Below, piece by piece: positions 1 through 64,000 of a DNA stretch of 64,000 bases; the stretch's first letter is position 1, and each line of letters begins with the position of its first letter. Where the stretch lies: assembly GCF_900155425.1 (NCBI RefSeq), contig NZ_LT700191.1:731918-795917 (forward strand), given 5' to 3'. This DNA comes from Parabacteroides massiliensis. Lineage in GTDB: Bacteria > Bacteroidota > Bacteroidia > Bacteroidales > Tannerellaceae. The position numbers were made by a program, and so were the translations under genes. Under the pieces are notes generated by a model that had not been told where the DNA came from, made no database searches, and saw nothing but the letters and a program-made list of their open reading frames with translations.

Positions 1-626
1 TTTTTCTTCGGACGGACTTTCGCTTTTGTCATCTGGATATAGAAGTGGGGATGATCGTGCTCATCGCAAGTCGTATACCGTCCACCCACCATATTCAAGA
101 CATCGTTGTCCATCTTTTTAGTACGGCCGGCCGTCACGTAGCCTTCGCCTTGTTGCGTGATCACATCCGTAATGTATCCTTTTTTCGTGCCGAAGTTATA
201 GCGCATCGTCTTGGACTCATACTGCTGGTCGCCATCTTTGAAAAGAGGATAGCCGAATTCCTCCCCGATCGAGTCGAGGCCGAAAGTGGCATACACCAAG
301 CTGCTGTCCATATTCATCTCGATTTTCTCGGACTGAAGTTCGATCTGTTGATATTTCACATCGCTTTCCCCGAACAGGTAAGCCCAGTTCGCCCCAGTCA
401 TGATGATGGAGTCTTTCGCCTGGTAGGTAACCGGAGCGTCCAACCCTGTCTGCTTCTTCGGTACGCTGTCCAACGCAAGCACACTATCCTGTCCGGCGGG
501 GACGAGCGTATCACCCACAACGGCCATCACGGTATCGGTCGGGGCAATAAGTTCCTGCGCCTCAGTCATCATGTTTCCTGTGAGGAAAAGCAACAAAATA
601 ATCAGGCATTTGTATTTCAAAAACAT
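1..626 (-). CDS. lptD: LptD/OstA-like LPS assembly protein, N-terminal part
   Basis: The ATG at 624-626 (minus strand) opens a frame that stays open to the left edge, so about 208 N-terminal residues are visible and the stop lies outside the window. Residues 1-23 form a signal peptide (MFLKYKCLIILLLFL then a small-residue stretch and AQE). An acidic Pro/Asp-rich linker follows, then a segment with MTGANWAYLFGESDVKY and LQSEKIEMNMDSSLVYA, which resembles the OstA-like periplasmic N-domain of Bacteroidetes LptD proteins. LptD with LptE inserts LPS into the outer leaflet of the outer membrane; the beta-barrel would lie beyond the edge. It follows the HD-domain gene on the same strand with a gap of about 65 bases, so the two are probably co-transcribed. 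The family call is by recognition of the N-domain only. Confidence 0.7.
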   Translation of the reverse strand, partial: MFLKYKCLIILLLFLTGNMMTEAQELIAPTDTVMAVVGDTLVPAGQDSVLALDSVPKKQTGLDAPVTYQAKDSIIMTGANWAYLFGESDVKYQQIELQSEKIEMNMDSSLVYATFGLDSIGEEFGYPLFKDGDQQYESKTMRYNFGTKKGYITDVITQQGEGYVTAGRTKKMDNDVLNMVGGRYTTCDEHDHPHFYIQMTKAKVRPKK

Positions 627-691
627 TCCGTCGTTATTTGCAGTGTGTTACAGCGGGCAAATGTATAACAATTTAGCGAGTCAATCCTTTT

Positions 692-1234
692 TTATTCCCC
701 TAAAAAGAGTTTACACCAGTTATCAAACCGTTCGACTGTTTCGCTTCCATACTTGGAAAGACTCAGTTTTACCTTTTCGACAGATTTTTCTTTGTCCAGC
801 TTCGTTTTGCTGTAAAATTTGTCGGCGAAACAAATCAGTTGTTCTTCCAGTGTTTCGGGCATAAAGTCTCGGTGCGGAAGAGGCAGATTACGTTCTTCGA
901 TCATTGCCAGCGTGATACCCGTTCCGGTATGTCGTTCGCATACACGGGCATGGCGGGGATAGCCTTCCGCCCGCATCAGTTCGGCCCCCAGATAACCGTG
1001 GCAAATATATTCCGCATCGCCATGGCAATCGATATCGGGTGCATTACAACGGAAAATACCGATATCGTGCAGCATGGCTGCTTCTTCTATAAAGGAAAGG
1101 TCAAGATTCATCTCCGGATGCATCCGGGCTATAGCCAAAGCTTTATCAGCCACACTTCTACTATGAATAACCAAAATCCGGTACGCCTCCGAACCTACCG
1201 GGTAATATTTGGCAATAATATCTAAAGGGTTCAT
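692..1234 (-). CDS. HD-domain (HDIG-type) putative phosphohydrolase
   Basis: This protein has 180 residues, starting at MNPLDIIAKYYP; an in-frame Met 15 codons upstream would lie close to the promoter box and is less likely. It shows the metal-binding HD layout: His24, the pair HD at 56-57 within AAMLHDIGIF, a later CHGYLGAELMR with His, and a distal Asp in CFADKFYSKT. HD proteins of this size are usually metal-dependent phosphohydrolases or nucleotidases; no substrate can be read from the sequence. It is transcribed leftward from a TATCTTTG box and lies just upstream of the LptD-like gene. No signal peptide is seen, so it is likely cytoplasmic. Confidence 0.82.
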   Translation of the reverse strand: MNPLDIIAKYYPVGSEAYRILVIHSRSVADKALAIARMHPEMNLDLSFIEEAAMLHDIGIFRCNAPDIDCHGDAEYICHGYLGAELMRAEGYPRHARVCERHTGTGITLAMIEERNLPLPHRDFMPETLEEQLICFADKFYSKTKLDKEKSVEKVKLSLSKYGSETVERFDNWCKLFLGE

Positions 1235-1259
1235 AACATTCAATCGCTTTATTGAGACA

Positions 1260-1297
1260 CAAAGATACGCAATAAACAAAAAGAATCGTTACTTTTG
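1260..1297. promoter_or_regulatory. Divergent promoter pair between the HD gene and namZ
   Basis: Two Bacteroidetes -7 boxes of the form TAnnTTTG face away from each other. On the minus strand TATCTTTG (plus-strand CAAAGATA, 1260-1267) serves the HD gene. On the plus strand TACTTTTG (1290-1297) serves the muramidase gene. The -33 elements are not obvious. Confidence 0.6.
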
Positions 1298-1324
1298 CAG
1301 AAACAAATAGTAAGGAATGAATCT

Positions 1325-2518
1325 ATGAGAACAGTTATCAGGTGTGCCTTCTGGCTGTTAAGCCTGTTCTTGATGTCCGGGATCCAGGCCGTCACTCCAC
1401 AGAAAGAGCCTCTAAAACTGGGGGCCGAACGTATGGATGTCGTTACCCGTCTGTTGAAAGACAAACAGGTCGGATTAGTCGTGAACCAAACCTCCATCCT
1501 CGAAAAACAGCAGAAACATTTGCTGGATGCTTTGCTGGAAGAAGGCGTCAACGTAAAGAAAGTGTTCGCTCCCGAACACGGTTTCCGCGGGACGGCCGAT
1601 GCAGGCGCAGAGGTTCAAGACAGCCGCGATATAAAAACAGGAGTTCCCATCATATCCTTATACGGGAAAAACAAGAAACCGACAGCCGAGCAACTGGCCG
1701 GCCTGGACGTGATCGTATTCGACATCCAGGATGTCGGAGCCCGTTTCTATACCTACATCAGCACCATGCACTATGTGATGGAAGCCTGTGCCGAAAACAA
1801 TGTCGAGTTTATCGTCCTGGACCGTCCCAACCCGAACGACTTCGTCGACGGCCCTGTGCGCAAAAAAGGATTCGAATCGTTTGTCGGTGTAGATCCGTTA
1901 CCCATACTACATGGCCTGACGGTTGGCGAACTGGCATGGATGATCAATAAGGAAGGCTGGCTGAAAAGCACGCCCGACACCTGCAAACTGCATATCGTCA
2001 AGATGGAGAACTGGCGTCACGGCGATCCGTACTGGCTACCGGTAAAGCCCTCTCCCAACCTGCCGAACGACCAGTCGATACGCCTCTATCCTTCGCTCTG
2101 TTTCTTCGAAGGGACCAAAATCAGCGTTGGCCGCGGGACCTACTACCCGTTCCAGATACTGGGAGCCCCCGATCCCAAATACGGAGATTTCACCTTTACG
2201 CCCGCCTCGCTGCCCGGATTCGACACGAAGCCGCTGTATAAAGACAGGGAATGCTACGGCACAGACTTGAGAGAATATCCCTTTACCGGCGGATTGACGC
2301 TGAAATTCCTCCTCGATTTCTACAACAAAGCCGGAAACGACCAAGCCTTTTTCTTCACCCGCCCGCAATGGTTCGACCTGCTTGCCGGGACAAAAGAATT
2401 GCGTTTCCAGATTGTCCGCGGCTTAAAGGAGAAAGAGATACGCGCAAGTTGGCAACCGGCATTGAACGAATATAAAAAAATCAGAAAGAAATACTTGCTA
2501 TATCCCGATTATCGTTAA
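1325..2518 (+). CDS. namZ: DUF1343 / NamZ-type exo-beta-N-acetylmuramidase (GH171)
   Basis: This protein has 397 residues, starting at MRTVIRCAFWLLSLFLMSG; the longer reading adds 10 residues that overlap the leader. A signal peptide covers about residues 1-22, so the enzyme is exported. Family features are VGLVVNQTS, the APEHGFRGTADAGAEV block (about residues 85-100), DVIVFDIQDVGARFYTYISTM, and VLDRPNPN. Full-length GH171 proteins are about 360-400 residues, so it is complete. NamZ removes MurNAc from the non-reducing end of peptidoglycan chains. The relative Tannerella forsythia is known to need MurNAc, which makes a scavenging role plausible here, but that is inference. It is a single-gene unit closed by the hairpin at 2571. 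Confidence 0.85.
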   Translation: MRTVIRCAFWLLSLFLMSGIQAVTPQKEPLKLGAERMDVVTRLLKDKQVGLVVNQTSILEKQQKHLLDALLEEGVNVKKVFAPEHGFRGTADAGAEVQDSRDIKTGVPIISLYGKNKKPTAEQLAGLDVIVFDIQDVGARFYTYISTMHYVMEACAENNVEFIVLDRPNPNDFVDGPVRKKGFESFVGVDPLPILHGLTVGELAWMINKEGWLKSTPDTCKLHIVKMENWRHGDPYWLPVKPSPNLPNDQSIRLYPSLCFFEGTKISVGRGTYYPFQILGAPDPKYGDFTFTPASLPGFDTKPLYKDRECYGTDLREYPFTGGLTLKFLLDFYNKAGNDQAFFFTRPQWFDLLAGTKELRFQIVRGLKEKEIRASWQPALNEYKKIRKKYLLYPDYR

Positions 2519-2570
2519 CACCGTACGTGTCTCTTTTTGCTTTCAGCAAACTTTGATCAAGGCGAAATAA

Positions 2571-2604
2571 AAAAGGCGGCCCGTCAACCGGAACCGCCTT
2601 TCAA
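2571..2604. terminator. Bidirectional terminator between convergent genes
   Basis: The stem AAAGGCGG pairs with CCGCCTTT, with an A-run before and a T-run after, and lies between convergent namZ and the first META-domain gene. It can serve both strands. Confidence 0.75.
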
Positions 2605-2621
2605 TCATTTCACAATAAAAA

Positions 2622-3065
2622 TTACTTCTTTTCGATTACCATCAGCTTGGTGTTGTCCGTGCCATACAAAGCAATCTTATTGACAGGTTTCGCATCTCCT
2701 TCCGCTTCAAAGCGTACAACCTTGTCCAAAGCCAGCAACAACTCACGCTCGCCGCTCATATCCGGACAAGCCATACGCGTTGTCGCAACCTGGGGGAATT
2801 TAATGATGTTCTTATGAGAATCGCTATACTCGATCTGCCCCATCATCCGGTTACATCCGGCTTTTCCTGAAAGAGTATGGCGAGCCACATCAAACTCGAT
2901 AACCTGGTTCGTCTCGGTCGGGTTCAACGTCTTACCGTTCAACTCGACAATATTCCAACTGCCGTCCAAATCAGAGAAAGCCGCTTCCACCGCCTTTTTT
3001 GTCTTACAGGAAACAAAGATACCGAAGCTCAAGACAACAAGGCAAAGATATATGTACTTCTTCAT
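2622..3065 (-). CDS. META-domain lipoprotein (copy 1)
   Basis: This protein has 147 residues with a lipoprotein signal peptide ending VLSFGIFVSC, so Cys20 is the predicted lipidated residue. The rest is one META domain: LDGSWNIVELNGKTLNP near residue 33, the AGCNRMMGQIEY block, and TTRMACPDMSGERELLLALDKV, as in HslJ-like proteins. META domains are found in envelope lipoproteins linked to stress or motility; no reaction is known. It lies 10 bases downstream of a second META gene on the same strand, so the two form an operon and probably arose by duplication. Confidence 0.85.
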   Translation of the reverse strand: MKKYIYLCLVVLSFGIFVSCKTKKAVEAAFSDLDGSWNIVELNGKTLNPTETNQVIEFDVARHTLSGKAGCNRMMGQIEYSDSHKNIIKFPQVATTRMACPDMSGERELLLALDKVVRFEAEGDAKPVNKIALYGTDNTKLMVIEKK

Positions 3066-3075
3066 TTCCGCTCAA

Positions 3076-3501
3076 TTAGTTTTTCGACAGAACCAACAAA
3101 ACATTCCCGTTAGCATCGACCAGCAACATTTCATTTTCAGACTGGCCGGCCTTCACGCCTTTCACGTCTTCCATCGCTTTCAGGATCGCATCCTCCATTT
3201 CCATATCCGGGCAAGCCATCATGGTCGTGATACCGGGATTGATTGTAATGGAAGAAATATCCTGGTCGTCCAACACGACCGTCGAATTAAAGATATTACA
3301 TCCGGCATTACCGTGGACTTTGTTATCTTTCAGATCAAACTCCATATTGGGCAAACCTTCCTTCAGTATTTTTTCTCCTTTTACTTCCACAATATTCCAT
3401 TTACCTTCCAACTTCTTTGCATCCGTTTTGACTTCAGAGCAAGAACACAACATCCCGACAAAAGCAGGAACCATCAAAAGTGTCAAAATAGCCTTTTTCA
3501 T
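3076..3501 (-). CDS. META-domain lipoprotein (copy 2)
   Basis: This protein has 141 residues with a lipoprotein signal peptide (MKKAILTLLMVPAFVGMLCSC, lipidated at the last Cys). The META domain carries LEGKWNIVEVKGEKI, GNAGCNIFNS and TTMMACPDMEMEDAILKAMEDV, matching copy 1 block for block. It is the first gene of the two-gene META operon. The spacing and the shared motifs support tandem duplication followed by divergence. The function is unknown beyond an envelope location. Confidence 0.85.
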   Translation of the reverse strand: MKKAILTLLMVPAFVGMLCSCSEVKTDAKKLEGKWNIVEVKGEKILKEGLPNMEFDLKDNKVHGNAGCNIFNSTVVLDDQDISSITINPGITTMMACPDMEMEDAILKAMEDVKGVKAGQSENEMLLVDANGNVLLVLSKN

Positions 3502-3653
3502 CTTTTACTTTCATTTATAATTATCACTCGTATTGATAAGATGTCAAATTACGGCAAAAAGTTCCCAACACACATCTTATTTAACACACCTTAATAAACA
3601 AGTCCTGATAAAGCAAGCTCAACCATACGGTGAAGGAATTATGTCTTGCAATT

Positions 3654-3744
3654 AAAACATATATGCTTTCAAAGCAAAACATAGGTGTTTTGAAAGCGAA
3701 ACATAGGTGTTTTGAAAAGCAATCATATCTGTTAAGGATTTAGC
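3654..3744. repeat. Short tandem array, 22-23-base period (array A)
   Basis: Consecutive units start at 3654, 3676 and 3698, with lengths 22, 22 and 23, and a decayed fourth unit starts at 3721. The shared unit is about AAAACATAGGTGTTTT followed by GAAAGC. Within a unit AAAACA pairs with TGTTTT around four bases, giving a small hairpin. It occupies the 350-base gap between the META operon and the M23 gene, which otherwise holds only promoters. Confidence 0.75.
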
Positions 3745-3773
3745 CGATCAAGAATGCTTTCTGATTAATTTCG

Positions 3774-3781
3774 TATATTTG
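3774..3781 (+). promoter_or_regulatory. Probable -7 box for the M23 peptidase gene
   Basis: TATATTTG fits the TAnnTTTG consensus 73 bases before the chosen start. The -33 element is weak. Confidence 0.45.
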
Positions 3782-3853
3782 TTGCAACGTAAAAAAACTT
3801 CAAAAAAAAACGTGTCGACAAATTGGAAAAACAAAAGAATCAGAAACCGGAAT

Positions 3854-5107
3854 ATGAATAAGAACATCGTCCTATATTTGTTATTTGCAGGATTGCTTAC
3901 CTGCTTTTCCTGCACACATACGAGGCAGCAACCCGACGAAGAAGAAGGAGTTGACAGTGAATGGCTGGACAGTCTGCAACACGTATATCAATACGGTGTT
4001 TGCATCGACTCGTTGGACGTGACGGAATACAAGATGAAAAACGGCGATAACCCCGCCTCCATTTTTTCCGCCCTCGGCTTCTCCGCTTTGAAAGCGGACA
4101 GCATCACGAAAGCCTCCATCGACGTCCTGAACCCGACCAAACTTCGCGCGGGCATGAACTATTATACGTTTACAACCCAGGACAGTGTAGCCGATATCCG
4201 TTATATCGCTTTTGCAAAATCGCTGGTCGACTATGCCGTCATCGACCTGACAGGCGATTCGATCCTGGCCTACGAATTCAACAAGCCTATTACCATCAAA
4301 CGCCATTACACGGAAGGCACAATCAATTCTTCTCTTTGGAACGTGATCAAGGCAAGCGGGGCGGATCCGTTGTTGGCGATCAAGATTTCGGATGTATATA
4401 CCTGGCAGATCGACTTTTTCGATGTGAAGGAAGGAGATTCGTTCCGGGTCCTGTATGACGTTGCCTATATAGACGACACGACAGCCCTGAATATCACCAC
4501 CATCGAGGGAGCCGTCTTCACGCATCAGGGGAAAGATTTCACAGCCATACCATTCACCCAGGATAGCGTTTTAGAATATTTCGACCTCGAAGGAAACAGC
4601 CTTCGAAAGGCCTTCCGGAAAGCTCCGCTGGATTTCTTCCGTATCACCTCGCGTTTCACAAACGCCCGCTTCCATCCGATCCTGAAACGCTATCGGGCAC
4701 ATCACGGAGTGGACTACGCAGCCCCCGTCGGGACGGAGGTCAAGAGCATCGGAGCCGGTACTGTCATCGCCAAAGGCTATATGGGCGGCGGAGGACATAC
4801 GCTGAAAGTGAAACACAACTCCGTATATACGACTTCCTACATGCACCTGAGCAAGTATGCCAAAGGCATACAAGTCGGCAGCCATGTCGAGCAGGGACAG
4901 GTAATCGGCTACGTTGGCTCGACGGGCCTCTCGACAGGGCCTCACCTCGATTTCCGGGTCTACAAGAACGGGCAGCCGATCAATCCGCAGCACATGGAAG
5001 CTCCGCCTTCGCTACCGGTCAAACAGGAACTGCGCGACAGTTTCGCAATCGTGAAGCGGACGGTGTTGGCGGAATTGGACAGCATGAGAATAAAAAACAA
5101 TTTATAA
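3854..5107 (+). CDS. M23-family peptidoglycan endopeptidase lipoprotein
   Basis: This protein has 417 residues, starting at MNKNIVLYLLFAGLLTCFSC, a lipoprotein signal with Cys20 as the anchor; the 25 residues upstream are basic and not signal-like. The N-terminal half (about 35-250) resembles the substrate-groove region found before LytM domains. The C-terminal LytM domain begins near residue 270 with RFTNARFHPILKRY, then HHGVDYAAP (His and Asp metal ligands) and YMHLSKYAKG (catalytic His). It ends with STGPHLDFRVYKNGQPINP. The usual last motif HxH reads H-L-D here. It should cut peptidoglycan cross-links in the periplasm. It precedes yccF by 10 bases. Confidence 0.88.
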   Translation: MNKNIVLYLLFAGLLTCFSCTHTRQQPDEEEGVDSEWLDSLQHVYQYGVCIDSLDVTEYKMKNGDNPASIFSALGFSALKADSITKASIDVLNPTKLRAGMNYYTFTTQDSVADIRYIAFAKSLVDYAVIDLTGDSILAYEFNKPITIKRHYTEGTINSSLWNVIKASGADPLLAIKISDVYTWQIDFFDVKEGDSFRVLYDVAYIDDTTALNITTIEGAVFTHQGKDFTAIPFTQDSVLEYFDLEGNSLRKAFRKAPLDFFRITSRFTNARFHPILKRYRAHHGVDYAAPVGTEVKSIGAGTVIAKGYMGGGGHTLKVKHNSVYTTSYMHLSKYAKGIQVGSHVEQGQVIGYVGSTGLSTGPHLDFRVYKNGQPINPQHMEAPPSLPVKQELRDSFAIVKRTVLAELDSMRIKNNL

Positions 5108-5117
5108 TATTGACGCT

Positions 5118-5486
5118 ATGAAGTTTTTGGGAAATATCATTTGGCTTATCTGCGGCGGATTGATTACTGCTGTGGAATATCTGATATCCAGCTTGCTGCT
5201 GATGGTTACGATAATCGGCATCCCCTTCGGGTTGCAGACATTGAAATTAGGGATGCTGGCCCTCTGGCCTTTCGGCAGCCGGGTGACGGACAACGGCAAT
5301 TCAGGTGGTTGCCTGTGTCTGGTCATGAATGTGATCTGGATCTGCATAGGTGGTTTTTGGATCTGCCTGACACACCTGTTTTTCGGGTTGCTGTTGTGCA
5401 TCACGATTATCGGCATTCCTTTCGGCAGACAGCATTTCAAGATGGCCGCACTGGCTCTCACGCCGTTCGGAAAGGATATTGTTTAA
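5118..5486 (+). CDS. YccF-domain inner-membrane protein
   Basis: This protein has 122 residues made of two similar hydrophobic halves. Each half carries the block IIGIPFG (residues about 34-40 and 95-101) followed by a LALTPFG or LALWPFG motif, the signature of the YccF (DUF307) family. Two or three membrane segments are expected. The function of the family is not established. It starts 10 bases after the M23 gene and is probably co-transcribed with it. Confidence 0.85.
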   Translation: MKFLGNIIWLICGGLITAVEYLISSLLLMVTIIGIPFGLQTLKLGMLALWPFGSRVTDNGNSGGCLCLVMNVIWICIGGFWICLTHLFFGLLLCITIIGIPFGRQHFKMAALALTPFGKDIV

Positions 5487-5510
5487 GAGGAAGGATTTGC
5501 CCCTTTGCTT

Positions 5511-6344
5511 TCAATCAATCGAAATTTGTTCCACCTCCACCGGATGGCTCAGGAAGACAGAGGCGGCATCGGAGAATTTGGCGGCGGATTCGGTGGTCAG
5601 GAAACGACAACTCCCCTGCTTTGTCAAACGGGCATCCATTTCGGGATGGCGGTGCAGGTAGTCGACCAGGCTTGCTGCCACATATTCGCCTTGCGAGAAT
5701 AAAGTGATCCCTGCGGGCAAGCATGTTTTGATCTTTTCGATCAGCAGCGGATAATGCGTGCAACCCAAGACGAGCGTATCGATCTCAGGATCGGTTGCCA
5801 GAATATGTTCCAGATGCTTCCGTACGAAATAATCCGCTCCAGGCGAAGCAAATTCATTATTCTCGACCAGCGGGACCCACATCGGACAGGCTTCGCCCGT
5901 TACCGTCATATGCGGAAACATCTTCTTTATCTCCAATGAATAGGAGCCGGAGGTGATGGTTCCGTTCGTCCCCAAAATACCGACATGCTTGCTCTTGCTG
6001 ATCTTATCCATCAGTTCCACCGTCGGACGGATTACGCCCAACACCCGGCGGGCCGGGTCCCACTGCGGCAAGTCGCGCTGCTGAATCGTGCGCAAAGCCT
6101 TTGCCGACGCTGTGTTGCAAGCCAGGATAACGAGCTGGCACCCCTCATTGAAAAGCGTCTCCACGGCCTGCCTTGTAAAACGATACACGACCTCGAACGA
6201 ACGCGTGCCATAAGGAGAACGGGCATTATCTCCCAAATAAATATAATCATATCCCGGCATTGCTTCTCTGATCTTATCAAAAATGGTAAGCCCTCCGTAA
6301 CCGGAGTCGAAGATACCGATCGGGCCTGGTGCTGATGAAAACAT
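5511..6344 (-). CDS. murI: Glutamate racemase
   Basis: This protein has 277 residues, close to the family norm. It converts L-glutamate to D-glutamate for peptidoglycan. Visible signatures are IGIFDSGYGGLTI near the N-terminus (catalytic-site Asp and Ser), YLGDNARSPYG, LACNTASAKAL with the first catalytic Cys, ACPMWVPLVENNE, and VLGCTHYPLL with the second catalytic Cys. It is convergent with yccF and separated from the upstream ompH gene by a terminator and a hairpin, so it is probably its own unit. No oddities are seen. Confidence 0.95.
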   Translation of the reverse strand: MFSSAPGPIGIFDSGYGGLTIFDKIREAMPGYDYIYLGDNARSPYGTRSFEVVYRFTRQAVETLFNEGCQLVILACNTASAKALRTIQQRDLPQWDPARRVLGVIRPTVELMDKISKSKHVGILGTNGTITSGSYSLEIKKMFPHMTVTGEACPMWVPLVENNEFASPGADYFVRKHLEHILATDPEIDTLVLGCTHYPLLIEKIKTCLPAGITLFSQGEYVAASLVDYLHRHPEMDARLTKQGSCRFLTTESAAKFSDAASVFLSHPVEVEQISID

Positions 6345-6369
6345 GGAAGAAGTTTTTAATTTATAATTC

Positions 6370-6431
6370 AGGCACGGATCATACGGGAAACACGGGAAGA
6401 AAATCCGTGAGAGTCCGTGTAATCCGTGCCT
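6370..6431. repeat. Intergenic hairpin of CCGTG-type repeats
   Basis: AGGCACGGAT (6370-6379) is the exact reverse complement of ATCCGTGCCT (6422-6431), with further CCGTG copies inside. It lies in the leader region before murI and could fold into a long RNA hairpin. ATCCGTG-rich intergenic elements are familiar from Bacteroides genomes, from memory only. Confidence 0.6.
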
Positions 6432-6433
6432 AA

Positions 6434-6470
6434 AAATAGAATAGCGAGAAAAGGCTTCCTCGCTATTTTA
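6434..6470 (-). terminator. Terminator of the porG-uppS-bamA-ompH cluster
   Basis: Read on the minus strand, a 9-bp stem (AATAGCGAG with CTCGCTATT) is followed by a T-rich tail. It lies just beyond the stop of the last ompH gene. Confidence 0.7.
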
Positions 6471-6483
6471 TGATTGCTAATTA

Positions 6484-6981
6484 TTAGTTGATACCCAACT
6501 TAGCTTTTACAAACGGAGTCGCATCAACTGCAGCGTTACCCTGATAAAGAACAATCTGCGGATCCAGGATATAGGTATATCCTTTTTCGTCACCGACAGC
6601 TTTGATTGCATTTCTCAGTTTGTCCTGGATCGGAGTGAACAGTTCACCTTGCTTCTTCTGGAAATCCTGTTGGGAAATCTGGATGAAGTTCTGTGTACGT
6701 TGTTCCATATCCTGCAATTCCTGCATTCTTCTCATTTTGATATTTTCCGTCAACGAATCCTGTTGTGCGATAAAATCGGAATACTTCTTATTGTATTCGT
6801 CCTGCATCACCTGCATTTCGTTTTTATATTTGGTTTCCATATCAGCCATCTGTTTTTGCATAGTTGCAAATTCCGGCATAGCCTGGATCACATCCTGCGT
6901 ATTCACAATCGCAATCTTAGATTCTTGAGCAAAAACGCCCAACGGGAGCATCATCAACAAAAAAATAATCAGTTTCTTCAT
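6484..6981 (-). CDS. OmpH/Skp-family periplasmic chaperone (second copy)
   Basis: This protein has 165 residues with a signal peptide (MKKLIIFLLMMLPLGVFAQ). The mature part begins SKIAIVNTQDVIQAMPEF, then a long charged coiled coil (about residues 35-120) that forms the Skp tentacles, and a C-terminal FTPIQDKLRNAIKAVGDEKGYTYILDP typical of OmpH. Skp proteins hold unfolded outer-membrane proteins in the periplasm and deliver them to the BAM complex. It is the last gene of the cluster with bamA and another ompH, 74 bases after its twin. The pair most likely arose by duplication. Confidence 0.92.
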   Translation of the reverse strand: MKKLIIFLLMMLPLGVFAQESKIAIVNTQDVIQAMPEFATMQKQMADMETKYKNEMQVMQDEYNKKYSDFIAQQDSLTENIKMRRMQELQDMEQRTQNFIQISQQDFQKKQGELFTPIQDKLRNAIKAVGDEKGYTYILDPQIVLYQGNAAVDATPFVKAKLGIN

Positions 6982-7055
6982 TTTTCTATAAAAATTATTA
7001 CTTGTTATTAATCATATTCTTGACTTGCCTTATTAAAGCGCACAAATATAAGCAT

Positions 7056-7571
7056 TTATTTTGAATATCCTAACTTTATCAGGACTTCATCGCTTATATC
7101 GATCTTGGGAGAAGCAAAAATGATATTCCTCGACGATGCCCGATCCATGACCATCTGATAGCCTTTATCTTCGGATATTTCCTTCACGGCATTGTATATT
7201 TCATCCTGTATCGGATTCATCAAACTTGCACGTTTCTTGAACAGTTCGCCTTCGGGACCGAAATACTTACGCTTCAGGTCTTGGGCTTCCTGCTCTTTCT
7301 GGACGATCGCTTCTTCACGTTTCGACTTCATCTCGGCAGACAGGAATACAAGATCGCTCTGGTAAGTCTTGTACATGTTCTGCGCTTCCTGCTGGATGGC
7401 ATCCACTTCGTTCTGCCATTTTTTGGAGATTTGGTTCAACTGTTCATTCGTCATTTCATAAGCCGGAATATTTTTCAATATATATTCCATATCTATTAAA
7501 GCAAACTTTTGTGCGTGCCCTGCAAACGAGCAGAGGAACAGCAGACAGCTCAAAGCAATAATCTTTTTCAT
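7056..7571 (-). CDS. OmpH/Skp-family periplasmic chaperone (first copy)
   Basis: This protein has 171 residues, starting at MKKIIALSCLLFLCSFAGHAQ; a Met two codons earlier gives no better signal peptide. FALIDMEYILKNIPAYE opens the mature protein, followed by a coiled coil to about residue 110 and GELFKKRASLMNPIQDEIYNAVKEI near the end. It is the same family as the next gene and lies 24 bases downstream of bamA. The arrangement of bamA followed by two ompH genes supports a joint role in outer-membrane protein assembly. Confidence 0.92.
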   Translation of the reverse strand: MKKIIALSCLLFLCSFAGHAQKFALIDMEYILKNIPAYEMTNEQLNQISKKWQNEVDAIQQEAQNMYKTYQSDLVFLSAEMKSKREEAIVQKEQEAQDLKRKYFGPEGELFKKRASLMNPIQDEIYNAVKEISEDKGYQMVMDRASSRNIIFASPKIDISDEVLIKLGYSK

Positions 7572-7595
7572 ACACATGTCATTTTATAGTTTTAC

Positions 7596-10286
7596 TTAAA
7601 ATTCCTGTCCGATGATGAAGTGGAAATTGCTACCGCCTCTCTGGGAGCTTCCGTCAGGACGGTCGAAACCGTAAGCCCAGTCGATACCCATCAAACCGAT
7701 CATCGGGAGGAAGATACGAACACCGACACCGGCAGAACGTTTCAACTGGAACGGATTGAAATCCTTCAGATCTCTCCAGGCATTACCTGCTTCTACGAAT
7801 ACCAGGCCGTAGATCGTTGAAGACGGTTCCAGCAAGAACGGATAGCGCAACTCCATCGACAGGCGGGAGTAAGCATAACCATACGAATTGTAGCCTCCGT
7901 TACCGGCGATACTTCCGTTTTCGTATCCTCTCAAACCGATCGTTTCGGTTGCATAGGTACTGGAGTATCCACTCATACCGTCGCCACCCATATAGAAGGT
8001 TTCAAACGGCGATTTCTTATACTTGTTGTATGAACCCAAGAATCCATATTCGACACGCGACATCAACACCGGTGTGCGTTTCACTGTCAGCGGAGCCAGC
8101 GGAGAGAATATCTTCGCTTTGAATTTCCATTTATGATATTCGATCATGCGGAACTTGGCTTCGTCCTGGTCGCTCATATTCTTGTAGTCCTTGCCGTCCC
8201 ACAATGACCAAGGCGGAGTGGCGGCTACCGAGAACATGAACTGTGAACCTCTACGTGTGTACAGCGGGTTGTCGATAGAGTTACGCTGCAGGTTCAATTC
8301 TAAGTTGATGTTATGGCAGTTTCCGTTATTTACCAAGAAGTAATCCCAGTCTTTCATCATATACAACTGGTAGTTCAAAGTCGCCATAAACTGGAAGTAG
8401 TCATCCGGCCAGTTCAAACGTTTACCGTAACCGGCAGAAAGTCCGAACATCATGATTGATTTATCCGGGTCGTAGGCCAACTCATAGTTGCCGTAATTGC
8501 CATAACCGTAACCGCCATAACCGTAGCCATAACCGCCGTAGCCGCCATAATAAGGATAGCCACCATAGCTGTAGTACGGATTATAGCCATAGCTGTTATT
8601 ACTCAGGTAATTACTACTGATATCCGTCTGTTTGGAGAAATAAGCGCTCACGGACAATGTATTCGGTCGTTTACCACCGAACCACGGGTCCATAAACGAA
8701 ATGCTGTATGCCTGGTAATAACGTCCGTTTGTCTGGCCGCTCAGCGTCAACGTCTGTCCTTCGCCCTGCGGGATAATACCTTTATAGGTACTCGGGTTCA
8801 GCAGGTTCTTCATGGAGAAGTTCGTAAACTTCAAACTCAGCTTACCGATCACACCTGTTTGTCCCCAACCGGCAGAGAACTCGATCTGGTCGTTTGCCTT
8901 GGACACGAGGTTGTACTGGATATCCACCGTTCCGTTATCAGGATCGGGTATCGGTTGCGGTACCAGGTTTTCCGGGTCGAAATGTCCCATCTGCGCGATT
9001 TCACGGGTTGAACGCATCAAGTCTTCACGGCTGAACAACATACCCGGCTTCGTACGGAGTTCACGACGGACGATATCTTCATACAAACGGTCGTTACCGT
9101 TAATGATCACCCTGTTGATTGTAGCCTGCGGGCCTTCCTGTATACGGATTTCCAAAGAGATGGAGTCGTTTTCGACATTCACCTCTACCGGATCGGCTCC
9201 GAAGAAGATGTAACCATTATTATAATAGATATTGGAAACGGCGTCATCATCTGTTGTCAAACGCTCATTCAGTTTCTTCTGGTTATATACGTCTCCCGGC
9301 TTCATGCCCAAAATATACAAGAGCTTCTCGGTCGGTTCTTTCGTATTACCGACAAAGTTGATATCTTTCAAGTAATATTTGTCGCCTTCTTCGACCTTCA
9401 GGAAGATATCCACACGTTTATCATTGTAGTTCACTACACTGTCTTCCACAAGGACGGCATCGCGATACCCTTTCTCGTTATATTTCTCGATAATGTGTTT
9501 CTTATCGTTTTCATATTCTTCAGTCGTGAATTTCTTCGTACTGAATGCTTCCAGGATACTGCTCTTCCAGTCGTTATACAGGCTGAACTTTTCGTTTGTC
9601 TTCTTCATCGCCTTTTTCAAGTCGCGGTCAGACAACGCACTGTTCCCTTCGAAATGGATCTTGTGGATTTTTGTTTTTTCGTTCTTATCGATGTCGATGT
9701 CCACGATCACTTCGCCTTCATGCGCGATGTCGTCTTTCTGGTGGATCGCGACATCCACATTCTTAAAGCCTTTTCCATCGAAAAACTTCTTGATCAGCGT
9801 CGTCGCACGGTCGATCAGGTTAGGTGTCACCTGATATCCTTTGCGCAGCCCCAAACGTGTCTCCAGTTCCTCACGTTCCCCTTTCTTGATGCCATGATAG
9901 TTGACTTCCGAAATACGCGGACGCTGCTTCAGCCGGATTTCCAACCAAACCTGATCCCCTTCGATTTTAGTCGCCAGAATCTTTACATCCGAGAATAGTC
10001 CATGTTTCCAGAAACGTTTTACAGCATCTGTAATCGCTCCGCCCGGCTCAGGTATAGTAATCTCATCTCCTACCGACAAACCGGAAAAGCCTATTAACAC
10101 GAAATCATCATAATTCTTAATCCCTGTCACCTTGATATCCGCAATTTTATACTTCTTGGGTGGTGACGAATAGGATATGACCGGCACTTCTGCCGGCTCT
10201 TCAACCTTGGTAGTGTCAGTTTCCTGAGCAAAAGCCCCGAAGGCAAATCCCAGAAAAACAAAAAACAGCACTATTCTTTTGTACAT
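7596..10286 (-). CDS. bamA: BamA outer-membrane assembly factor
   Basis: This protein has 896 residues with a signal peptide (MYKRIVLFFVFLGFAFGAFAQ). Serial POTRA domains follow from about residue 45 to 430, for example YKIADIKVTGIKNYDD, RISEVNYHGIKKGEREEL, KIHKIHFEGNSALSDRDL, YYLKDINFVGNTKEPTEKL and ATINRVIINGNDRL. The rest is a 16-strand Omp85 barrel ending FHFIIGQEF, with the aromatic C-terminal beta-signal. It folds outer-membrane beta-barrels. A predicted surface loop at about residues 560-600 is an unusual Gly/Tyr-rich tract. The gene sits between uppS and two ompH genes, an order I recall from Porphyromonas. Confidence 0.95.
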   Translation of the reverse strand: MYKRIVLFFVFLGFAFGAFAQETDTTKVEEPAEVPVISYSSPPKKYKIADIKVTGIKNYDDFVLIGFSGLSVGDEITIPEPGGAITDAVKRFWKHGLFSDVKILATKIEGDQVWLEIRLKQRPRISEVNYHGIKKGEREELETRLGLRKGYQVTPNLIDRATTLIKKFFDGKGFKNVDVAIHQKDDIAHEGEVIVDIDIDKNEKTKIHKIHFEGNSALSDRDLKKAMKKTNEKFSLYNDWKSSILEAFSTKKFTTEEYENDKKHIIEKYNEKGYRDAVLVEDSVVNYNDKRVDIFLKVEEGDKYYLKDINFVGNTKEPTEKLLYILGMKPGDVYNQKKLNERLTTDDDAVSNIYYNNGYIFFGADPVEVNVENDSISLEIRIQEGPQATINRVIINGNDRLYEDIVRRELRTKPGMLFSREDLMRSTREIAQMGHFDPENLVPQPIPDPDNGTVDIQYNLVSKANDQIEFSAGWGQTGVIGKLSLKFTNFSMKNLLNPSTYKGIIPQGEGQTLTLSGQTNGRYYQAYSISFMDPWFGGKRPNTLSVSAYFSKQTDISSNYLSNNSYGYNPYYSYGGYPYYGGYGGYGYGYGGYGYGNYGNYELAYDPDKSIMMFGLSAGYGKRLNWPDDYFQFMATLNYQLYMMKDWDYFLVNNGNCHNINLELNLQRNSIDNPLYTRRGSQFMFSVAATPPWSLWDGKDYKNMSDQDEAKFRMIEYHKWKFKAKIFSPLAPLTVKRTPVLMSRVEYGFLGSYNKYKKSPFETFYMGGDGMSGYSSTYATETIGLRGYENGSIAGNGGYNSYGYAYSRLSMELRYPFLLEPSSTIYGLVFVEAGNAWRDLKDFNPFQLKRSAGVGVRIFLPMIGLMGIDWAYGFDRPDGSSQRGGSNFHFIIGQEF

Positions 10287-10300
10287 ATAACAGCTATTGT

Positions 10301-11044
10301 TTATAAGATTAATTGCTCACTTGTCTTACCGAAGCGCCGTTCACGCTGCTGGTAATACAATATAGCTCCATACAACTCTTCTTCTCTAAAATCCGGCCAA
10401 TACACATCGGTAAAGAAGAATTCGGCATACGACAACTGCCAAAGCAGGAAGTTGCTGACGCGTTGCTCTCCCCCGGTACGGATCAACAAATCCGGATCGG
10501 GAATACCTTTGGTTGTCAGGTGATCCGAGACGACAGCCTCGGTTATATCGTTGGGGTTTATTTTCTTCTCCACCGCCTCCTTGGCCAGGCGTTTCACAGC
10601 TTCGGTTATTTCCCAACGGGCCGAATAACTCAAAGCCAATATGAGCGTAACGCCCGTATTGGCCGAAGTCTGTGCGATACAATCCTGCAGGGTGGCGTAT
10701 GCATCTGCCGGCAAACGGTCCAGATTGCCGATCGCCATCAGACGGACATTATTTTTCATCAGGTCGGGTGTTTCGCGATGGATGGCTGCAACCAGCAGAC
10801 TCATCAACGCCTGAACCTCCGCTTCCGGACGATTCCAGTTTTCCGTCGAAAACGTGTACATCGTCAGATATTTCAAACCCACGGCTGTAGCAGCTTCCAC
10901 GACTTTACGGACAGACACAACGCCCTCCTGATGCCCGTAGCTTCGGTCTTTTCCCCGCGCTTTGGCCCAGCGTCCGTTGCCGTCCATTATAATCGCCACG
11001 TGCTGCGGCAATCGTTTTTTATCTATTTGTTCAATCAGCGACAT
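10301..11044 (-). CDS. uppS: Isoprenyl transferase (undecaprenyl diphosphate synthase)
   Basis: This protein has 247 residues. It makes the C55 lipid carrier for cell-wall and LPS sugars from isopentenyl diphosphate. The signature block [16 protein letters not shown] lies at about residues 16-31 with the catalytic Asp. [25 protein letters not shown] and the C-terminal [23 protein letters not shown] are all cis-prenyltransferase hallmarks. It is cytoplasmic and membrane-associated. It lies 17 bases after porG and 14 before bamA, so it is in the same transcription unit. Confidence 0.95.
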
Positions 11045-11061
11045 AGTGTTTTCATCTATAA

Positions 11062-11781
11062 TTACTGTATATTATCTATATTCTTCGCGTTGTTGCAAGT
11101 CCTGCATCGCGGACCGAAATCCCAGGTGACCGTGAACAACAAAAAAGAATACCAATCTTTATTCTTCAAGAAACTACCTTTCATATGGTAGGGATCATCC
11201 AGAAACGCATTGCTATCGTCCGTCACGTCCAGACCGTCGCCAAACAGTTTGCGGAACGAGAACTCGCATCCCAGGTTAATCCTATTCTTAACCTTGTATT
11301 TCAAACCCACACCGAGCGGGATATTCGGACCGGCAAAAGTCTTCCCGCTACCCGGCGCCACCGTCACACCCAATCCCATAAAAATATAGGGAGTGAAACG
11401 TTTTGCGTTTGAATACGCAAATTTGTCACTATACGGAAAGAAGTTGAACTCCATTTGTCCGCCCAGTTCGATCAGGCTCCTGTCGAAAGAGCCTTGTGCC
11501 TGATCCGGGAAAACATTCTCCTGTCCTTCCGTCGTGCCTGAAACCTGCCCCCACATCAAGTTGCCTTTGAAAGCCCACCTGAAATTGGCATTATACCGGA
11601 AAACAGCTCCGAACGCGGGATTCAATCCCTTAAAAAATGCATTCTTGTTGACATCGCCCATATAAAAGGCTCCGCCCGCCATTCCTCCGATCTCGTATTT
11701 ATATTCTTGTGCGTGAAGACCGGTCATACAGCCGGTCAAAAGGACTAATATGAGTATGCGCTGAAAGAAAGTTGAAGTCAT
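11062..11781 (-). CDS. DUF6089 outer-membrane protein, PorG-like
   Basis: This protein has 239 residues with a signal peptide ([25 protein letters not shown]). The mature protein opens [21 protein letters not shown] and alternates beta-strand segments, as expected of a small eight-strand barrel. It ends with [11 protein letters not shown]. PorG of the type IX secretion system belongs to this family, and in Porphyromonas gingivalis porG lies next to uppS, an Omp85 gene and two ompH genes, as here. Together with sprA in this window it hints at a type IX system, but the core ring and motor genes are not in view. Confidence 0.75.
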
Positions 11782-11868
11782 AATCGTTTTCTGTTATAAT
11801 CTATACTTTCTTTTCTAACGCCGAATCGCTCATAAAATTATATGCCCCTCCACGAACTTTCTTTATGC

Positions 11869-13248
11869 TTAAAAACCCAGACGGTTAATACGACCGCGCC
11901 AGATTTGGTTCAAAACATTCGAACTATTGGTCTCTTTTCCGCCGAAAAGATACATATAATTATCCTTATCCACATAGATAGAAGAGAACCCTCTTGCCTT
12001 GAATTCCGGTGGCATTACGACCAACGTGTCCGAGACGCTCCAGTTTACGCCGCCGTCACGCGACAGGTAAATGTCTGAAGAGGCTTTGCCTGCTTCATCG
12101 ATGCCACTCAACAGAAACATTTTATCGTCATATTCCGCTACGGCGACACCTTCCTGCTTATCAAAAGGTGCAGCTTCATCGTCTGTCAGTTTCGCCCAGA
12201 CTTTTCCGTTCTCCGTCGACCAAGCCGTATTCGTGAGTCTGTCATCCTTGTCTCTTCCGGCTACCACCAGCAGGCGGGCACGATACATTGAATTATAGGA
12301 AAGGCTACCGAAACCGATCAAAGGGAAACCTTCATTCAGGAGAGTGCCTTCGTTCCATTCTTTTGCTTCGTTCATATATCCGTAAACGAGCGTGCCATCC
12401 TTGTCGATAACCGCGCTAAGGGCTGACGGTTGCTTGCCGGCTGCCGTAAAGTCATCGTCCACATCGATAACGCCTAAAAGGGCTTTTATCACCGGAGTGT
12501 TTTCAACAGCCGACCAATTCTGGCCATCGGCCGAACTATAGAGAACGCCTTTCGTCGTAACGGCATAAAACGCATCTTCATAAGCGGTAATCTGGGACAA
12601 ACGGATTTCTCCGGCAGGAAGGCCCGACACAGCCAGCTTCGTCCAGTTCCGACCGTCCGTAACAGCCGAACGGTACAACTGGTAGCCTTCGCTTGCGTTT
12701 ACAGGCTGCGTATACATATAATAAGACTCGTCATTCCCTTCTCCGAAAACAACGACTTTTTCTTCTTTGACAGCACCGTCCGTAATATCTTCTTTGTAAA
12801 TGTTCCAAACCATCGAATCGGGTACGACCTGGTGGATATTGACTTGTGCGAGGTATGCTTTTGTGGTTTCACCGTCCCATAATGTGTTCACGAATTTAAC
12901 CGGTTTGGAAAAGTCCAGCGAGTCTTCCAGATTCCAATAAATCGTATCACCGACCGCTTCCTGCATGACCTGACAGGTATATACCGTCGAAGCCAGCTGA
13001 ACTTTACAGATCACCTTTTCATCCAACTTCGTCCCATAGGGCATGGAATCTATATTGAAGATACGCCCGGTTAACTGGTCTATCGTAAAAACGACATCCT
13101 CAAGTTCCGGGATAGAATCACTCGACAAAGAAAAAGATAGAATCTGACAATCTCTACTCAGCTCATATTGCGTATCATCCGAACCCAGACAAGACGACAA
13201 TAACAGAGCACAACATCCGGCTATAAACAGTACTATTCTATTTTTCAT
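11869..13248 (-). CDS. DUF6242 lipoprotein with beta-propeller-like repeats
   Basis: This protein has 459 residues, starting at MKNRIVLFIAGCCALLLSSC, a lipoprotein signal. The N-terminal part (about 20-140) is Ig-like. From about residue 150 there are recurring blocks of the kind YRSAVTDGRNWTKLAVSG, YSSADGQNWSAVEN, WSTENGKVWAKL and LSRDGGVNWSVSD, the BNR/Asp-box-like pattern of sialidase-type propellers. I recognise it as DUF6242, whose function is unknown. It is probably a surface or periplasmic lipoprotein. The next gene on the strand, the PorG-like one, begins about 87 bases on. Confidence 0.75.
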   Translation of the reverse strand: MKNRIVLFIAGCCALLLSSCLGSDDTQYELSRDCQILSFSLSSDSIPELEDVVFTIDQLTGRIFNIDSMPYGTKLDEKVICKVQLASTVYTCQVMQEAVGDTIYWNLEDSLDFSKPVKFVNTLWDGETTKAYLAQVNIHQVVPDSMVWNIYKEDITDGAVKEEKVVVFGEGNDESYYMYTQPVNASEGYQLYRSAVTDGRNWTKLAVSGLPAGEIRLSQITAYEDAFYAVTTKGVLYSSADGQNWSAVENTPVIKALLGVIDVDDDFTAAGKQPSALSAVIDKDGTLVYGYMNEAKEWNEGTLLNEGFPLIGFGSLSYNSMYRARLLVVAGRDKDDRLTNTAWSTENGKVWAKLTDDEAAPFDKQEGVAVAEYDDKMFLLSGIDEAGKASSDIYLSRDGGVNWSVSDTLVVMPPEFKARGFSSIYVDKDNYMYLFGGKETNSSNVLNQIWRGRINRLGF

Positions 13249-13364
13249 CAAAAAATAAGTTTGTTGCATATAAAGGCACAAAAGTAGAAACATTTTTTGC
13301 TTTATACCTCATATAGGGGAATATTTATAATATTTTAGTGTCGTTACGAATTATAAAGTTCATT

Positions 13365-14408
13365 TTAAACCTTTCGTTTCCAAGTTTCCAACAGATGTCC
13401 GCGTCGTTGTTCCGAGCCAACCAGCACACCCGATACGACAGGTGCTTTTACCCCCGCACCCAAAGCGATCGGAGCCGTTTCAACCCAGACCTCGTCCCAC
13501 AAGCCTGCGTCGAGGAAACTTTCCAACAGTTCTGCGCCTCCTTCAACCATCAACGAATTCAATTTCTGTACATATAAATATTGTAAGACTTGCGGCAAGA
13601 CTTCCTGCCCGAAATCGACTCGTACGTACTCGACATTCGGTCGGCTTTCGGCCTCAACTGCTGTAAATACGACCGTACGCACCGTGCCATCCAGCAAATG
13701 CGAACCGACCGGCAACTTCAATGTCCGGTCGAGAACCACCCGGACCGGAGAATGGCCGGTCCAATGCCGCACGGTCAGCGACGGATTGTCCAACAACGCC
13801 GTACGCGTCCCGACCATAATGGCCGCCACTTCGGAACGAAGCCGGTGAACCCTTCGGAGAGTCTCGGCGGAAGACAGAAGCACCGGGGGTTCGGAAGCAT
13901 CCGCCCGACAGACATCCATAAACCCATCTGCGCTCTGTGCCCATTTCAGGTAGATATAAGGACGTTTCCGTATCTGGAATGTCATGAAAGCGGAATTCAA
14001 GGCACGCGCCTCTTCTTCCAACACTCCTGTCACGACTTCGATTCCTGCCTCGCGCAGCATGCGTATTCCCCGTCCCGACACCTCCGGAAACGGGTCCAAA
14101 GTACCGACCACGACACGCGGAATACCTTTCTTTATAATCAATTCCGCACAGGGCGGCGTCTTTCCGTAATGGGAACAGGGTTCGAGGCTCACATAAATAG
14201 TAGAATCCCGCAGGAGCGCTTCATCCCGTACCGAAGCAATCGCATTCACTTCTGCATGCGCTTCGCCGCATTTGCGGTGAAATCCTTCTCCTATGATCTT
14301 TCCTTTATGCACAATCACCGCACCGACCATCGGGTTCGGAGCCGTATAGCCTTCTCCTCCCCGCGCAAGCTCGATGCAGCGAGCCATATATTTCTCTTCA
14401 ACAACCAT
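13365..14408 (-). CDS. ribD: Bifunctional riboflavin deaminase/reductase
   Basis: This protein has 347 residues, near the family norm. The N-terminal deaminase domain has GCVVHKG-like VGAVIVHKGKIIGEGFH, HAEVNAIAS (zinc His and catalytic Glu) and SLEPCSHYGKTPPCAELI (two zinc Cys). The C-terminal reductase domain from about residue 145 has RPYIYLKWAQSADG and NSLMVEGGAELLESFL. It performs the second and third steps of riboflavin synthesis in the cytoplasm. No FMN riboswitch is seen upstream, and it stands alone, so it is presumably constitutive. Confidence 0.95.
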   Translation of the reverse strand: MVVEEKYMARCIELARGGEGYTAPNPMVGAVIVHKGKIIGEGFHRKCGEAHAEVNAIASVRDEALLRDSTIYVSLEPCSHYGKTPPCAELIIKKGIPRVVVGTLDPFPEVSGRGIRMLREAGIEVVTGVLEEEARALNSAFMTFQIRKRPYIYLKWAQSADGFMDVCRADASEPPVLLSSAETLRRVHRLRSEVAAIMVGTRTALLDNPSLTVRHWTGHSPVRVVLDRTLKLPVGSHLLDGTVRTVVFTAVEAESRPNVEYVRVDFGQEVLPQVLQYLYVQKLNSLMVEGGAELLESFLDAGLWDEVWVETAPIALGAGVKAPVVSGVLVGSEQRRGHLLETWKRKV

Positions 14409-14492
14409 CTTCTATTACTTTTTAGTGCATACAAATTCTTAGTGCATACAAAGGTACAAAGATTGTAAAAGACAAGCAGGAAAACCCAAAAA

Positions 14493-14625
14493 GTTTCACC
14501 ACAAAAAAACTTCTGAAACAAAAGTTTCACCCATTTCCCCGTTCTGAAACTAAATTTTCCCCGGGAGAAACTTTTGTTTCACCAAGAAGAAACTTTTGTT
14601 TCATCCGCAGGAGGCTTTTGTTTCG
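14493..14625. repeat. Short palindromic tandem array, 22-base period (array B)
   Basis: The hairpin GAAAC-TTTT-GTTTC occurs at 14567-14580 and 14589-14602, and as TGAAACAAAAGTTTCA at 14514-14529. Decayed copies stand at 14546 and 14611, and there is a lone GTTTC at 14493. The last steps are 21, 22 and 22 bases. It lies in the 430-base gap between divergent ribD and the GH2 gene, which otherwise shows nothing recognisable. Confidence 0.75.
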
Positions 14626-14835
14626 ATATTTTCAAAAACTTCCGTATATCAGTAAAACAATGAATTTTGACACAGTTTTGTTATTATACCTGTAGTTCCG
14701 ATTTTGATGTATTTCTTGCAAATTAGTTCCGAATAAAAGCCTTATGTTTATACGATAGTCGGGGCCGGGGAAAAAGAAATGTCGTTTATTTGCAAATATA
14801 AATCGTATCAACCATTTAAACACAAAATACCGGAT

Positions 14836-17733
14836 ATGAATATAAGAAAACTATTTCACTTACTGGTTTCAGTTTTATGCCTGCAGTCTGTTTGTGCTGC
14901 GGATTTCACCGTTCCGCGTCTTTCTCCTTTACCGGCAAAGGTAGAAAAGCAAAAAATATCTTTAGCCGGAAATTGGCGGTTTAACCCTTCTCCCGAAAAA
15001 GAATTCTGGAGAAAAGAAAGTGTCAGCAATTGGAAAAATATAGAGGTTCCCGGTGAATGGGTGATGCAGGGCTTTGAAGTCGAAAAGGGGAAAGCGGCCG
15101 GTTATTTCCGCACGTTTGCTATTCCTTCAGCTTGGAGTGGACAACAGATCAAATTGCGTTGTAACGGCATATACAGCGACAGCCGGATTTATATTAACGG
15201 GAAAGAGGCTGGTTCCCATTTAGGTGGTTTTACGGCTTTTGAATTGGATGTGACGGATTTGGTACAGGTAGGCAAAGAAAACCGTATCGCAATCTCTGTC
15301 ATTTCGGAAAGTCTTGCCGATTCGACATCCAGCGCTTCACAATACGCCGTTCATCCGTTGGGCGGCCTGACAAGAGACCTTTTCCTTTTTGCCTTGCCCG
15401 AGGTGAATCTCTCGATGTTTCATGCCAGTACTTCTTTCGATGCTTCTTATGTCAATGCCATATTGAAGGCTGATATTGAAATAACAAATGAATCATCTGC
15501 AGCATCTTCCGGCTTATCCCTTCATTTCACTTTGAAAGATGCGGATGGTAAAGAAATACAGTTGAAGCAAAATAGTTGTCCGGTTCAAAGCATAGCCGCA
15601 GGAGCGACTAAAAAAGCAGAAAAATCCTTTGATATCGTAATGCCGGAGAAATGGGATTCGGAGCATCCTTATCTATATACTTTCACCTGCCAGTTAAAGG
15701 AAGGGGAAAAGGTATTACATGAAACCATGCGCCGTATCGGTTTTCGCCAAGTGGAGGTTCGCGGGAACCAGATGTTCATTAATAATATGCCGGTAAAACT
15801 TCGCGGAGTATGCCATCATGAAGTCATGCCGTTGCAGGGGCGTTCCGTGAATAACGATATGTGGCGGAAAGACGTGGAACTGTTCCGCCGTGGAAATGTC
15901 AACTATTTCCGCACCTCTCATTATCCACCCGACGAAGCCTTGCTGGAGGCTTGCGATGAGTTGGGAATGCTTGTAGAAGTGGAAGCCCCTTTCTGTTGGG
16001 CTCACAACACGAATGTACCGGAAGAGATGCACGATGCCGTATTAGTCAACCAACATGTCGAGATGGTGAACCTGAATCGCAGCCATCCTTCCGTTATTAT
16101 GTGGTCGATGGGGAACGAATCGATGAAGTTTGCCGAATATTTCAAAAAAGCATCCGAGACTGTGAAAGAAATAGACCCGACACGTCCACGTATCTTCAGC
16201 CAGTGGGGACCGGATGCAGATAACGGCGAACTGGAAGTAACCAATCATCATTACCCCGGACCGACCGGACCGGACAAATACCGTAACAGTAAACGCCCGG
16301 TCACTTTTGACGAATTTTGTCACCTGAACGCTTATAACCGCCTGGAACTGGCTGCCGACCCGGGGCTTCGTAGCATGTGGGGACCTTTGTTGGATAGAAT
16401 GTGGAATGATATGTATCATAGCCAGGGGGTGTTAGGTGGCGCAATCTGGGCAGGTATCGATGATACTTTCTTTTTACCGGGCGAACGAGCTGTCGGTTAC
16501 GGGACGTGGGGACCGGTAGACGGTTGGCGTCGTGAAAAACCGGAATACTGGAGTATAAAAAAAGCATACAGTCCGGTAAAAATGAAACTGAAAGGGAATA
16601 TGACAGAGAACGGTTCCGTACATTTCCATGTAGAGAACCGCCATAATTTCAGCAATCTGTCGGAATGTACGATCGAATGGAAAGCTGGAGGTAAAACAGG
16701 CAGAGTAACAGCAGACATTGCTCCCCGTTCGGAAGGCGAACTGGAAATCAAACTTCCGGAATCTTTACGACAGACGGAAACCATGGAGTTGACAGTAACC
16801 GGCGTGCGTGGGTTTGTTATTGACCAATATCGCTTTCGCATCCTGCCTGAATATGAACAGCCGGTACAACATTTGACGGGAGAACTTTCCTGGCAAGAAA
16901 AAACGAATCAGATCGAGATTGAATCTTTAGGCAGACATTTCACTATCGATAAACGCAACGGACTGTTATCTGCCGAATGTAACGGGAAGACCGTTTTGCA
17001 TCAATCGCCTTCACTGATGGTATTACCTCTGAACGGCGAAGGTGAAGGTATTCAGATGGTGGGAAAAGACCAGAAGTTCGAACCATATAATCCTGTTTGT
17101 GAGAATTGGCTGGCCCGGTCGGTCACTTTCATTCCTGGTGAAGAAGTCGTTTCCGTAAAGGTGAAGGGAAGCTATAAAGAAGCAGAAGGCATATTGGAAT
17201 ATTGTTTCCACAAAAACGGAGAAGTCATTTTTACTTATAACTTCACGATGCTTCAGGATATCTCACCCCGGCAAACCGGATTGGTCTTTACGTTATCCCC
17301 TTCTTTTATACATTTAAATTGGGAGCGCAGAGGTTATTGGACCGTATATCCCCAAGACAACATAGACGCACTAAAAGGAGAGGCTGAGGCGTTTGACAAA
17401 TCTTTACCGATATCCGGTTTGGCCGGTCCTTCCAAACAGCCGTCAAAACCATGGTCGTATGACCAGACGGCAGCTGGTTCAAACCTGTTCCGTTCTACTA
17501 AAGAGAATATTTATCGAGCTAACCTGAAGAGTAAGGACGGCAATTCTGTAACCGTCGTTTCCGATGGCACACAATCAGTTCGCCCTTGGATAGAAAAAGA
17601 GGTTGTCCGCTTATTGATAGCCGATTATAATAATCCGGGAAGAGAGAATTTCCTAATTCCTCATGCTGAAAAATGGTACAGGCCGCTTAAAAGAGGAGAC
17701 AAGATCGAAGGGGTCATTAAACTGATCTTTTGA
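14836..17733 (+). CDS. Glycoside hydrolase family 2 (beta-galactosidase type)
   Basis: This protein has 965 residues, starting at MNIRKLFHLLVSVLCLQSVCAADF, a clear signal peptide; the upstream Met would spoil it. The domain order is GH2 sugar-binding (about 60-215, WVMQGFEVEKGKAAGYFRT, then IYINGKEAGSHLGGFTAFELDVTD), Ig-like (about 225-335), and a TIM barrel. Glu428 in VIMWSMGNES fits the acid/base and Glu493 in VTFDEFCHLN the nucleophile. A small C-terminal domain with HFTIDKRNGLLS from about 700 matches the LacZ last domain. It acts in the periplasm or at the surface. It stands alone, away from any susC/susD pair. Confidence 0.9.
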   Translation: MNIRKLFHLLVSVLCLQSVCAADFTVPRLSPLPAKVEKQKISLAGNWRFNPSPEKEFWRKESVSNWKNIEVPGEWVMQGFEVEKGKAAGYFRTFAIPSAWSGQQIKLRCNGIYSDSRIYINGKEAGSHLGGFTAFELDVTDLVQVGKENRIAISVISESLADSTSSASQYAVHPLGGLTRDLFLFALPEVNLSMFHASTSFDASYVNAILKADIEITNESSAASSGLSLHFTLKDADGKEIQLKQNSCPVQSIAAGATKKAEKSFDIVMPEKWDSEHPYLYTFTCQLKEGEKVLHETMRRIGFRQVEVRGNQMFINNMPVKLRGVCHHEVMPLQGRSVNNDMWRKDVELFRRGNVNYFRTSHYPPDEALLEACDELGMLVEVEAPFCWAHNTNVPEEMHDAVLVNQHVEMVNLNRSHPSVIMWSMGNESMKFAEYFKKASETVKEIDPTRPRIFSQWGPDADNGELEVTNHHYPGPTGPDKYRNSKRPVTFDEFCHLNAYNRLELAADPGLRSMWGPLLDRMWNDMYHSQGVLGGAIWAGIDDTFFLPGERAVGYGTWGPVDGWRREKPEYWSIKKAYSPVKMKLKGNMTENGSVHFHVENRHNFSNLSECTIEWKAGGKTGRVTADIAPRSEGELEIKLPESLRQTETMELTVTGVRGFVIDQYRFRILPEYEQPVQHLTGELSWQEKTNQIEIESLGRHFTIDKRNGLLSAECNGKTVLHQSPSLMVLPLNGEGEGIQMVGKDQKFEPYNPVCENWLARSVTFIPGEEVVSVKVKGSYKEAEGILEYCFHKNGEVIFTYNFTMLQDISPRQTGLVFTLSPSFIHLNWERRGYWTVYPQDNIDALKGEAEAFDKSLPISGLAGPSKQPSKPWSYDQTAAGSNLFRSTKENIYRANLKSKDGNSVTVVSDGTQSVRPWIEKEVVRLLIADYNNPGRENFLIPHAEKWYRPLKRGDKIEGVIKLIF

Positions 17734-17818
17734 AATGCCGGGGCAAGACTTTCGATCACAAAACATGTTTTAACTGGAATTCCGGCAGGGTTGCCCCGTA
17801 TATCAGTAAAGAAATCCG

Positions 17819-17826
17819 TACTTTTG
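17819..17826 (+). promoter_or_regulatory. Probable -7 box for prmC-recX-comF
   Basis: TACTTTTG fits TAnnTTTG and lies 17 bases before the prmC ATG. Confidence 0.5.
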
Positions 17827-17842
17827 CAAAAAATATATTTGC

Positions 17843-18703
17843 ATGACTGGAACCATCGCATACATCAAGAAATCATTGAAGGAGCTATATCCGCCTTCCG
17901 AGGTCAGCAGCTTGGTTCGTTTGATTATGGAGCGGGTTTGCAATATCCTGCCGCATCATTTTTTATTTTGTAAAGACAAAGAATTGTCCGAAAGCGAAAA
18001 AAAAAGGATTCACGAAATCGTCGAACGCCTGAAACAAATGGAGCCAATCCAATATATCTTAGGCACGGCCGATTTCTACAGCCTTTTGTTCGAAGTGAAC
18101 CCGTCCGTCCTGATTCCGCGTCCTGAAACCGAAGAACTGGTCGAACGGGTCATTATCGACAACGCTGATAAGAAAATCAAGATATTGGATATCGGTACAG
18201 GCAGCGGATGCATAGCCGTCACGCTGCGGAAACATCTGAAAAAAGCAAGTGTGATTGCAGCGGACATTTCAGCGGAAGCACTCGCAACCGCCCGCAGGAA
18301 TGCCAAGCTCAACAACGCGACGATCACTTTTATCCAGACGGACATTCTGAATCCGGAGAAAGCCGAAGCGGACATTCCGTTCATCCTGGACGTTATTGTC
18401 AGCAATCCGCCCTACATCAAGGAGGAAGAAAAGAAAGACATGGAGAAGAACGTGCTGGACTATGAGCCGCATCTGGCACTTTTCGTCCCGGACAACAATC
18501 CGTTGCTCTATTATTGGCATATCGCCCATTTCGGAAAGAAAAAACTAAAAAAAGACGGTCTCCTTTACTTCGAAATCAATGCAGCATGCGGCAAGATGGT
18601 TGTCGAGATGCTGGAAAAAGAAGGATATAAGGATATCGAATTAATCCAAGACCTGTCGGGTAAGGACCGGATCATAAAAGCACGCAATGAAACAGATCAA
18701 TGA
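17843..18703 (+). CDS. prmC: Release factor glutamine methyltransferase
   Basis: This protein has 286 residues, usual for PrmC/HemK. It methylates the GGQ glutamine of release factors 1 and 2 with S-adenosylmethionine. Visible parts are the helical N-domain (about 1-85), LIPRPETEELVERV, the SAM-binding ILDIGTGSGCIAVTL (about residues 114-128), ADISAEALATARRNA, and the catalytic SNPPYIKEEE. It overlaps recX by 17 bases, and recX overlaps comF, giving a tight three-gene operon. Confidence 0.95.
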   Translation: MTGTIAYIKKSLKELYPPSEVSSLVRLIMERVCNILPHHFLFCKDKELSESEKKRIHEIVERLKQMEPIQYILGTADFYSLLFEVNPSVLIPRPETEELVERVIIDNADKKIKILDIGTGSGCIAVTLRKHLKKASVIAADISAEALATARRNAKLNNATITFIQTDILNPEKAEADIPFILDVIVSNPPYIKEEEKKDMEKNVLDYEPHLALFVPDNNPLLYYWHIAHFGKKKLKKDGLLYFEINAACGKMVVEMLEKEGYKDIELIQDLSGKDRIIKARNETDQ

Positions 18704-19178
18704 GTCCGAGATGCTTCACAAGGCAGCCGCCTACTGTTCTGCCAGCGAACGTTGCATCCAAGACGTAGAAAAGAAAATCAAAGCAGCGGGATTGACCGGA
18801 GAAGAAAGCGACCGGATCATCTCCCGCCTGCTGAAAGAACGCTTCATCGATGAAAGCCGCTTTGCACGCTATTTCGTAAACGACAAATTGCGTTTCAACA
18901 AATGGGGACGTATCAAAATCAATTACGAAATGCAACGGAAAGGCATTCCATCCGATGTCCGCTCGAAAGCATTGGCTGACATCGACGAACAGGAATATCG
19001 TTCCATCCTCCTTTCCATTCTGAAAAGCAAAAAGAAAACGACCCGCGGGAAAGACGATCGGGAGGTTTACACCAAGCTCCTTCGGTTCGCTGCCGGACGT
19101 GGCTTCGAAACAAGGGAGACAAGCCGCTGTTTGAAACAACTGTTCAACGGGAATGATTATGAGGATGATTTTGAATGA
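18687..19178 (+). CDS. recX: RecX-family regulator of RecA
   Basis: This protein has 163 residues, almost all helical. It shows the RecX pattern of three-helix repeats: LHKAAAYCSASERCIQDVEKK, then IISRLLKERFIDESRFARYFVNDKL, then GRIKINYEMQRKGI with the typical G-x-x-[KR]-I. RecX binds and inhibits RecA filaments. It begins inside the end of prmC and ends inside comF. The coupling to prmC and comF looks like positional economy rather than a shared pathway. Confidence 0.88.
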   Translation: MKQINESEMLHKAAAYCSASERCIQDVEKKIKAAGLTGEESDRIISRLLKERFIDESRFARYFVNDKLRFNKWGRIKINYEMQRKGIPSDVRSKALADIDEQEYRSILLSILKSKKKTTRGKDDREVYTKLLRFAAGRGFETRETSRCLKQLFNGNDYEDDFE

Positions 19179-19845
19179 TCTCCTGAACTTGTTCTACCCC
19201 CGCCTCTGCCTGGTTTGCCAAACTCCTTTGGTGAAAGGGGAAGACCACATTTGCCTGCTTTGTTCGAATCATTTGCCCTATACGTATTTTACGGACATGA
19301 AGGATAATCGGGTCAGCCGGCTTTTCCAAGGGAAAGTGCCTTTTGTTGCCGCCACCGCATTGTTCTATTTCCTGCAAAAGGGAAGCAGCCAAAAGTTGGT
19401 CCATTCATTAAAATACCATGGGAACAAGAAACTCGGATATGAACTGGGACGTTTGGCGGTTACAGCCTATCGGGAGTCAGGATTGTTCGACACCGTCGAT
19501 CTTCTCCTGCCGGTTCCGCTCCATCCGAAGAGGATGAAGCAAAGAGGTTACAACCAGTCGGAATGGATCGCACGAGGCATCCAATCCGTCACCGGAATCG
19601 CAATCGACACCTCGTCCTTGTCACGCATCAAAAGGACCGAAAGCCAAACCCGCAAACAGAGATCCGAACGGCATAAAAACGTAGAGGGCATCTTTCACCC
19701 CAGCAATGCCGATGCGTTGAAAAACAAACATGTTCTATTGTTAGACGATGTCATTACGACCGGTTCCACCATTGGCGCCTGTGCAGAAGCGATAAAAGAC
19801 ATACCCGGTATCCGGATCAGTATTTTAGGCATAACCGTAGTATAA
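19153..19845 (+). CDS. ComF-family phosphoribosyltransferase-like protein
   Basis: This protein has up to 230 residues; any of three Mets in the first four codons could start it. It has an N-terminal four-Cys zinc site (LCLVCQTPL then HICLLCSNHL) and a type I phosphoribosyltransferase domain. The PRPP loop is VLLLDDVITTGSTIGACAEA (about 195-214), and MKQRGYNQSEWIARGI is the ComF signature. ComF proteins aid DNA uptake in naturally competent bacteria and also occur widely in others with an unclear role. The reading frame overlaps recX by 26 bases. No other competence gene is in view. Confidence 0.88.
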   Translation: MIMRMILNDLLNLFYPRLCLVCQTPLVKGEDHICLLCSNHLPYTYFTDMKDNRVSRLFQGKVPFVAATALFYFLQKGSSQKLVHSLKYHGNKKLGYELGRLAVTAYRESGLFDTVDLLLPVPLHPKRMKQRGYNQSEWIARGIQSVTGIAIDTSSLSRIKRTESQTRKQRSERHKNVEGIFHPSNADALKNKHVLLLDDVITTGSTIGACAEAIKDIPGIRISILGITVV

Positions 19846-19942
19846 ACCAGCATGAATCGGCACGGACTCACCCTAAAAATGTTGTACAATATGTCCGGCT
19901 CATTTTTTTCAAGAACTACAAGGTTATCTCATTCCCTTTATC

Positions 19943-19950
19943 TACCTTTG
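19943..19950 (+). promoter_or_regulatory. Probable -7 box for pyrE
   Basis: TACCTTTG fits TAnnTTTG 32 bases before the pyrE ATG. The -33 element is not clear. Confidence 0.5.
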
Positions 19951-19981
19951 CGAACTGATATAAACATATTTATTAGGTTGT

Positions 19982-20623
19982 ATGAAAACACTGGAAAGAT
20001 TAGTAGCAGAGAGATTATTAAAGATTAAGGCGGTCAAATTACAGCCAGCCAATCCTTTCACATGGGCATCCGGTTGGAAATCACCAATCTACAACGACAA
20101 CAGAAAGACACTTTCCTATCCGGAAATCAGAAGTTTCATTAAACTGGAACTGGCTCGCACTATCAGCGAAAAGTACGAAAATGCCGATGCTATTGCCGGT
20201 GTTGCAACCGGAGCTATCGCCCAAGGCGCATTAGTAGCCGACCTGTTGGGCCTGCCGTTCGTGTACATCCGTTCAACCCCTAAAGATCATGGACTGGAAA
20301 ACTTGATTGAAGGCGAACTAAAACCGGGTTCGAAAGTAGTGATCGTAGAAGATTTGGTTTCTACAGGCGGTAGCAGTTTGAAAGCCGTACAGGCTGTTCG
20401 TAATTTCGGCTGTGATGTTGCCGGCATGGTTGCCATCTTCACATATGGTTTCCCCGTTGCAGTTGAGGCTTTCAAAGAGGCAAAAGTAACGCTGACGACT
20501 CTGAGCAACTACGACGCAGTCCTGGAAGAAGCATTGCGCACAGATTACATTGACGAATCCGAAGTTGCCGTTCTTCAGGAATGGCGTAAAGATCCGGCAA
20601 ACTGGAATCCTGAAGCAAAGTAA
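19982..20623 (+). CDS. pyrE: Orotate phosphoribosyltransferase
   Basis: This protein has 213 residues, the family norm. It joins orotate and PRPP to give OMP in pyrimidine synthesis. Signatures are ASGWKSPIYNDNRKTLSYPE near the N-terminus, AGVATGAIAQGALVAD, YIRSTPKDHG and the PRPP loop VVIVEDLVSTGGSSLKAV (about residues 119-136). It is cytoplasmic. It starts a unit with the SRPBCC gene (6-base gap) and argH (12-base gap). Confidence 0.95.
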   Translation: MKTLERLVAERLLKIKAVKLQPANPFTWASGWKSPIYNDNRKTLSYPEIRSFIKLELARTISEKYENADAIAGVATGAIAQGALVADLLGLPFVYIRSTPKDHGLENLIEGELKPGSKVVIVEDLVSTGGSSLKAVQAVRNFGCDVAGMVAIFTYGFPVAVEAFKEAKVTLTTLSNYDAVLEEALRTDYIDESEVAVLQEWRKDPANWNPEAK

Positions 20624-20629
20624 GTAGAA

Positions 20630-21040
20630 ATGACTGAATTTGTAAGTGAAGTAAAAACGATCCCCTTCAACGAGGATCGTATTTTTAATGTGCTGTCCGA
20701 CCTCTCCAACTTGGAAAAGGTGCAGGACCGTATTCCTCAGGATAAGATTAACGATTTCGAGTTCGACAAAGACTCTTGCAGTTTTTCTGTCGCACCGGTA
20801 GGTAAGATAACCTTCCAGATCGTGGAACGTGAACCGAACAAGACGATCAAATTCACGACTACGAACTCTCCGGTTCCCCTGTTCCTCTGGATACAGTTGA
20901 AACAGGTAGAAGAAAACGACACGCGGATGAAAATAACCGTCCGTGCCGAACTGAATCCGTTTATCAAACCAATGGTATCAAAACCGCTGCAGGATGCGAT
21001 CGATAAAATATCGACCATATTGGCATCTCTGCCTTATTAA
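20630..21040 (+). CDS. SRPBCC-fold (START-like) small protein
   Basis: This protein has 136 residues without a signal peptide. The opening EVKTIPFNEDRIFNVLSDLSNLEKVQDRIP and the closing MKITVRAELNPFIKPMVSKPLQDAIDKISTILA match the helix-grip fold of polyketide-cyclase/SRPBCC proteins, which bind hydrophobic ligands. No ligand or reaction can be read from it. It is wedged between pyrE and argH with very short gaps, so it is expressed with them. I know of no direct link to pyrimidine or arginine synthesis. Confidence 0.8.
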   Translation: MTEFVSEVKTIPFNEDRIFNVLSDLSNLEKVQDRIPQDKINDFEFDKDSCSFSVAPVGKITFQIVEREPNKTIKFTTTNSPVPLFLWIQLKQVEENDTRMKITVRAELNPFIKPMVSKPLQDAIDKISTILASLPY

Positions 21041-21052
21041 TTATATTTTTTG

Positions 21053-22390
21053 ATGGCTCAGAAACTTTGGGAAAAGAATGTTCAGGTAGACCAGGAAGTG
21101 GATACCTTTACGGTAGGCAAAGACCGTGAGATGGACCTCTATCTCGCCAAGTACGATGTGCTCGGTTCGATGGCTCACATCACCATGCTGGAAAGCATCG
21201 GACTGCTTACCAAAGAGGAACTGACGGTCCTGCTTGCCGAACTGAAAAATATCTATGCCGTTGCCGACAGCGGCCGGTTTGTAATTGAAGAAGGCGTGGA
21301 AGACGTCCACTCGCAGGTGGAACTGATGCTGACACGCCGCTTGGGCGACACAGGGAAAAAGATACACAGCGGACGTTCACGCAACGACCAGGTGTTGTTG
21401 GACCTGAAACTGTTCACCCGCGCACAGATACAGGAAATCGTCGAACTTGTATCAGCCCTGTTCGAAGTGCTGATCTCGCAAAGCAACCGCTATAAGGACG
21501 TGTTGCTTCCCGGATATACGCATTTACAGATTGCCATGCCGTCATCGTTCGGACTTTGGTTCGGCGCCTATGCCGAAAGCCTGGCCGATGATTTGCAGAT
21601 GATGCAGGCTGCTTACAAGGTTTGCAACCGCAATCCGTTGGGCTCTGCTGCCGGATATGGATCTTCTTTCCCGCTGAGACGCCAGATGACAACAGACTTG
21701 CTTGGTTTCGACTCGCTCGATTATAACGTCGTTTACGCCCAGATGGGACGCGGCAAGATGGAACGCACCGTCGCTTTTGCCATGGCGGGTATTGCAGCCA
21801 CTCTTTCCAAACTGGCTTTCGACGCTTGCATGTTCAACAGCCAGAACTTCGGTTTCATCAAATTGCCGGATCAGTTCACGACAGGTTCCAGCATCATGCC
21901 GCATAAAAAGAATCCGGACGTATTCGAGTTGACACGTGCCAAATGCAACAAATTGCAAGGATTACCTCAGCAGATTACGTTGATCTGCAACAACCTCCCG
22001 TCGGGCTATTTCCGCGACCTGCAAATCATAAAGGAAGTTTTCCTTCCCTCTTTCGACGAGTTGAAGGACTGCCTTCGCATGGTTACGCATATGATGCGGG
22101 AGGTGAAAGTGAACGAACATATCCTGGACGACGACAAATATGCCCTCCTCTTTAGTGTAGAGGAAGTAAACCGCCTCGTTCTGGAAGGCGTGCCTTTCCG
22201 TGATGCTTACAAGCAGGTCGGATTGAACATCGAAGCAGGTAAATTCACTCCGGTCAAGGAAGTTCACCATACGCACGAAGGAAGTATCGGTAATTTATGT
22301 AATGACCAGATTTCCGTCCTGATGCAAAATATAGTGGATGGTTTCGCGTTTAATAGAGTAAACGAAGCTGAACGACAGCTATTATCCTAA
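21053..22390 (+). CDS. argH: Argininosuccinate lyase
   Basis: This protein has 445 residues, starting at ATG 21053 (MAQKLWEKNVQVDQE); the TTG one codon earlier is not needed. It splits argininosuccinate to arginine and fumarate. Signatures are GRSRNDQVLLDLKLF (about 105-119), GYTHLQIAMPSSFGLWF and the fumarase-superfamily block TGSSIMPHKKNPD (about 280-292) with its catalytic Ser loop. It ends six bases before the Rieske-like lipoprotein gene. Confidence 0.95.
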   Translation: MAQKLWEKNVQVDQEVDTFTVGKDREMDLYLAKYDVLGSMAHITMLESIGLLTKEELTVLLAELKNIYAVADSGRFVIEEGVEDVHSQVELMLTRRLGDTGKKIHSGRSRNDQVLLDLKLFTRAQIQEIVELVSALFEVLISQSNRYKDVLLPGYTHLQIAMPSSFGLWFGAYAESLADDLQMMQAAYKVCNRNPLGSAAGYGSSFPLRRQMTTDLLGFDSLDYNVVYAQMGRGKMERTVAFAMAGIAATLSKLAFDACMFNSQNFGFIKLPDQFTTGSSIMPHKKNPDVFELTRAKCNKLQGLPQQITLICNNLPSGYFRDLQIIKEVFLPSFDELKDCLRMVTHMMREVKVNEHILDDDKYALLFSVEEVNRLVLEGVPFRDAYKQVGLNIEAGKFTPVKEVHHTHEGSIGNLCNDQISVLMQNIVDGFAFNRVNEAERQLLS

Positions 22391-22396
22391 TAAACG

Positions 22397-22858
22397 ATGA
22401 AACGATTTTTATTTTGCTTACTCGTATTGTTGGTCTGTTCGTGTTCCAAATTTGAGGAATCGGACATTCCTTACGCACCGGTATATCTGAATATCGATTT
22501 GAGGTTCCAAGACAAAGACTTAGTAGGCATCTATAATCACAAATCCATCACCAAAGCCCGTATTGCCGGAGAAAAGACCGGTTATTCGGGCGTATTGATT
22601 GTTTGTGGAATCGATTCGTATGGCAACACGACATACTTTGCTTTCGATCTTTGCTGCCCTCATGAAGCAAAAAGAGACATTATCATCGAACCCAACAATG
22701 CCGGTACGGCAACTTGTCCCGAATGCGGAACGGAATTTGATATAGCTGCTTATGGTGGTACCGGAGCTCCGGTAAAAGGAGTCTCCAAATATCCTTTAAG
22801 AAGATATGCAGTCTCTTCCAATTCGTCCGGAGGGCAGGAATGGGTCGTGATAAATTAA
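22397..22858 (+). CDS. Rieske-like lipoprotein with altered metal motif
   Basis: This protein has 153 residues. A lipoprotein signal (MKRFLFCLLVLLVCSC) places it in the envelope. The mature part looks like a Rieske fold: LCCPHEAK (Cys-x-His) and, about 30 residues later, TCPECGTEFDI followed by the proline-loop-like GGTGAPVKGVSKYPLRRY. In a classical Rieske protein the second pair is Cys-x2-His; here it is Cys-x2-Cys. It may therefore hold a different cluster, a zinc ion, or nothing. It follows argH by 6 bases. No redox partner is visible nearby. Confidence 0.7.
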   Translation: MKRFLFCLLVLLVCSCSKFEESDIPYAPVYLNIDLRFQDKDLVGIYNHKSITKARIAGEKTGYSGVLIVCGIDSYGNTTYFAFDLCCPHEAKRDIIIEPNNAGTATCPECGTEFDIAAYGGTGAPVKGVSKYPLRRYAVSSNSSGGQEWVVIN

Positions 22859-22895
22859 AAAACGCAGGATCAAACGTAACTTTTTTATCCAAATA

Positions 22896-22926
22896 TTTGC
22901 AGAAACAAAAATTTCATCTACCTTTG
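22896..22926 (+). promoter_or_regulatory. Promoter of the Gly-Leu-Gly tRNA cluster
   Basis: TTTG (22896-22899), then 19 bases, then TACCTTTG (22919-22926): an exact fit to the Bacteroidetes vegetative promoter, 28 bases before the first tRNA. Confidence 0.8.
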
Positions 22927-22954
22927 CACACGCAAACGAAAACAATGTAACAAC

Positions 22955-23027
22955 GCGGAAGTAGCTCAGTTGGTAGAGCATAACCTTGCCAAGGTTAGGG
23001 TCGCGGGTTCGAGTCCCGTCTTCCGCT
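22955..23027 (+). tRNA. tRNA-Gly(GCC), first copy
   Basis: The acceptor GCGGAAG pairs with CTTCCGC, discriminator T. The anticodon stem-loop AACCTTGCCAAGGTT gives anticodon GCC, and the T-arm GGGTTCGAGTCCC is intact. It is 73 bases long without encoded CCA. Confidence 0.95.
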
Positions 23028-23048
23028 CATCTCTTAAGAGAAAGGGAT

Positions 23049-23133
23049 GCTCGAATGGTGGAATCGGTAGACACGAAGGACTTAAAATCCTTTGGCCATT
23101 GCGGCTGTGCGGGTTCAAGTCCCGCTTCGAGTA
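23049..23133 (+). tRNA. tRNA-Leu(UAA)
   Basis: This is an 85-base class II tRNA. The acceptor GCTCGAA faces TTCGAGT with a G-U first pair, discriminator A. The anticodon loop in AGGACTTAAAATCCT gives UAA. A long variable arm GGCCATTGCGGCT and T-arm GGGTTCAAGTCCC are present. Confidence 0.93.
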
Positions 23134-23158
23134 CACATGTTTGAGCAACACACATTTT

Positions 23159-23231
23159 GCGGAAGTAGCTCAGTTGGTAGAGCATAACCTTGCCAAGGTT
23201 AGGGTCGCGGGTTCGAGTCCCGTCTTCCGCT
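23159..23231 (+). tRNA. tRNA-Gly(GCC), second copy
   Basis: It is identical in all 73 bases to the first tRNA-Gly copy at 22955, so a recent duplication or gene conversion is likely. It is the last tRNA before the integrase remnant. Confidence 0.95.
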
Positions 23232-23239
23232 CGCTTCCA

Positions 23240-23276
23240 AAAGGCCTCGTTATTCTCAGGAATAGCGGGGCTTTTT
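23240..23276 (+). terminator. Terminator of the tRNA cluster
   Basis: AAGGCCTCGTTATTC pairs imperfectly with GAATAGCGGGGCTTT and is followed by a T-run. Confidence 0.75.
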
Positions 23277-23485
23277 ACTTTATGTATCAATTAGTTAGTA
23301 CTATAATTACTCATAAAGAAAAAGCGATTCTCAAACATCCAAATAAGAGAATACAAATAAAGCACCTTTTCATCATTAAACACGAAAAAGATATTTGTAT
23401 AATTCTAACCGTCTTATCTGATTTGTAATTGTTCCAACAAACAAAAATCCTTTTAACCGTTAAAATTCGCTGTTTTTACTCATTT

Positions 23486-23505
23486 GTGTAAACCACTGTG
23501 TAAAC
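23486..23505 (+). repeat. Two GTGTAAAC copies spaced 12 bases
   Basis: GTGTAAAC at 23486-23493 and 23498-23505, directly before the integrase remnant start. A sister set precedes the other integrase at 50271-50302. Confidence 0.6.
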
Positions 23506-23516
23506 CAAAAACAGAG

Positions 23517-23666
23517 ATGAATGCAAGTCTTAATGTACTGTGTTACACATCAAAAACACTATCTAATGGAGAACACCCAATCATGATTTGTGTAAACCAG
23601 AATCGAAAAAGAAAATATTCCAGTCTGGGAATATCAATTCAAGCCAAATTAAAACTGGCTCAATAA
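23517..23666 (+). pseudogene. Tyrosine integrase remnant (N-terminal arm-binding domain only)
   Basis: About 49 codons starting MNASLNVLCYTSKTLSNGEH. The pattern SLNVLCYTSKTL, PIMICVNQNRKRKYSSLGIS matches the N-terminal arm-DNA-binding domain of Bacteroidetes tyrosine integrases and the integrase at 49508. It stops with a TAA after KLAQ, and nothing of the core-binding or catalytic domain follows. It lies about 285 bases after the second tRNA-Gly and points away from it, the usual place for an element that integrated at the tRNA 3' end. I read it as a fossil of a lost element. Confidence 0.75.
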
Positions 23667-23765
23667 ACATATAAGAAATGAGTCGGGTATGAAAAGTATC
23701 ATATAGAGCGAGAAGTGGCAACTGCCATACTACTATCGTCAGGCAATAAAGCATTAGATAAAAGC

Positions 23766-23800
23766 AATCAGGGCCTGTATCACTACAGACCCTGATTTTC
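23766..23800. terminator. Strong hairpin after susD
   Basis: AATCAGGGCCTGTA pairs with TACAGACCCTGATT around TCAC. A T-run follows on the plus strand and a T-rich tail on the minus strand, so it can end susD transcription and any read-through from the integrase remnant. Confidence 0.75.
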
Positions 23801-23895
23801 TAATAAATGTGTGTCTATTTATTAGGTATTGGGATATTCCCATATTATTAGAACTACAGCTTGATAAAAAATGCTGAAGTTTCTCTGTAATACAT

Positions 23896-25326
23896 TTACA
23901 ACGGATTCTGCTCCATCAACGGATTAGAATCTATTTCCTGTTTCGGGATCAAGAACAGAAGCTCCTTTGATCCTGCTTCAAAATAGCCGGCTTTAGACCA
24001 AAATGTTTCATTATGTCCTTTGTTGCGTCTATCCATAGCAATATTCAAACGCTTGATGTCAAATAACCGGAATCCGTCTCCCCAGAGATCGCAACGACGT
24101 TCCATCAAAATATGCTGGATCAGGGCTTCACCCGTCACAGTCGGCTTTTGAGCTTCCGGATCGCGATTTTTAGTCAGTTCGAAAATGACCTCTTGCGCTT
24201 CCGCATCCTTATTCTGGCGAGCTAAAGCTTCAGCTTCGATCAGATACATTTCTCCGGATTTCATGTAGATGTAATCATTCGTCCATTCTCCGAAACCAGT
24301 GAACTTATAACCTATGCGGTCTTCATCGAATACTTGTTTACGTTGGTCGCTGTCGGCCATATAGTTGATAATTTCAGTACTACCCAACTTGAAGCTGCCC
24401 AATGATGCATATCCTCCGAAATTCGGATCCACTTGCGAAAAGAAAGAAGCATAACTGGTTTGTTGTTCGTCGATTAAAACGGCTCCCCACATCCATTCGC
24501 TATCGTTCGAGCTATTCCAGCCGTTTTTGTAATTACTGGTCAGGGGATAACCTTGTCGAGCTTGATGCGCCATATCGACAGCTGTTGCCCAATCGCCGGT
24601 TGTCAAGGCAAAACGAGCTTTAAGACCTTGAGCGACACTTAAATCAAGATGCGATTTATTAGGACGGGATTCATCCGATTCGGCCAGTAATGTCATCGAT
24701 TGATCAATATCTTTGAAAATCTGTTCATATACCGCTTCGACTGTAGAACGAGGCTTGGCTTCGCCACTATTGTCCAAAACCAAGGGAACTCCCAATTGGG
24801 TATTGCTTCCATTATAATCATACCAATAAGCAAACATTTGTACTAACTGCCAATAAGAATAGGCCCGATAAGCATATGCCTGTCCCTTGATATTTTTAAC
24901 TAAACTTTCGTTCAATGCAGCATCGGAAGCATTATCGATATTTTCCAGGAGCAGATTCACATTGTCTATAATATCATAATAATACGACCACGCAAATTCC
25001 AAATTTTCGGAATTGATATTCCGGTTATCCAAATACTGATACCAACCTACGAACCAACCGTATCCACGTTCCAACTGCAGGTAATCGTCTCCCATAAAAT
25101 CGATAATAATATCTATGGACTTTTGTCCGAATCGTCCATGATTATCATAATACGCATATGTGGAACGATGAATTCCGTTAAGTGCCGTTTCCGCACCATT
25201 GACAGTAGAGAACAAACTTTCGTCCGTGACGCTGTTAGTCGGAACTCTCTCCAGATACCCTTCACCACATCCCGTAGCGATCAGCAGGGATGTAGCCAAT
25301 ATGATGGAAGCTATTATTTTTTTCAT
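23896..25326 (-). CDS. SusD/RagB-family glycan-binding lipoprotein
   Basis: This protein has 476 residues, starting at MKKIIASIILATSLLIATGCGEGYLERVP; Cys20 is the lipid anchor. SusD-like signs are YLERVPTNSVTDESLF after the anchor, TALNGIHRSTY, IKGQAYAYRAYSYWQLVQMFA (TPR-like helices), SGEMYLIEAEALARQNK and ERRCDLWGDGFRLFDIKRL near the C-terminus. It sits on the cell surface as the lid of the SusC transporter. It lies 16 bases after susC. No glycoside hydrolase or regulator accompanies the pair, so the substrate cannot be guessed. Confidence 0.93.
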   Translation of the reverse strand: MKKIIASIILATSLLIATGCGEGYLERVPTNSVTDESLFSTVNGAETALNGIHRSTYAYYDNHGRFGQKSIDIIIDFMGDDYLQLERGYGWFVGWYQYLDNRNINSENLEFAWSYYYDIIDNVNLLLENIDNASDAALNESLVKNIKGQAYAYRAYSYWQLVQMFAYWYDYNGSNTQLGVPLVLDNSGEAKPRSTVEAVYEQIFKDIDQSMTLLAESDESRPNKSHLDLSVAQGLKARFALTTGDWATAVDMAHQARQGYPLTSNYKNGWNSSNDSEWMWGAVLIDEQQTSYASFFSQVDPNFGGYASLGSFKLGSTEIINYMADSDQRKQVFDEDRIGYKFTGFGEWTNDYIYMKSGEMYLIEAEALARQNKDAEAQEVIFELTKNRDPEAQKPTVTGEALIQHILMERRCDLWGDGFRLFDIKRLNIAMDRRNKGHNETFWSKAGYFEAGSKELLFLIPKQEIDSNPLMEQNPL

Positions 25327-25342
25327 TGTTTGATTCATGTTT

Positions 25343-28300
25343 TTAGAATGTTACGTTAATACCTAAGCTCACTACACGATTCGGTACATACGTATAATCC
25401 GACGTACCGTTAAAACTCTGCTGCGGGTCCATACCTTTCCGCTTACACAACAAGAACAGGTTATCACCGGTCAAGAAGACTTTACACCCCTTCATATCCA
25501 ATTTATTCTGGATAGGTTTCGGCAAAGTATAAGAAAGCGTCACGTTCTTCAGTGCCAGATAGCTGGCATTGACCAACCAACGTGAAGAAGCGGCATTGGC
25601 AGCCGGATAGCTATTCTGCAAACGAGGCACATCCGTGATATCGCCCGGTTTCTGCCAGCGGTTCTTGATATCCGCAGACCAATGCGTACCAAAAGATCCC
25701 GGATGCATCAAACTTGCGTAATTAGAGTCATACATCTTGCCTCCGATCTGATAACTGAAGAAAACGGACAAATCGAAACCTTTATAACTGAAGCTGTTCG
25801 TGAAACCGCCATACAAATCGGGAATAGCATCGCCCATATAATAATAGCCGGCTGCATTCTGGTCTTTTGTCGTTTCGCGGCCGGTCACATTACCATTGCC
25901 CTCTTCGATATCTTTATAATACAGAGCGCTACCATCTTCAGGATCGACACCGGCATATTCCCGTAACCAAAATTCATAGATTGAATGGCCTTCGGAAAGT
26001 TTCTTGGTTCCGTTAATGATTTCTTGTGGATTGCCGTCCGAGTCTTTCGGCATCTTTGTGATCTTGTTTCTAAAGAACGTTGCATTCAGATCCAGGCTCC
26101 AACGGAAATCGGATTTTTTGAAAATATCGAATCCCAACATGACTTCCAATCCCGTGTTGCGCATCGTCCCGATATTCTGCCACATATATTCGATACCGAC
26201 AGACTGCGGTTTAGGGGCTTTGAACAACAGATTGCTGGACACGCGGTTGAACACGTCTATCTCGCCGCGAAGGAAATCGAACAGAGCCAGCTCGACGCCT
26301 ACATTCAGATTAGAGTTCTTTTCCCATTCCAGTTTTTTGTTCAAGAGCTGACTATGGACAGCTCCGTTCAGGTTCCCGTTGTTTTTGTCGTCGAATGAAT
26401 ACAAACTCTGCCATCCGAAATAAATCGGGTCTCCCCATTCATCCAGAATATTATCGTTTCCTTGCTGTCCGTAAGACGCTTTCAGTTTCAAATTGTCAAT
26501 CCATGTATACTCCTTGATGAAATCCTCTTCACTCAAACGCCACGAAGCTCCCAACGACCAGAATGTACCCCAACGGGCATCCTTGTGGAAACGGGATGTT
26601 CCATCATAACGGAACGAACCGGACAAATAATACTTATTGGCATAATCGTAATTGGCCTGGAACAGGTAACCTTCCAGACTGTATTCGTTCGTATAGGAAG
26701 TCGAACCTTCTGCAACGGAACCGGCCACGATCTCTGTCGTCGGGATGGTAAAACCCGTACGGGTAGCTTCCAAATAACGATAGGTGTACATATAGTTTTC
26801 ATGTCCGCCCAATAATGCCAGGTTATGATTTCCGAAGGATTTGTTCCATGTTAAAATCTGGTTGAACGTATATGAATTCTTTTTGATATAGTTCTTGGTA
26901 GAACGACCGGAGACGCCTTCCGCATCACCATACATATTGTTCTGATAGGTTGTCTTATAGTCATTGCTGATATCCGTATTACCGGAGATTTTCAATGTAA
27001 AATCCTTCAAGAACTTGATTTCAGCCGAAACACGTGCCGAAATCATATTACGTTCCGTTGAACGATCGTCAAGAGGCAATGTCACCATCAAGTTTGAATT
27101 AGGCGCATATTGGCGTGTATGACCGGCCCAGGCATAAGGTGAAGAACCGCCTCCCATATCGTACATCGGATCGCCGTTGCCATCTTTTACGACTTGGCCG
27201 TTACCGTCATATTGATAAACAGGATAGATCGGGGCCATCATGCGTCCGTAATAGAACGGGTTGGTCGTATAAGTGCCTTCTGCCAGAAAGCCGTTTTGGT
27301 TGGAAGTCGCACCAGACAAGCCGGCATCCACTTTCAACCATGAATTAATCTGGCTCGTCAGACCGACACGTCCTGTGAAACGTTCGAAATCGGACCATCT
27401 CACCATTCCTTCTTCGTTCGTATAGGAGGCAGAAGCGAAGAACGTCGAATTCTGAGTTCCTCCATTTACCGAGACATTATATTCTTGGCGCAAAGCAGTA
27501 CGTGCCAGTTCTTTATTCCAATCGTCGTTATACAACAAACGCGCATTCGGGTTCAGTTTGCCATCCGCACCGATCAGTTGGTCATTGGCAACGTTATAGC
27601 TGTTATACCCACCCAGTTTGCCAACGATGCCATTCTTATCTCCTCCACTGGCTACTGCAGCCGCCTGTTCATGAGTATAACCATTGTTGTTTACCAACGC
27701 ATTGCGCCAGCCTTCCCACATCAGTTCATAATATTCGCCGGTACTCACACGGTCATATTCCGGGATGGCACGTGAAACGACACCCAGATTGACTTTTGCA
27801 TTCAGTTGTACCTTTCCGGACGTTCCTTTTTTTGTCGTGACCATAATCACACCGTTTGCACCACGAGCCCCGTACAGGGCAGCAGATGTTGCATCTTTCA
27901 AAACGGTAATGCTCGAGATGTCTTCCGTATTGATCGTACTGATGTCACCATCAAAAGGAGCACCGTCGACAACATACAACGGATCGTTCGAGGCATTAAC
28001 CGAACCAACGCCACGGATATGGATTTTCGCATTATCCCCCGGCATACCGGTGCTTCCTGTTACCTGAATACCAGGAGCCGCTCCTTCCAAAGCCTTTGTC
28101 AACGAGGCTGCTTGAAGGTTTTCCAGTTTTTCCGACTTGATATTGGCGGCCGAACCCGTGAAGGATGATTTTTTTGCAGTCCCGTAAGCGACAATCATCA
28201 CCTCATCCAACTCCGTCAAAGCAGTGTTTAAAACTACGCGCATCATGTTTTGAACCGGGACATCCTTCCCCACCATTCCGACAAAAGAGAATGTCAATAC

Positions 28301-28510
28301 TTTGGTTGCATTGGGAATCTCCAGAGAGAAAGTCCCGTTTACATCCGTTACCGTACCGATGGTCGTACCTTTCGCCATTACAGAAGCACCAATAATCGGT
28401 TCATTGTCTTCTGCAGAAATAACAATGCCCGTCACTTTCCTCGTCTGGGCAATCACCATGCCGATCCCGACTAAAAGGAATAGCATTACTAATGTTAACT
28501 TTTTCATCAT
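25343..28510 (-). CDS. SusC/RagA-family TonB-dependent outer-membrane transporter
   Basis: This protein has about 1055 residues, starting at MMKKLTLVMLFLLVGIGMVIAQ (a Met two codons earlier is possible). Order: signal peptide, a carboxypeptidase-regulatory-like domain (about 25-100, VTGIVISAEDNEPIIGASV), and a plug domain (LDEVMIVAYGTAKKSSFTGSA, then IRGVGSVNASNDPLYVVDG and VLKDATSAALYGARGANGVI). A 22-strand barrel ending VPNRVVSLGINVTF follows. There is no extra N-terminal signalling domain, so it should not act through an anti-sigma factor. With SusD it imports a bulky nutrient using TonB. Expression probably depends on the invertible segment just upstream. Confidence 0.95.
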   Translation of the reverse strand: MMKKLTLVMLFLLVGIGMVIAQTRKVTGIVISAEDNEPIIGASVMAKGTTIGTVTDVNGTFSLEIPNATKVLTFSFVGMVGKDVPVQNMMRVVLNTALTELDEVMIVAYGTAKKSSFTGSAANIKSEKLENLQAASLTKALEGAAPGIQVTGSTGMPGDNAKIHIRGVGSVNASNDPLYVVDGAPFDGDISTINTEDISSITVLKDATSAALYGARGANGVIMVTTKKGTSGKVQLNAKVNLGVVSRAIPEYDRVSTGEYYELMWEGWRNALVNNNGYTHEQAAAVASGGDKNGIVGKLGGYNSYNVANDQLIGADGKLNPNARLLYNDDWNKELARTALRQEYNVSVNGGTQNSTFFASASYTNEEGMVRWSDFERFTGRVGLTSQINSWLKVDAGLSGATSNQNGFLAEGTYTTNPFYYGRMMAPIYPVYQYDGNGQVVKDGNGDPMYDMGGGSSPYAWAGHTRQYAPNSNLMVTLPLDDRSTERNMISARVSAEIKFLKDFTLKISGNTDISNDYKTTYQNNMYGDAEGVSGRSTKNYIKKNSYTFNQILTWNKSFGNHNLALLGGHENYMYTYRYLEATRTGFTIPTTEIVAGSVAEGSTSYTNEYSLEGYLFQANYDYANKYYLSGSFRYDGTSRFHKDARWGTFWSLGASWRLSEEDFIKEYTWIDNLKLKASYGQQGNDNILDEWGDPIYFGWQSLYSFDDKNNGNLNGAVHSQLLNKKLEWEKNSNLNVGVELALFDFLRGEIDVFNRVSSNLLFKAPKPQSVGIEYMWQNIGTMRNTGLEVMLGFDIFKKSDFRWSLDLNATFFRNKITKMPKDSDGNPQEIINGTKKLSEGHSIYEFWLREYAGVDPEDGSALYYKDIEEGNGNVTGRETTKDQNAAGYYYMGDAIPDLYGGFTNSFSYKGFDLSVFFSYQIGGKMYDSNYASLMHPGSFGTHWSADIKNRWQKPGDITDVPRLQNSYPAANAASSRWLVNASYLALKNVTLSYTLPKPIQNKLDMKGCKVFLTGDNLFLLCKRKGMDPQQSFNGTSDYTYVPNRVVSLGINVTF

Positions 28511-28546
28511 AGACACCTTTTTTTATTTGTGAATATATTTTTATCG

Positions 28547-28569
28547 TAGTCTCAGCAGAACTACGTCAA
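28547..28569 (+). repeat. Left arm of a perfect 23-bp inverted repeat
   Basis: It begins TAGTCTCAGCAG and ends AACTACGTCAA. Its exact reverse complement is at 28865-28887. The arm itself has GTAGT and ACTAC half-sites around a nine-base asymmetric core, the layout of a recombinase crossover site. Confidence 0.9.
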
Positions 28570-28864
28570 CCCATTTATCCTTTTATTGCAAATTTATGTA
28601 CATACAGATGTCCGTTCTGAAAAGAATTTTAATGTATCGCCTCTTATTTTTATGAATATAAATTGTGTTTTCGATATTTTTGTTTAAATTGCGCCCGTTT
28701 TCAGATATATAGCCAAGCAAAGAGATGCTCGTGTCATGTAATACATATTACAGATAAATAAAGTTTCCTTGAGAACTTTCCTTTTATTGGTTAAAGCTAA
28801 AGTGATATTATTAAATATTTTACATATATAATCTCGGCAAAAACAGTAATTGATAAAACTTGAA
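28570..28864. promoter_or_regulatory. Candidate invertible promoter segment of susC/susD
   Basis: These 295 AT-rich bases lie between the inverted-repeat arms and have no open frame worth calling. On the minus strand they contain TAAATTTG (plus-strand 28589-28596), a match to the -7 box, pointing at susC about 80 bases away; the -33 element is poor. A second match, TATTTTTG, lies on the plus strand at 28675-28682. Inversion would turn the susC-facing box away. I read the sequenced orientation as ON, which is inference. Confidence 0.7.
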
Positions 28865-28887
28865 TTGACGTAGTTCTGCTGAGACTA
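28865..28887 (-). repeat. Right arm of the 23-bp inverted repeat
   Basis: It begins TTGACGTAGTTC and ends TGCTGAGACTA, the exact reverse complement of 28547-28569. The matching stops at the very next base on both sides. Confidence 0.9.
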
Positions 28888-29042
28888 AGTCATATCTTCT
28901 CTATTATAAAAGTCTTGTCTTGCACATACGAATCGGCTTTTTCTTCTTTATTTTCTTTCTGTTTTTCATCTATAATCTAAAAATGACACATAAAAGCACA
29001 ATGCATCCACAGCCTTTTTTCAGATTTCTTTGTTTCATTCCC

Positions 29043-29075
29043 AAACAGACAACAAGAGAGTTGTTGTCTGTTTTT
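29043..29075 (+). terminator. Terminator-like hairpin beyond the invertible segment
   Basis: A 13-bp perfect stem (AAACAGACAACAA with its complement) with loop GAGAG, followed by TT on the plus strand. No plus-strand gene lies before it. It is placed to stop transcripts leaving the invertible segment rightward before they run antisense into sprA. The rest of the 700-base gap (28511-29238) shows nothing else. Confidence 0.65.
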
Positions 29076-29238
29076 AAGCAAACGCTACAATCCACACTCT
29101 ATTTATCAGAAATTCAATGAGATACAACTACACAACAAGAATGGAAAGCAAACTTATTCGATCATATTGCCTGACCGGACGTTTTTCAATAAAAGTTTTA
29201 TAAAATAAGCACTTATTCCCTCATATAATATCACATAA

Positions 29239-32200
29239 CTACTGTGCAAGAGAGAATCTCAGACTGATACCGTAGTTTGAGTTTGAAGTCGGGTAAGAGG
29301 CACTCGATATCAGCGGTTCGTTGATCTGGATATCATAGAAAGCACGGACCGTCAACGCACGGCTCAAACCGTAGTCAGCCGAGAACGAGATTGTCTTTGC
29401 GATGTTACCGCTGGTAGCCTGTGTCAACTGTGTATCGATTTTACGGATCAGCGACTGCATCTTGTTGTACGAGAAATCCAGACGAACGGTGAGGTCATTG
29501 CTGAAATCACGCGTCTTCTTCATCTTCAAAACTTTGTTGAACTCGGCATATTTGTACCCCAACCCGATCGTGACTTTCTTGGAAAGCGCTTCGACCAACT
29601 GGTAGGAGGTCGTATTCAGGCTCAAATTGCGGGTAGTCGAATAGTCCGCCCGGACTGTCACGTTATTCAACAGGGTCGCGTCTGCGCCTAACAAAGGACT
29701 AAACGCCTCGGTAAGACTGACGGACGAGATCGAATAAGGAGACGAAGGCGTCGGGTTATCATTCAGTATCGACTGGATATATCCCAATCCGTCCTGTCCG
29801 GCATCCACCCAATTCAGGAAGGAGGTGAAAGCGCCTACCGAATAGGAACAACGGTACTGGTGGCTCAACGTCACGCTCTTGAAATATTTCTTGACGGCTG
29901 GGATCTTGATCAAGCCGTCGTAAGTTACGCGCCAGTTAGGCAACATGCTCTTCAACGAAGGGAAAGCCGTCAGGCCCACCTTCTTCGGGTCTTTACCGGT
30001 ATAAGCGGCGAGGAAGGCCGGAATCAGGACATCGGCAGAATTCTGGTTGACACCGTTCACATTGTCGGTTCCCGGATTATAAGGCATTCCTCCTAATTTT
30101 TGATCATGGATAAAGCCCACATCCGGATATCTCAAGCCCGAATACTTGCTTTCGATACGCTGGGCAATGATCTCGCGATTCGCCAACAGCTTGTCAAAGG
30201 CTTTCGAAGAATAGTTGTTCATGGCATTGCCACTACCTCCGAAAGCACTGCCCAGTGCGATTGTCGTCATGGTAAAGTTACCTCCCATAATCTCCGGCAT
30301 ACCTTCATACATAAATTGTATTTCCGTATTACGCGTATCATTGCGGAGAGCCGTCAGGTCAATCTTCAATCCCGTGATCGGTTCGAGGTTCGCCCGTATA
30401 TTCAGATTCTTCGTACTGGTCATGACGGCAGCGTTCACGTCTCTTTCGGTATCCGTTATCAGCCAACCCTTTTCATACGCCTCGTCTATATAGCTGCGGC
30501 GCACGTCGCCGAAGGCAAAGCCTATACCGGGAGAAAGGCCGACTGAAGTACGTCCCTGGCCAAAGATATCTCCGATCTCCTGACGGAAACCGGGCAACAT
30601 CATACCGGCAGAATTCGTGAACTGGATATTGAAACGGCGCACCATCATCAGGAAGCGGGCGCTGTGTTCGGCCGCCTTATAAAGAAAATCCTCGGAAGGA
30701 GCCGGCCCCGGTATGATCGTCAACTTCAGGCGTACCGTGTCCTGGTTCAATATCTTGACTTGCGCCAAGTTGATCGGCTTGAACTTGACTCTGTAGACAT
30801 TCCCGTCCATTCTTCTGGCCGTGATCTGCACTTTCTTCGTAAACATGCCATGTTCGACCACCGTAGCGCTGTCCGGACTCAGGACAATCTCTTTCTCAAG
30901 CTTAGGCTTTTTCTTCTTCTCCGGCTTTTTAGCCGTAGCCCGGGTATTGTTGAACTTCTGGTTGATCTTCTTCAGATATTTGTTTTTGTTATAGAGGGAT
31001 AACAAGTTCAGGTTCGCCTGCAAATCGAACTGACGCTGGTTCTTGATCGTGTTACCCATCTCGATATCTTCGCTTACGGTTGCACCACGGTCCCAATTAT
31101 AGGTGGCATTATAGCTCAAGGAGGCATTGGCCCAATCCAAAACCGGGATCAACTGCAACGGCAACTGCCATGTTGCCATAAACTGCTGGTCGTACTTCAT
31201 CGGAGTTCCCAGGTCTGCAATGCTCTTCTTTACGGAGTCTTTCCATAACTGGTAACCGTCCGGGTTCAGCTCCTTGTTCACTTGGACATACGGCTCTTCG
31301 ATACGGGCATTCGTACCGGAACTGAACGTTATGTTCAGGTTATTCGTAAAGGCCCAGTTCAAACTGAAAGCACGGTCCCAATAGAAGTTCTGGCTGAATG
31401 TCACCGGGATATCGTTGGTAACACCGGTCGCCACCCCCGTCAGGTCGCGCATTTTTATTTCGTAATAATTACGCATCATGGCCGTCTGGAAGTTGATGGA
31501 CGGAGCCACGTTAAGCGCCAACTGTTTGGCATAGCGTGTATAGCCGTTGTTTTTCTTCAACAATTTATCGAACGGCTTAATCGGTTTGACATAAGGCACA
31601 TAACTATAGGCGAAATTAGCCCGGTAATCTTTTGTCGTCTCATATTCCGTCTCCGGATTTTTCTTATCATTAATACTGTATGAATATCCAAGCGTAAAGT
31701 TTGCCGGATCGTAAGGCATCGGGGTCTTGCTTTTGATATTCACACGCACGTTGTTGAATGAAACGCTCTTGATGACCGTCCTGTCCTGCGAATAGCTGCG
31801 GATCGAATCTTTCTCTGCTTTCGTTTCCGCATTATCGATTGCATCCTTCAGTTTGACATCCTGATCCAACGGGTTATATTTCGGATCGTATGTCTCCTTC
31901 GAATAGGCATAATAGAACGGGATGCTGACCTGTGTCTTTTCCGGGAACAGCTTACCCAATTCAATAGAAGTCGCCACATTATACTGCTTGAAGTCTTCCA
32001 TCCGACGTTCGTTCAACGACTGGTCGAGAGCGCCGAAGCCCGCCGTCTCGATACGTCCGCCTACGTTCACCGTACCCAAGTCGGAAAGCGCGACATTCAA
32101 ATTTGCATTGGCAGCCCATCCGCCTTCTTCATTGAAGTCGGTCAGGCGTAATTCGTTCACCCAGACCTCCCCGCTCTTCAGCTTATTCCGGACATTACGC

Positions 32201-35200
32201 ACACCGATCATGATCGTCTTCACTTCGGAAAGGCTCGGATTACCCTTGACGCGAATCGTGTTGCTCTCATTATCCGGGTCTCTGCCTAAATAGATAGTCT
32301 GGAAAGACACCCCGTTCTCTCCCGAACGCTTCTGCCGGTTACGCTCCAGTTTCAAATCAGTCAAGACCTGCAGGCGGAAGTTCAACATGTTTTCTGCCGG
32401 CCAGACAATTTTCTGATGTTCCGTATTGTTATAGTTATACTCCCCATGCGGAGTCAGCTTCAACGGGACTTCATATTCGTAATAGTTATTCTTATAGTCC
32501 GATCCCAAACGGATGAAGACTGCGAGATCGCCATCGGCAAGATCGTTTACGTCCAGTTTCGGTGCTTCAGCATGCGTAAACAGTTGCAAGCGCTTGTACT
32601 GGCGCAAATCGTAGTTCGTATTCTTGTATACGGCACGTGCATCTTGAGCGGCGAGATCCGTCACCTTCAAAGAAAGCGCCTGTTCGTTCTCCTGACGTAT
32701 CTGCGGCTGGCTCGGATCCAGAACGCGGCTGACGCCCGGAGGCAATGTATAGTTGACCGGATCTCTGTCACTGTTTTCCTCAATATTGACAGTCGAGACT
32801 TCCAATTTGCCCTTTACAGCTGGCGGCATCTTCGGATCGGACAAATCCTGTTCATAGGATCGCCATTCACCGCGTACCAGTTGCAAAGTACCGAAACGCA
32901 AAACGACCGATTCCTTGAATCCCGTCATATACATACGCATGAAACGAATCGTCTTGAAATCATTGATCGCCCCCACGCGGCGTTGGTATTGTTTTACCGG
33001 TATCTTAAACTGATACCAGGTAACGGATTCTGTCGTTCCGTTTGACAGTCTTACCAACGATGTGCGTTTATCCGCAATGAAGTTTTCGCCGACAACCGTA
33101 TCCTGCGGAGTGATCCTCACCTTGTATTCGAAATATTTTTCGTTCTTATTCAGCGTATTGTCCTGATTGATATCCTCCACATCAGGCACAGTCTTGGAAG
33201 AGGTACTGTAGCGTTCACTCGAATTGTCGATATCTTTCGAGTTTCCTTCCGTTCCGTTATAGCGTTTGTAACGAGTCAAGATATCCACATCCTGAGAATC
33301 ATAGTCCGTACCACGGAAATAGTGGAACTTGTCTCCTGCCGGATCAAAGAAAGGCGACAATTGCAACGGGTCGTTCTCCATCTCGGTAAGGGTTGCCGCA
33401 TTCAATTTCTGGCGCAACTTGTCCAGATAATCGCGATAAGCCGGATATTCCTTTTCCTCGTCCGAAGATAAGCCGTTCAAGCCGACATCCTGCAACAGAC
33501 GTGCTCCTGCCGTATTATCGAATGCATAGACCGTACTCTGTTGCTTGGGGACCTTACCCCAAACCGTATAATCGACTTTCGACGTATCGCCATCGATCGG
33601 CAATCCGTTCTCGAAGAACTTCTTTTCATCCTTCAATATGTCTTCCGATATCTCACCCAAGTTAAAATACAGGTCGCCCCCTGCGGTCTGGCGGTCGTAG
33701 ATAAACGGGTCGAGCATCCAGAATTCGATGTATTCGACATTCGCCGTCTCGAAGTCGCTCTGGTCTATCTTGCGCATCATGCCGCCAAAACGTTTTTCCG
33801 GGTTCTGCAATGTCCCGTCCGGGTTAATGTTGTCGGCATCCAAATTATACGGGCCGCGCTCCTGCGGATAGTAAGCCATGTTCAGAATCGTCAACGTATT
33901 GCTCTCGCTCATGCTTTGCTGCCGTTGCGGGAACAACTCTCTCGACTCGATGGCACGGACATAATGATTGTCCAAATACTCTTCGGGTTTGAGATGCTTC
34001 GGACGTAAAGAGGAATTCTTACGCGTGAACAATCCGTCGATCGTGTACCAGGCAAGCAAAGCGCGGCTTTTTCCGTAATCGATATTATTGGTCAGCCCGG
34101 CTTCAGGGAACAACTGAGGCGTACCGTCGTCATAAGGCACACTGGACAACTGCCAGGGATAAGGGTCGGAAAGGTCGAAATTGCTCTGCGTCGACTCGAA
34201 GTCATCCAGATACGAATATCCCCCCGTGTTCTTGTTCTCGTAATGCCCGGCGATCAAATGCGCAAATTCCGCGTTAAAAGAGATTTGGCTCGGTTTGCTG
34301 AGGTTTAGCAACGGCAGCTTGTCGAACACATTGGTAAGCCATTGGCTTTCGCCTTTATAAGCCATGTTGACACCCCAAAGCGTATTCTTGATCGCTTCGT
34401 CTCCCATTGTCGTTTTGGTTGTCAAGGGCATTTCGGACATGTGCATGATGGTGGCGCCTACCATCAGGTTCGGATTGAACTGATAGTTCAAGTCCAATCC
34501 CATCATGGTCTTGCGCTGCATACTATAGGCTGTCTGGTTTTCCAGCGAGACACTGACCGGCGTTCCTGCTGAAATAATGCTTTCGTTCAGGATTGTCACC
34601 ACGCCGGAGGTATAGTCGACGGTATAATCCACATTCTCGGTCAATATCGCTCCGCCGGCCGTCACCTTGACAGAACCGCGCGCCACGTTGGATGCGCCCA
34701 ACTGTATCTCGGCACCCGAAGAGGCTTTGTATTCCCCTTCCAGCTTGAACTTGTTCTTTTCCGCTATCTGCCGGGCGACGGTCAGCGTCGAGTCGTAGAG
34801 TTCCTGAAACACATATTTGTCGGCTATCGCATCATTGTTTATCTTCTTGCGCAGATAAGAACCGAACGGTTCCACACTCGGAAAAATAATCTTTCCATTA
34901 TCGGCCAGTATAGTCACACCTTCGATAAAGTCATATATGCCATCCGGATGCGGTTGGTTGTTGGAATCGTAGTTGTCCAGATTCAGTACCCGCAACAGAA
35001 TTTGATTGGCGATCGCTCCTTCCGGCAGATAGTTGACGTATGTGCCGGTCGTATCGCTCTGGTACATGATGTTCAACCTGAACTTTTCTTTCTGGACGGA
35101 ATAGGCTCCTAACGAATAGATGTTTTTCATCATCAGGTCCCAGAAAGGCATATCAGGCGACATGGTGATTCCTTTCAGCAGCTTCACATACAGGCAGGAG

Positions 35201-36693
35201 GCTGCCGAAGAAGGGTTGTCGGTCGAGAACTCGCCCACCTGGTAAGTCCTCCCGTCCGAATAAGTATAATTATAAGCGACGGCCAACACCTCATCCGCCT
35301 GCAACTGTGTCTTCAGCGAAATATATCCCAATTTCGTATTAACCGTATATTCGGACGCATCCAACAAGCGGGCGCTTTCCACTTCTTCATACTCCGTACC
35401 GTTGACGAAGGTCCCTCCCAACGTCTGGTTCACAGTACTGATATCACGTGCACCGGCAAACTGCTGGTTGAGGGTATTATACAATGTGTTTGTATTATTA
35501 TAAGGAATCGGGAGTACCCCCGAAGGAGAAACGACCGCCGTGTTCGAGATATTGGCATGCTCTCCCAGATCGGCAAAAGCGACCACGTTACGCGCTTGAT
35601 CGTAAGTGGCCCGTTTGTTTGTCACCCAGACTTCCACCTTGCTGATCGTGACGGGAGAAGAAATCGTGTTCAGGTTTTTTACCGCTTCGTCATAGCGGTC
35701 ACGGAAATAGTGAGACAGAAAGAAATGGCGGTTTTCCTCATACTGGTCGATCGTCAGTTCGAATGGCTTTGTCTGCACGCCTCCTTTTGAGCTGACCGTT
35801 TTCGATTCCGATTCCTGTTGCGCAAACAATGCATTGACTCTCAATTTGCCGAACTGAAGATCCGCTTTCATTCCGAACAGGGCCGCTCCTCCGTTGATCA
35901 GGGAGTTGCTGGTCGTCATGCTCACATTGCCGGCTTCCAACGACTTGATGATTTCGTCTTCTTCACCGGTATAAGCTAATTTCAATTTCTTGGAGTCGAA
36001 GTCGAAAGAGGTTTCGGTATTATAGTTCATGTCGAAATTCACTTTACTGCCGACCGACGCTTGCACATTCAATTGGACACTCTCGTCGAAATTAAAGAAC
36101 GTACGGTTACGAGCGCGTTCCGGCAAAGACGGGTTCTTGGTCTTGTTCTGCTTCATGCCTAACACCACTTCGGCCGATCCTTGCGTTTTCACCCGTACGC
36201 CGCCCGGTCCGAAGATACGCTCCGCCGCACCGATATCGAACTGCATATCTGCTAAGTTGAACTGCTTATTGGCAGCCTTTTGAAACTCTTCTTCGTTTTT
36301 CTGGCGATAGTAGGATTGGATGGATTTCTGGAAACTATAGTCCTGGTATTCTTCGGGAGTCAACGAAATCGGAGTAGTCAGATCGACATCGCCCAATTTG
36401 GTGCGGACCACATACGTTCCGGTCCTGATGTCGTATTCAACCACCGACTTCACGTTTTCCGGTGTCTTCAAGTCTGCGGGCGACTGCTTGGTAAGATCTT
36501 GATATTCTTCGGGAACCGTCTTGGCTACCGGGAAGCGGGTACGTACCTTCGGTATCGTATCGTCCGGTACGACCGGCAGTTTGACATCCGGCAACGACAT
36601 CGCATAAGCCAGGAAATCCGTATTCATCGAATACAGGCCTGCGCCAAACAGTAGAATTGTTATCCAGAGTATAAATTTCAGTATCCTTCTCAT
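29239..36693 (-). CDS. sprA: SprA/Sov giant outer-membrane protein (type IX secretion translocon)
   Basis: This protein has 2484 residues, starting at MRRILKFILWITILLFGAGLYS, an N-terminal signal; four extra upstream residues are unlikely. The size, the DVDLTTPISLTPEEYQDYSFQKS block, FDIGAAERIFGPGGVRVKTQG, RNRTFFNFDESVQLNVQASVG and endless beta-strand segments to the C-terminal YGISLRFSLAQ identify the SprA/Sov family. In Flavobacterium and Porphyromonas SprA/Sov is a 36-strand barrel through which type IX cargo leaves the cell. It is last in the dxs-trkA-trkH-ruvA-sprA series, 37 bases after ruvA. A PorG-like gene occurs elsewhere in the window; the remaining type IX genes are not seen. Confidence 0.93.
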   Translation of the reverse strand: MRRILKFILWITILLFGAGLYSMNTDFLAYAMSLPDVKLPVVPDDTIPKVRTRFPVAKTVPEEYQDLTKQSPADLKTPENVKSVVEYDIRTGTYVVRTKLGDVDLTTPISLTPEEYQDYSFQKSIQSYYRQKNEEEFQKAANKQFNLADMQFDIGAAERIFGPGGVRVKTQGSAEVVLGMKQNKTKNPSLPERARNRTFFNFDESVQLNVQASVGSKVNFDMNYNTETSFDFDSKKLKLAYTGEEDEIIKSLEAGNVSMTTSNSLINGGAALFGMKADLQFGKLRVNALFAQQESESKTVSSKGGVQTKPFELTIDQYEENRHFFLSHYFRDRYDEAVKNLNTISSPVTISKVEVWVTNKRATYDQARNVVAFADLGEHANISNTAVVSPSGVLPIPYNNTNTLYNTLNQQFAGARDISTVNQTLGGTFVNGTEYEEVESARLLDASEYTVNTKLGYISLKTQLQADEVLAVAYNYTYSDGRTYQVGEFSTDNPSSAASCLYVKLLKGITMSPDMPFWDLMMKNIYSLGAYSVQKEKFRLNIMYQSDTTGTYVNYLPEGAIANQILLRVLNLDNYDSNNQPHPDGIYDFIEGVTILADNGKIIFPSVEPFGSYLRKKINNDAIADKYVFQELYDSTLTVARQIAEKNKFKLEGEYKASSGAEIQLGASNVARGSVKVTAGGAILTENVDYTVDYTSGVVTILNESIISAGTPVSVSLENQTAYSMQRKTMMGLDLNYQFNPNLMVGATIMHMSEMPLTTKTTMGDEAIKNTLWGVNMAYKGESQWLTNVFDKLPLLNLSKPSQISFNAEFAHLIAGHYENKNTGGYSYLDDFESTQSNFDLSDPYPWQLSSVPYDDGTPQLFPEAGLTNNIDYGKSRALLAWYTIDGLFTRKNSSLRPKHLKPEEYLDNHYVRAIESRELFPQRQQSMSESNTLTILNMAYYPQERGPYNLDADNINPDGTLQNPEKRFGGMMRKIDQSDFETANVEYIEFWMLDPFIYDRQTAGGDLYFNLGEISEDILKDEKKFFENGLPIDGDTSKVDYTVWGKVPKQQSTVYAFDNTAGARLLQDVGLNGLSSDEEKEYPAYRDYLDKLRQKLNAATLTEMENDPLQLSPFFDPAGDKFHYFRGTDYDSQDVDILTRYKRYNGTEGNSKDIDNSSERYSTSSKTVPDVEDINQDNTLNKNEKYFEYKVRITPQDTVVGENFIADKRTSLVRLSNGTTESVTWYQFKIPVKQYQRRVGAINDFKTIRFMRMYMTGFKESVVLRFGTLQLVRGEWRSYEQDLSDPKMPPAVKGKLEVSTVNIEENSDRDPVNYTLPPGVSRVLDPSQPQIRQENEQALSLKVTDLAAQDARAVYKNTNYDLRQYKRLQLFTHAEAPKLDVNDLADGDLAVFIRLGSDYKNNYYEYEVPLKLTPHGEYNYNNTEHQKIVWPAENMLNFRLQVLTDLKLERNRQKRSGENGVSFQTIYLGRDPDNESNTIRVKGNPSLSEVKTIMIGVRNVRNKLKSGEVWVNELRLTDFNEEGGWAANANLNVALSDLGTVNVGGRIETAGFGALDQSLNERRMEDFKQYNVATSIELGKLFPEKTQVSIPFYYAYSKETYDPKYNPLDQDVKLKDAIDNAETKAEKDSIRSYSQDRTVIKSVSFNNVRVNIKSKTPMPYDPANFTLGYSYSINDKKNPETEYETTKDYRANFAYSYVPYVKPIKPFDKLLKKNNGYTRYAKQLALNVAPSINFQTAMMRNYYEIKMRDLTGVATGVTNDIPVTFSQNFYWDRAFSLNWAFTNNLNITFSSGTNARIEEPYVQVNKELNPDGYQLWKDSVKKSIADLGTPMKYDQQFMATWQLPLQLIPVLDWANASLSYNATYNWDRGATVSEDIEMGNTIKNQRQFDLQANLNLLSLYNKNKYLKKINQKFNNTRATAKKPEKKKKPKLEKEIVLSPDSATVVEHGMFTKKVQITARRMDGNVYRVKFKPINLAQVKILNQDTVRLKLTIIPGPAPSEDFLYKAAEHSARFLMMVRRFNIQFTNSAGMMLPGFRQEIGDIFGQGRTSVGLSPGIGFAFGDVRRSYIDEAYEKGWLITDTERDVNAAVMTSTKNLNIRANLEPITGLKIDLTALRNDTRNTEIQFMYEGMPEIMGGNFTMTTIALGSAFGGSGNAMNNYSSKAFDKLLANREIIAQRIESKYSGLRYPDVGFIHDQKLGGMPYNPGTDNVNGVNQNSADVLIPAFLAAYTGKDPKKVGLTAFPSLKSMLPNWRVTYDGLIKIPAVKKYFKSVTLSHQYRCSYSVGAFTSFLNWVDAGQDGLGYIQSILNDNPTPSSPYSISSVSLTEAFSPLLGADATLLNNVTVRADYSTTRNLSLNTTSYQLVEALSKKVTIGLGYKYAEFNKVLKMKKTRDFSNDLTVRLDFSYNKMQSLIRKIDTQLTQATSGNIAKTISFSADYGLSRALTVRAFYDIQINEPLISSASYPTSNSNYGISLRFSLAQ

Positions 36694-36694
36694 G

Positions 36695-36730
36695 TTAATT
36701 GTCAATTGCCCATTGTCAATTATCCATTGC
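36695..36730. repeat. ATTGTCAATT-type repeats between ruvA and sprA
   Basis: TTAATTGTCAATTG and CATTGTCAATTATCC stand side by side. A similar cluster lies between trkA and trkH at 38862-38900. Confidence 0.5.
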
Positions 36731-37324
36731 TCAGAGCATTCTTAGGGCTGTTTTAATGACCTGCTCGACAGCCAGTGCAGGCGAACCTTTCAAGATCGTG
36801 TTAACCGCCTTTTGCGAAGCGGCTTTCTGGAATCCCAACATAACCAATGCCGCCACAGCTTCTTCCGCGACAGCACTGCTGGCAACGACAGAAGAAGAAC
36901 CACCTGCCGCAATCATACCGTCTATCGGTTTTACCTTATTCTTGAGGTCTACCAGTATGCGTTGGGCTGTTTTCAATCCGATACCTTTGACTGCCGTCAA
37001 AGCCGTTTCGTTTTTATCGGCAATCACCCGGACCAATTCGGCAGGCGACAGGGAGGAAAGGATCATCCGGGCTGTATTGGGACCGACCCCCGACACGGAA
37101 GTCAACATCAAAAACAGCTCTCTCTCCTCTTTCCCTGCAAAACCAAAAAGCAGATGGGCATCTTCACGTATCACTTCGTATACGTAAACCTTCCCGGTCG
37201 GTTTTCCGTTGTAAAAAGTATATGTATTCAGGGAGATATTCAGTTCATAGCCGATCCCGGCGCATTCCAGGATCATCCGGGCCGGCGTCAGTTCCACAAT
37301 CTCTCCCTTGATATATTCTATCAT
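36731..37324 (-). CDS. ruvA: Holliday junction branch migration protein RuvA
   Basis: This protein has 197 residues, complete. The OB-fold opens [32 protein letters not shown]. Two helix-hairpin-helix motifs follow: [21 protein letters not shown] and [19 protein letters not shown]. After a short linker, a C-terminal UBA-like domain ([19 protein letters not shown]) would contact RuvB. It binds four-way junctions in recombination repair. It lies between trkH and sprA, in the same direction, with no functional link that I know of. Confidence 0.95.
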
Positions 37325-37405
37325 GTATTTTTACGTCTTTATGATTCGTACCTATTATAACGCAAAATTAGGCAAAAGCGTATATCCGGACCCTCTTTTT
37401 TGGTA

Positions 37406-38860
37406 TTATTGTTTCCAGAATCCCGGCAACAAAATCGTCAATACCGTAAATATCTCCAAACGCCCGACCATCATCAGAAAAGACAGGAACCATTTCGACA
37501 CAGTCGGGACATCGGCATAATTCCCGGCCGGCCCCAAGCTGCCAAGCCCCGGTCCGATGTTGCTGATCGAAGAGATCGCGGCGCCGATCGTCTCCTCGAA
37601 TCCCATCCCGTCGATCATCAGCACCATGCAACTGACAAAGATCAAAGCAATATAAGCGAAAGCAAACGCCAGCACCCGGTGGACGATATCGCCCGAAACG
37701 GCATGCCCGTTCATCCGTACCGGTATAATGGCATGCGGGTGCGTCTGCTTCTTAAATTCGTTAAAGAGATTCTTGGTCAGGATCACAAAACGTCCCATCT
37801 TCAAACCTCCGCAGGTAGAACCCGCGCAACCGCAGACTACCATCAGAACCAGAGCCAACAGCCAGAAGAACGGTCCCCACGAGATATAATCGACTGTCAC
37901 AAACCCACATGTAGACACAAGTGAGACAACCTGAAACACTGCCAGCCTGAATGCGGTACCAAAATCGTCCACAATCCCCTTATACATGATCCAAGCCACC
38001 GACATTGCAGTGATAATCAGCACGAACCAGAAAAACCAGCGTGTCTCTTCATCCGTAAACACTTTCTTGAGTTTACCGTTGAAAAAGAAATAGACCAGGG
38101 TGATATTGGTTGCCCCGACAAACATAAAGATCGTAATTATATATTCGACATAGTCAGAGTTCCAGTAAGCAATACTGGCATTCTTGGTGGAATAGCCACC
38201 GGTGGAAATACAGGTGAGCGCATGATTGACAGCATCATACAGGTCCATCGGGCCTGCCCATAGAAGACCGATAAGGACAATGGTCAGGAACAGGTAAACA
38301 CCCCACAGACGTTTGGCGACCTGGGTTACACGCGGGCGGAAACGCTCGTGCGTGATCCCCGGAGTCTCGGCATCGAACATCTGGGTGGCTCCCCCTCCGA
38401 TAATAGGCATCAAAGCAACGGTAAACACGATCATTCCGATACCGCCCTGCCATTGCGTGAGGCTTCGCCAAAACAATATCCCATGCGGAAGCGCTTCGAT
38501 ATCGGCCAATATGGTAGAGCCTGTCGTCGTGAAACCAGACATCGTTTCGAAATAGGCATCCGTCACATTATCGATATACCCGCCTAAATAGAATGGCAAC
38601 ATTCCCAAGAGGGAGAAAAGCGCCCAAGTCAAAGTGACGGTCAGCATTCCTTCCCGTCGCCCGGCTGTATGCTCGTTGGCGCGTAGCCCGATCAACGTAA
38701 AAAGGACTCCCGTTCCGAACATGATGCCGCTCGACTGGAGAAACGGATAGAAATCATCCCCTTCATACAGGAAAGCGACCGCCGTCGCTGCCAGCATAAA
38801 CAACGTCTCGAGGATGAACATCAACCCTAACATCTTAATTATAAAACGAACATTCAGCAT
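37406..38860 (-). CDS. trkH: TrkH-type potassium uptake membrane subunit
   Basis: This protein has about 484 residues, starting at MLNVRFIIKMLGLMF. It has many membrane segments arranged as four pore-loop repeats. Selectivity-type sequences are visible in ETMSGFTTTGSTIL, LTCISTGGYSTKN, VSLVSTCGFVTVDY and ISSISNIGPGLGSLGP. It carries K+ across the inner membrane together with the TrkA protein of the neighbouring gene, 37 bases upstream. The four Gly-containing loops are all in place, so it should work. Confidence 0.93.
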   Translation of the reverse strand: MLNVRFIIKMLGLMFILETLFMLAATAVAFLYEGDDFYPFLQSSGIMFGTGVLFTLIGLRANEHTAGRREGMLTVTLTWALFSLLGMLPFYLGGYIDNVTDAYFETMSGFTTTGSTILADIEALPHGILFWRSLTQWQGGIGMIVFTVALMPIIGGGATQMFDAETPGITHERFRPRVTQVAKRLWGVYLFLTIVLIGLLWAGPMDLYDAVNHALTCISTGGYSTKNASIAYWNSDYVEYIITIFMFVGATNITLVYFFFNGKLKKVFTDEETRWFFWFVLIITAMSVAWIMYKGIVDDFGTAFRLAVFQVVSLVSTCGFVTVDYISWGPFFWLLALVLMVVCGCAGSTCGGLKMGRFVILTKNLFNEFKKQTHPHAIIPVRMNGHAVSGDIVHRVLAFAFAYIALIFVSCMVLMIDGMGFEETIGAAISSISNIGPGLGSLGPAGNYADVPTVSKWFLSFLMMVGRLEIFTVLTILLPGFWKQ

Positions 38861-38861
38861 A

Positions 38862-38900
38862 ATATGCAATTGTCAATTGTTAACCATCAATTGTCAATCA
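38862..38900. repeat. ATTGTCAATT-type repeats between trkA and trkH
   Basis: GCAATTGTCAATTG and CATCAATTGTCAATC lie in the 37-base gap, like the cluster before sprA. Confidence 0.5.
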
Positions 38901-40235
38901 ATTAAAGTAGTCCTCCAATTTACGCATAGCTGTATCCAAGCAGAACACCACAACGTGGTCATAAGCCTGGATATGCGTATCACCTTTGATCATCATCGGC
39001 TCACCGTCACGGATCAACCCTCCCAATGTCAAATCCTTCGGAAGATTCAGGTCTTTTACCTGCTTACGGGTAATCTTCGAATCGGGACGGGCAACAAGCT
39101 CAGCCACGTCCGCATTGGCAAAAGTAAGACATTTCACGTTCGACACGTCTGCGTCCAACAGGAATTGGTAGATATGGCTGGCAGCAATCAATTTCTTATT
39201 GATAACCGAACCGATATCCATGCTTTCCGCCAAAGGTATGTAATCGATGTTCTCGATCTTGGCAATGGTTTTGAACACTCCGGCACGTTTGGCGGCCAGG
39301 CAGGCCAGGATATTTGTACTCGAATTGTCCGTCAGAGCGATAAAGGCCTGTGCATCTTTGATCCCTTCCTGCATCAGAAGGTCGGTATCGCGTCCGTCTC
39401 CATTGATGATCAAGACGTTTCCAGGAACGACTTCCGCTATGCGGTGACTCTTTTCTTTGTTTGTCTCGATTACTTTTACACGGATATTGTTCGGAAGGTA
39501 CTGGCAGGTACGGATCGCAATGCGGCTACCTCCCATGATGATGACTTTCTTCACTTCAGGGTCCCGTTTGCCGGCATGCAACCGGACATCTTCGATATGG
39601 GCTTTGGTCGTTGTGAAGAAAACGATATCTCCCGATTCTATGCGGTCCATACCACGCGGGACAATGGTCTCGTTCTGCCGTTTGATGGCCACGATATGAT
39701 AGAGCTTCTGTTCGTTCAGCAGTTCGGACAAATGTTTGTTCACAAGCCGGGAATTATCGCGGACCTTCACTCCGATCAGAATCAGGGCTCCTCCGAACAA
39801 CTCCCAGTACTGACGAGTCCACGGACGTTTGACAGCCGTCACAATCTCTTTGGCCGCCAACATTTCCGGATAGATCATGGAATTAATCCCCATCTTCTCG
39901 AACAGCTCTTTGTTTTTAGGAAGCAGGTATTCGTAATTATTGATACGCGCCAACGTCTTACGCGCTCCCAATTTAGAAGCCAGAATGCTGGCTGCCACAT
40001 TGGCCGTTTCCTCCGGCGTGACACTGACAAACAGATCGGCCTTTCTGATGCCGGCTTCCTCCAGGTCCCGAATGGATGTCGGATTGCCCACCATAGGCAG
40101 GATCTCCATGCTTGAATTCGTAAAATTCAAACGCTCCTCATTCGGATCCATCAGGATGATATCCTGCTTCTCCTGTGATAACATTTTTGCCAGGTGGGTT
40201 CCTACTTCACCGGCTCCGGCTATGATAATTTTCAT
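38898..40235 (-). CDS. trkA: TrkA potassium-channel regulatory protein
   Basis: This protein has 445 residues with two tandem RCK units. The first opens MKIIIAGAGEVGTHLAKML (NAD-binding glycine motif); the second begins KVIIMGGSRIAIRTCQYLP near residue 225. Each is followed by a TrkA-C domain, for example GVKVRDNSRLVNKHLSELL and TLGGLIRDGEPMMIKGDTHI. It is cytoplasmic and gates TrkH by sensing nucleotides. It lies between dxs (29 bases) and trkH. Confidence 0.94.
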   Translation of the reverse strand: MKIIIAGAGEVGTHLAKMLSQEKQDIILMDPNEERLNFTNSSMEILPMVGNPTSIRDLEEAGIRKADLFVSVTPEETANVAASILASKLGARKTLARINNYEYLLPKNKELFEKMGINSMIYPEMLAAKEIVTAVKRPWTRQYWELFGGALILIGVKVRDNSRLVNKHLSELLNEQKLYHIVAIKRQNETIVPRGMDRIESGDIVFFTTTKAHIEDVRLHAGKRDPEVKKVIIMGGSRIAIRTCQYLPNNIRVKVIETNKEKSHRIAEVVPGNVLIINGDGRDTDLLMQEGIKDAQAFIALTDNSSTNILACLAAKRAGVFKTIAKIENIDYIPLAESMDIGSVINKKLIAASHIYQFLLDADVSNVKCLTFANADVAELVARPDSKITRKQVKDLNLPKDLTLGGLIRDGEPMMIKGDTHIQAYDHVVVFCLDTAMRKLEDYFN

Positions 40236-40264
40236 TTTATATAGAGATTAATTATGAGGATATA

Positions 40265-42172
40265 TTATCCTCCGATAACCATCTTTTTTATTTCTCCTGC
40301 AATACTTCCGGCATCCATGCCGCATAGCTTATACAGCTCGGGGACCGATCCGTGTTCGATGAATTCATCCGGCACACCGATCCGTTTCACCTGTGGAGTA
40401 TAACCGTTATCAGCCATAAATTCCAGAACAGCACTGCCGAATCCTCCTTTGATCACACCGTTTTCAACAGTGATGATACGGCTGAATTTCTTACCGACTT
40501 CATGCAACAGTTCTTCATCCATCGGTTTCAGATAAATCATATCGTAATGGGCAACCGATATGCCGTCATTCTCTACCGTCTTTATTGCCTTTATCACCTC
40601 GTTGCCGATAGGGCCGAGCGACAAGATCGCAATATCACTTCCCTCACGGAGCTTCTTGCCCTTTCCGATCGGCAAGACCTGCATCTTATTCCTCCACTCC
40701 GCCATTTCTCCCTTACCGCGCGGATAACGGATTACGAACGGACCGTTGCTTTCCTTATATCCGGTGTACATCAAGTTACGCAAATCCCATTCGTTCAAGG
40801 GAGACGAGATAATCAGGTTCGGGATCGGACGCAGATAAGCGAGGTCGAACACACCATGATGCGTCGCCCCGTCTTCGCCTACCAGGCCGGCACGGTCCAG
40901 GCAGATCACCATATGGAGATTCTGAAGGGCGACATCGTGTATCACCATATCGTATGCCCGCTGCATGAAAGAAGAATAGACATTGCAGAAAGGGATCATC
41001 CCCTCTTTGGCAAGCCCGGCAGAAAAAGTCACCGAATGTCCTTCGGCAATCCCGACATCAAACGCCCGCTTCGGAAACGCCTTCATCATATAAGTCATGG
41101 AACAACCCGTCGGCATCGCAGGAGTGATCCCCACGATCCGTTCGTCCTGTTCGGCCAACTCGACAAGGGTATGCCCGAAAACATCCTGATAAAGTTGAGG
41201 TTCGTTCAGTTTGTGGACAATGATCCGCTCTCCGGTCTCCTTATTGAACAGGCCCGGGGCATGCCATTCCGTCGCCGACTCTTCAGCCGGCTTGAACCCT
41301 TTCCCTTTCGTCGTTTTGATATGTAACAACTTCGGGCCTTCCATATCTTTTATATCATTCAGCACCTTGATCATATAATTGACATCATGTCCGTCAATCG
41401 GGCCAAAGTAGCGGATGCTGAATCCCTCAAACAGGTTATGTTGTTGCGTGAGCAATGCTTTCAGGCTATTATTGAAGCGAAGGATGTTTTCCCGACGATC
41501 ATTATCGATCAGTTTCATCTTGCGCAGTCCGCGATACACATCATAACGCATTTTATTATACGCCTGACTGGTCGTGATATCCACCAGATACTGGCTCAGC
41601 CCACCGACGGCATGATCTATCGCCATATCGTTATCATTGAGTATGATAAGCAGATTGTTCGGATTGGCCGAAGCATTGTTCAGGCCCTCGAAGGCCAAAC
41701 CACCCGTCATGGCTCCATCGCCGATCACAGCTATCACGTGCCGGTCTTTTTCTCCCTTCAAGGCTGAAGCGACCGACATGCCCATGGCTGCCGAAATGGA
41801 ATTGGATGCATGTCCGGCAATAAATGCGTCATAGACACTTTCCTGTGGATTAGGAAAACCACTGATCCCTTTGAATTTCCGAAGCGTATGAAAGGCCTCC
41901 CGACGTCCGGTCAGTATTTTATGACCATACGCCTGATGCCCCACATCCCATACGATACGGTCATAGGGAGTATTAAAAACATAATGTAGTGCAACCGTCA
42001 GTTCTACCGTTCCAAGACTTGCCCCAAGATGCCCGGGGTTCTCCGATAGAACATCTATTATATATTGACGCAACTCTGCACATACCTCTCCCAATTTATC
42101 GGGGGACAACCTACGCAAATCCTCCGGGTAATCAATGGAATTTAATATGTATTCATCCTTGCATTCTGTCAT
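40265..42172 (-). CDS. dxs: 1-deoxy-D-xylulose-5-phosphate synthase
   Basis: This protein has 635 residues, the family norm. It is the thiamine-diphosphate enzyme that joins pyruvate and glyceraldehyde 3-phosphate, the first step of the non-mevalonate isoprenoid pathway. Seen are [30 protein letters not shown], the ThDP/Mg motif [19 protein letters not shown] (about 150-168), the transketolase-type PYR domain [15 protein letters not shown] and [19 protein letters not shown]. It heads the five-gene series ending in sprA. A TACATTTG box (plus-strand 42192-42199) lies just upstream. UppS, elsewhere in the window, uses products of this pathway. Confidence 0.96.
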
Positions 42173-42372
42173 AACCGCTATAATTTTGTGGCAAATGTAA
42201 AGAATTAACGGGAGATAAAATAGTTTTAGTATATCATTCTTTAACAGTATGACACAATTAAACCGCTCATCCGATAACCATCGAGGACAAGCACAAGGAT
42301 GAGGTCGCCATGCGAACCAGTTCTAAACATGCATATTATGAATTTTATTTTGAAAAATGCAAAAGGAAGCGA

Positions 42373-42440
42373 GATAAACTAACCCGTTTCATGTCATAAA
42401 CTAAGTCAAAGCACCCGAAGAACTAAATGAGAACATATAG
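42373..42440. repeat. Tandem array, 22-base period (array C1)
   Basis: AACTAA recurs exactly every 22 bases at 42376, 42398 and 42420, in units like ATAAACTAAGTCAAAGC. The units differ in the rest of their sequence. Confidence 0.6.
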
Positions 42441-42453
42441 TAAAGTATTTATT

Positions 42454-42543
42454 GGTAGTTACTACCAACTGTCCATATGTAGTACTACAAATCGGCAATA
42501 AGTAGTACTACGTAAGGAGGATAGGTAGTACTACGTATCAATA
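42454..42543. repeat. Palindromic tandem array, 23-base period (array C2)
   Basis: The perfect 10-base palindrome GTAGTACTAC occurs at 42479, 42502 and 42525, exactly 23 bases apart. The longer GGTAGTTACTACC stands one step before, at 42454-42466. Confidence 0.8.
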
Positions 42544-42544
42544 A

Positions 42545-42610
42545 TTTACTATATGCTTTGAATTAGTTTACTATGACTTTCGAATTAGTTTCCTGTATGT
42601 TCCGTACCAG
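42545..42610. repeat. Tandem array, 22-base period (array C3)
   Basis: Three units of 22 bases start at 42545, 42567 and 42589. The first two share TTTACTAT at the start and GAATTAG at the end; the third is decayed. Confidence 0.7.
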
Positions 42611-42655
42611 TTACCCCATGGAAAGAGGAGACTCCGAACGAACTGCCGGAAAACA

Positions 42656-42703
42656 AAAAGGTGTCGGTTCAGTGTCGGTTACAAAACCCGACCGACACCT
42701 TTT
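42656..42703. terminator. Bidirectional hairpin
   Basis: AAAAGGTGTCGG (42656-42667) pairs exactly with CCGACACCTTTT (42692-42703), with a second GTCGG/CCGAC pair inside. A-run and T-run flanks allow termination on either strand. It lies in the 730-base gap after dxs. Confidence 0.65.
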
Positions 42704-42770
42704 AATCATTTGTTTATTAGAGATATATAAACAAAAGTGCCGGGTGTCGGTTCCTGTCGATATAATATTT

Positions 42771-42840
42771 ATATTCAATCCACGTCATCGCTTGCAAATA
42801 CTGTTGATATAGCGGACCGCCAAAAGACATGTCATCTATA
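42771..42840 (-). pseudogene. Short fragment of an AlbA_2-type gene
   Basis: Bases 42781-42840 match 44991-45050, inside the intact AlbA_2 gene, at 52 of 60 positions without gaps. Read on the minus strand they encode a degenerate version of DDKSFGGPLYQQYLQA. No other part of the gene is found here, so this is the scar of a second, diverged copy. Confidence 0.7.
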
Positions 42841-42893
42841 GTAATTTATGCATCTTTTATAGGAGTTTGCATGTATATTTTCATGAAAACCTG

Positions 42894-42901
42894 TACCTTT
42901 G
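42894..42901 (+). promoter_or_regulatory. -7 box fused to a truncated gene
   Basis: TACCTTTG fits TAnnTTTG. It is followed within about ten bases by codons from the middle of an AAA/PD-(D/E)xK gene, so the promoter seems to have survived a deletion that removed the start of the gene. Confidence 0.5.
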
Positions 42902-44005
42902 AATCATAACAAACCCTTATTACAGGCATTAGAAAATGAGGCTTTACTTGATGACTATCGTAAAACATTGAAGGCTTTCTATGGCGTGCTGAAAAGTTCC
43001 GACCGTTATCTTCGTTTTGTTTTCCTTACCGGTGTGACCAAATTTGCACAAGTCAGTGTGTTCAGTGATTTGAACCAGTTGAATGATATCAGTTTGGATT
43101 TGGCCTATGCTACCGTTTGCGGCATTACCAAAGAAGAGTTGACATCGACTTTTGTCCCGGAGTTGGAACGCCAATCGGTAGCCAACAAAATAACATTGGA
43201 TGAAGTTGTGGAAGTGATGACACGCAAATATGATGGATACCACTTTCATCCGAAAGGTGCCGGCGTGTTTAATCCGTTCAGTATTCTCAATTCATTTTAT
43301 AAACTTGAATTTGGCAACTATTGGTTTCAAACGGGGACTCCAACTTTTTTGGTCGAACTGCTTAAAACGAGTAAATATGATTTGCGAATATTAATTGACG
43401 GAGTAGAAGCTACAGCTTCTTCCTTTACAGAATACAGAGTGGAGGCCAACAATCCTATTTCGCTGATTTACCAGAGTGGATATTTGACTATAAAAGGCTA
43501 TGATAAGGAATTCCAACTTTATCGTTTGGCTTTTCCGAATGATGAGGTCCGTTATGGGTTTCTTAATTTTTTAGTTCCGTATTATACGCCAATCAATGAA
43601 GAAGAGCAGGGTTTTTATATCGGTAAATTTATCCAGGAATTGCGTACCGGTGATGTCGATGCTTTCCTTACCCGACTGCAAGCTTTCTTTGCAGATTTTC
43701 CATACGAACTGAATGAAAAGACCGAACGCCATTATCAGGTTGTATTTTATTTGGTTTTCAAATTGATGGGGCAATTCACCGGAGCAGAAGTTCTTAGTGC
43801 CCGCGGACGGGCTGATGCCGTAGTGGAAATGCCTAAATATATCTATGTCTTTGAGTTTAAACTGAATGGAACAGCCGAGCAGGCTCTGCAGCAGATCTGT
43901 GAGAAAGGGTACCTGATTCCTTATCAGGCAGACGGACGTAAATTAGTCAAGGTTGGAGTTGAGTTCAGTGCAGAAAAAAGAAATATAGACCGATGGTTAT
44001 ATTAG
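42899..44005 (+). pseudogene. 5'-truncated AAA-ATPase-like / PD-(D/E)xK nuclease (DUF1703) gene
   Basis: The frame has 368 codons and only a TTG near its 5' end. Complete members are about 520 residues and begin with an ATPase domain; here the Walker A half is gone. The reading enters at KPLLQALENEALLDDYRKTL, which in intact proteins follows the Walker B aspartates. The rest is preserved: FVFLTGVTKFAQVSVFSDLNQLND (about 40-63), the middle domain, and the C-terminal nuclease-like GRADAVVEMPKYIYVFEFKLNGTAEQALQQI (Asp and Glu-x-Lys). About 150 N-terminal residues are missing, so the ATPase is dead; the nuclease-like half could still be made. Confidence 0.8.
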
Positions 44006-44010
44006 TTTAT

Positions 44011-44322
44011 TTAGATCCTAATCATAATTTTCACATCTTTATCAGTCTCAATTTTTTCTTTTTTTCTGATTTCGGCCTTGATAGGGAGCAAATAGGTCTG
44101 AAGTTTTGTATCAAACCAAATGGCGGTTGCCCACTGGCTATTGCCGATTTTTGCAGTCATTTTCAAACGCCCCCAACCTTCTTCCAAGAATTTAAGGTTT
44201 TCTCTTATTTCTTTGGACATTTCTTTAGGAAGGCAAGCTATGTACCAACCACACGTTCCGCCAGTCGATGAGTAGTTCCACACTTTGGCGGTAAACTCAT
44301 ACTTAATTCCTTTATTTTCCAT
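44011..44322 (-). CDS. DUF1905 domain protein
   Basis: This protein has 103 residues: YEFTAKVWNYSSTGGTCGWYIACLPKEMSKEIRE, GWGRLKMTAKIGNSQWATAIWFDTKLQTYLLPIKAEIRKKEKI. This matches DUF1905, a small beta-rich domain of unknown function. The Met at 44322 directly precedes the domain, so the start is firm. A textbook promoter ends five bases before the ATG, so the message may be leaderless. It is downstream of and co-directional with the AlbA_2 gene. Confidence 0.8.
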   Translation of the reverse strand: MENKGIKYEFTAKVWNYSSTGGTCGWYIACLPKEMSKEIRENLKFLEEGWGRLKMTAKIGNSQWATAIWFDTKLQTYLLPIKAEIRKKEKIETDKDVKIMIRI

Positions 44323-44326
44323 CTCA

Positions 44327-44357
44327 CAAATATAGAGGTTAATCGGGTTATTTCAAA
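44327..44357 (-). promoter_or_regulatory. Promoter of the DUF1905 gene
   Basis: On the minus strand TTTG (plus-strand 44354-44357), 19 bases, then TATATTTG (44327-44334): an exact consensus. The -33 element lies inside the 3' end of the AlbA_2 gene. Transcription should start at or next to the ATG. Confidence 0.75.
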
Positions 44358-45730
44358 TAATATCCCCCTGTTTTAGGTGCACCTCTAAATTCTATCAAGT
44401 TTTTATCTTGTAAAACCTTGATATATCGCATAGTCATTCTTAAACTCTTGTTAATATACTTACTGATTTCAGAAGCATTTAAAGCGGAAGTGGTTGTCAG
44501 TAGATTGAGAATAGCTTGTTCATTCTTGTTTATAGTATCATTTACTATGTCATTTACTCTGCCATTTACAGTGTCATAGTTGGCAGAGTTAGTGACTTGG
44601 CGTTTGAATACTACCGTAAACATTCCCTCCGTATGAAATTCCGGCTCAGGCAGATTCGCTTCTTTCATAGCTTCCTGCATACGAGGAATGCCGGAAGCAA
44701 CTTTTTCCACTAAGTGCATACGGGTAAACAATCCGAATATTAGCGGATTACGTGTCATACTTTTATGCCCGAAATCTTTGGCTACGATAGGTAAAAGCCC
44801 TCCGGGATTGGAAACTTCTACTCTATCATCGAACATTTCTATTGTAATGGTAGCTCCTTGTTCATAGTAGTCACGATGTGACAGAGCATTTATAACAGCT
44901 TCCTTAAATACAGTTAGAGGGATTTCCCAAATTTCTTCTCTCGGTCCGGGGCCTTCTATTTTGTAGGCAACTTGAAGTTTACTTTCAAGCCATGCCATTG
45001 CCTGCAAATACTGTTGATATAGCGGACCACCAAAAGACTTATCATCTATGATATATACTTTAGTCGTTCCCTTGAAAAGAACACATCTTGTTATTGCATG
45101 TGGAAATTTCCGTTCCGGCTCTTTCCCGAAGAACATGGCAGTGCCATTCTTGGCTATTCCCTTATCTGTAAACAGTTCCAGATTCTCGAATATCTGTTTG
45201 TCGCCTGTGGATGAACTTAGTTGTGCTTCCGTACGGAAGTCTTTTATCGCTTGTTCATCTGCATCAGTGTCGATGTTGAACCAAGAACAGGGAATGTGGT
45301 CAAAAAAGATTTTGTTGCATTCCTGAAAGAAGTAGCGCATTTCTTCGACTGTACGAAGTTTCTGCGAGTTTGCTCCCTCACGCACATAGATAGAACCGGA
45401 AAATATATAAGGTTTATCTTTTCCGGACGGAATATCAATTACCCAAACTGTTTTGCCTTCAACATTTACCGAATACAATTCGCAATGAAGAGCCGGAGAT
45501 ATTTCGCTGATAGAACTTTGAATGGCGGAACGTTTGTCGTTCTCTAAATTCGTACCTACGACTTGCCCATTGTCATCCACACCAATAAGTAAATATCCCC
45601 CGTCAGCATTGGCAAAAGCGCAAATTTCTTCTGTCAATTCACGTACCTTTGAAGGAGCACGAACTTTAAATTCTACATTGTAGCCTTCTCCGCTATCAAT
45701 GAGCGATTGTATGGTTTCTGTATTCAGCAT
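44348..45730 (-). CDS. AlbA_2 / HATPase_c_4 ATP-binding regulator
   Basis: This protein has 460 residues in three parts. The first is a Schlafen AlbA_2 DNA-binding-type domain (about 10-125: GYNVEFKVRA, ICAFANADGGYLLIGVDDNGQVVG, YIFSGSIYVREGANSQ). The second is a GHKL-type ATPase-like region (about 265-365: VFKEAVINALSHRDYYEQGATITIEMFDDRVEVSNPGGL). The third is a C-terminal winged helix (STTSALNASEISKYINKSLRMTMRYIKVL). Such proteins are annotated as RecG-like or putative transcriptional regulators; the target is unknown. A TAACTTTG box lies at 45751-45758. A 60-base piece of a related gene survives at 42781. Confidence 0.8.
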   Translation of the reverse strand: MLNTETIQSLIDSGEGYNVEFKVRAPSKVRELTEEICAFANADGGYLLIGVDDNGQVVGTNLENDKRSAIQSSISEISPALHCELYSVNVEGKTVWVIDIPSGKDKPYIFSGSIYVREGANSQKLRTVEEMRYFFQECNKIFFDHIPCSWFNIDTDADEQAIKDFRTEAQLSSSTGDKQIFENLELFTDKGIAKNGTAMFFGKEPERKFPHAITRCVLFKGTTKVYIIDDKSFGGPLYQQYLQAMAWLESKLQVAYKIEGPGPREEIWEIPLTVFKEAVINALSHRDYYEQGATITIEMFDDRVEVSNPGGLLPIVAKDFGHKSMTRNPLIFGLFTRMHLVEKVASGIPRMQEAMKEANLPEPEFHTEGMFTVVFKRQVTNSANYDTVNGRVNDIVNDTINKNEQAILNLLTTTSALNASEISKYINKSLRMTMRYIKVLQDKNLIEFRGAPKTGGYYLK

Positions 45731-45838
45731 GGATTCTTATGGTTAGGACACAAAGTTAGTTATTTGTTCTATATAACTCCATGAAGTTTTATTTTATTTA
45801 TCTCCAATCGCGTCTTTGAGGTATATTCGCAATACGTC

Positions 45839-45986
45839 ATGGGAAAAGTTTCTCAAATATCTACTCCTACTTCGGAAACCATAGAGACTTTGATAGGAAA
45901 AGAACTTTACCAAATATGGAATGCGCTTTGTCTTTTAATAGAACATAAATATGAGATGGAACGATTATGGAACAGTGGCGGATTTC
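45839..45986 (+). pseudogene. DUF3788-like fragment (N-terminal part)
   Basis: SETIETLIGKELYQIWNALCLLIEHKYEMERLWNSGG fits the opening of small DUF3788 proteins. After the WNSGG motif the homology stops, and the frame runs on through sequence that belongs to the HxlR fragment on the other strand, ending at 46036. The junction must lie close to 45985. Confidence 0.55.
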
Positions 45987-46260
45987 TTTCGATGCATCAT
46001 TATAGATTTCATGTTCTTTTGTGCCCACTCCGTTAATGAAACAATGATAGGGACAAGAGATTTACCGATTTCTGTCAATTCATATTCTACCCGAATAGGA
46101 ACTTCGGGAAATACCGTCCTTTTGACTAAATCATCTGCTTCCAATGTGCGTAATGTATTGGATAACACTTTTGTAGAAATATCCGGAATAAGTTTTCCCA
46201 ATTGGTTGAATCGAATAGACCCCGTTTCACTCAAAACAAGGACGACCAGTAATGTATCAA
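45965..46260 (-). pseudogene. HxlR-family regulator fragment
   Basis: The recognisable part reads LLVVLVLSETGSIRFNQLGK, LIPDISTKVLSNTLRTLEADDLVKRTVF, PEVPIRVEYELTEIGKSLVPII: most of the HxlR winged helix. The N-terminal Cys-containing segment and the GGKW motif expected before LLVVLVL are absent; the frame upstream reads unrelated FFWVDT. Its C-terminus fuses with the DUF3788 fragment. Both ends are thus cut, and no ATG is available. Confidence 0.7.
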
Positions 46261-46279
46261 CCCAAAAAAATACAGTAGT

Positions 46280-47035
46280 ATGGATAGATTTTTATTTGTG
46301 GCAATCTTTTTAGTGCTTTCTTGTGCTACAATTACAACACAAAAAAAGACTGTAATGTTTGACCTGTCACATGGGCAATGTCAAGATACCCCTCCCGGAC
46401 ATGAATATTATACGGATATAGTTCCGGACTACAAAGCATTGATAGAACAAGCCGGAGCAAGTTGGCAACAAAACGATAGTGCAACAATAACACCTGATTT
46501 ATTGAGAAATGTAGATGTACTGATTATGTTGTCTCCTCTCTCAAAAAATCTTCAAAAGAACATTTCCAACACGGAACAAAACGCGATCATTAACTTTATA
46601 AGACAAGGTGGTAAAGTTTTGCTTTTCATAGACGAAGAGCATAGAGTGGATTTACGTAAATATGGGGCAAATGAAATAACAAAGGCTTTCGGCATAGAAC
46701 TGGGATTTGACATCGAGGGAATTTCAAAAAATTGCGGTGCGGTTTCTTTTGAAAATGAGATATTCAAAAAACGCCGGGAAATTCCATATAGCGGAGCAAG
46801 AGCCATAAAGGGAGGAATTCCTGCCAGTATCTGTTTGGATGGCGGATATTTACATTCTTCCTATGTCATGCTTGATAATGGCGGAAAGTTATTTGTCGCA
46901 GCAGATGCGATGGTCGGGCAATTAATGGGCTATCCTGATGGGGTTAGGAATACGTTTAATAAACTGCAAACTCGTTGGTGGGGGAAAGATAGCCGCATAT
47001 TCATGCAAGAGTTGGTACAGTGGGTGTTAAAATAG
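46280..47035 (+). CDS. Lipoprotein of unknown function, Rossmann/amidotransferase-like
   Basis: This protein has 251 residues with a short lipoprotein-type leader (MDRFLFVAIFLVLSCATITTQ). VMFDLSHGQCQD, DVLIMLSPLSKNLQKN, GGKVLLFIDEEHRVDLRKYGANEITKAFGIEL and GGKLFVAADAMVGQLMGYP suggest a class I amidotransferase-like or DUF4350-like alpha/beta fold, in which a gatekeeping Cys nucleophile is not obvious. It appears complete. It sits between an HxlR fragment and a radical SAM fragment and is one of the few intact genes of the island. I do not recognise a specific family. Confidence 0.6.
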   Translation: MDRFLFVAIFLVLSCATITTQKKTVMFDLSHGQCQDTPPGHEYYTDIVPDYKALIEQAGASWQQNDSATITPDLLRNVDVLIMLSPLSKNLQKNISNTEQNAIINFIRQGGKVLLFIDEEHRVDLRKYGANEITKAFGIELGFDIEGISKNCGAVSFENEIFKKRREIPYSGARAIKGGIPASICLDGGYLHSSYVMLDNGGKLFVAADAMVGQLMGYPDGVRNTFNKLQTRWWGKDSRIFMQELVQWVLK

Positions 47036-47106
47036 AAATAAGGCGCTGCAATGCAGTACAATAATAGTAACATTAATTTTACAAACAATAAAAAGTATTT
47101 TCAAGA

Positions 47107-47256
47107 ATGAACGGTTATTCCGTTATGAGAACAGCACAAGATTACCCCTGTGCAAGTGATTCCAAAAAACAACAAGTCATCAGTATGGAATACTTTGCTT
47201 TTCAATGGCATGTTACAGATAATTGCGACCAACATTGCAAACACTGCTATTATCGA
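47107..47256 (+). pseudogene. Radical SAM protein fragment (N-terminus with the Fe-S motif)
   Basis: About 50 codons: YSVMRTAQDYPCASDSKKQQ, then ISMEYFAFQWHVTDNCDQHC and KHCYYRD. It holds the CxxxCxxC cluster motif (C-D-Q-H-C-K-H-C) of radical SAM enzymes, in a setting like peptide maturases. Right after CYYRD the plus-strand frame becomes the antisense of a DUF4143 ATPase, so the enzyme is cut off at its third cluster cysteine. The frame runs on to 47526 without meaning. Confidence 0.7.
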
Positions 47257-47617
47257 GATTGTAACAAACCTGAATCGCCGTGTAATCATCGGGAATATAG
47301 AAGTCAACTTCAATATTTTGATTGTAGAAATAAACAGCATCATTTCGTCCGTATTTACGCAGTAGATTTACGGCTACCATATTCTCCAGCAAAAGAAGTG
47401 TTCCCATCCAATAAAAAGAGACACGCCTTGCGTAAAGTAGTTGTTACATCCGTTGATAGAGCAGATAAGATTTTCCTGCACGTCGGATGCCTACAAAAAC
47501 ATAGTTTCCAAACTCTTCGAAAGTGAAATTCCGTGGAATTACCTTGTATCTTGGAACTTCCTGTTGATTATCGGCTATAACCGTTCTCAGAATATTTTTG
47601 TCCTTGGTTTCCTGTTT
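47250..47617 (-). pseudogene. AAA_14/DUF4143 ATPase, internally deleted with a nonsense codon
   Basis: Read on the minus strand: KQETKDKNILRTVIADNQQE, VPRYKVIPRNFTFEEFGNY, then VFVGIRRAGKSYLLYQRM (Walker A GIRRAGKS) followed by TAA where CAA (Gln) is expected. The same frame continues QLLYARRVSFYW and jumps to MGTLLLLENMVAVNLLRKYG and AVYFYNQNIEVDFYIPD of the C-terminal DUF4143 domain. Most of the ATPase and linker is missing. There is no ATG at the front, and the C-terminus is cut where the radical SAM fragment begins. Intact proteins of this type are around 380-400 residues. Confidence 0.75.
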
Positions 47618-47737
47618 TTATTCTACTAACAACACAAAGACAACGCATTTTCATTTTACGCACAGAACAAAAAGTCCTATTTTTTATTTTACACACAAAA
47701 CATCCACTAATCGGAAACATGATAAACAAAAAAAATA

Positions 47738-48694
47738 TTAGACTAGTAATGTTTCAATCTTTTTACGGGGAGAATAAGGAGTTTGCTTTGCATAACCAAT
47801 TCTCATTATTAATGTTGGGTGTTCCTTATTGACAGGTAATTTCTCTCGTAAATCAAAGGCTAATACTGCAACTTCGCACGGCTGATTCAAGAAAGCATAA
47901 GAAATCCCGATCTCTGTTACTTTTAACAGAAAGCGTTGGAGAGTTCGCCCCAAGTTAATCCACTCTTTGATTGTATCTTGTTGCGTGGTGCATACAACAA
48001 AATGCGAAGAAGAATCTATTTTCTTTCTATCCGATTTGTTTTGCACATTAGGTTTTAAGAATAAGCTAACTATGGGACGTGCTAATATTTTAGGAAGTGG
48101 CGGATTTCCGAAAACCAAATAACTTAGCCCATTATGTGTAGCCTCAACTTGTTTTTTATTAAACCTCATCCACGAAAGCAATTCATTCTTGAAAGCAATA
48201 TCAGTCATTTGAATTTCATTCCCTTTCATTATGTATTGAGTTATTGTATTTGCAAATGACGTACTTATTTCAGTAAAGTAGAATTGAACACCATTTTCTT
48301 TTGGAATGGATTGAAGTTGTTGTAGAATTTCATCTGATATTTTATTACCATTATAGATATTGCGGTTTGTCTGTCGTTTCTCAATTTGATGGAATAGGGA
48401 ATCTTCAATTGTGAGATCATTTTTCGTTAATTCAAGAATAATCGCTTCTATACTGCATTCTATTATATGGGTAGTGTAACCAAAATAGCTGGCAGCGATA
48501 CATAAGTTTTCAACAGCACAGCCTAAGCTAATAAATAACTCACGATTGTTTCTATCAACGACAGGTAACGCTACATCTAAGTTGGGGAGAACCGTAATAG
48601 TACTGTCCGTAATATGAAACTTCCAAGGCTGTGTGTTATGTCCCGAAGGAGCTTTGGAAGCATAACTGGCTATTTGTATGAAATCAGTTTTCAT
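47738..48694 (-). CDS. Nitroreductase-fold (Acg-like) FMN protein
   Basis: This protein has 318 residues. It opens IQIASYASKAPSGHNTQPWKFHI, the hallmark of the Acg/nitroreductase family, in which Ser and Asn contact FMN. LFISLGCAVENLCIAASYFGY and KEWINLGRTLQRFLLKVTEIGISYAFLNQPCE follow the two-subdomain layout of Acg-type proteins. It has no signal peptide. It overlaps the TetR gene by 11 bases and is co-transcribed with it, so the regulator presumably responds to a compound handled by this flavoprotein. Confidence 0.82.
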   Translation of the reverse strand: MKTDFIQIASYASKAPSGHNTQPWKFHITDSTITVLPNLDVALPVVDRNNRELFISLGCAVENLCIAASYFGYTTHIIECSIEAIILELTKNDLTIEDSLFHQIEKRQTNRNIYNGNKISDEILQQLQSIPKENGVQFYFTEISTSFANTITQYIMKGNEIQMTDIAFKNELLSWMRFNKKQVEATHNGLSYLVFGNPPLPKILARPIVSLFLKPNVQNKSDRKKIDSSSHFVVCTTQQDTIKEWINLGRTLQRFLLKVTEIGISYAFLNQPCEVAVLAFDLREKLPVNKEHPTLIMRIGYAKQTPYSPRKKIETLLV

Positions 48695-49307
48695 CTTGAA
48701 ATACCTTATTTATTAAAACTTCAATTCCTTCGTTTATTTGTTCCCATCCTGAATTCTCATTCAGAGGAATACCATTGTAAACCGGACAAAAATCTTCCAG
48801 CATCACCAGATAAGTAATTGATGCTGTCAGCATAGAGGCTATTGCTGCAATTTCCTTTTGGGGATGCCCTGTTAGTTCGCTTACTTTCTTTACAAGGTCT
48901 ATTCCCACTTTTTCCCGTTGCTCTCTTAGCTTTACAATCATATCATTATTACAAGATAATTCCCAACGATAAAGTCTTTTCAAAGTAGGATTATTCCTTA
49001 ATTGCTCAATCTGTCCTTGAAACATACTTTTCACGAATGCAGGTAGTTTTTCACGACTGGGGCATTCAAGAGGGAAATTGATCCAAAAATCATGTTGTCG
49101 TATGTAAGCAGCCATAAGTCCCTCTACCGAACCGAAATAACGGTATATCAATATCTTTGAAACACCTGATTGGGTAGCTATAGCGTTAATGCCGATTTTC
49201 TCGAAGCCATCTTCGGCAATCATTTTACCGATAGTATCTAACAACCGCTTTTCGGTAGTTTCCCGATCTCTTTCTCCTGTTATGCTTTTCCCTTTCATTT
49301 TACGCAT
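48684..49307 (-). CDS. TetR/AcrR-family repressor
   Basis: This protein has 207 residues; the start may be Met4 (MKGKSITGERDRE, 49298). The N-terminal helix-turn-helix is RLLDTIGKMIAEDGFEKIGINAIATQSGVSKILIYRYFGSVEGLMAAYI; the rest is a helical ligand domain with TLKRLYRWELSCNNDMIVKL. It should repress itself and the downstream nitroreductase gene. Two 18-base operator-like sites flank the -7 box directly upstream, one touching the start codon, which strongly supports autoregulation. Confidence 0.9.
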   Translation of the reverse strand: MRKMKGKSITGERDRETTEKRLLDTIGKMIAEDGFEKIGINAIATQSGVSKILIYRYFGSVEGLMAAYIRQHDFWINFPLECPSREKLPAFVKSMFQGQIEQLRNNPTLKRLYRWELSCNNDMIVKLREQREKVGIDLVKKVSELTGHPQKEIAAIASMLTASITYLVMLEDFCPVYNGIPLNENSGWEQINEGIEVLINKVFQDEN

Positions 49308-49355
49308 TGTTACTATTTGGGAACAAATATATGTTACTTATCGGGAACATACAAA
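49308..49355 (-). promoter_or_regulatory. TetR promoter with two tandem operators
   Basis: On the minus strand the promoter is TTTG (49352-49355), 20 bases, TATATTTG (49324-49331). Two related sites occur in plus-strand reading: TGTTACTATTTGGGAACA (49308-49325) and TGTTACTTATCGGGAACA (49332-49349), both with TGTT and AACA ends. One fills the -33/-7 spacer; the other covers the start point. The centres are 24 bases apart. Confidence 0.8.
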
Positions 49356-49507
49356 TAATCTGCTTGGTAAATTTGCAGTGGTAGAAAGTTTTTTTGTTAT
49401 CAAGCCAATGCTGAACTTACTATGTCATCCTTAGACAGTTTAGAAAACGTCTCTTGATTCTTCTTTCATTTGCTGGTGAAAATAGAATCAACATGTTTTA
49501 TGAACCA

Positions 49508-50269
49508 TTACACGAAGTTAATTTCACCCATGAAGTAAGAGAAAGTAAACAGGTCGATAGGTAGTCTTGTAAACGGATTACTTGACTTGTAGGAAAGAAC
49601 CTTGTTTATATCCTCTTTATTGATAGCTCTTTTGGCTGTCTTTTCATGTAGTTTGGATACTTTATACTTTTTGAAAGGATAATATTCAGCCTTGACAATG
49701 TTTTCTTCAATAGCCAAATTGTAAATCGCTCTTAAAGTTCTGAAACGAATACCGATTGTATTTTCTTTGATATTGTTTGAGCGTAGCCATGTTTCATATT
49801 TTCGTAGCCAAGCTGTATCAATATCTGGGAAATAGATATTCAGATGTTTGTTGAACTTGATAAGCGAGTTATAAACTTGCTTAACAGAAAGCATATATCC
49901 AGTACGTTTCTCTGTTGAAAGCCTCTCCATGTAGCCTAAAAAGACTTCGCCAACAGTTTTCAGTTTTATAGGATTGTTTACTTTTTCAGCCAATGTGGTT
50001 GCTGTAAAATCCTTTTCCATAGCCTTTAATTCCAAAATTTTATCCGTATAGGCTTTTGTTTTCTCTGTAATCACCTTTTCGATATACTCCTTGTTTGGAC
50101 ATTTGGAAGTAGGTTTATTGGCTTTGAAGTCCCAATACTTAGGATCAAGCGAGATTCCAAGACTTTCATACTTCATCTTTCTGTCTTTGCAGATTCTAAT
50201 CATCAAAGGTGATTCATTGTTTTTCAATACTTTAGATTTGTAACATACGACATTGATAGTTGTACTCAT
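49508..50269 (-). pseudogene. Tyrosine integrase, C-terminally truncated
   Basis: This frame has 253 codons. The N-terminal arm-binding domain is complete (INVVCYKSKVLKNNESPLMI, RKMKYESLGISLDPKYWDF). The SAM-like core-binding domain follows (about 100-205, YLSVKQVYNSLIKFNKHLNIYF and WLRKYETWLRSNNIKEN). The catalytic domain breaks off at FTFSYFMGEINFV, before the Arg, His-x2-Arg and Tyr boxes. Intact relatives have about 400 residues. It starts 136 bases from the 3' end of tRNA-Phe and points away from it, as expected of an element inserted at that tRNA. It cannot be active. Confidence 0.82.
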
Positions 50270-50270
50270 G

Positions 50271-50302
50271 GTTTAAACGCTGGTTTAAACATCGGTTTAA
50301 AC
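50271..50302. repeat. Three GTTTAAAC copies, 12-base period
   Basis: The palindrome GTTTAAAC stands at 50271, 50283 and 50295, exactly 12 bases apart, directly before the integrase ATG at 50269. Confidence 0.85.
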
Positions 50303-50404
50303 AAACACCGAAAAACACCGAAAATAGTGGAATTTGAAGAGAAAAACTAGTGAAAAGACATAAAAAAAGCAGTTACATTTGATTGTAACTGCTTGATTTT
50401 CAGG

Positions 50405-50477
50405 TGGTGCCACCAGGAATCGAACCGGGGACACAAGGATTTTCAGTCCTTTGCTCTACCAACTGAGCTATGGCACC
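50405..50477 (-). tRNA. tRNA-Phe(GAA)
   Basis: The minus strand reads GGTGCCATAGCTCAG at the start. The anticodon stem-loop AGGACTGAAAATCCT gives GAA, the T-arm is GGTTCGATTCC, and the acceptor is TGGCACC with discriminator A. It is 73 bases. It is the likely attachment site of the decayed island to its left. Confidence 0.95.
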
Positions 50478-50497
50478 ATTGTTTTGTTTGACGGGTG

Positions 50498-50528
50498 CAA
50501 AGGTAAACTTTATTTATTACACTCCAAA
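50498..50528 (-). promoter_or_regulatory. Promoter of tRNA-Phe
   Basis: On the minus strand TTTG (plus-strand 50525-50528), 19 bases, TACCTTTG (50498-50505). Confidence 0.75.
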
Positions 50529-50617
50529 CGTTTCAATGGAAAAATATTCAAAGAAAATATATTTTAAGGAGGAAATGAAAAAAAATACACTTCATTTGAA
50601 AAAAAACGGCAAAACTA

Positions 50618-50647
50618 TTTGCAGTTTAAAAATTAGTTGTACCTTTG
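50618..50647 (+). promoter_or_regulatory. Promoter of tRNA-Pro
   Basis: TTTG (50618-50621), 18 bases, TACCTTTG (50640-50647), 16 bases before the tRNA. Confidence 0.7.
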
Positions 50648-50663
50648 CAGCCGTAATCAAAAA

Positions 50664-50737
50664 CGGGATGTAGCACAGTTGGCTAGCGCGCCACGTTCGG
50701 GACGTGGAGGTCGGAAGTTCGAGTCTTCTCATCCCGA
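50664..50737 (+). tRNA. tRNA-Pro(CGG)
   Basis: The acceptor CGGGATG pairs with CATCCCG, discriminator A. The anticodon stem CCACG/CGTGG holds the loop TTCGGGA, anticodon CGG. It is 74 bases. A T-rich stretch after AGAGGATATATTAAAAGATATGTCCTCTT (a hairpin at about 50745-50775, split here only by the reader) serves as terminator. Confidence 0.93.
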
Positions 50738-50838
50738 CTACAGAAAGAGGATATATTAAAAGATATGTCCTCTTTTCTTTTTTTATTCACACGGACAAAA
50801 ATATTCTTTTACTCTCCCATTTATAAAACAGACAGCAT

Positions 50839-51486
50839 ATGAAAATTACACAACCCCGTTTGGAAAACGTCCTTCACGAAGATACAGAGATACAGACAGC
50901 GTTAGAAAAAAACGATGAGGATTTAACCGGGTATTCTTTTAAAAGCCAGCGTATAGAAGGAGTGAAGAAGAGTAATCTTTCGGTACAATCCTGCATTTTC
51001 TCCAACTGTAGCTTTGGGGCATGCAGCATACGGAAATCCCAATTCAGCGATGTTGTATTTAAGAACTGCGACCTGTCGAATGTAAACCTTACAGAGTGTG
51101 GCTTTCACCGGGTAGAGTTTACCGGCTGTAAATTAATGGGGACCAACATGTCAGACGGGACATTCAATCATATCACTTTTGATGAGTGCCGAGGAGAATA
51201 CATGAATCTCTCGATGAGCAAAATGCGATATATACAATTTACCCGATCTAACCTGCAAGGGGCCGGAATAGAAGGCTGCCAACTGATGAATGTCTCATTC
51301 GATGCCTGCAACCTGATGGAAGCGGAATTTTATCGCACATCCTTGAAAGGCATCGATCTGTCGAACTCGGAAATATCCGGTATCCGTATCACAAACCTTG
51401 CCAATAACGAGTTGCGAGGATCTTCCGTTTCCTCCTTACAAGCTTTGGAACTGGCACGAATGTTGGGTGTAGAGATCAGAGACTGA
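50839..51486 (+). CDS. Pentapeptide-repeat protein
   Basis: This protein has 215 residues without a signal peptide. From about residue 30 to 190 it is built of five-residue repeats with a central Leu, Phe or Met, for example SNLSVQSCIFSNCSF, KNCDLSNVNLTECGF, GCKLMGTNMSDGTF and DACNLMEAEFYRTSL. It should fold as a right-handed quadrilateral helix. Qnr/MfpA-type members mimic DNA and bind gyrase, but most members have no assigned role. The Cys-rich repeats resemble McbG-type proteins. It overlaps the convergent AsmA-like gene by 11 bases at the 3' ends. Confidence 0.88.
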   Translation: MKITQPRLENVLHEDTEIQTALEKNDEDLTGYSFKSQRIEGVKKSNLSVQSCIFSNCSFGACSIRKSQFSDVVFKNCDLSNVNLTECGFHRVEFTGCKLMGTNMSDGTFNHITFDECRGEYMNLSMSKMRYIQFTRSNLQGAGIEGCQLMNVSFDACNLMEAEFYRTSLKGIDLSNSEISGIRITNLANNELRGSSVSSLQALELARMLGVEIRD

Positions 51487-54400
51487 ACTCTCCCTCTTCT
51501 TCCGGAACATGTTTCTCGGAAATGTTCTTTTTAGCTCGGAAGAAATTCTTTACTTTCGTAAAGAGAGCCATGACTCCTTTGGCTGCATCCTGTTTCTTTT
51601 GAGAAACGCCGACCGATTCAATCAACGGTGGTCTTAATATCTGCCACAGATAATTAAATGTGGAATGATAAGGATCCCTTATTATTGAAACACTCGAATG
51701 ACGCAGTTTGTCACCCCCCTGTCTTGCTTTATCCGGATTATCATGTTTTAATATACGGTTGACCAAGCTGGTCAGAAATTTTCTATCCGTCGGTTCCCCA
51801 TCTTTTTCTTTCAGCAAAGTGGCTTTCAAGTCATTATACAAAAAAAGCATATTCACGGTAGCTCCTTTGCTGGAGGCTTCCGTACTAAAAGTCATTTCCC
51901 GTACCTGTCCACTCCGGACTTCCACCGAGGCCAGAGGAAGCAGCAATTCGTTCAATGCCGTCAAATCGAAACTGTCCAGACGGGCATTCAGCAGAAAGCG
52001 GTCGTTCAGCGAATCGACCGGCAACTTCCATGTAGCAGTAAAAGCTCCCTTTCCCATTAACTTGCCATCAGCATCCAGCACGATATATTGATCCGGACGG
52101 GAGACGATATTTGTAAAACCGGTAAACCTACCGTTCATATCCGTAAAAAACAATTTGCCGGGTACTGTCCCCTTCTTTGACAATTCTTCGTAAACAACAG
52201 AAAAGTTCTTAACCTTCACCCTTTGAAAATCCAATTTGACAGGTGCTTTTTGAAGTCCGGTATAGATCATCGGGACAATATGCCGGGACACCGGTATTTT
52301 CTGATTCTTCAAATTCTGCAATACGACATCCGACACCTGCACATCAGCTATCCGAAGCACCTTCTCCGAGAAATAAGAGGGCAGATCGATATCTGTCAGT
52401 GACACCTGCCCGACACTCACATCAAACCAATCTTTGTGATGGGGTTGCAAATAAGCAAACTGCATTTTAGGAAAGGGAGATACAAGACGGATACGATCGA
52501 TAACCGCACTCGACCTTGTCAAATCCACACCACCTACCTTCAGCGTATAGAAGCCGCCATCCAAAGGGAACGCCAGGTTACGAGTGGAGAAACGGATATC
52601 ATCCAATTTATATGTGCGAAGACGAGTATCGACAGCCAGTCCTTCTACAAACAGATTTGTCGTATCGAATTTCTGATGCTGCAAAGAATCGCTTTTCCCA
52701 TAATAAGTATAACGAATGTCCGCATCTGTCAGACTAAAGCGTCCTAAAGAGATTTGTCCGGCAACTTTCCCCAAGGTCGTATATAAATCACTCGGACCGG
52801 GCTTTGTTTGATGTGATAGAGTATCGCGAAGATGACCGGAATAAATATCCGCCACAGGACTTTCCAAGCAAACCGAACCCAACTTCAAAAAAGTACTGTC
52901 CCAGGAGATATCCTCCAATGCCAAGCTTTTAAGCGAAGCAGACATGCCGACACCATCAGGTCTGAACACTCGGATATCCGGCGAATCGACCCGGAACGAT
53001 GCCAACCGGATATTCCGATCCGGCCTTTCAGGTATCCGTTTCAACCCGCTTATGCAAAGTTCCGGTGAAGAAAACCGGATACACGTCTTTGCCACCTTCC
53101 CTGCCGTATCTTGCGGCAGTAACCTAATATCCTGTAATTCCAGGATTCCCTTCACAGTCGAAAATTGTCCTTTCCCTACAGACAGGCGATATTCTTTCCC
53201 CGGCAAATAGTTATCGAACCGCCCCAAGCTAAACCCCATATTTTCATAGTTAAAGAACAGTCCGCCCCCTTTTCCCGTTTGCCGGTTCACCCAAACACCG
53301 GTTGCAAAAAAATTAAAGTCGTTCAGTTTATAAGTAAGCGAGTCGGGCGTACTTTTATCATCGACTGTCACATTTGCGTGATTCAGGTTCACTCGTTTGA
53401 CAGAAAGATAACGAAGGAAAGGATTCAGGATCGCCTCCACATCGACACGACCGTTTACTGCCTTCACTCCTTTCTTATTTAGGGAGGGCGCCACCACATA
53501 ACGCAGATTCGGATGGTCTATTTTCAACAACCGGGCACTAATCCCTTTATCGTACAACAAACCGCGGATTCCAACCGTATCTATACTTCCCGTCATATAA
53601 TCATTCTGCCCGCGAACCGACAAGGGGCGTAACCGGATTTGTTCCATACTGAAATCCCCGCTTTCCGTGTCCAATGCCATACGTTTCACAGAGAACCGGT
53701 GGTTACGGGCCGTCATCATTCCCTCAATGCCAGTCGCTTCGAACGAGAAACCACGCGAATACCAAAGTCCACTCCGGTCCTCCGATACGGAATCTATCCG
53801 AAAATCATTCGCCCGAAAATCAAAGTTTGCCAGTTTATACACCTCGATCGTATCTTTAACAGCCAAAGAGTATTGCAACTTTGCCTGACCAATTCCAATC
53901 GTCCCAATAGAAACTGCATGTAAAACCGGAGATATCAATTCATAGAGAGACAGGGGACGAATGAGGGAGAGAGAAGAAGAAGCAGACGGCTGGCTTTTCC
54001 CTGCCAGACTAAAGGCTTGTATATCCGAAGAAATAATATCGAACGAACGTGCCGTGAGATAGTTCAGTGCATTTTCACGACGAAACTGAATTCCTTTCAC
54101 TTCTATGGCTCCAACCGATGCGTTCAGGTAACTGTCCGGTCGCTGTTTCCGCACCTTCCACAATTCTCCCTGAGGCGCAAGTGTAATATTGGAGATGGAG
54201 ATAATGGAATCTTCCGTATTCAACAGGATTCGATTCGTTTGCAGGCTGAAGTCATTATTGGTCAATAATGTCTGCGGCCGATTAGTAATGAAATCAAAAT
54301 TGTCACAATAGAGCAACTTCCCGCTTTCAGACGAATCCTCATCCAAACGAAAACCATACGCATGAAAACTAACATCGTTCAAGGCATAGACTATCGGGGA

Positions 54401-54961
54401 TACGGGATTCTCCACGAAATAGGAAACACTGGCATTCTCCAGGTCCAACTCTCGGACGGTCAGTACATTAATATAAGGAGAGATTACTTCATATAATGTC
54501 TTGGTCTCCGCTTCCTTTCTTTCTTTCACCTTCACCCGCGTCGAATAGTAAGGGTTAAACATTTGTATATCAGGATCACGGATTTCAAACGAGTCAAAAT
54601 GCAATTGCTTATAGCTCCAGCGCCAAGTGAGGTTTAATCCTTTAAAGTCGATCATACCAACCTCAGCCGTCACATAAGTAGATGGCAGACTGTCCTTTCT
54701 TTCCCAATCCTGGAAAACCCTTGGGTCTGGATATAGCTTTATTCCCTCAATCTTCAGTTCACCTTTGAAGAAACTGATGGAGAGGTTATCGAAAGAAAGC
54801 TTATAAAAACCATCTGTAGCTTCAGCCGTCCGATGAATCAATTCTTTCCGGAGATACCGTTCGAGGCGTTTGGTCAGATGAAGATTAAGCAAAAATATAG
54901 CAGTGGTCAGCACTATTGCGATCCCCAACGTGTACCCTATGACTTTCTTTGTCTTCCCCAT
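51476..54961 (-). CDS. AsmA/DUF748-like large envelope protein
   Basis: This protein has 1161 residues. One N-terminal membrane anchor (about 7-28, VIGYTLGIAIVLTTAIFLL) is followed by an almost wholly beta-strand periplasmic part. Blocks such as LTVRELDLENASVSYFVEN, YLSVKRVNLNHANVTVDDK and ISLGRFSLTDADIRYTYYG recur along it, the repeating groove pattern of AsmA-like and lipid-bridge proteins. The C-terminal FDLTALNELLLPLASVEVRSGQV and STFNYLWQILRPPLIESVGV are typical of DUF748-type relatives. It may carry lipids between the membranes; this is inferred from fold. It has no operon partner. Confidence 0.7.
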   Translation of the reverse strand: MGKTKKVIGYTLGIAIVLTTAIFLLNLHLTKRLERYLRKELIHRTAEATDGFYKLSFDNLSISFFKGELKIEGIKLYPDPRVFQDWERKDSLPSTYVTAEVGMIDFKGLNLTWRWSYKQLHFDSFEIRDPDIQMFNPYYSTRVKVKERKEAETKTLYEVISPYINVLTVRELDLENASVSYFVENPVSPIVYALNDVSFHAYGFRLDEDSSESGKLLYCDNFDFITNRPQTLLTNNDFSLQTNRILLNTEDSIISISNITLAPQGELWKVRKQRPDSYLNASVGAIEVKGIQFRRENALNYLTARSFDIISSDIQAFSLAGKSQPSASSSLSLIRPLSLYELISPVLHAVSIGTIGIGQAKLQYSLAVKDTIEVYKLANFDFRANDFRIDSVSEDRSGLWYSRGFSFEATGIEGMMTARNHRFSVKRMALDTESGDFSMEQIRLRPLSVRGQNDYMTGSIDTVGIRGLLYDKGISARLLKIDHPNLRYVVAPSLNKKGVKAVNGRVDVEAILNPFLRYLSVKRVNLNHANVTVDDKSTPDSLTYKLNDFNFFATGVWVNRQTGKGGGLFFNYENMGFSLGRFDNYLPGKEYRLSVGKGQFSTVKGILELQDIRLLPQDTAGKVAKTCIRFSSPELCISGLKRIPERPDRNIRLASFRVDSPDIRVFRPDGVGMSASLKSLALEDISWDSTFLKLGSVCLESPVADIYSGHLRDTLSHQTKPGPSDLYTTLGKVAGQISLGRFSLTDADIRYTYYGKSDSLQHQKFDTTNLFVEGLAVDTRLRTYKLDDIRFSTRNLAFPLDGGFYTLKVGGVDLTRSSAVIDRIRLVSPFPKMQFAYLQPHHKDWFDVSVGQVSLTDIDLPSYFSEKVLRIADVQVSDVVLQNLKNQKIPVSRHIVPMIYTGLQKAPVKLDFQRVKVKNFSVVYEELSKKGTVPGKLFFTDMNGRFTGFTNIVSRPDQYIVLDADGKLMGKGAFTATWKLPVDSLNDRFLLNARLDSFDLTALNELLLPLASVEVRSGQVREMTFSTEASSKGATVNMLFLYNDLKATLLKEKDGEPTDRKFLTSLVNRILKHDNPDKARQGGDKLRHSSVSIIRDPYHSTFNYLWQILRPPLIESVGVSQKKQDAAKGVMALFTKVKNFFRAKKNISEKHVPEEEGEFSL

Positions 54962-55153
54962 AAGACTTAAATATGATTGTTATCTAACTCTATCTAATAA
55001 AATCAACAAAATTAGTAGAGTTAAGTTGTAATATTTGTTTATTCCAAGAATTATTGCGAAAATTGCAAAAATACCCTGTAACCGACGATAAAAACGGATC
55101 GCAGTTACTTGACGGCAGACGTATAAGATCATCAATCACTAAACAAAAAAATA

Positions 55154-55618
55154 ATGGGAAAAGTAGTTATCAACTCGTACGAAGACTTTGAAAAGCTGGT
55201 AGGCCAGCAAATAGGAATTTCAGACTATGTAGAACTGACACAGGAGCGTATCAACCTTTTTGCCGATGCGACATTGGATCACCAATGGATTCACGTGGAT
55301 CCTGAACGTGCCAAAGTGGAAAGCCCGTTCCACAGCACAATCGCCCACGGCTACCTGACGCTGTCACTCCTTCCACACCTCTGGAATCAGATCATCGAGG
55401 TGAACAACCTGAAGATGATGATTAATTACGGCATGGACAAAATGAAGTTCGGACAACCGGTGCTGACCGGACAAAGCATCCGCCTGATCGCCAAACTCCA
55501 GACCTTGACAAATCTGCGCGGTGTGGCCAAGGCCGAAATCAAATTTGCCATCGAAATCAAGGACCAGCCGAAGAAAGCACTGGAGGGTGTTGCAATCTTC
55601 CTGTACTACTTCGAATAA
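55154..55618 (+). CDS. MaoC-family hydratase
   Basis: This protein has 154 residues forming a single hot-dog domain. The hydratase-2 motif is visible as LFADATLDHQWIHVDPERAKVESPFHSTIAHGYLTLSLLP (about residues 35-74), with the catalytic Asp and His pair. It hydrates 2-enoyl-CoA to (R)-3-hydroxyacyl-CoA or acts on a similar thioester. It stands alone, so the pathway cannot be told. The 216 bases that follow contain only the efflux-locus promoter. Confidence 0.88.
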   Translation: MGKVVINSYEDFEKLVGQQIGISDYVELTQERINLFADATLDHQWIHVDPERAKVESPFHSTIAHGYLTLSLLPHLWNQIIEVNNLKMMINYGMDKMKFGQPVLTGQSIRLIAKLQTLTNLRGVAKAEIKFAIEIKDQPKKALEGVAIFLYYFE

Positions 55619-55780
55619 CCGTTCTCTGGAAAATTTTCTCCGGCAATGGTTATTGGTGTTTTGTGAGCAATCTCTTGCGAGTCCTGCTCACAGAACACAT
55701 TTCTGATAAACCTGTTTTTATACAGCAACCATACTTTCATCGGAATCGACTCGCAAACATTCTTTTTTCCAAGTTTTCTT

Positions 55781-55817
55781 CTTCAAACTTTCAACAAAAT
55801 TCCCCTCTACTTTTGTT
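55781..55817 (+). promoter_or_regulatory. Efflux-locus promoter motif, copy 1
   Basis: A 37-base block starting CTTCAAACTTTC and ending with the -7 box TACTTTTG (55808-55815). It matches 63062-63098 at 31 of 37 positions without gaps. Similarity stops at its left edge, so it is likely an upstream activator site plus promoter. Confidence 0.65.
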
Positions 55818-55834
55818 TTCCAAATATAAGAAAC

Positions 55835-56781
55835 ATGAGTAGAATATTTTTCCTTTTATGTGCGATCTGGTGTGCTTCGCTACTATATGGACAAGAAGTG
55901 ATCCATTCCCTACCCTACTACATCGAAGCCGCGCAGACTAACAGCCCGTTGATACAAGACTGCCTGAATCAAAAAGAGATCCAGAAGCAGGAACTAATGC
56001 GACTTAAAGCCCTCTACACTCGTTCCATTTTAGAACTGAACGGAGCCTTGCCAAACAATCGGACTTGCATCTGCTACAAATCGAACAAAATGCCAACCGC
56101 GACCAAAGAACAACTTCGTGCCAATCCTACCGGACCCATCTGATCGATCTGAACATTCTTTGCGGCATAAAAGACACGACATGCGTTTCGTTGGAAAACA
56201 TTAACCTGTCTCCTCGTTTTATCAACAGTCCGGGATCCGGCTTTTTGAAGCAATACCAGCTCGACAGTCTGAACACGATCATGTCATTGCGATCTTTCAA
56301 TCTACAGTACAAACCTCAACTCAACCTGTTTGTCGACGGCGGATTACGAACAGGCGAATATACCGCCATACAGAGACACTTTGGCATGAGTGCGGGCGTC
56401 ACTCTTTCATGGATATTATTCGACGGAAAGCAGAAGCGCATGAAAGAACGACAAACCCGTGCACAGTTGAATAGTATCGAAACTTATAAAACAAACTTCC
56501 AGCTCCAACAAGAACTACGCAAACAGCAATACCTGACTGAACTAAAAACATATGAAGAACGAAACATTCTCTTGCTAAAGCGTTTGTCTGAATACACCCG
56601 GATTCTCTCGGATTATAAAAAAGAAATGCAAGCCGGACAATTGTCTGTAATCGATTATATTCTCATACTCAGGGACAAGATACAAGCAGAACAAGACCGG
56701 ATGTTACTGCAAACGAACCGTCAATTGCTCACAGCAGCTTTTAACTATTGGAATTGGGAAATAAACTATTGGGAAATATGA
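55835..56781 (+). pseudogene. TolC-family outer-membrane channel gene, deleted and frameshifted
   Basis: The first frame (55835 onward) gives a signal peptide (MSRIFFLLCAIWCASLLYGQ) and the helix opening SLPYYIEAAQTNSPLIQDCLNQ, KEIQKQELMRLKALYTRS up to ILELNGA at about 56046. There the sense jumps by one frame to LAKQSDLHLLQIEQNANRDQ and continues correctly to NYWNWEINYWEI, stop at 56781. About 325 codons remain of the roughly 430 expected. So a deletion of about 100 codons joined the two parts out of frame. The outer-membrane arm of the pump is lost unless another TolC substitutes. Its end overlaps the next gene by ATGA. Confidence 0.85.
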
Positions 56782-57689
56782 AAACAATAACAATCTTTCT
56801 TATGTTAGCATTCCTGACCAACTGCACTCATAATACGCAGGATGCTCCCCAAACAGAAAAGACGCCCCACACAGCTGTTACTCTGACTCAGGTCTCTTGG
56901 GGTAAAATACAAAATGAAATCGTATTGTCCGCCACGACTGCGTATCTGGACAAATCGATCATCACTGCCCCCATTCCTGCATTTATCTCGGATGTCAATG
57001 TGCAACCTGGTTGTATGATCAGGAAAGGAGAAACTCTTTATACGCTGGAAACAAAAGAACATCATGCCCTCTCCAATGAGACGGCTCCTTCCACAATAGA
57101 AAATGTTCCCGTAAAAGCAGGAACAGACGGTATCGTAACTGCGGTCATGCAACAGAAAGGAAGTTATGTGGCCGAAGGAACCATCCTTTGTTCACTGGCA
57201 GTTCCGAGCAACCTCGTTTTCATGCTGAACGTCCCTTACGAGCAACAAGAATATGCTTCACCAGGCAAGAAATGCATACTGGTACTTCCGGATGAGACCA
57301 GACTCACAGCAACCATACAAACGCCTTTGGTTACCATGAACACGACTTCGCAAGCACAGCAGGTCATCGCGCGAGCAAAGTCGCCGTTTCTCCCTGAAGG
57401 GATGTCCGTGAAAGTCCTTATCACAACCAATAATACAAACAAAAAAGAAGAAATGATCTTACCCCAAAATGCTATTCAAAGCAATGAAATGCTTACAGAA
57501 CATTGGGTTATGAAACTGGCAAACGACAGTACGGCCGTAAAAGTTCTGATACAAACGGGAAACTGTAACGCGGACAGTATAGAGGTCATATCTCCCTCCC
57601 TCTCCTCTGCCGACCGCATCATCCAAACAGGTGGTTACGGACTTGAAGATAACAGCCGTGTCGTTATTACAAAAGAAATACAGCCATGA
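56778..57689 (+). CDS. RND efflux membrane fusion lipoprotein (HlyD type)
   Basis: This protein has 303 residues, starting at MKTITIFLMLAFLTNCTHNT with a lipoprotein anchor Cys16; the upstream Met lies inside tolC. A barrel-sandwich part is seen at TAPIPAFISDVNVQPGCMIRKGETLYTLE and VKAGTDGIVTAVMQQKGSYVAEGTILCSL, with almost no coiled-coil hairpin between, so it is shorter than usual. The beta-barrel and membrane-proximal domains follow. It links the RND pump to the TolC channel. It overlaps both neighbours by four bases. Confidence 0.88.
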   Translation: MKTITIFLMLAFLTNCTHNTQDAPQTEKTPHTAVTLTQVSWGKIQNEIVLSATTAYLDKSIITAPIPAFISDVNVQPGCMIRKGETLYTLETKEHHALSNETAPSTIENVPVKAGTDGIVTAVMQQKGSYVAEGTILCSLAVPSNLVFMLNVPYEQQEYASPGKKCILVLPDETRLTATIQTPLVTMNTTSQAQQVIARAKSPFLPEGMSVKVLITTNNTNKKEEMILPQNAIQSNEMLTEHWVMKLANDSTAVKVLIQTGNCNADSIEVISPSLSSADRIIQTGGYGLEDNSRVVITKEIQP

Positions 57690-60600
57690 ATATCACACAA
57701 AAGAAATGTTTTCACCAATTATATAGTAAGCCCATCCTATTTGCCGGATTGCTGATCCTGCTCGCCGGGATATACAGTTATACCCAGATGCAGACAAACT
57801 TGTTTCCGGAGGTTCTGTTTCCTCGTATCACAGTTATAGCAGATGCCGGACAACAACCGGTAGACCGGATGATGATTACAGTGACCAAACCTCTGGAAAG
57901 TGCTGTAAAAAAGGTTCAGGGAGTTACGGTGGTAAAAAGCAGTACAAGCCGGGGAAGTTGCGTTGTGGAGGTTTATTCCAACTGGGGACTGGACATCTAC
58001 GCCTTGAAAACACAGTTGGAAAATCGTATAAACGAGGTCAAAGGATTTCTTCCGGCAGGGACCGTTATTTCAACCGAAGCGATGAATCAATCATTGTTCC
58101 CGGTATACGGCTATACGCTGGAGAGCAAAACACATAGCCGGATCGCATTGAGAGACGCCGGAAACCTGATCGCACGCCCGGTCTTTTCACAGGTAAAAGG
58201 AATCAGTAATGTTGTCGTTCGTGGAGGAAAAGCCAAAGAATTTGTTGTCCTGCCTGATCCGGCCAAGATGTCTTCGTTAGGGATCACTCCTTCACAGATA
58301 AAGTCGGCTTTCGAACAAACCAATTTCGTACAAGGAAATGGTAATATTGCGGATTATAACCGCCTCTATTTGACACTGACCGATACTCGTATCAACGACT
58401 TACAGGAACTGGAAAACACGATCATCCGCAATGATGGCACACGGATCGTGCGCCTCAAGGACATCGCCCATGTTGAGATACAGGAACAACAGGAGTTTTT
58501 AAAGATCAATGCGGACGGGAATGACGCCGTACTGATTGACTTGGTGAAACAACCAGGTGTCAACCTGATTGATTTTGCAACAGACGTAGAAGCTAAAGCA
58601 GATGAGATACGTGGGTTACTTCCGGCAGGATATGAATTGAAACCTTATTACAATCAGAGTGCATTCGTCGGCGACAGTATCCACAGTGTGATGAAAACGA
58701 TTTACGAAGGTTTGTTTCTTGCAATCGTTGTGATGGTCCTCTTCCTGCGCTCATGGCGTGCAAGCCTGGTAGTGATGCTGACAATCCCGATAACATTAGC
58801 ATTCAGCATATTATTGGCTTATCAAGCCGGGATCACCATCAATATCATGTCGCTGGGAGCAATAGCCGCTTCGGTTGGGCTCATTATCGACGATGCCATC
58901 GTTATCATCGAACAGATATATAGGGAACATGAAGAATCTCCCGGAACTGATCGTTTCACCGTTGTCCGCCATGCCATCTCAAATTTGTTTCCGGCTATGG
59001 TTGCCTCATCATTGGCGACCATCGTCATCCATTTCCCTTTCCGACTCATGAGCGGATTAGCTGGTAGTTTCTTCAAAGAACTATCTGACACGATGTTACT
59101 GACAATGGCGGCATCTTTTCTGGTGACATGGCTATTGTTACCCGTTCTGCATCTCATAACGGGCTATCAGGAAAAAACCTCTTCCACAACTCTTCTTGAT
59201 AACCGGGAGGAAAAAGCCATTCATAAAGTACAACTTTTGACATGGTTGTACCGTAAACCCTGGATCGCTACAGGCATTGTCTTGCTTCTTGCCGTCGGAG
59301 GATGGTCAGCTTCGATCCGGCTGAGTTCCGGATTTCTTCCCGATCTTGACGAAGGGACAATCGTTCTCGATTACCATTCTCCTGCCGGAACGGATATAGA
59401 AGAAACAGATCGTCTTTGCCGGCAGATGGAGAGAATCATCCTTAACCATCCCGACGTCGACACCTATTCCCGCCGTACCGCTTTAGGCATGTCGTTCAAA
59501 ACACGCCCGAGCAACTTCGGTGATTATCTGATTCAACTGAAAAAAGACAGGAAGAAAACAACCCCAGAAGTGATCAGCGATCTGCGCCATTCACTCTCAC
59601 AAGCCGTACCGGTAGTCACAATTGATTTCGGGCAACGTATTTCCGACTTGTTAGGAGACTTGATGAGTACTCCCAAACCCATCGAAATAAAAATATTCGG
59701 AAATGACTATACCACCCTGCAACAGATAGCGGCACAAGCAGAGAGCGTGATGAAAACCATTCCCGGGATAGTAGACATTGACAATGGCCTGGTTCCGGCA
59801 GGAGCCTCTTTAGTTTTCATTCCCAACCAGGAGCGACTTTCGCAATTTGGAATTCCGTTAACCGATTTCCAGGAACAACTTTCGGCTTATATCGGAGGAG
59901 TTCCTCTCTGCCTGTCCTCCGATATGATCGAACCTAATCCGGCACAAGCCGCCATGACTGGAGGGCTTCAGATCGGTTCGATACAGGACGGAGAACAAAT
60001 GCGGCGTATACTGCTGCGTTTCACTGACTTTGCAGACAATTCACCCGAAAAATTAGAAAAACAACTAATTTTCCTGCCCGACGGGAGTACTCGCCCGTTG
60101 TCCTTTTTTTGTCGTGTGGAAGTCATCCCCGGAGAAATAGAAGAACGCAGGGAGGATTTGAAAAGCAATATCACACTGACCGCCCGATTGGAAAACTATG
60201 ATCTGGGTAGTGCAGTCCGCAATTTAAAACAGGCTTTCAACCAACAGCTTTCCCTTCCCAGTGGATATAGTATCTCGTATGGAGGAGCCTATTCCGAGCA
60301 GCAACAATCGTTCCGGGAACTATTATTGATACTCTGCCTGGCGACCTTGTCTGTGTTTTGCGTGTTAATGTTCTTGTTCAGGGAATGGATGATATCATTT
60401 GCCGTACTATTCGTGTCCTTATCAGGCACTTGCGGTTGTTTGATGGCATTATGGATTACAGGAATCCCATTAAACGTAAGCAGCTACACCGGTATTATCA
60501 TGATTGTCGGTATTATTGCCGAAAACTCAATATTCACAGTCCATCAATATCGTATGAAACGGAAAAACGGAGGTAATGTACCCGAATCGGTCGACTATGC

Positions 60601-60832
60601 TATTGCCTTGCGTATCCGCCCCAAACTTATGACCGCGATCGGTGCCATACTCGCACTCATGCCCTTAGCTCTTGGCTTCGGCATGGGAACCCAGATGCAG
60701 CAACCGCTTGCAGTAGCCGTGATCGGGGGTTTTATTGCGGCATTACCGCTACTGTTGGTAATTTTACCCTGCTTAATGATGTTTATTTACAAAAAACAGG
60801 ATCAGAATCAGTCAAACCAAGTAAATTTGTAA
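57686..60832 (+). CDS. RND-family inner-membrane efflux pump (HAE1 type)
   Basis: This protein has 1048 residues. It opens with PILFAGLLILLAGIYSYTQMQTNLFPEVLFPRI, then the first porter domain (IAHVEIQEQQEFLKINADGNDAV) and membrane helices 2-6. The proton-relay helix is AASVGLIIDDAIVIIEQIYREHEE, with the two Asp of the HAE class. A second half follows, with ISYGGAYSEQQQSFRELLLILCLA and the helix IIMIVGIIAENSIFTVHQYRMKR. The substrate is not predictable. It is intact although its tolC partner is broken. Confidence 0.93.
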   Translation: MNITQKKCFHQLYSKPILFAGLLILLAGIYSYTQMQTNLFPEVLFPRITVIADAGQQPVDRMMITVTKPLESAVKKVQGVTVVKSSTSRGSCVVEVYSNWGLDIYALKTQLENRINEVKGFLPAGTVISTEAMNQSLFPVYGYTLESKTHSRIALRDAGNLIARPVFSQVKGISNVVVRGGKAKEFVVLPDPAKMSSLGITPSQIKSAFEQTNFVQGNGNIADYNRLYLTLTDTRINDLQELENTIIRNDGTRIVRLKDIAHVEIQEQQEFLKINADGNDAVLIDLVKQPGVNLIDFATDVEAKADEIRGLLPAGYELKPYYNQSAFVGDSIHSVMKTIYEGLFLAIVVMVLFLRSWRASLVVMLTIPITLAFSILLAYQAGITINIMSLGAIAASVGLIIDDAIVIIEQIYREHEESPGTDRFTVVRHAISNLFPAMVASSLATIVIHFPFRLMSGLAGSFFKELSDTMLLTMAASFLVTWLLLPVLHLITGYQEKTSSTTLLDNREEKAIHKVQLLTWLYRKPWIATGIVLLLAVGGWSASIRLSSGFLPDLDEGTIVLDYHSPAGTDIEETDRLCRQMERIILNHPDVDTYSRRTALGMSFKTRPSNFGDYLIQLKKDRKKTTPEVISDLRHSLSQAVPVVTIDFGQRISDLLGDLMSTPKPIEIKIFGNDYTTLQQIAAQAESVMKTIPGIVDIDNGLVPAGASLVFIPNQERLSQFGIPLTDFQEQLSAYIGGVPLCLSSDMIEPNPAQAAMTGGLQIGSIQDGEQMRRILLRFTDFADNSPEKLEKQLIFLPDGSTRPLSFFCRVEVIPGEIEERREDLKSNITLTARLENYDLGSAVRNLKQAFNQQLSLPSGYSISYGGAYSEQQQSFRELLLILCLATLSVFCVLMFLFREWMISFAVLFVSLSGTCGCLMALWITGIPLNVSSYTGIIMIVGIIAENSIFTVHQYRMKRKNGGNVPESVDYAIALRIRPKLMTAIGAILALMPLALGFGMGTQMQQPLAVAVIGGFIAALPLLLVILPCLMMFIYKKQDQNQSNQVNL

Positions 60833-60854
60833 CACTAAAAAACAGAATAAAGCA

Positions 60855-61271
60855 ATGTGGAAATATTATGCACTATTATCGGCGTTGTTTGCTGCATTAA
60901 CCGCCATCTTTGCTAAAATAGGGGTAAAAGCGATCAACTCCGATCTGGCTACCGCCATCCGTACGACTGTAATCCTGCTGATCACATGGGGGATCGTTTT
61001 GTTCGGCAATCACGCAGGAGAAATAAAAGAGATCAATCGTCATTCCTGGATATTCCTGATACTTTCCGGTATTGCAACCGGGTTGTCATGGCTCTTCTAT
61101 TTCAAGGCGCTACAGGATGGCGATGTTTCCCGTGTGGCACCGATAGACAAACTTAGTGTGGTCATTACCATCTGCCTGGCCTTCTTCCTGCTAAAAGAGC
61201 CCGTCAGTCCGCGGGTTGTCATAGGTGCTTTGTTTATCACCGGTGGAAGTATCATAATGCTTATAAAATGA
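60855..61271 (+). CDS. EamA-domain small membrane transporter
   Basis: This protein has 138 residues with about four to five membrane helices. YALLSALFAALTAIFAKIGVKAINSDLAT opens it and SGIATGLSWLFYFKALQDGDVSRVAPIDKLSVVITICLAFFLLKEPVS shows the EamA signature. Single-domain members act as dimers. It lies 22 bases after the RND gene and overlaps the response regulator by four bases, so it belongs to the operon. Confidence 0.9.
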   Translation: MWKYYALLSALFAALTAIFAKIGVKAINSDLATAIRTTVILLITWGIVLFGNHAGEIKEINRHSWIFLILSGIATGLSWLFYFKALQDGDVSRVAPIDKLSVVITICLAFFLLKEPVSPRVVIGALFITGGSIIMLIK

Positions 61272-61945
61272 AACTACTGATTATCGAAGACGAACGCGAG
61301 CTGTCGGACAGCATTGTTGCCTACCTCAGTTCGGAGAACTATCTATGTGAGCAGGCTTTTACTTGCGATGAGGCAAAAGAAAAGGTTGAATTATATGATT
61401 ACGACTGTGTGTTGCTGGACTTGATGCTGCCGGGAGGGAACGGACTTGATATTCTGCGAAACATAAGAAACAAGAATAATCCGGTAGGTGTTATCATCGT
61501 ATCGGCCAAAGACTCTTTGGAAGATAAGGTCAGGGGGTTGGAAATCGGAGCGGACGACTATCTGGCCAAACCGTTCCATCTTCCGGAACTAAGCATGCGT
61601 ATCTATGCCATTATCCGTAGAAAAGAATTTTCAGCCAACAATGTTTTACAAAGTAATGGGATCACCATCAACCTGCTGAGCAAGACTGTTCACATAAACA
61701 ACAAACCGGTTCTATTGACACGAACGGAATATGAGTTACTGCTATTCCTTATAGGCAATAAAAACAAAGTAATATCCAAGGGAGCTATGGCGGAACATTT
61801 GAGCGGAGACATGGTAGACATGTTGGACAACCATGATTTTGTCTATACACATATAAAGAACCTGAAAGCCAAACTGGCGGAAGCCGGTTGCAAAGACTGT
61901 ATTAAAAATGTTTACGGAACCGGATATAAATGGGTAGAGTCATGA
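61268..61945 (+). CDS. OmpR-family response regulator
   Basis: This protein has 225 residues. The receiver domain has LLIIEDERELSDSIV (acidic pocket), DYDCVLLDLMLPGGNGLDIL (phospho-Asp about 51) and DYLAKPFHLPELSMRI (switch Lys about 101). The C-terminal winged helix has VLLTRTEYELLLFLIGNKNKVISKGAMAEHL and DFVYTHIKNLKAKLAEAGCKDCIKNVYGTGYKW. Its kinase is the next gene (four-base overlap). The 37-base motif in front of the efflux operon and of the PAP2 gene is a candidate binding site. Confidence 0.95.
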   Translation: MKLLIIEDERELSDSIVAYLSSENYLCEQAFTCDEAKEKVELYDYDCVLLDLMLPGGNGLDILRNIRNKNNPVGVIIVSAKDSLEDKVRGLEIGADDYLAKPFHLPELSMRIYAIIRRKEFSANNVLQSNGITINLLSKTVHINNKPVLLTRTEYELLLFLIGNKNKVISKGAMAEHLSGDMVDMLDNHDFVYTHIKNLKAKLAEAGCKDCIKNVYGTGYKWVES

Positions 61946-63021
61946 ATAAGAAAAGCCTGTTGAAAAAAACACTTACACAGTTCATTGTCTGTATAGCCGT
62001 CACACTGTTGTTAGCGACACCGTTGTTTTATCTTCTGACCAAACATTACTATGCAGAAGACATGATCGATATTATCGAAGCCACCCAGCAAGGACATCCT
62101 TTGCCCGCTATAGATTTGGAGCAAGACATCATGCATGGTATCATGATACAATTTGCCTTGATCAGCGGAGTATTGGGAATCGCTATCGTTTTTATGATGC
62201 GTTTCATTTCACAACGGTTATGGAAACCTTTTGATGAATCTTTAAGGCAGATTGAAAGTTTCCGGTTGGAAAGTGGCATCGTTCCGCCGTTACCGGACTG
62301 CGATGTAAAAGAGTTTGACCGGCTGAACCATGCCCTGACTCTTCTCATGGGGAACAGTATGAAAAGTTACCGGGCCCAAAAAGAATTTACAGAAAACGCT
62401 TCACATGAACTACAAACGCCACTGGCTGTTTTTCAAAGTAAACTCGACTTGTTGCTTCAGCAACCGAACTTAACAGAACGGCAAGCTGTAGCCATACAGG
62501 ATTTATATCAGATATCCAATCGTCTGGTCAGATTAAACCGTAATCTGCTATTACTTGCCAAAATCGAGAATAAACAATATGTGCAAATGGATTCCATTGA
62601 CATAGTGGCCTGCATAGAAGAGCTTCTTCCTTCATTGGAAAGTCTGGCTGGCAATATCACGATCTGCAAATCATTCCAAAAACAAAGCCTTGTCATACAC
62701 GGGAATAAAATTCTGCTGGAGAGCATGATAAACAATCTGGTTGTAAACGCGGTCCGGCATAATACCGCAAACGGGAAAATTGCGATTACAATCCGGGAAA
62801 ATTGTTTCATCGTATCCAATACTTCCGAAGAGGGAGCATTAAATCCACAGCTAATATTCAACCGTTTCTATCATCCTTCCGAAAAGACGAAAGGCAACGG
62901 GCTCGGACTCGCCATTGTAAAAGCAATTTGCGATTATCATGGATGGACAGTGGAATATGAATATAAAGACCGTAAACACTTTTTTAAAATACAATTCCAT
63001 CAGGAAGTTCAATCCCGATAA
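61942..63021 (+). CDS. Sensor histidine kinase
   Basis: This protein has 359 residues, starting at MNKKSLLKKTLTQFIVC. Two membrane helices (about 10-32 and 70-92) enclose a short periplasmic loop of about 35 residues rich in acidic groups (YAEDMIDIIEATQQGHPLPAIDLEQD). After a HAMP-like linker come the phospho-His box FTENASHELQTPLAVFQSKLD, the N-box MINNLVVNAVRHNTANGK and the G-box EKTKGNGLGLAIVKAICDYH. The short sensor loop suggests detection inside or at the membrane, as in envelope-stress kinases. Confidence 0.93.
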   Translation: MNKKSLLKKTLTQFIVCIAVTLLLATPLFYLLTKHYYAEDMIDIIEATQQGHPLPAIDLEQDIMHGIMIQFALISGVLGIAIVFMMRFISQRLWKPFDESLRQIESFRLESGIVPPLPDCDVKEFDRLNHALTLLMGNSMKSYRAQKEFTENASHELQTPLAVFQSKLDLLLQQPNLTERQAVAIQDLYQISNRLVRLNRNLLLLAKIENKQYVQMDSIDIVACIEELLPSLESLAGNITICKSFQKQSLVIHGNKILLESMINNLVVNAVRHNTANGKIAITIRENCFIVSNTSEEGALNPQLIFNRFYHPSEKTKGNGLGLAIVKAICDYHGWTVEYEYKDRKHFFKIQFHQEVQSR

Positions 63022-63061
63022 CCATCTGTTCAAGCACAGAAATACCGGTCTAAACAAAAGA

Positions 63062-63098
63062 CTTCAAATTTTCCACAAATTTGCCTTCTACCTTTGTT
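63062..63098 (+). promoter_or_regulatory. Efflux-locus promoter motif, copy 2
   Basis: A 37-base block starting CTTCAAATTTTCC and ending TACCTTTGTT, with the -7 box at 63089-63096, in front of the PAP2 gene. It differs from copy 1 at six positions only. Confidence 0.65.
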
Positions 63099-63121
63099 GC
63101 AGTTTTCTTTAAGGATAGAAG

Positions 63122-64000
63122 ATGGTAAAAACAATTATTGCAATCGCTTTATTTTGCTCGACCTTTACTGCCCGGGCAACTGTCGGCTACATTGACGAGG
63201 ATGTGCATGACACATTAACGATTCGCTCCATGAGCCGATTTGAACAAACATTAGATAAAATAACCTCTTCCCAAGCTTACCAAATGACCTGTATCGGCGT
63301 ACCTCTTATCATAGGCGGAGCGATTGTAAAAGGGGAAGATGACCATTTTCAGCAGTTAAGAAATGACTATCTGCCTTCGTTCAACCGCCACTTCGACGAT
63401 TATCTGCAATATCTTCCGGCAGCGGTGATGCTCGGAATGAAAGTCGGTGGAGTGGAAGGGCGCAGTTCGTGGGGACGAATGTTGGTTTCCGATGCATTCT
63501 CTGCTATAATCATGTCTACTGTAGTTTGGCAACTAAAGGTCAGTACCCAAGTCACACGTCCCGATGGTTCCAACAACCATTCTTTTCCTTCGGGACATAC
63601 CGCCACCGCTTTCATGACAGCAACAATGATGAGCAAAGAATATGGTGGACGCAGTCCCTAGTATAGCGTGGGAGCCTATTCCGTTGCAACAGTAACGGGA
63701 CTCATGCGAATGGCCAATAATAAGCACTGGCTGAGTGACGTGCTGGCCGGAGCTGGATTTGGAATTTTATCCACAGAATTAGGTTATTATTTGGCAGATC
63801 TTATATTTAAAGATAAAGGCTTCCATTCTTTTCATTCACAGGAATCTTTCGACCGGCTGAGGTTCCCTTCTTTTATCGGTATCTATATGGGCTTCAATCT
63901 GGCTCCCGGCACTTACCTTCTCCCGGATCATTACCGGTTAAAATTTTCGACAGGAAGCAACGCCGGAATAGAAGGAGCCTGGTTTTTCAGTCCCTACATC
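63122..64000 (+). pseudogene. PAP2-family phosphatase gene with in-frame TAG
   Basis: A signal peptide (MVKTIIAIALFCSTFTARA) is followed by the acid-phosphatase triad: KVSTQVTRP (first motif), SFPSGHTATAF (second) and RMANNKHWLSDVLAG (third, Arg-x5-His-x3-Asp). Between the second and third, at 63659-63661, the codon TAG follows GGRSP, and the same frame continues YSVGAYSVATVTGLMRM without a break to the window edge. Tryptophan (TGG) is the natural reading at that site. The stopped product of 179 residues would lack the third catalytic motif. A C-terminal barrel-like part seems to follow and is cut by the edge. Confidence 0.85.

Follow-up and report, generated by a model that had tools for sequence, protein, structure and literature searches.

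A candidate promoter inversion switch upstream of a susC/susD pair in Parabacteroides massiliensis

The susC/susD locus and its inverted repeat

The window analysed here is a stretch of 64,000 nt from the genome of Parabacteroides massiliensis (contig NZ_LT700191.1, positions 731,918 to 795,917), and it contains a susC/susD pair on the minus strand. The susC gene (25343-28516) encodes a SusC/RagA-type TonB-dependent transporter of 1057 aa with Plug and CarboxypepD_reg domains (Pfam), and its likely start codon is the ATG at 28510 or 28507. The adjoining susD gene (23896-25338) encodes a protein of 480 aa with SusD domains (Pfam). Such pairs in the outer membrane set what a gut bacterium takes up, and they may also influence the phages and immune responses that it encounters. 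On the far side of the gene-free stretch upstream of susC lies sprA/sov (29239-36705, minus strand), the gene for the outer membrane translocon of the T9SS (TIGR04189), which reads towards this stretch. The far side also carries ruvA and two Trk potassium-transporter genes. A perfect 13-bp hairpin with a T-rich 3' side (29043-29073; -16.5 kcal/mol, z -5.2) lies before the sprA stop codon; it may be a terminator, and the terminator scan made no call there. It might protect sprA from transcription in the OFF state that is proposed below.

The first-pass annotation had described a perfect 23-bp inverted repeat around 295 gene-free bases upstream of susC, and this description holds exactly. The susC-proximal arm (28547-28569, plus strand; TAGTCTCAGCAGAACTACGTCAA) and the susC-distal arm (28865-28887, the same 23 bp on the minus strand) are 100% complementary and 295 nt apart, making a stretch of 341 bp. 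Each arm contains a 15-bp core, AGTCTCAGCAGAACT, at 28548-28562 in the proximal arm and at 28872-28886 in the distal one. The putative invertible segment between them (28570-28864, 295 nt) has no genes and carries a candidate promoter, and its orientation is assigned from the -7 box. Short inverted repeats flanking an intergenic segment upstream of susC are the arrangement of an inverton. Half-sites of the form GTAGT...ACTAC had been proposed for both arms; the left arm has them, whereas the right arm reads TTAGT...ACTAC, which leaves TAGT as the outer half-site within the repeat. The proposed nine-base core between GTAGT and ACTAC was not borne out. The unit in common with other loci is instead AGTCT-CAGC-AGAACT, an imperfect AGTTCT-NNN-AGAACT palindrome.

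With up to three mismatches allowed, the 23-bp arm occurs at two places only in the window (none in any of 100 shuffles), at the same two places only in the 5.0-Mb genome, and in none of 40 relatives. A genome-wide search for the arm had been suggested as a check, and its outcome depends on the length searched: the full arm returns the two copies in the window, and the 15-bp core occurs at 37 places.

The segment contains two oppositely directed -7-like boxes, as had been reported. The first, TAAATTTG (28596-28589, minus strand), points at susC and lies 26 nt from the arm core, and it matches the -7 consensus TAnnTTTG given in the accessible text of PMC4747536. The second, TATTTTTG (28675-28682, plus strand), points away from susC, lies 189 nt from the distal arm core and is probably due to chance. 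No TTG is found 18-23 nt upstream of the first box and there is no consensus -33 element, so the promoter match depends on the -7 box alone; a sigma-70 scan found 5 sites, where shuffles averaged 4.0. Since this box faces susC, the pair is probably ON in the sequenced orientation.

A genome-wide class of inverted site pairs

A search with 861 bases around the segment matched 17 of 38 genomes of the genus, its own included. Other susC upstream regions from this search carry inverted repeats with a degenerate 15-bp core in common with the window, of which AGTCTTTGAAGAACT, AGTTCTATCAGAACT and AGTCTCAGTAGAACT are examples. The core pattern AGTYYYNNNRGAACT (15 bp) was drawn up after these loci had been viewed, and because two of them belong to the own genome, the count there is not wholly independent: 57 strand-wise matches, at 37 places, against 30 for the reversed control. 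These places include 14 neighbouring pairs less than 1 kb apart, 13 of them inverted and one direct, whereas the reversed motif has 26 places and not a single pair within 1 kb. The nine other places are the third site of a susC shufflon, two contig ends (C2 and C4) and six without a nearby partner; five of these six were fetched, and two (L055, L056) are near a susC. When read in inverted register, the two arms of every one of the 13 inverted pairs have an identical central NNN, and this centre differs between most pairs, with AAA common to two. Four of the 13 have arms with a one-base mismatch, always T versus C at core position 4, which is outside the centre.

A susC gene lies next to ten of the 13 inverted pairs (the window, L049, L053, L054, L059, L061, L062, L064, L065 and L066). 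At L061 susC lies on both sides, and a flip there may therefore swap one transporter for another. The other three are at loci of the ECF-sigma/FecR type: L050 and L060 lie by a sigma gene, and L067 has only a FecR neighbour, its other neighbour having no Pfam match. The direct pair (C3:295516/295589, locus L063) has susC on each side; its two sites (L063:5017-5104) lie 73 bp apart between divergent susC genes, and the counterparts of this locus in G013 and G014 have a third, inverted site about 0.7 kb off. The genome carries about a dozen such putative switches, which share one recognition code and probably one flipping enzyme. Candidate switches of this class can be listed from sequence alone by the 15-bp core and the rule of close pairs.

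Longer repeats also occur at some loci. In G021 a susC repeat of the same class has perfect arms of 140 nt (L022:894-1033 and 1318-1457), far beyond the length of the core. Inverted arms of 40 and 88 nt surround susC start regions outside the core repeat in G042 (L013) and G012 (L024), respectively, which suggests an either/or switch between two transporters.

Promoter boxes were compared over all loci fetched by then, which gave 54 distinct segments in 39 sequence clusters, and the exact sequence TAnnTTTG was required. A box directed outward and 4-30 nt from the arm core is present in 19 of 39 clusters, whereas an inward one is present in none; for single-base shuffles the mean was 1.8 and the maximum 6. 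Among the 54 unclustered segments, 28 have an outward box near the arm and one has an inward box. The boxes face the next open frame at some loci of the class and face away from it at others, as expected if both ON and OFF states were sequenced. The repeat in the window falls in the AGTCT subgroup, where only 3 of 12 clusters have an outward box near the arm; because of this and the missing -33 partner, the ON state of the susC/susD pair is less sure than the promoter pattern of the class.

Orientation was compared at class loci that could be matched across three genomes, the own one and those of the relatives G013 and G014. Two of ten such loci are flipped and eight have the same orientation. 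In the clearer flipped case, the interior of L067 in the own genome is 99.4% identical to that of L203 in G013 when inverted and 51.8% as it stands, and the flanks are collinear (right, 100% over 40 nt; left, 81%). The unequal base at core position 4 keeps with its flank in both genomes at this locus, which is expected if the exchange sits in the centre. The second case is L060 against L222 of G014 (73.9% inverted, 46.1% as is), with a left flank that is collinear over 684 nt and a weak right flank (65%). The loci with the same orientation are L050/L214, L061/L223, L199/L213, L202/L221, L200/L219, L196/L215, L049/L215 and L194/L217 (with L063). L199/L213 had been taken as inverted and was rejected as such, because both flanks swap and the whole locus is reversed. 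The count excludes L049/L196, which is ambiguous because susC-like sequence matches on either side; it also excludes the shufflon loci and any match of one locus with a different one. These comparisons support the view that members of the site class invert in nature.

The breaks in a draft assembly point in the same direction. A looser pattern, AGTYYNNNNRGAACT, was used for G041, G013 and G014, and its strand-wise counts against the reversed control were 43 versus 39, 64 versus 38 and 51 versus 50, respectively; since they are near the control in two of the three relatives, it is the pairing and the position of the sites, not their number, that bear the argument. The draft G041 has 36 distinct places, many of the single ones due to chance, and 15 of the 36 are within 7 bp of a contig end, where 0.016 would be expected by chance. 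Paired ends have the arm in common and then diverge; C79/C124 (18 nt) and C104/C143 (21 nt) share the arm only, and C66/C98 and C100/C125 keep some similarity past it (37 and 33 of 60 nt). Among the 15 ends, no partner was found for C76, C77 and C120. At C4, C35, C127 and C142 the ends fall within susC-type coding sequences that resemble one another, and repeats may contribute to these breaks. Such flush breaks are what an assembler would produce when a culture holds both orientations. In the own genome, the break between the start of C2 and the end of C4 was tried as a signal of the same kind and set aside, because its end flanks resemble near copies of the L067 flanks and a longer repeat could cause the break.

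The annotation's interpretation of such a repeat as an invertible promoter thus holds for the site class, with its same-core inverted pairs, an inversion between genomes, flush contig breaks and outward -7 boxes. The same data bear on the idea that the 341-bp stretch is static, either as paired operators of a regulator or as a small mobile element that ends in inverted repeats. Perfect arms and an AT-rich, gene-free interior would fit such an element, but interiors vary by locus (39 clusters among the 54 segments), centres agree within pairs and mostly not between them, one class member inverts, sites coincide with assembly breaks, and at the shufflon the same core stands in frame within susC coding sequence. 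The mobile-element version was rejected because the interiors vary from locus to locus, which copies of a dispersed element would not do, although the core is conserved and so are the centres within pairs. A static element as a whole is very improbable.

For the window itself, inversion is predicted from its membership of the class: the segment would flip and thereby switch susC/susD on and off. No copy in the flipped state was found among the genomes examined. In G021, the one relative in which part of the interior aligns clearly (62 nt, 77%), that part is oriented as in the sequenced segment. Both observations would suit a relic, that is, a site that formerly inverted and is now fixed in one orientation in the species. 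On the other side, the arms are identical over 23 bp, and their centre is CAGC, unlike the TTGA found on both arms in the orthologues of P. gordonii and G021; recombination that equalises the two arms would have this effect. A relic is accordingly held to be improbable, though less so than a static element.

The candidate recombinase and the susC shufflon

The annotation had concluded from the lack of a nearby intact recombinase that the enzyme would act in trans, and this is supported: none of the 26 PF00589 matches in the genome is in the window, and the strongest candidate lies at a distance of 417 kb. Two of the 26 proteins adjoin class sites. P0001 (G000:C3:342118-343287) is a tyrosine recombinase of 390 aa with Arm-DNA-bind_5, SAM_5 and Phage_integrase domains, and its sequence carries R, HxxR, H and Y motifs, which we take to be the catalytic set. 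P0002 (C1:205624-206850) lies beside a class site with an AGTTCT-type core.

A susC shufflon with sites of the same core adjoins P0001; its first site is 341 bp from that gene, and its three sites are at L064:5129-5143, 5952-5966 and 12073-12087 (G000:C3, 343.6-350.6 kb). The shufflon site AGTTCTGCAAAGACT stands in frame within susC and reads Ser-Ser-Ala-Lys-Thr. A second susC, which lacks its start, opens with this site 6.1 kb further along and is closely preceded by stops in its frame; a third fragment is inverted at the first site. Two successive inversions would be predicted to join the expressed start to the silent cassette. Two to four sites with the same SSAKT reading are found in each of the P0001 neighbourhoods of G013, G014, G019, G021 and G023. 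A tyrosine recombinase with an adjoining susC/susD shufflon is the arrangement that marks a Tsr0667-type regulon.

P0001 is widespread in the genus. At E <= 1e-60 it has matches in 25 of 38 genomes (20 of the 26 good ones), near full length with at least 65% identity in 18 and partial in seven, and at this threshold the match is single in 24 of the 25. At E <= 1e-90, a search across the order matched 3 of 149 genomes, of which two belong to Parabacteroides. In the protein database 6187 proteins match, and among the best 120 of these all that are named by organism are from Parabacteroides. Searches against solved structures and NCBIfam returned generic Xer/integrase relatives only. For 20 of the 25 matches outside the own genome, neighbourhoods with flanks of up to about 10 kb were fetched (347,677 bases). 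Core sites are present in 15 of the 20; they number 35, compared with 3 matches to the reversed motif, and include AGTCT cores like those of the window. The stretches of G019, G021 and G023 had been shifted to cover known sites, and 5 of the 35 sites are therefore more than 10 kb away; in these three genomes the nearest core site is still about 5 kb from the P0001 match.

Presence of the sites and presence of the enzyme were also compared. The A-type pattern AGTCTNNNNRGAACTAYG has 35 matches in 14 of 38 genomes (control, 3), and P0001 has a match in 12 of the 14; the two exceptions are the drafts G004 (95% complete) and G015 (76% complete). Seen from the enzyme, the pattern is present in 12 of the 25 genomes with a P0001 match and in 2 of the 13 without, which is a tendency and not proof. 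In a rival reading, the segment is inverted by some other enzyme, either a tyrosine recombinase such as P0002 or a serine invertase: the genome has 26 PF00589 proteins, P0002 adjoins a class member with an AGTTCT-type core, and G004 and G015 have A-type sites and no P0001 match. Against this, P0001 matches are single in 24 of 25 genomes at the threshold used, and 15 of the 20 neighbourhoods have core sites, AGTCT cores included, at distances of up to about 10 kb, whereas relatives of P0002 above 41% identity are found only in G004 and G016 (81% and 65%). Another enzyme is thus rather unlikely, and P0001 is most likely the one that would flip the segment in the window.

On this evidence it is highly probable that the 341-bp stretch is a site-specific inversion switch and a member of the genome-wide AGTYYYNNNRGAACT set, with P0001 acting in trans as its most likely enzyme. 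In the proposed mechanism, the tyrosine recombinase would bind both identical arms, exchange strands in the central bases and invert the 295-bp promoter segment. In the sequenced state, the box at 28589-28596 faces susC, and susC/susD would be transcribed from the segment through the arm (ON). In the flipped state, the promoter would point to the bases without genes that precede the sprA stop codon, leaving the pair silent (OFF). P0001, encoded 341 bp from a shufflon site, would in this way act on the distant arms in the window.

The pair itself appears to have a history apart from that of its neighbours. Compared with P. gordonii MS-1, SusC is 93% and SusD 89% identical, whereas SprA is 69% and RuvA 79% identical. 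A repeat with the same core (18 bp, centre TTGA) accompanies the pair in P. gordonii as well. When eight window proteins were compared by tblastn with the 15-kb P. gordonii locus (L095), only susC and susD were found, and none of the six other neighbours tested. The pair lies beside sprA in none of the eight relatives fetched, five of which have no SusC match at that place and three (G012, G016 and G041) a match of only 29-32%. Horizontal transfer of the pair together with its switch would be the simplest reading. Backbone identity is itself uneven (SprA 97% and RuvA 83% in G014), and identity alone is therefore no proof of transfer.

Two further observations concern these loci. In G013 and G014 (L263 and L264), sprA is 96-97% identical and the adjoining ruvA 93% and 83%, respectively, which may reflect recombination at the locus. 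In P. gordonii (L004:1046-1507), the interior of the orthologous segment is an imperfect palindrome of 434 nt, 71% identical to its own reverse complement.

A broader proposal is that a genus-wide recombinase is a master flipper of an in-frame susC shufflon and a dozen promoter switches, and that susC/susD pairs move between species with their own switch and use the resident enzyme, the pair in the window being such a module; we regard the chances for and against it as evenly balanced. If one enzyme randomises many pairs, each Parabacteroides population would be a mix of surface types. Loss of a single gene would then lock the whole set, which would give a handle on why such heterogeneity persists.

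Comparison with known phase-variable systems

Invertible promoters and the switching of SusC/SusD genes are known in Bacteroidales from the accessible text of PMC12632263 and PMC10939037, and inversion sites have been reported in P. distasonis (PMC5903667, in the part available). In a literature search that was thin on subscription journals, no paper was found that names this core or a Parabacteroides susC shufflon in the text accessible to it.

P. distasonis capsule switches: According to the available text of PMC12118408, the invertible capsule promoters of P. distasonis have a palindromic 17-bp IR, GCTACTYRGNRAGTAGC, that encloses a putative promoter region (314-345 bp), and a site-specific integrase lies nearby. 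The genus is the same, and a palindromic repeat bounding a putative promoter is likewise present in the window. In contrast, the core is GCTACT..AGTAGC there and AGTYYY..RGAACT here, and the targets there are 10 of 12 capsule operons (PMC12118408).

Mpi of B. fragilis: In the accessible text of PMC4747536, Mpi is a serine invertase and the master of 13 regions, seven of which are capsule promoters. The role of a master invertase for many regions is similar, but Mpi is a serine enzyme and the candidate here is a tyrosine recombinase.

Tsr19/BF2766 of B. fragilis: The same source, as far as its text was available, describes one tyrosine recombinase that inverts a local and a distant promoter, with the -7 sequence TAnnTTTG (PMC4747536). 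Both features resemble the present case, in which one tyrosine recombinase would serve near and far promoters with the same -7 consensus. The B. fragilis targets differ from those here: one is an operon for extracellular polysaccharide, and the other a cluster that includes a lipoprotein gene (PMC4747536).

Tsr0667 of B. fragilis: The Tsr0667 regulon, with phase variation of SusC/SusD, was described by Nakayama-Imaohji 2009, as cited in the accessible parts of PMC4747536 and PMC11852207, and it comprises shufflon-type inversions at three SusC/SusD clusters, together with nine further invertible regions (PMC4747536). The system in P. massiliensis is similar in its tyrosine, shufflon-type invertase and its SusC/SusD shufflon, and has one shufflon and 12 further close inverted pairs. 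It differs in its genus, and the likeness is drawn from the part of the published description that was available. SusC/SusD phase variation of this kind is already known in Bacteroidales, and the locus in the window is very probably a new instance of it.
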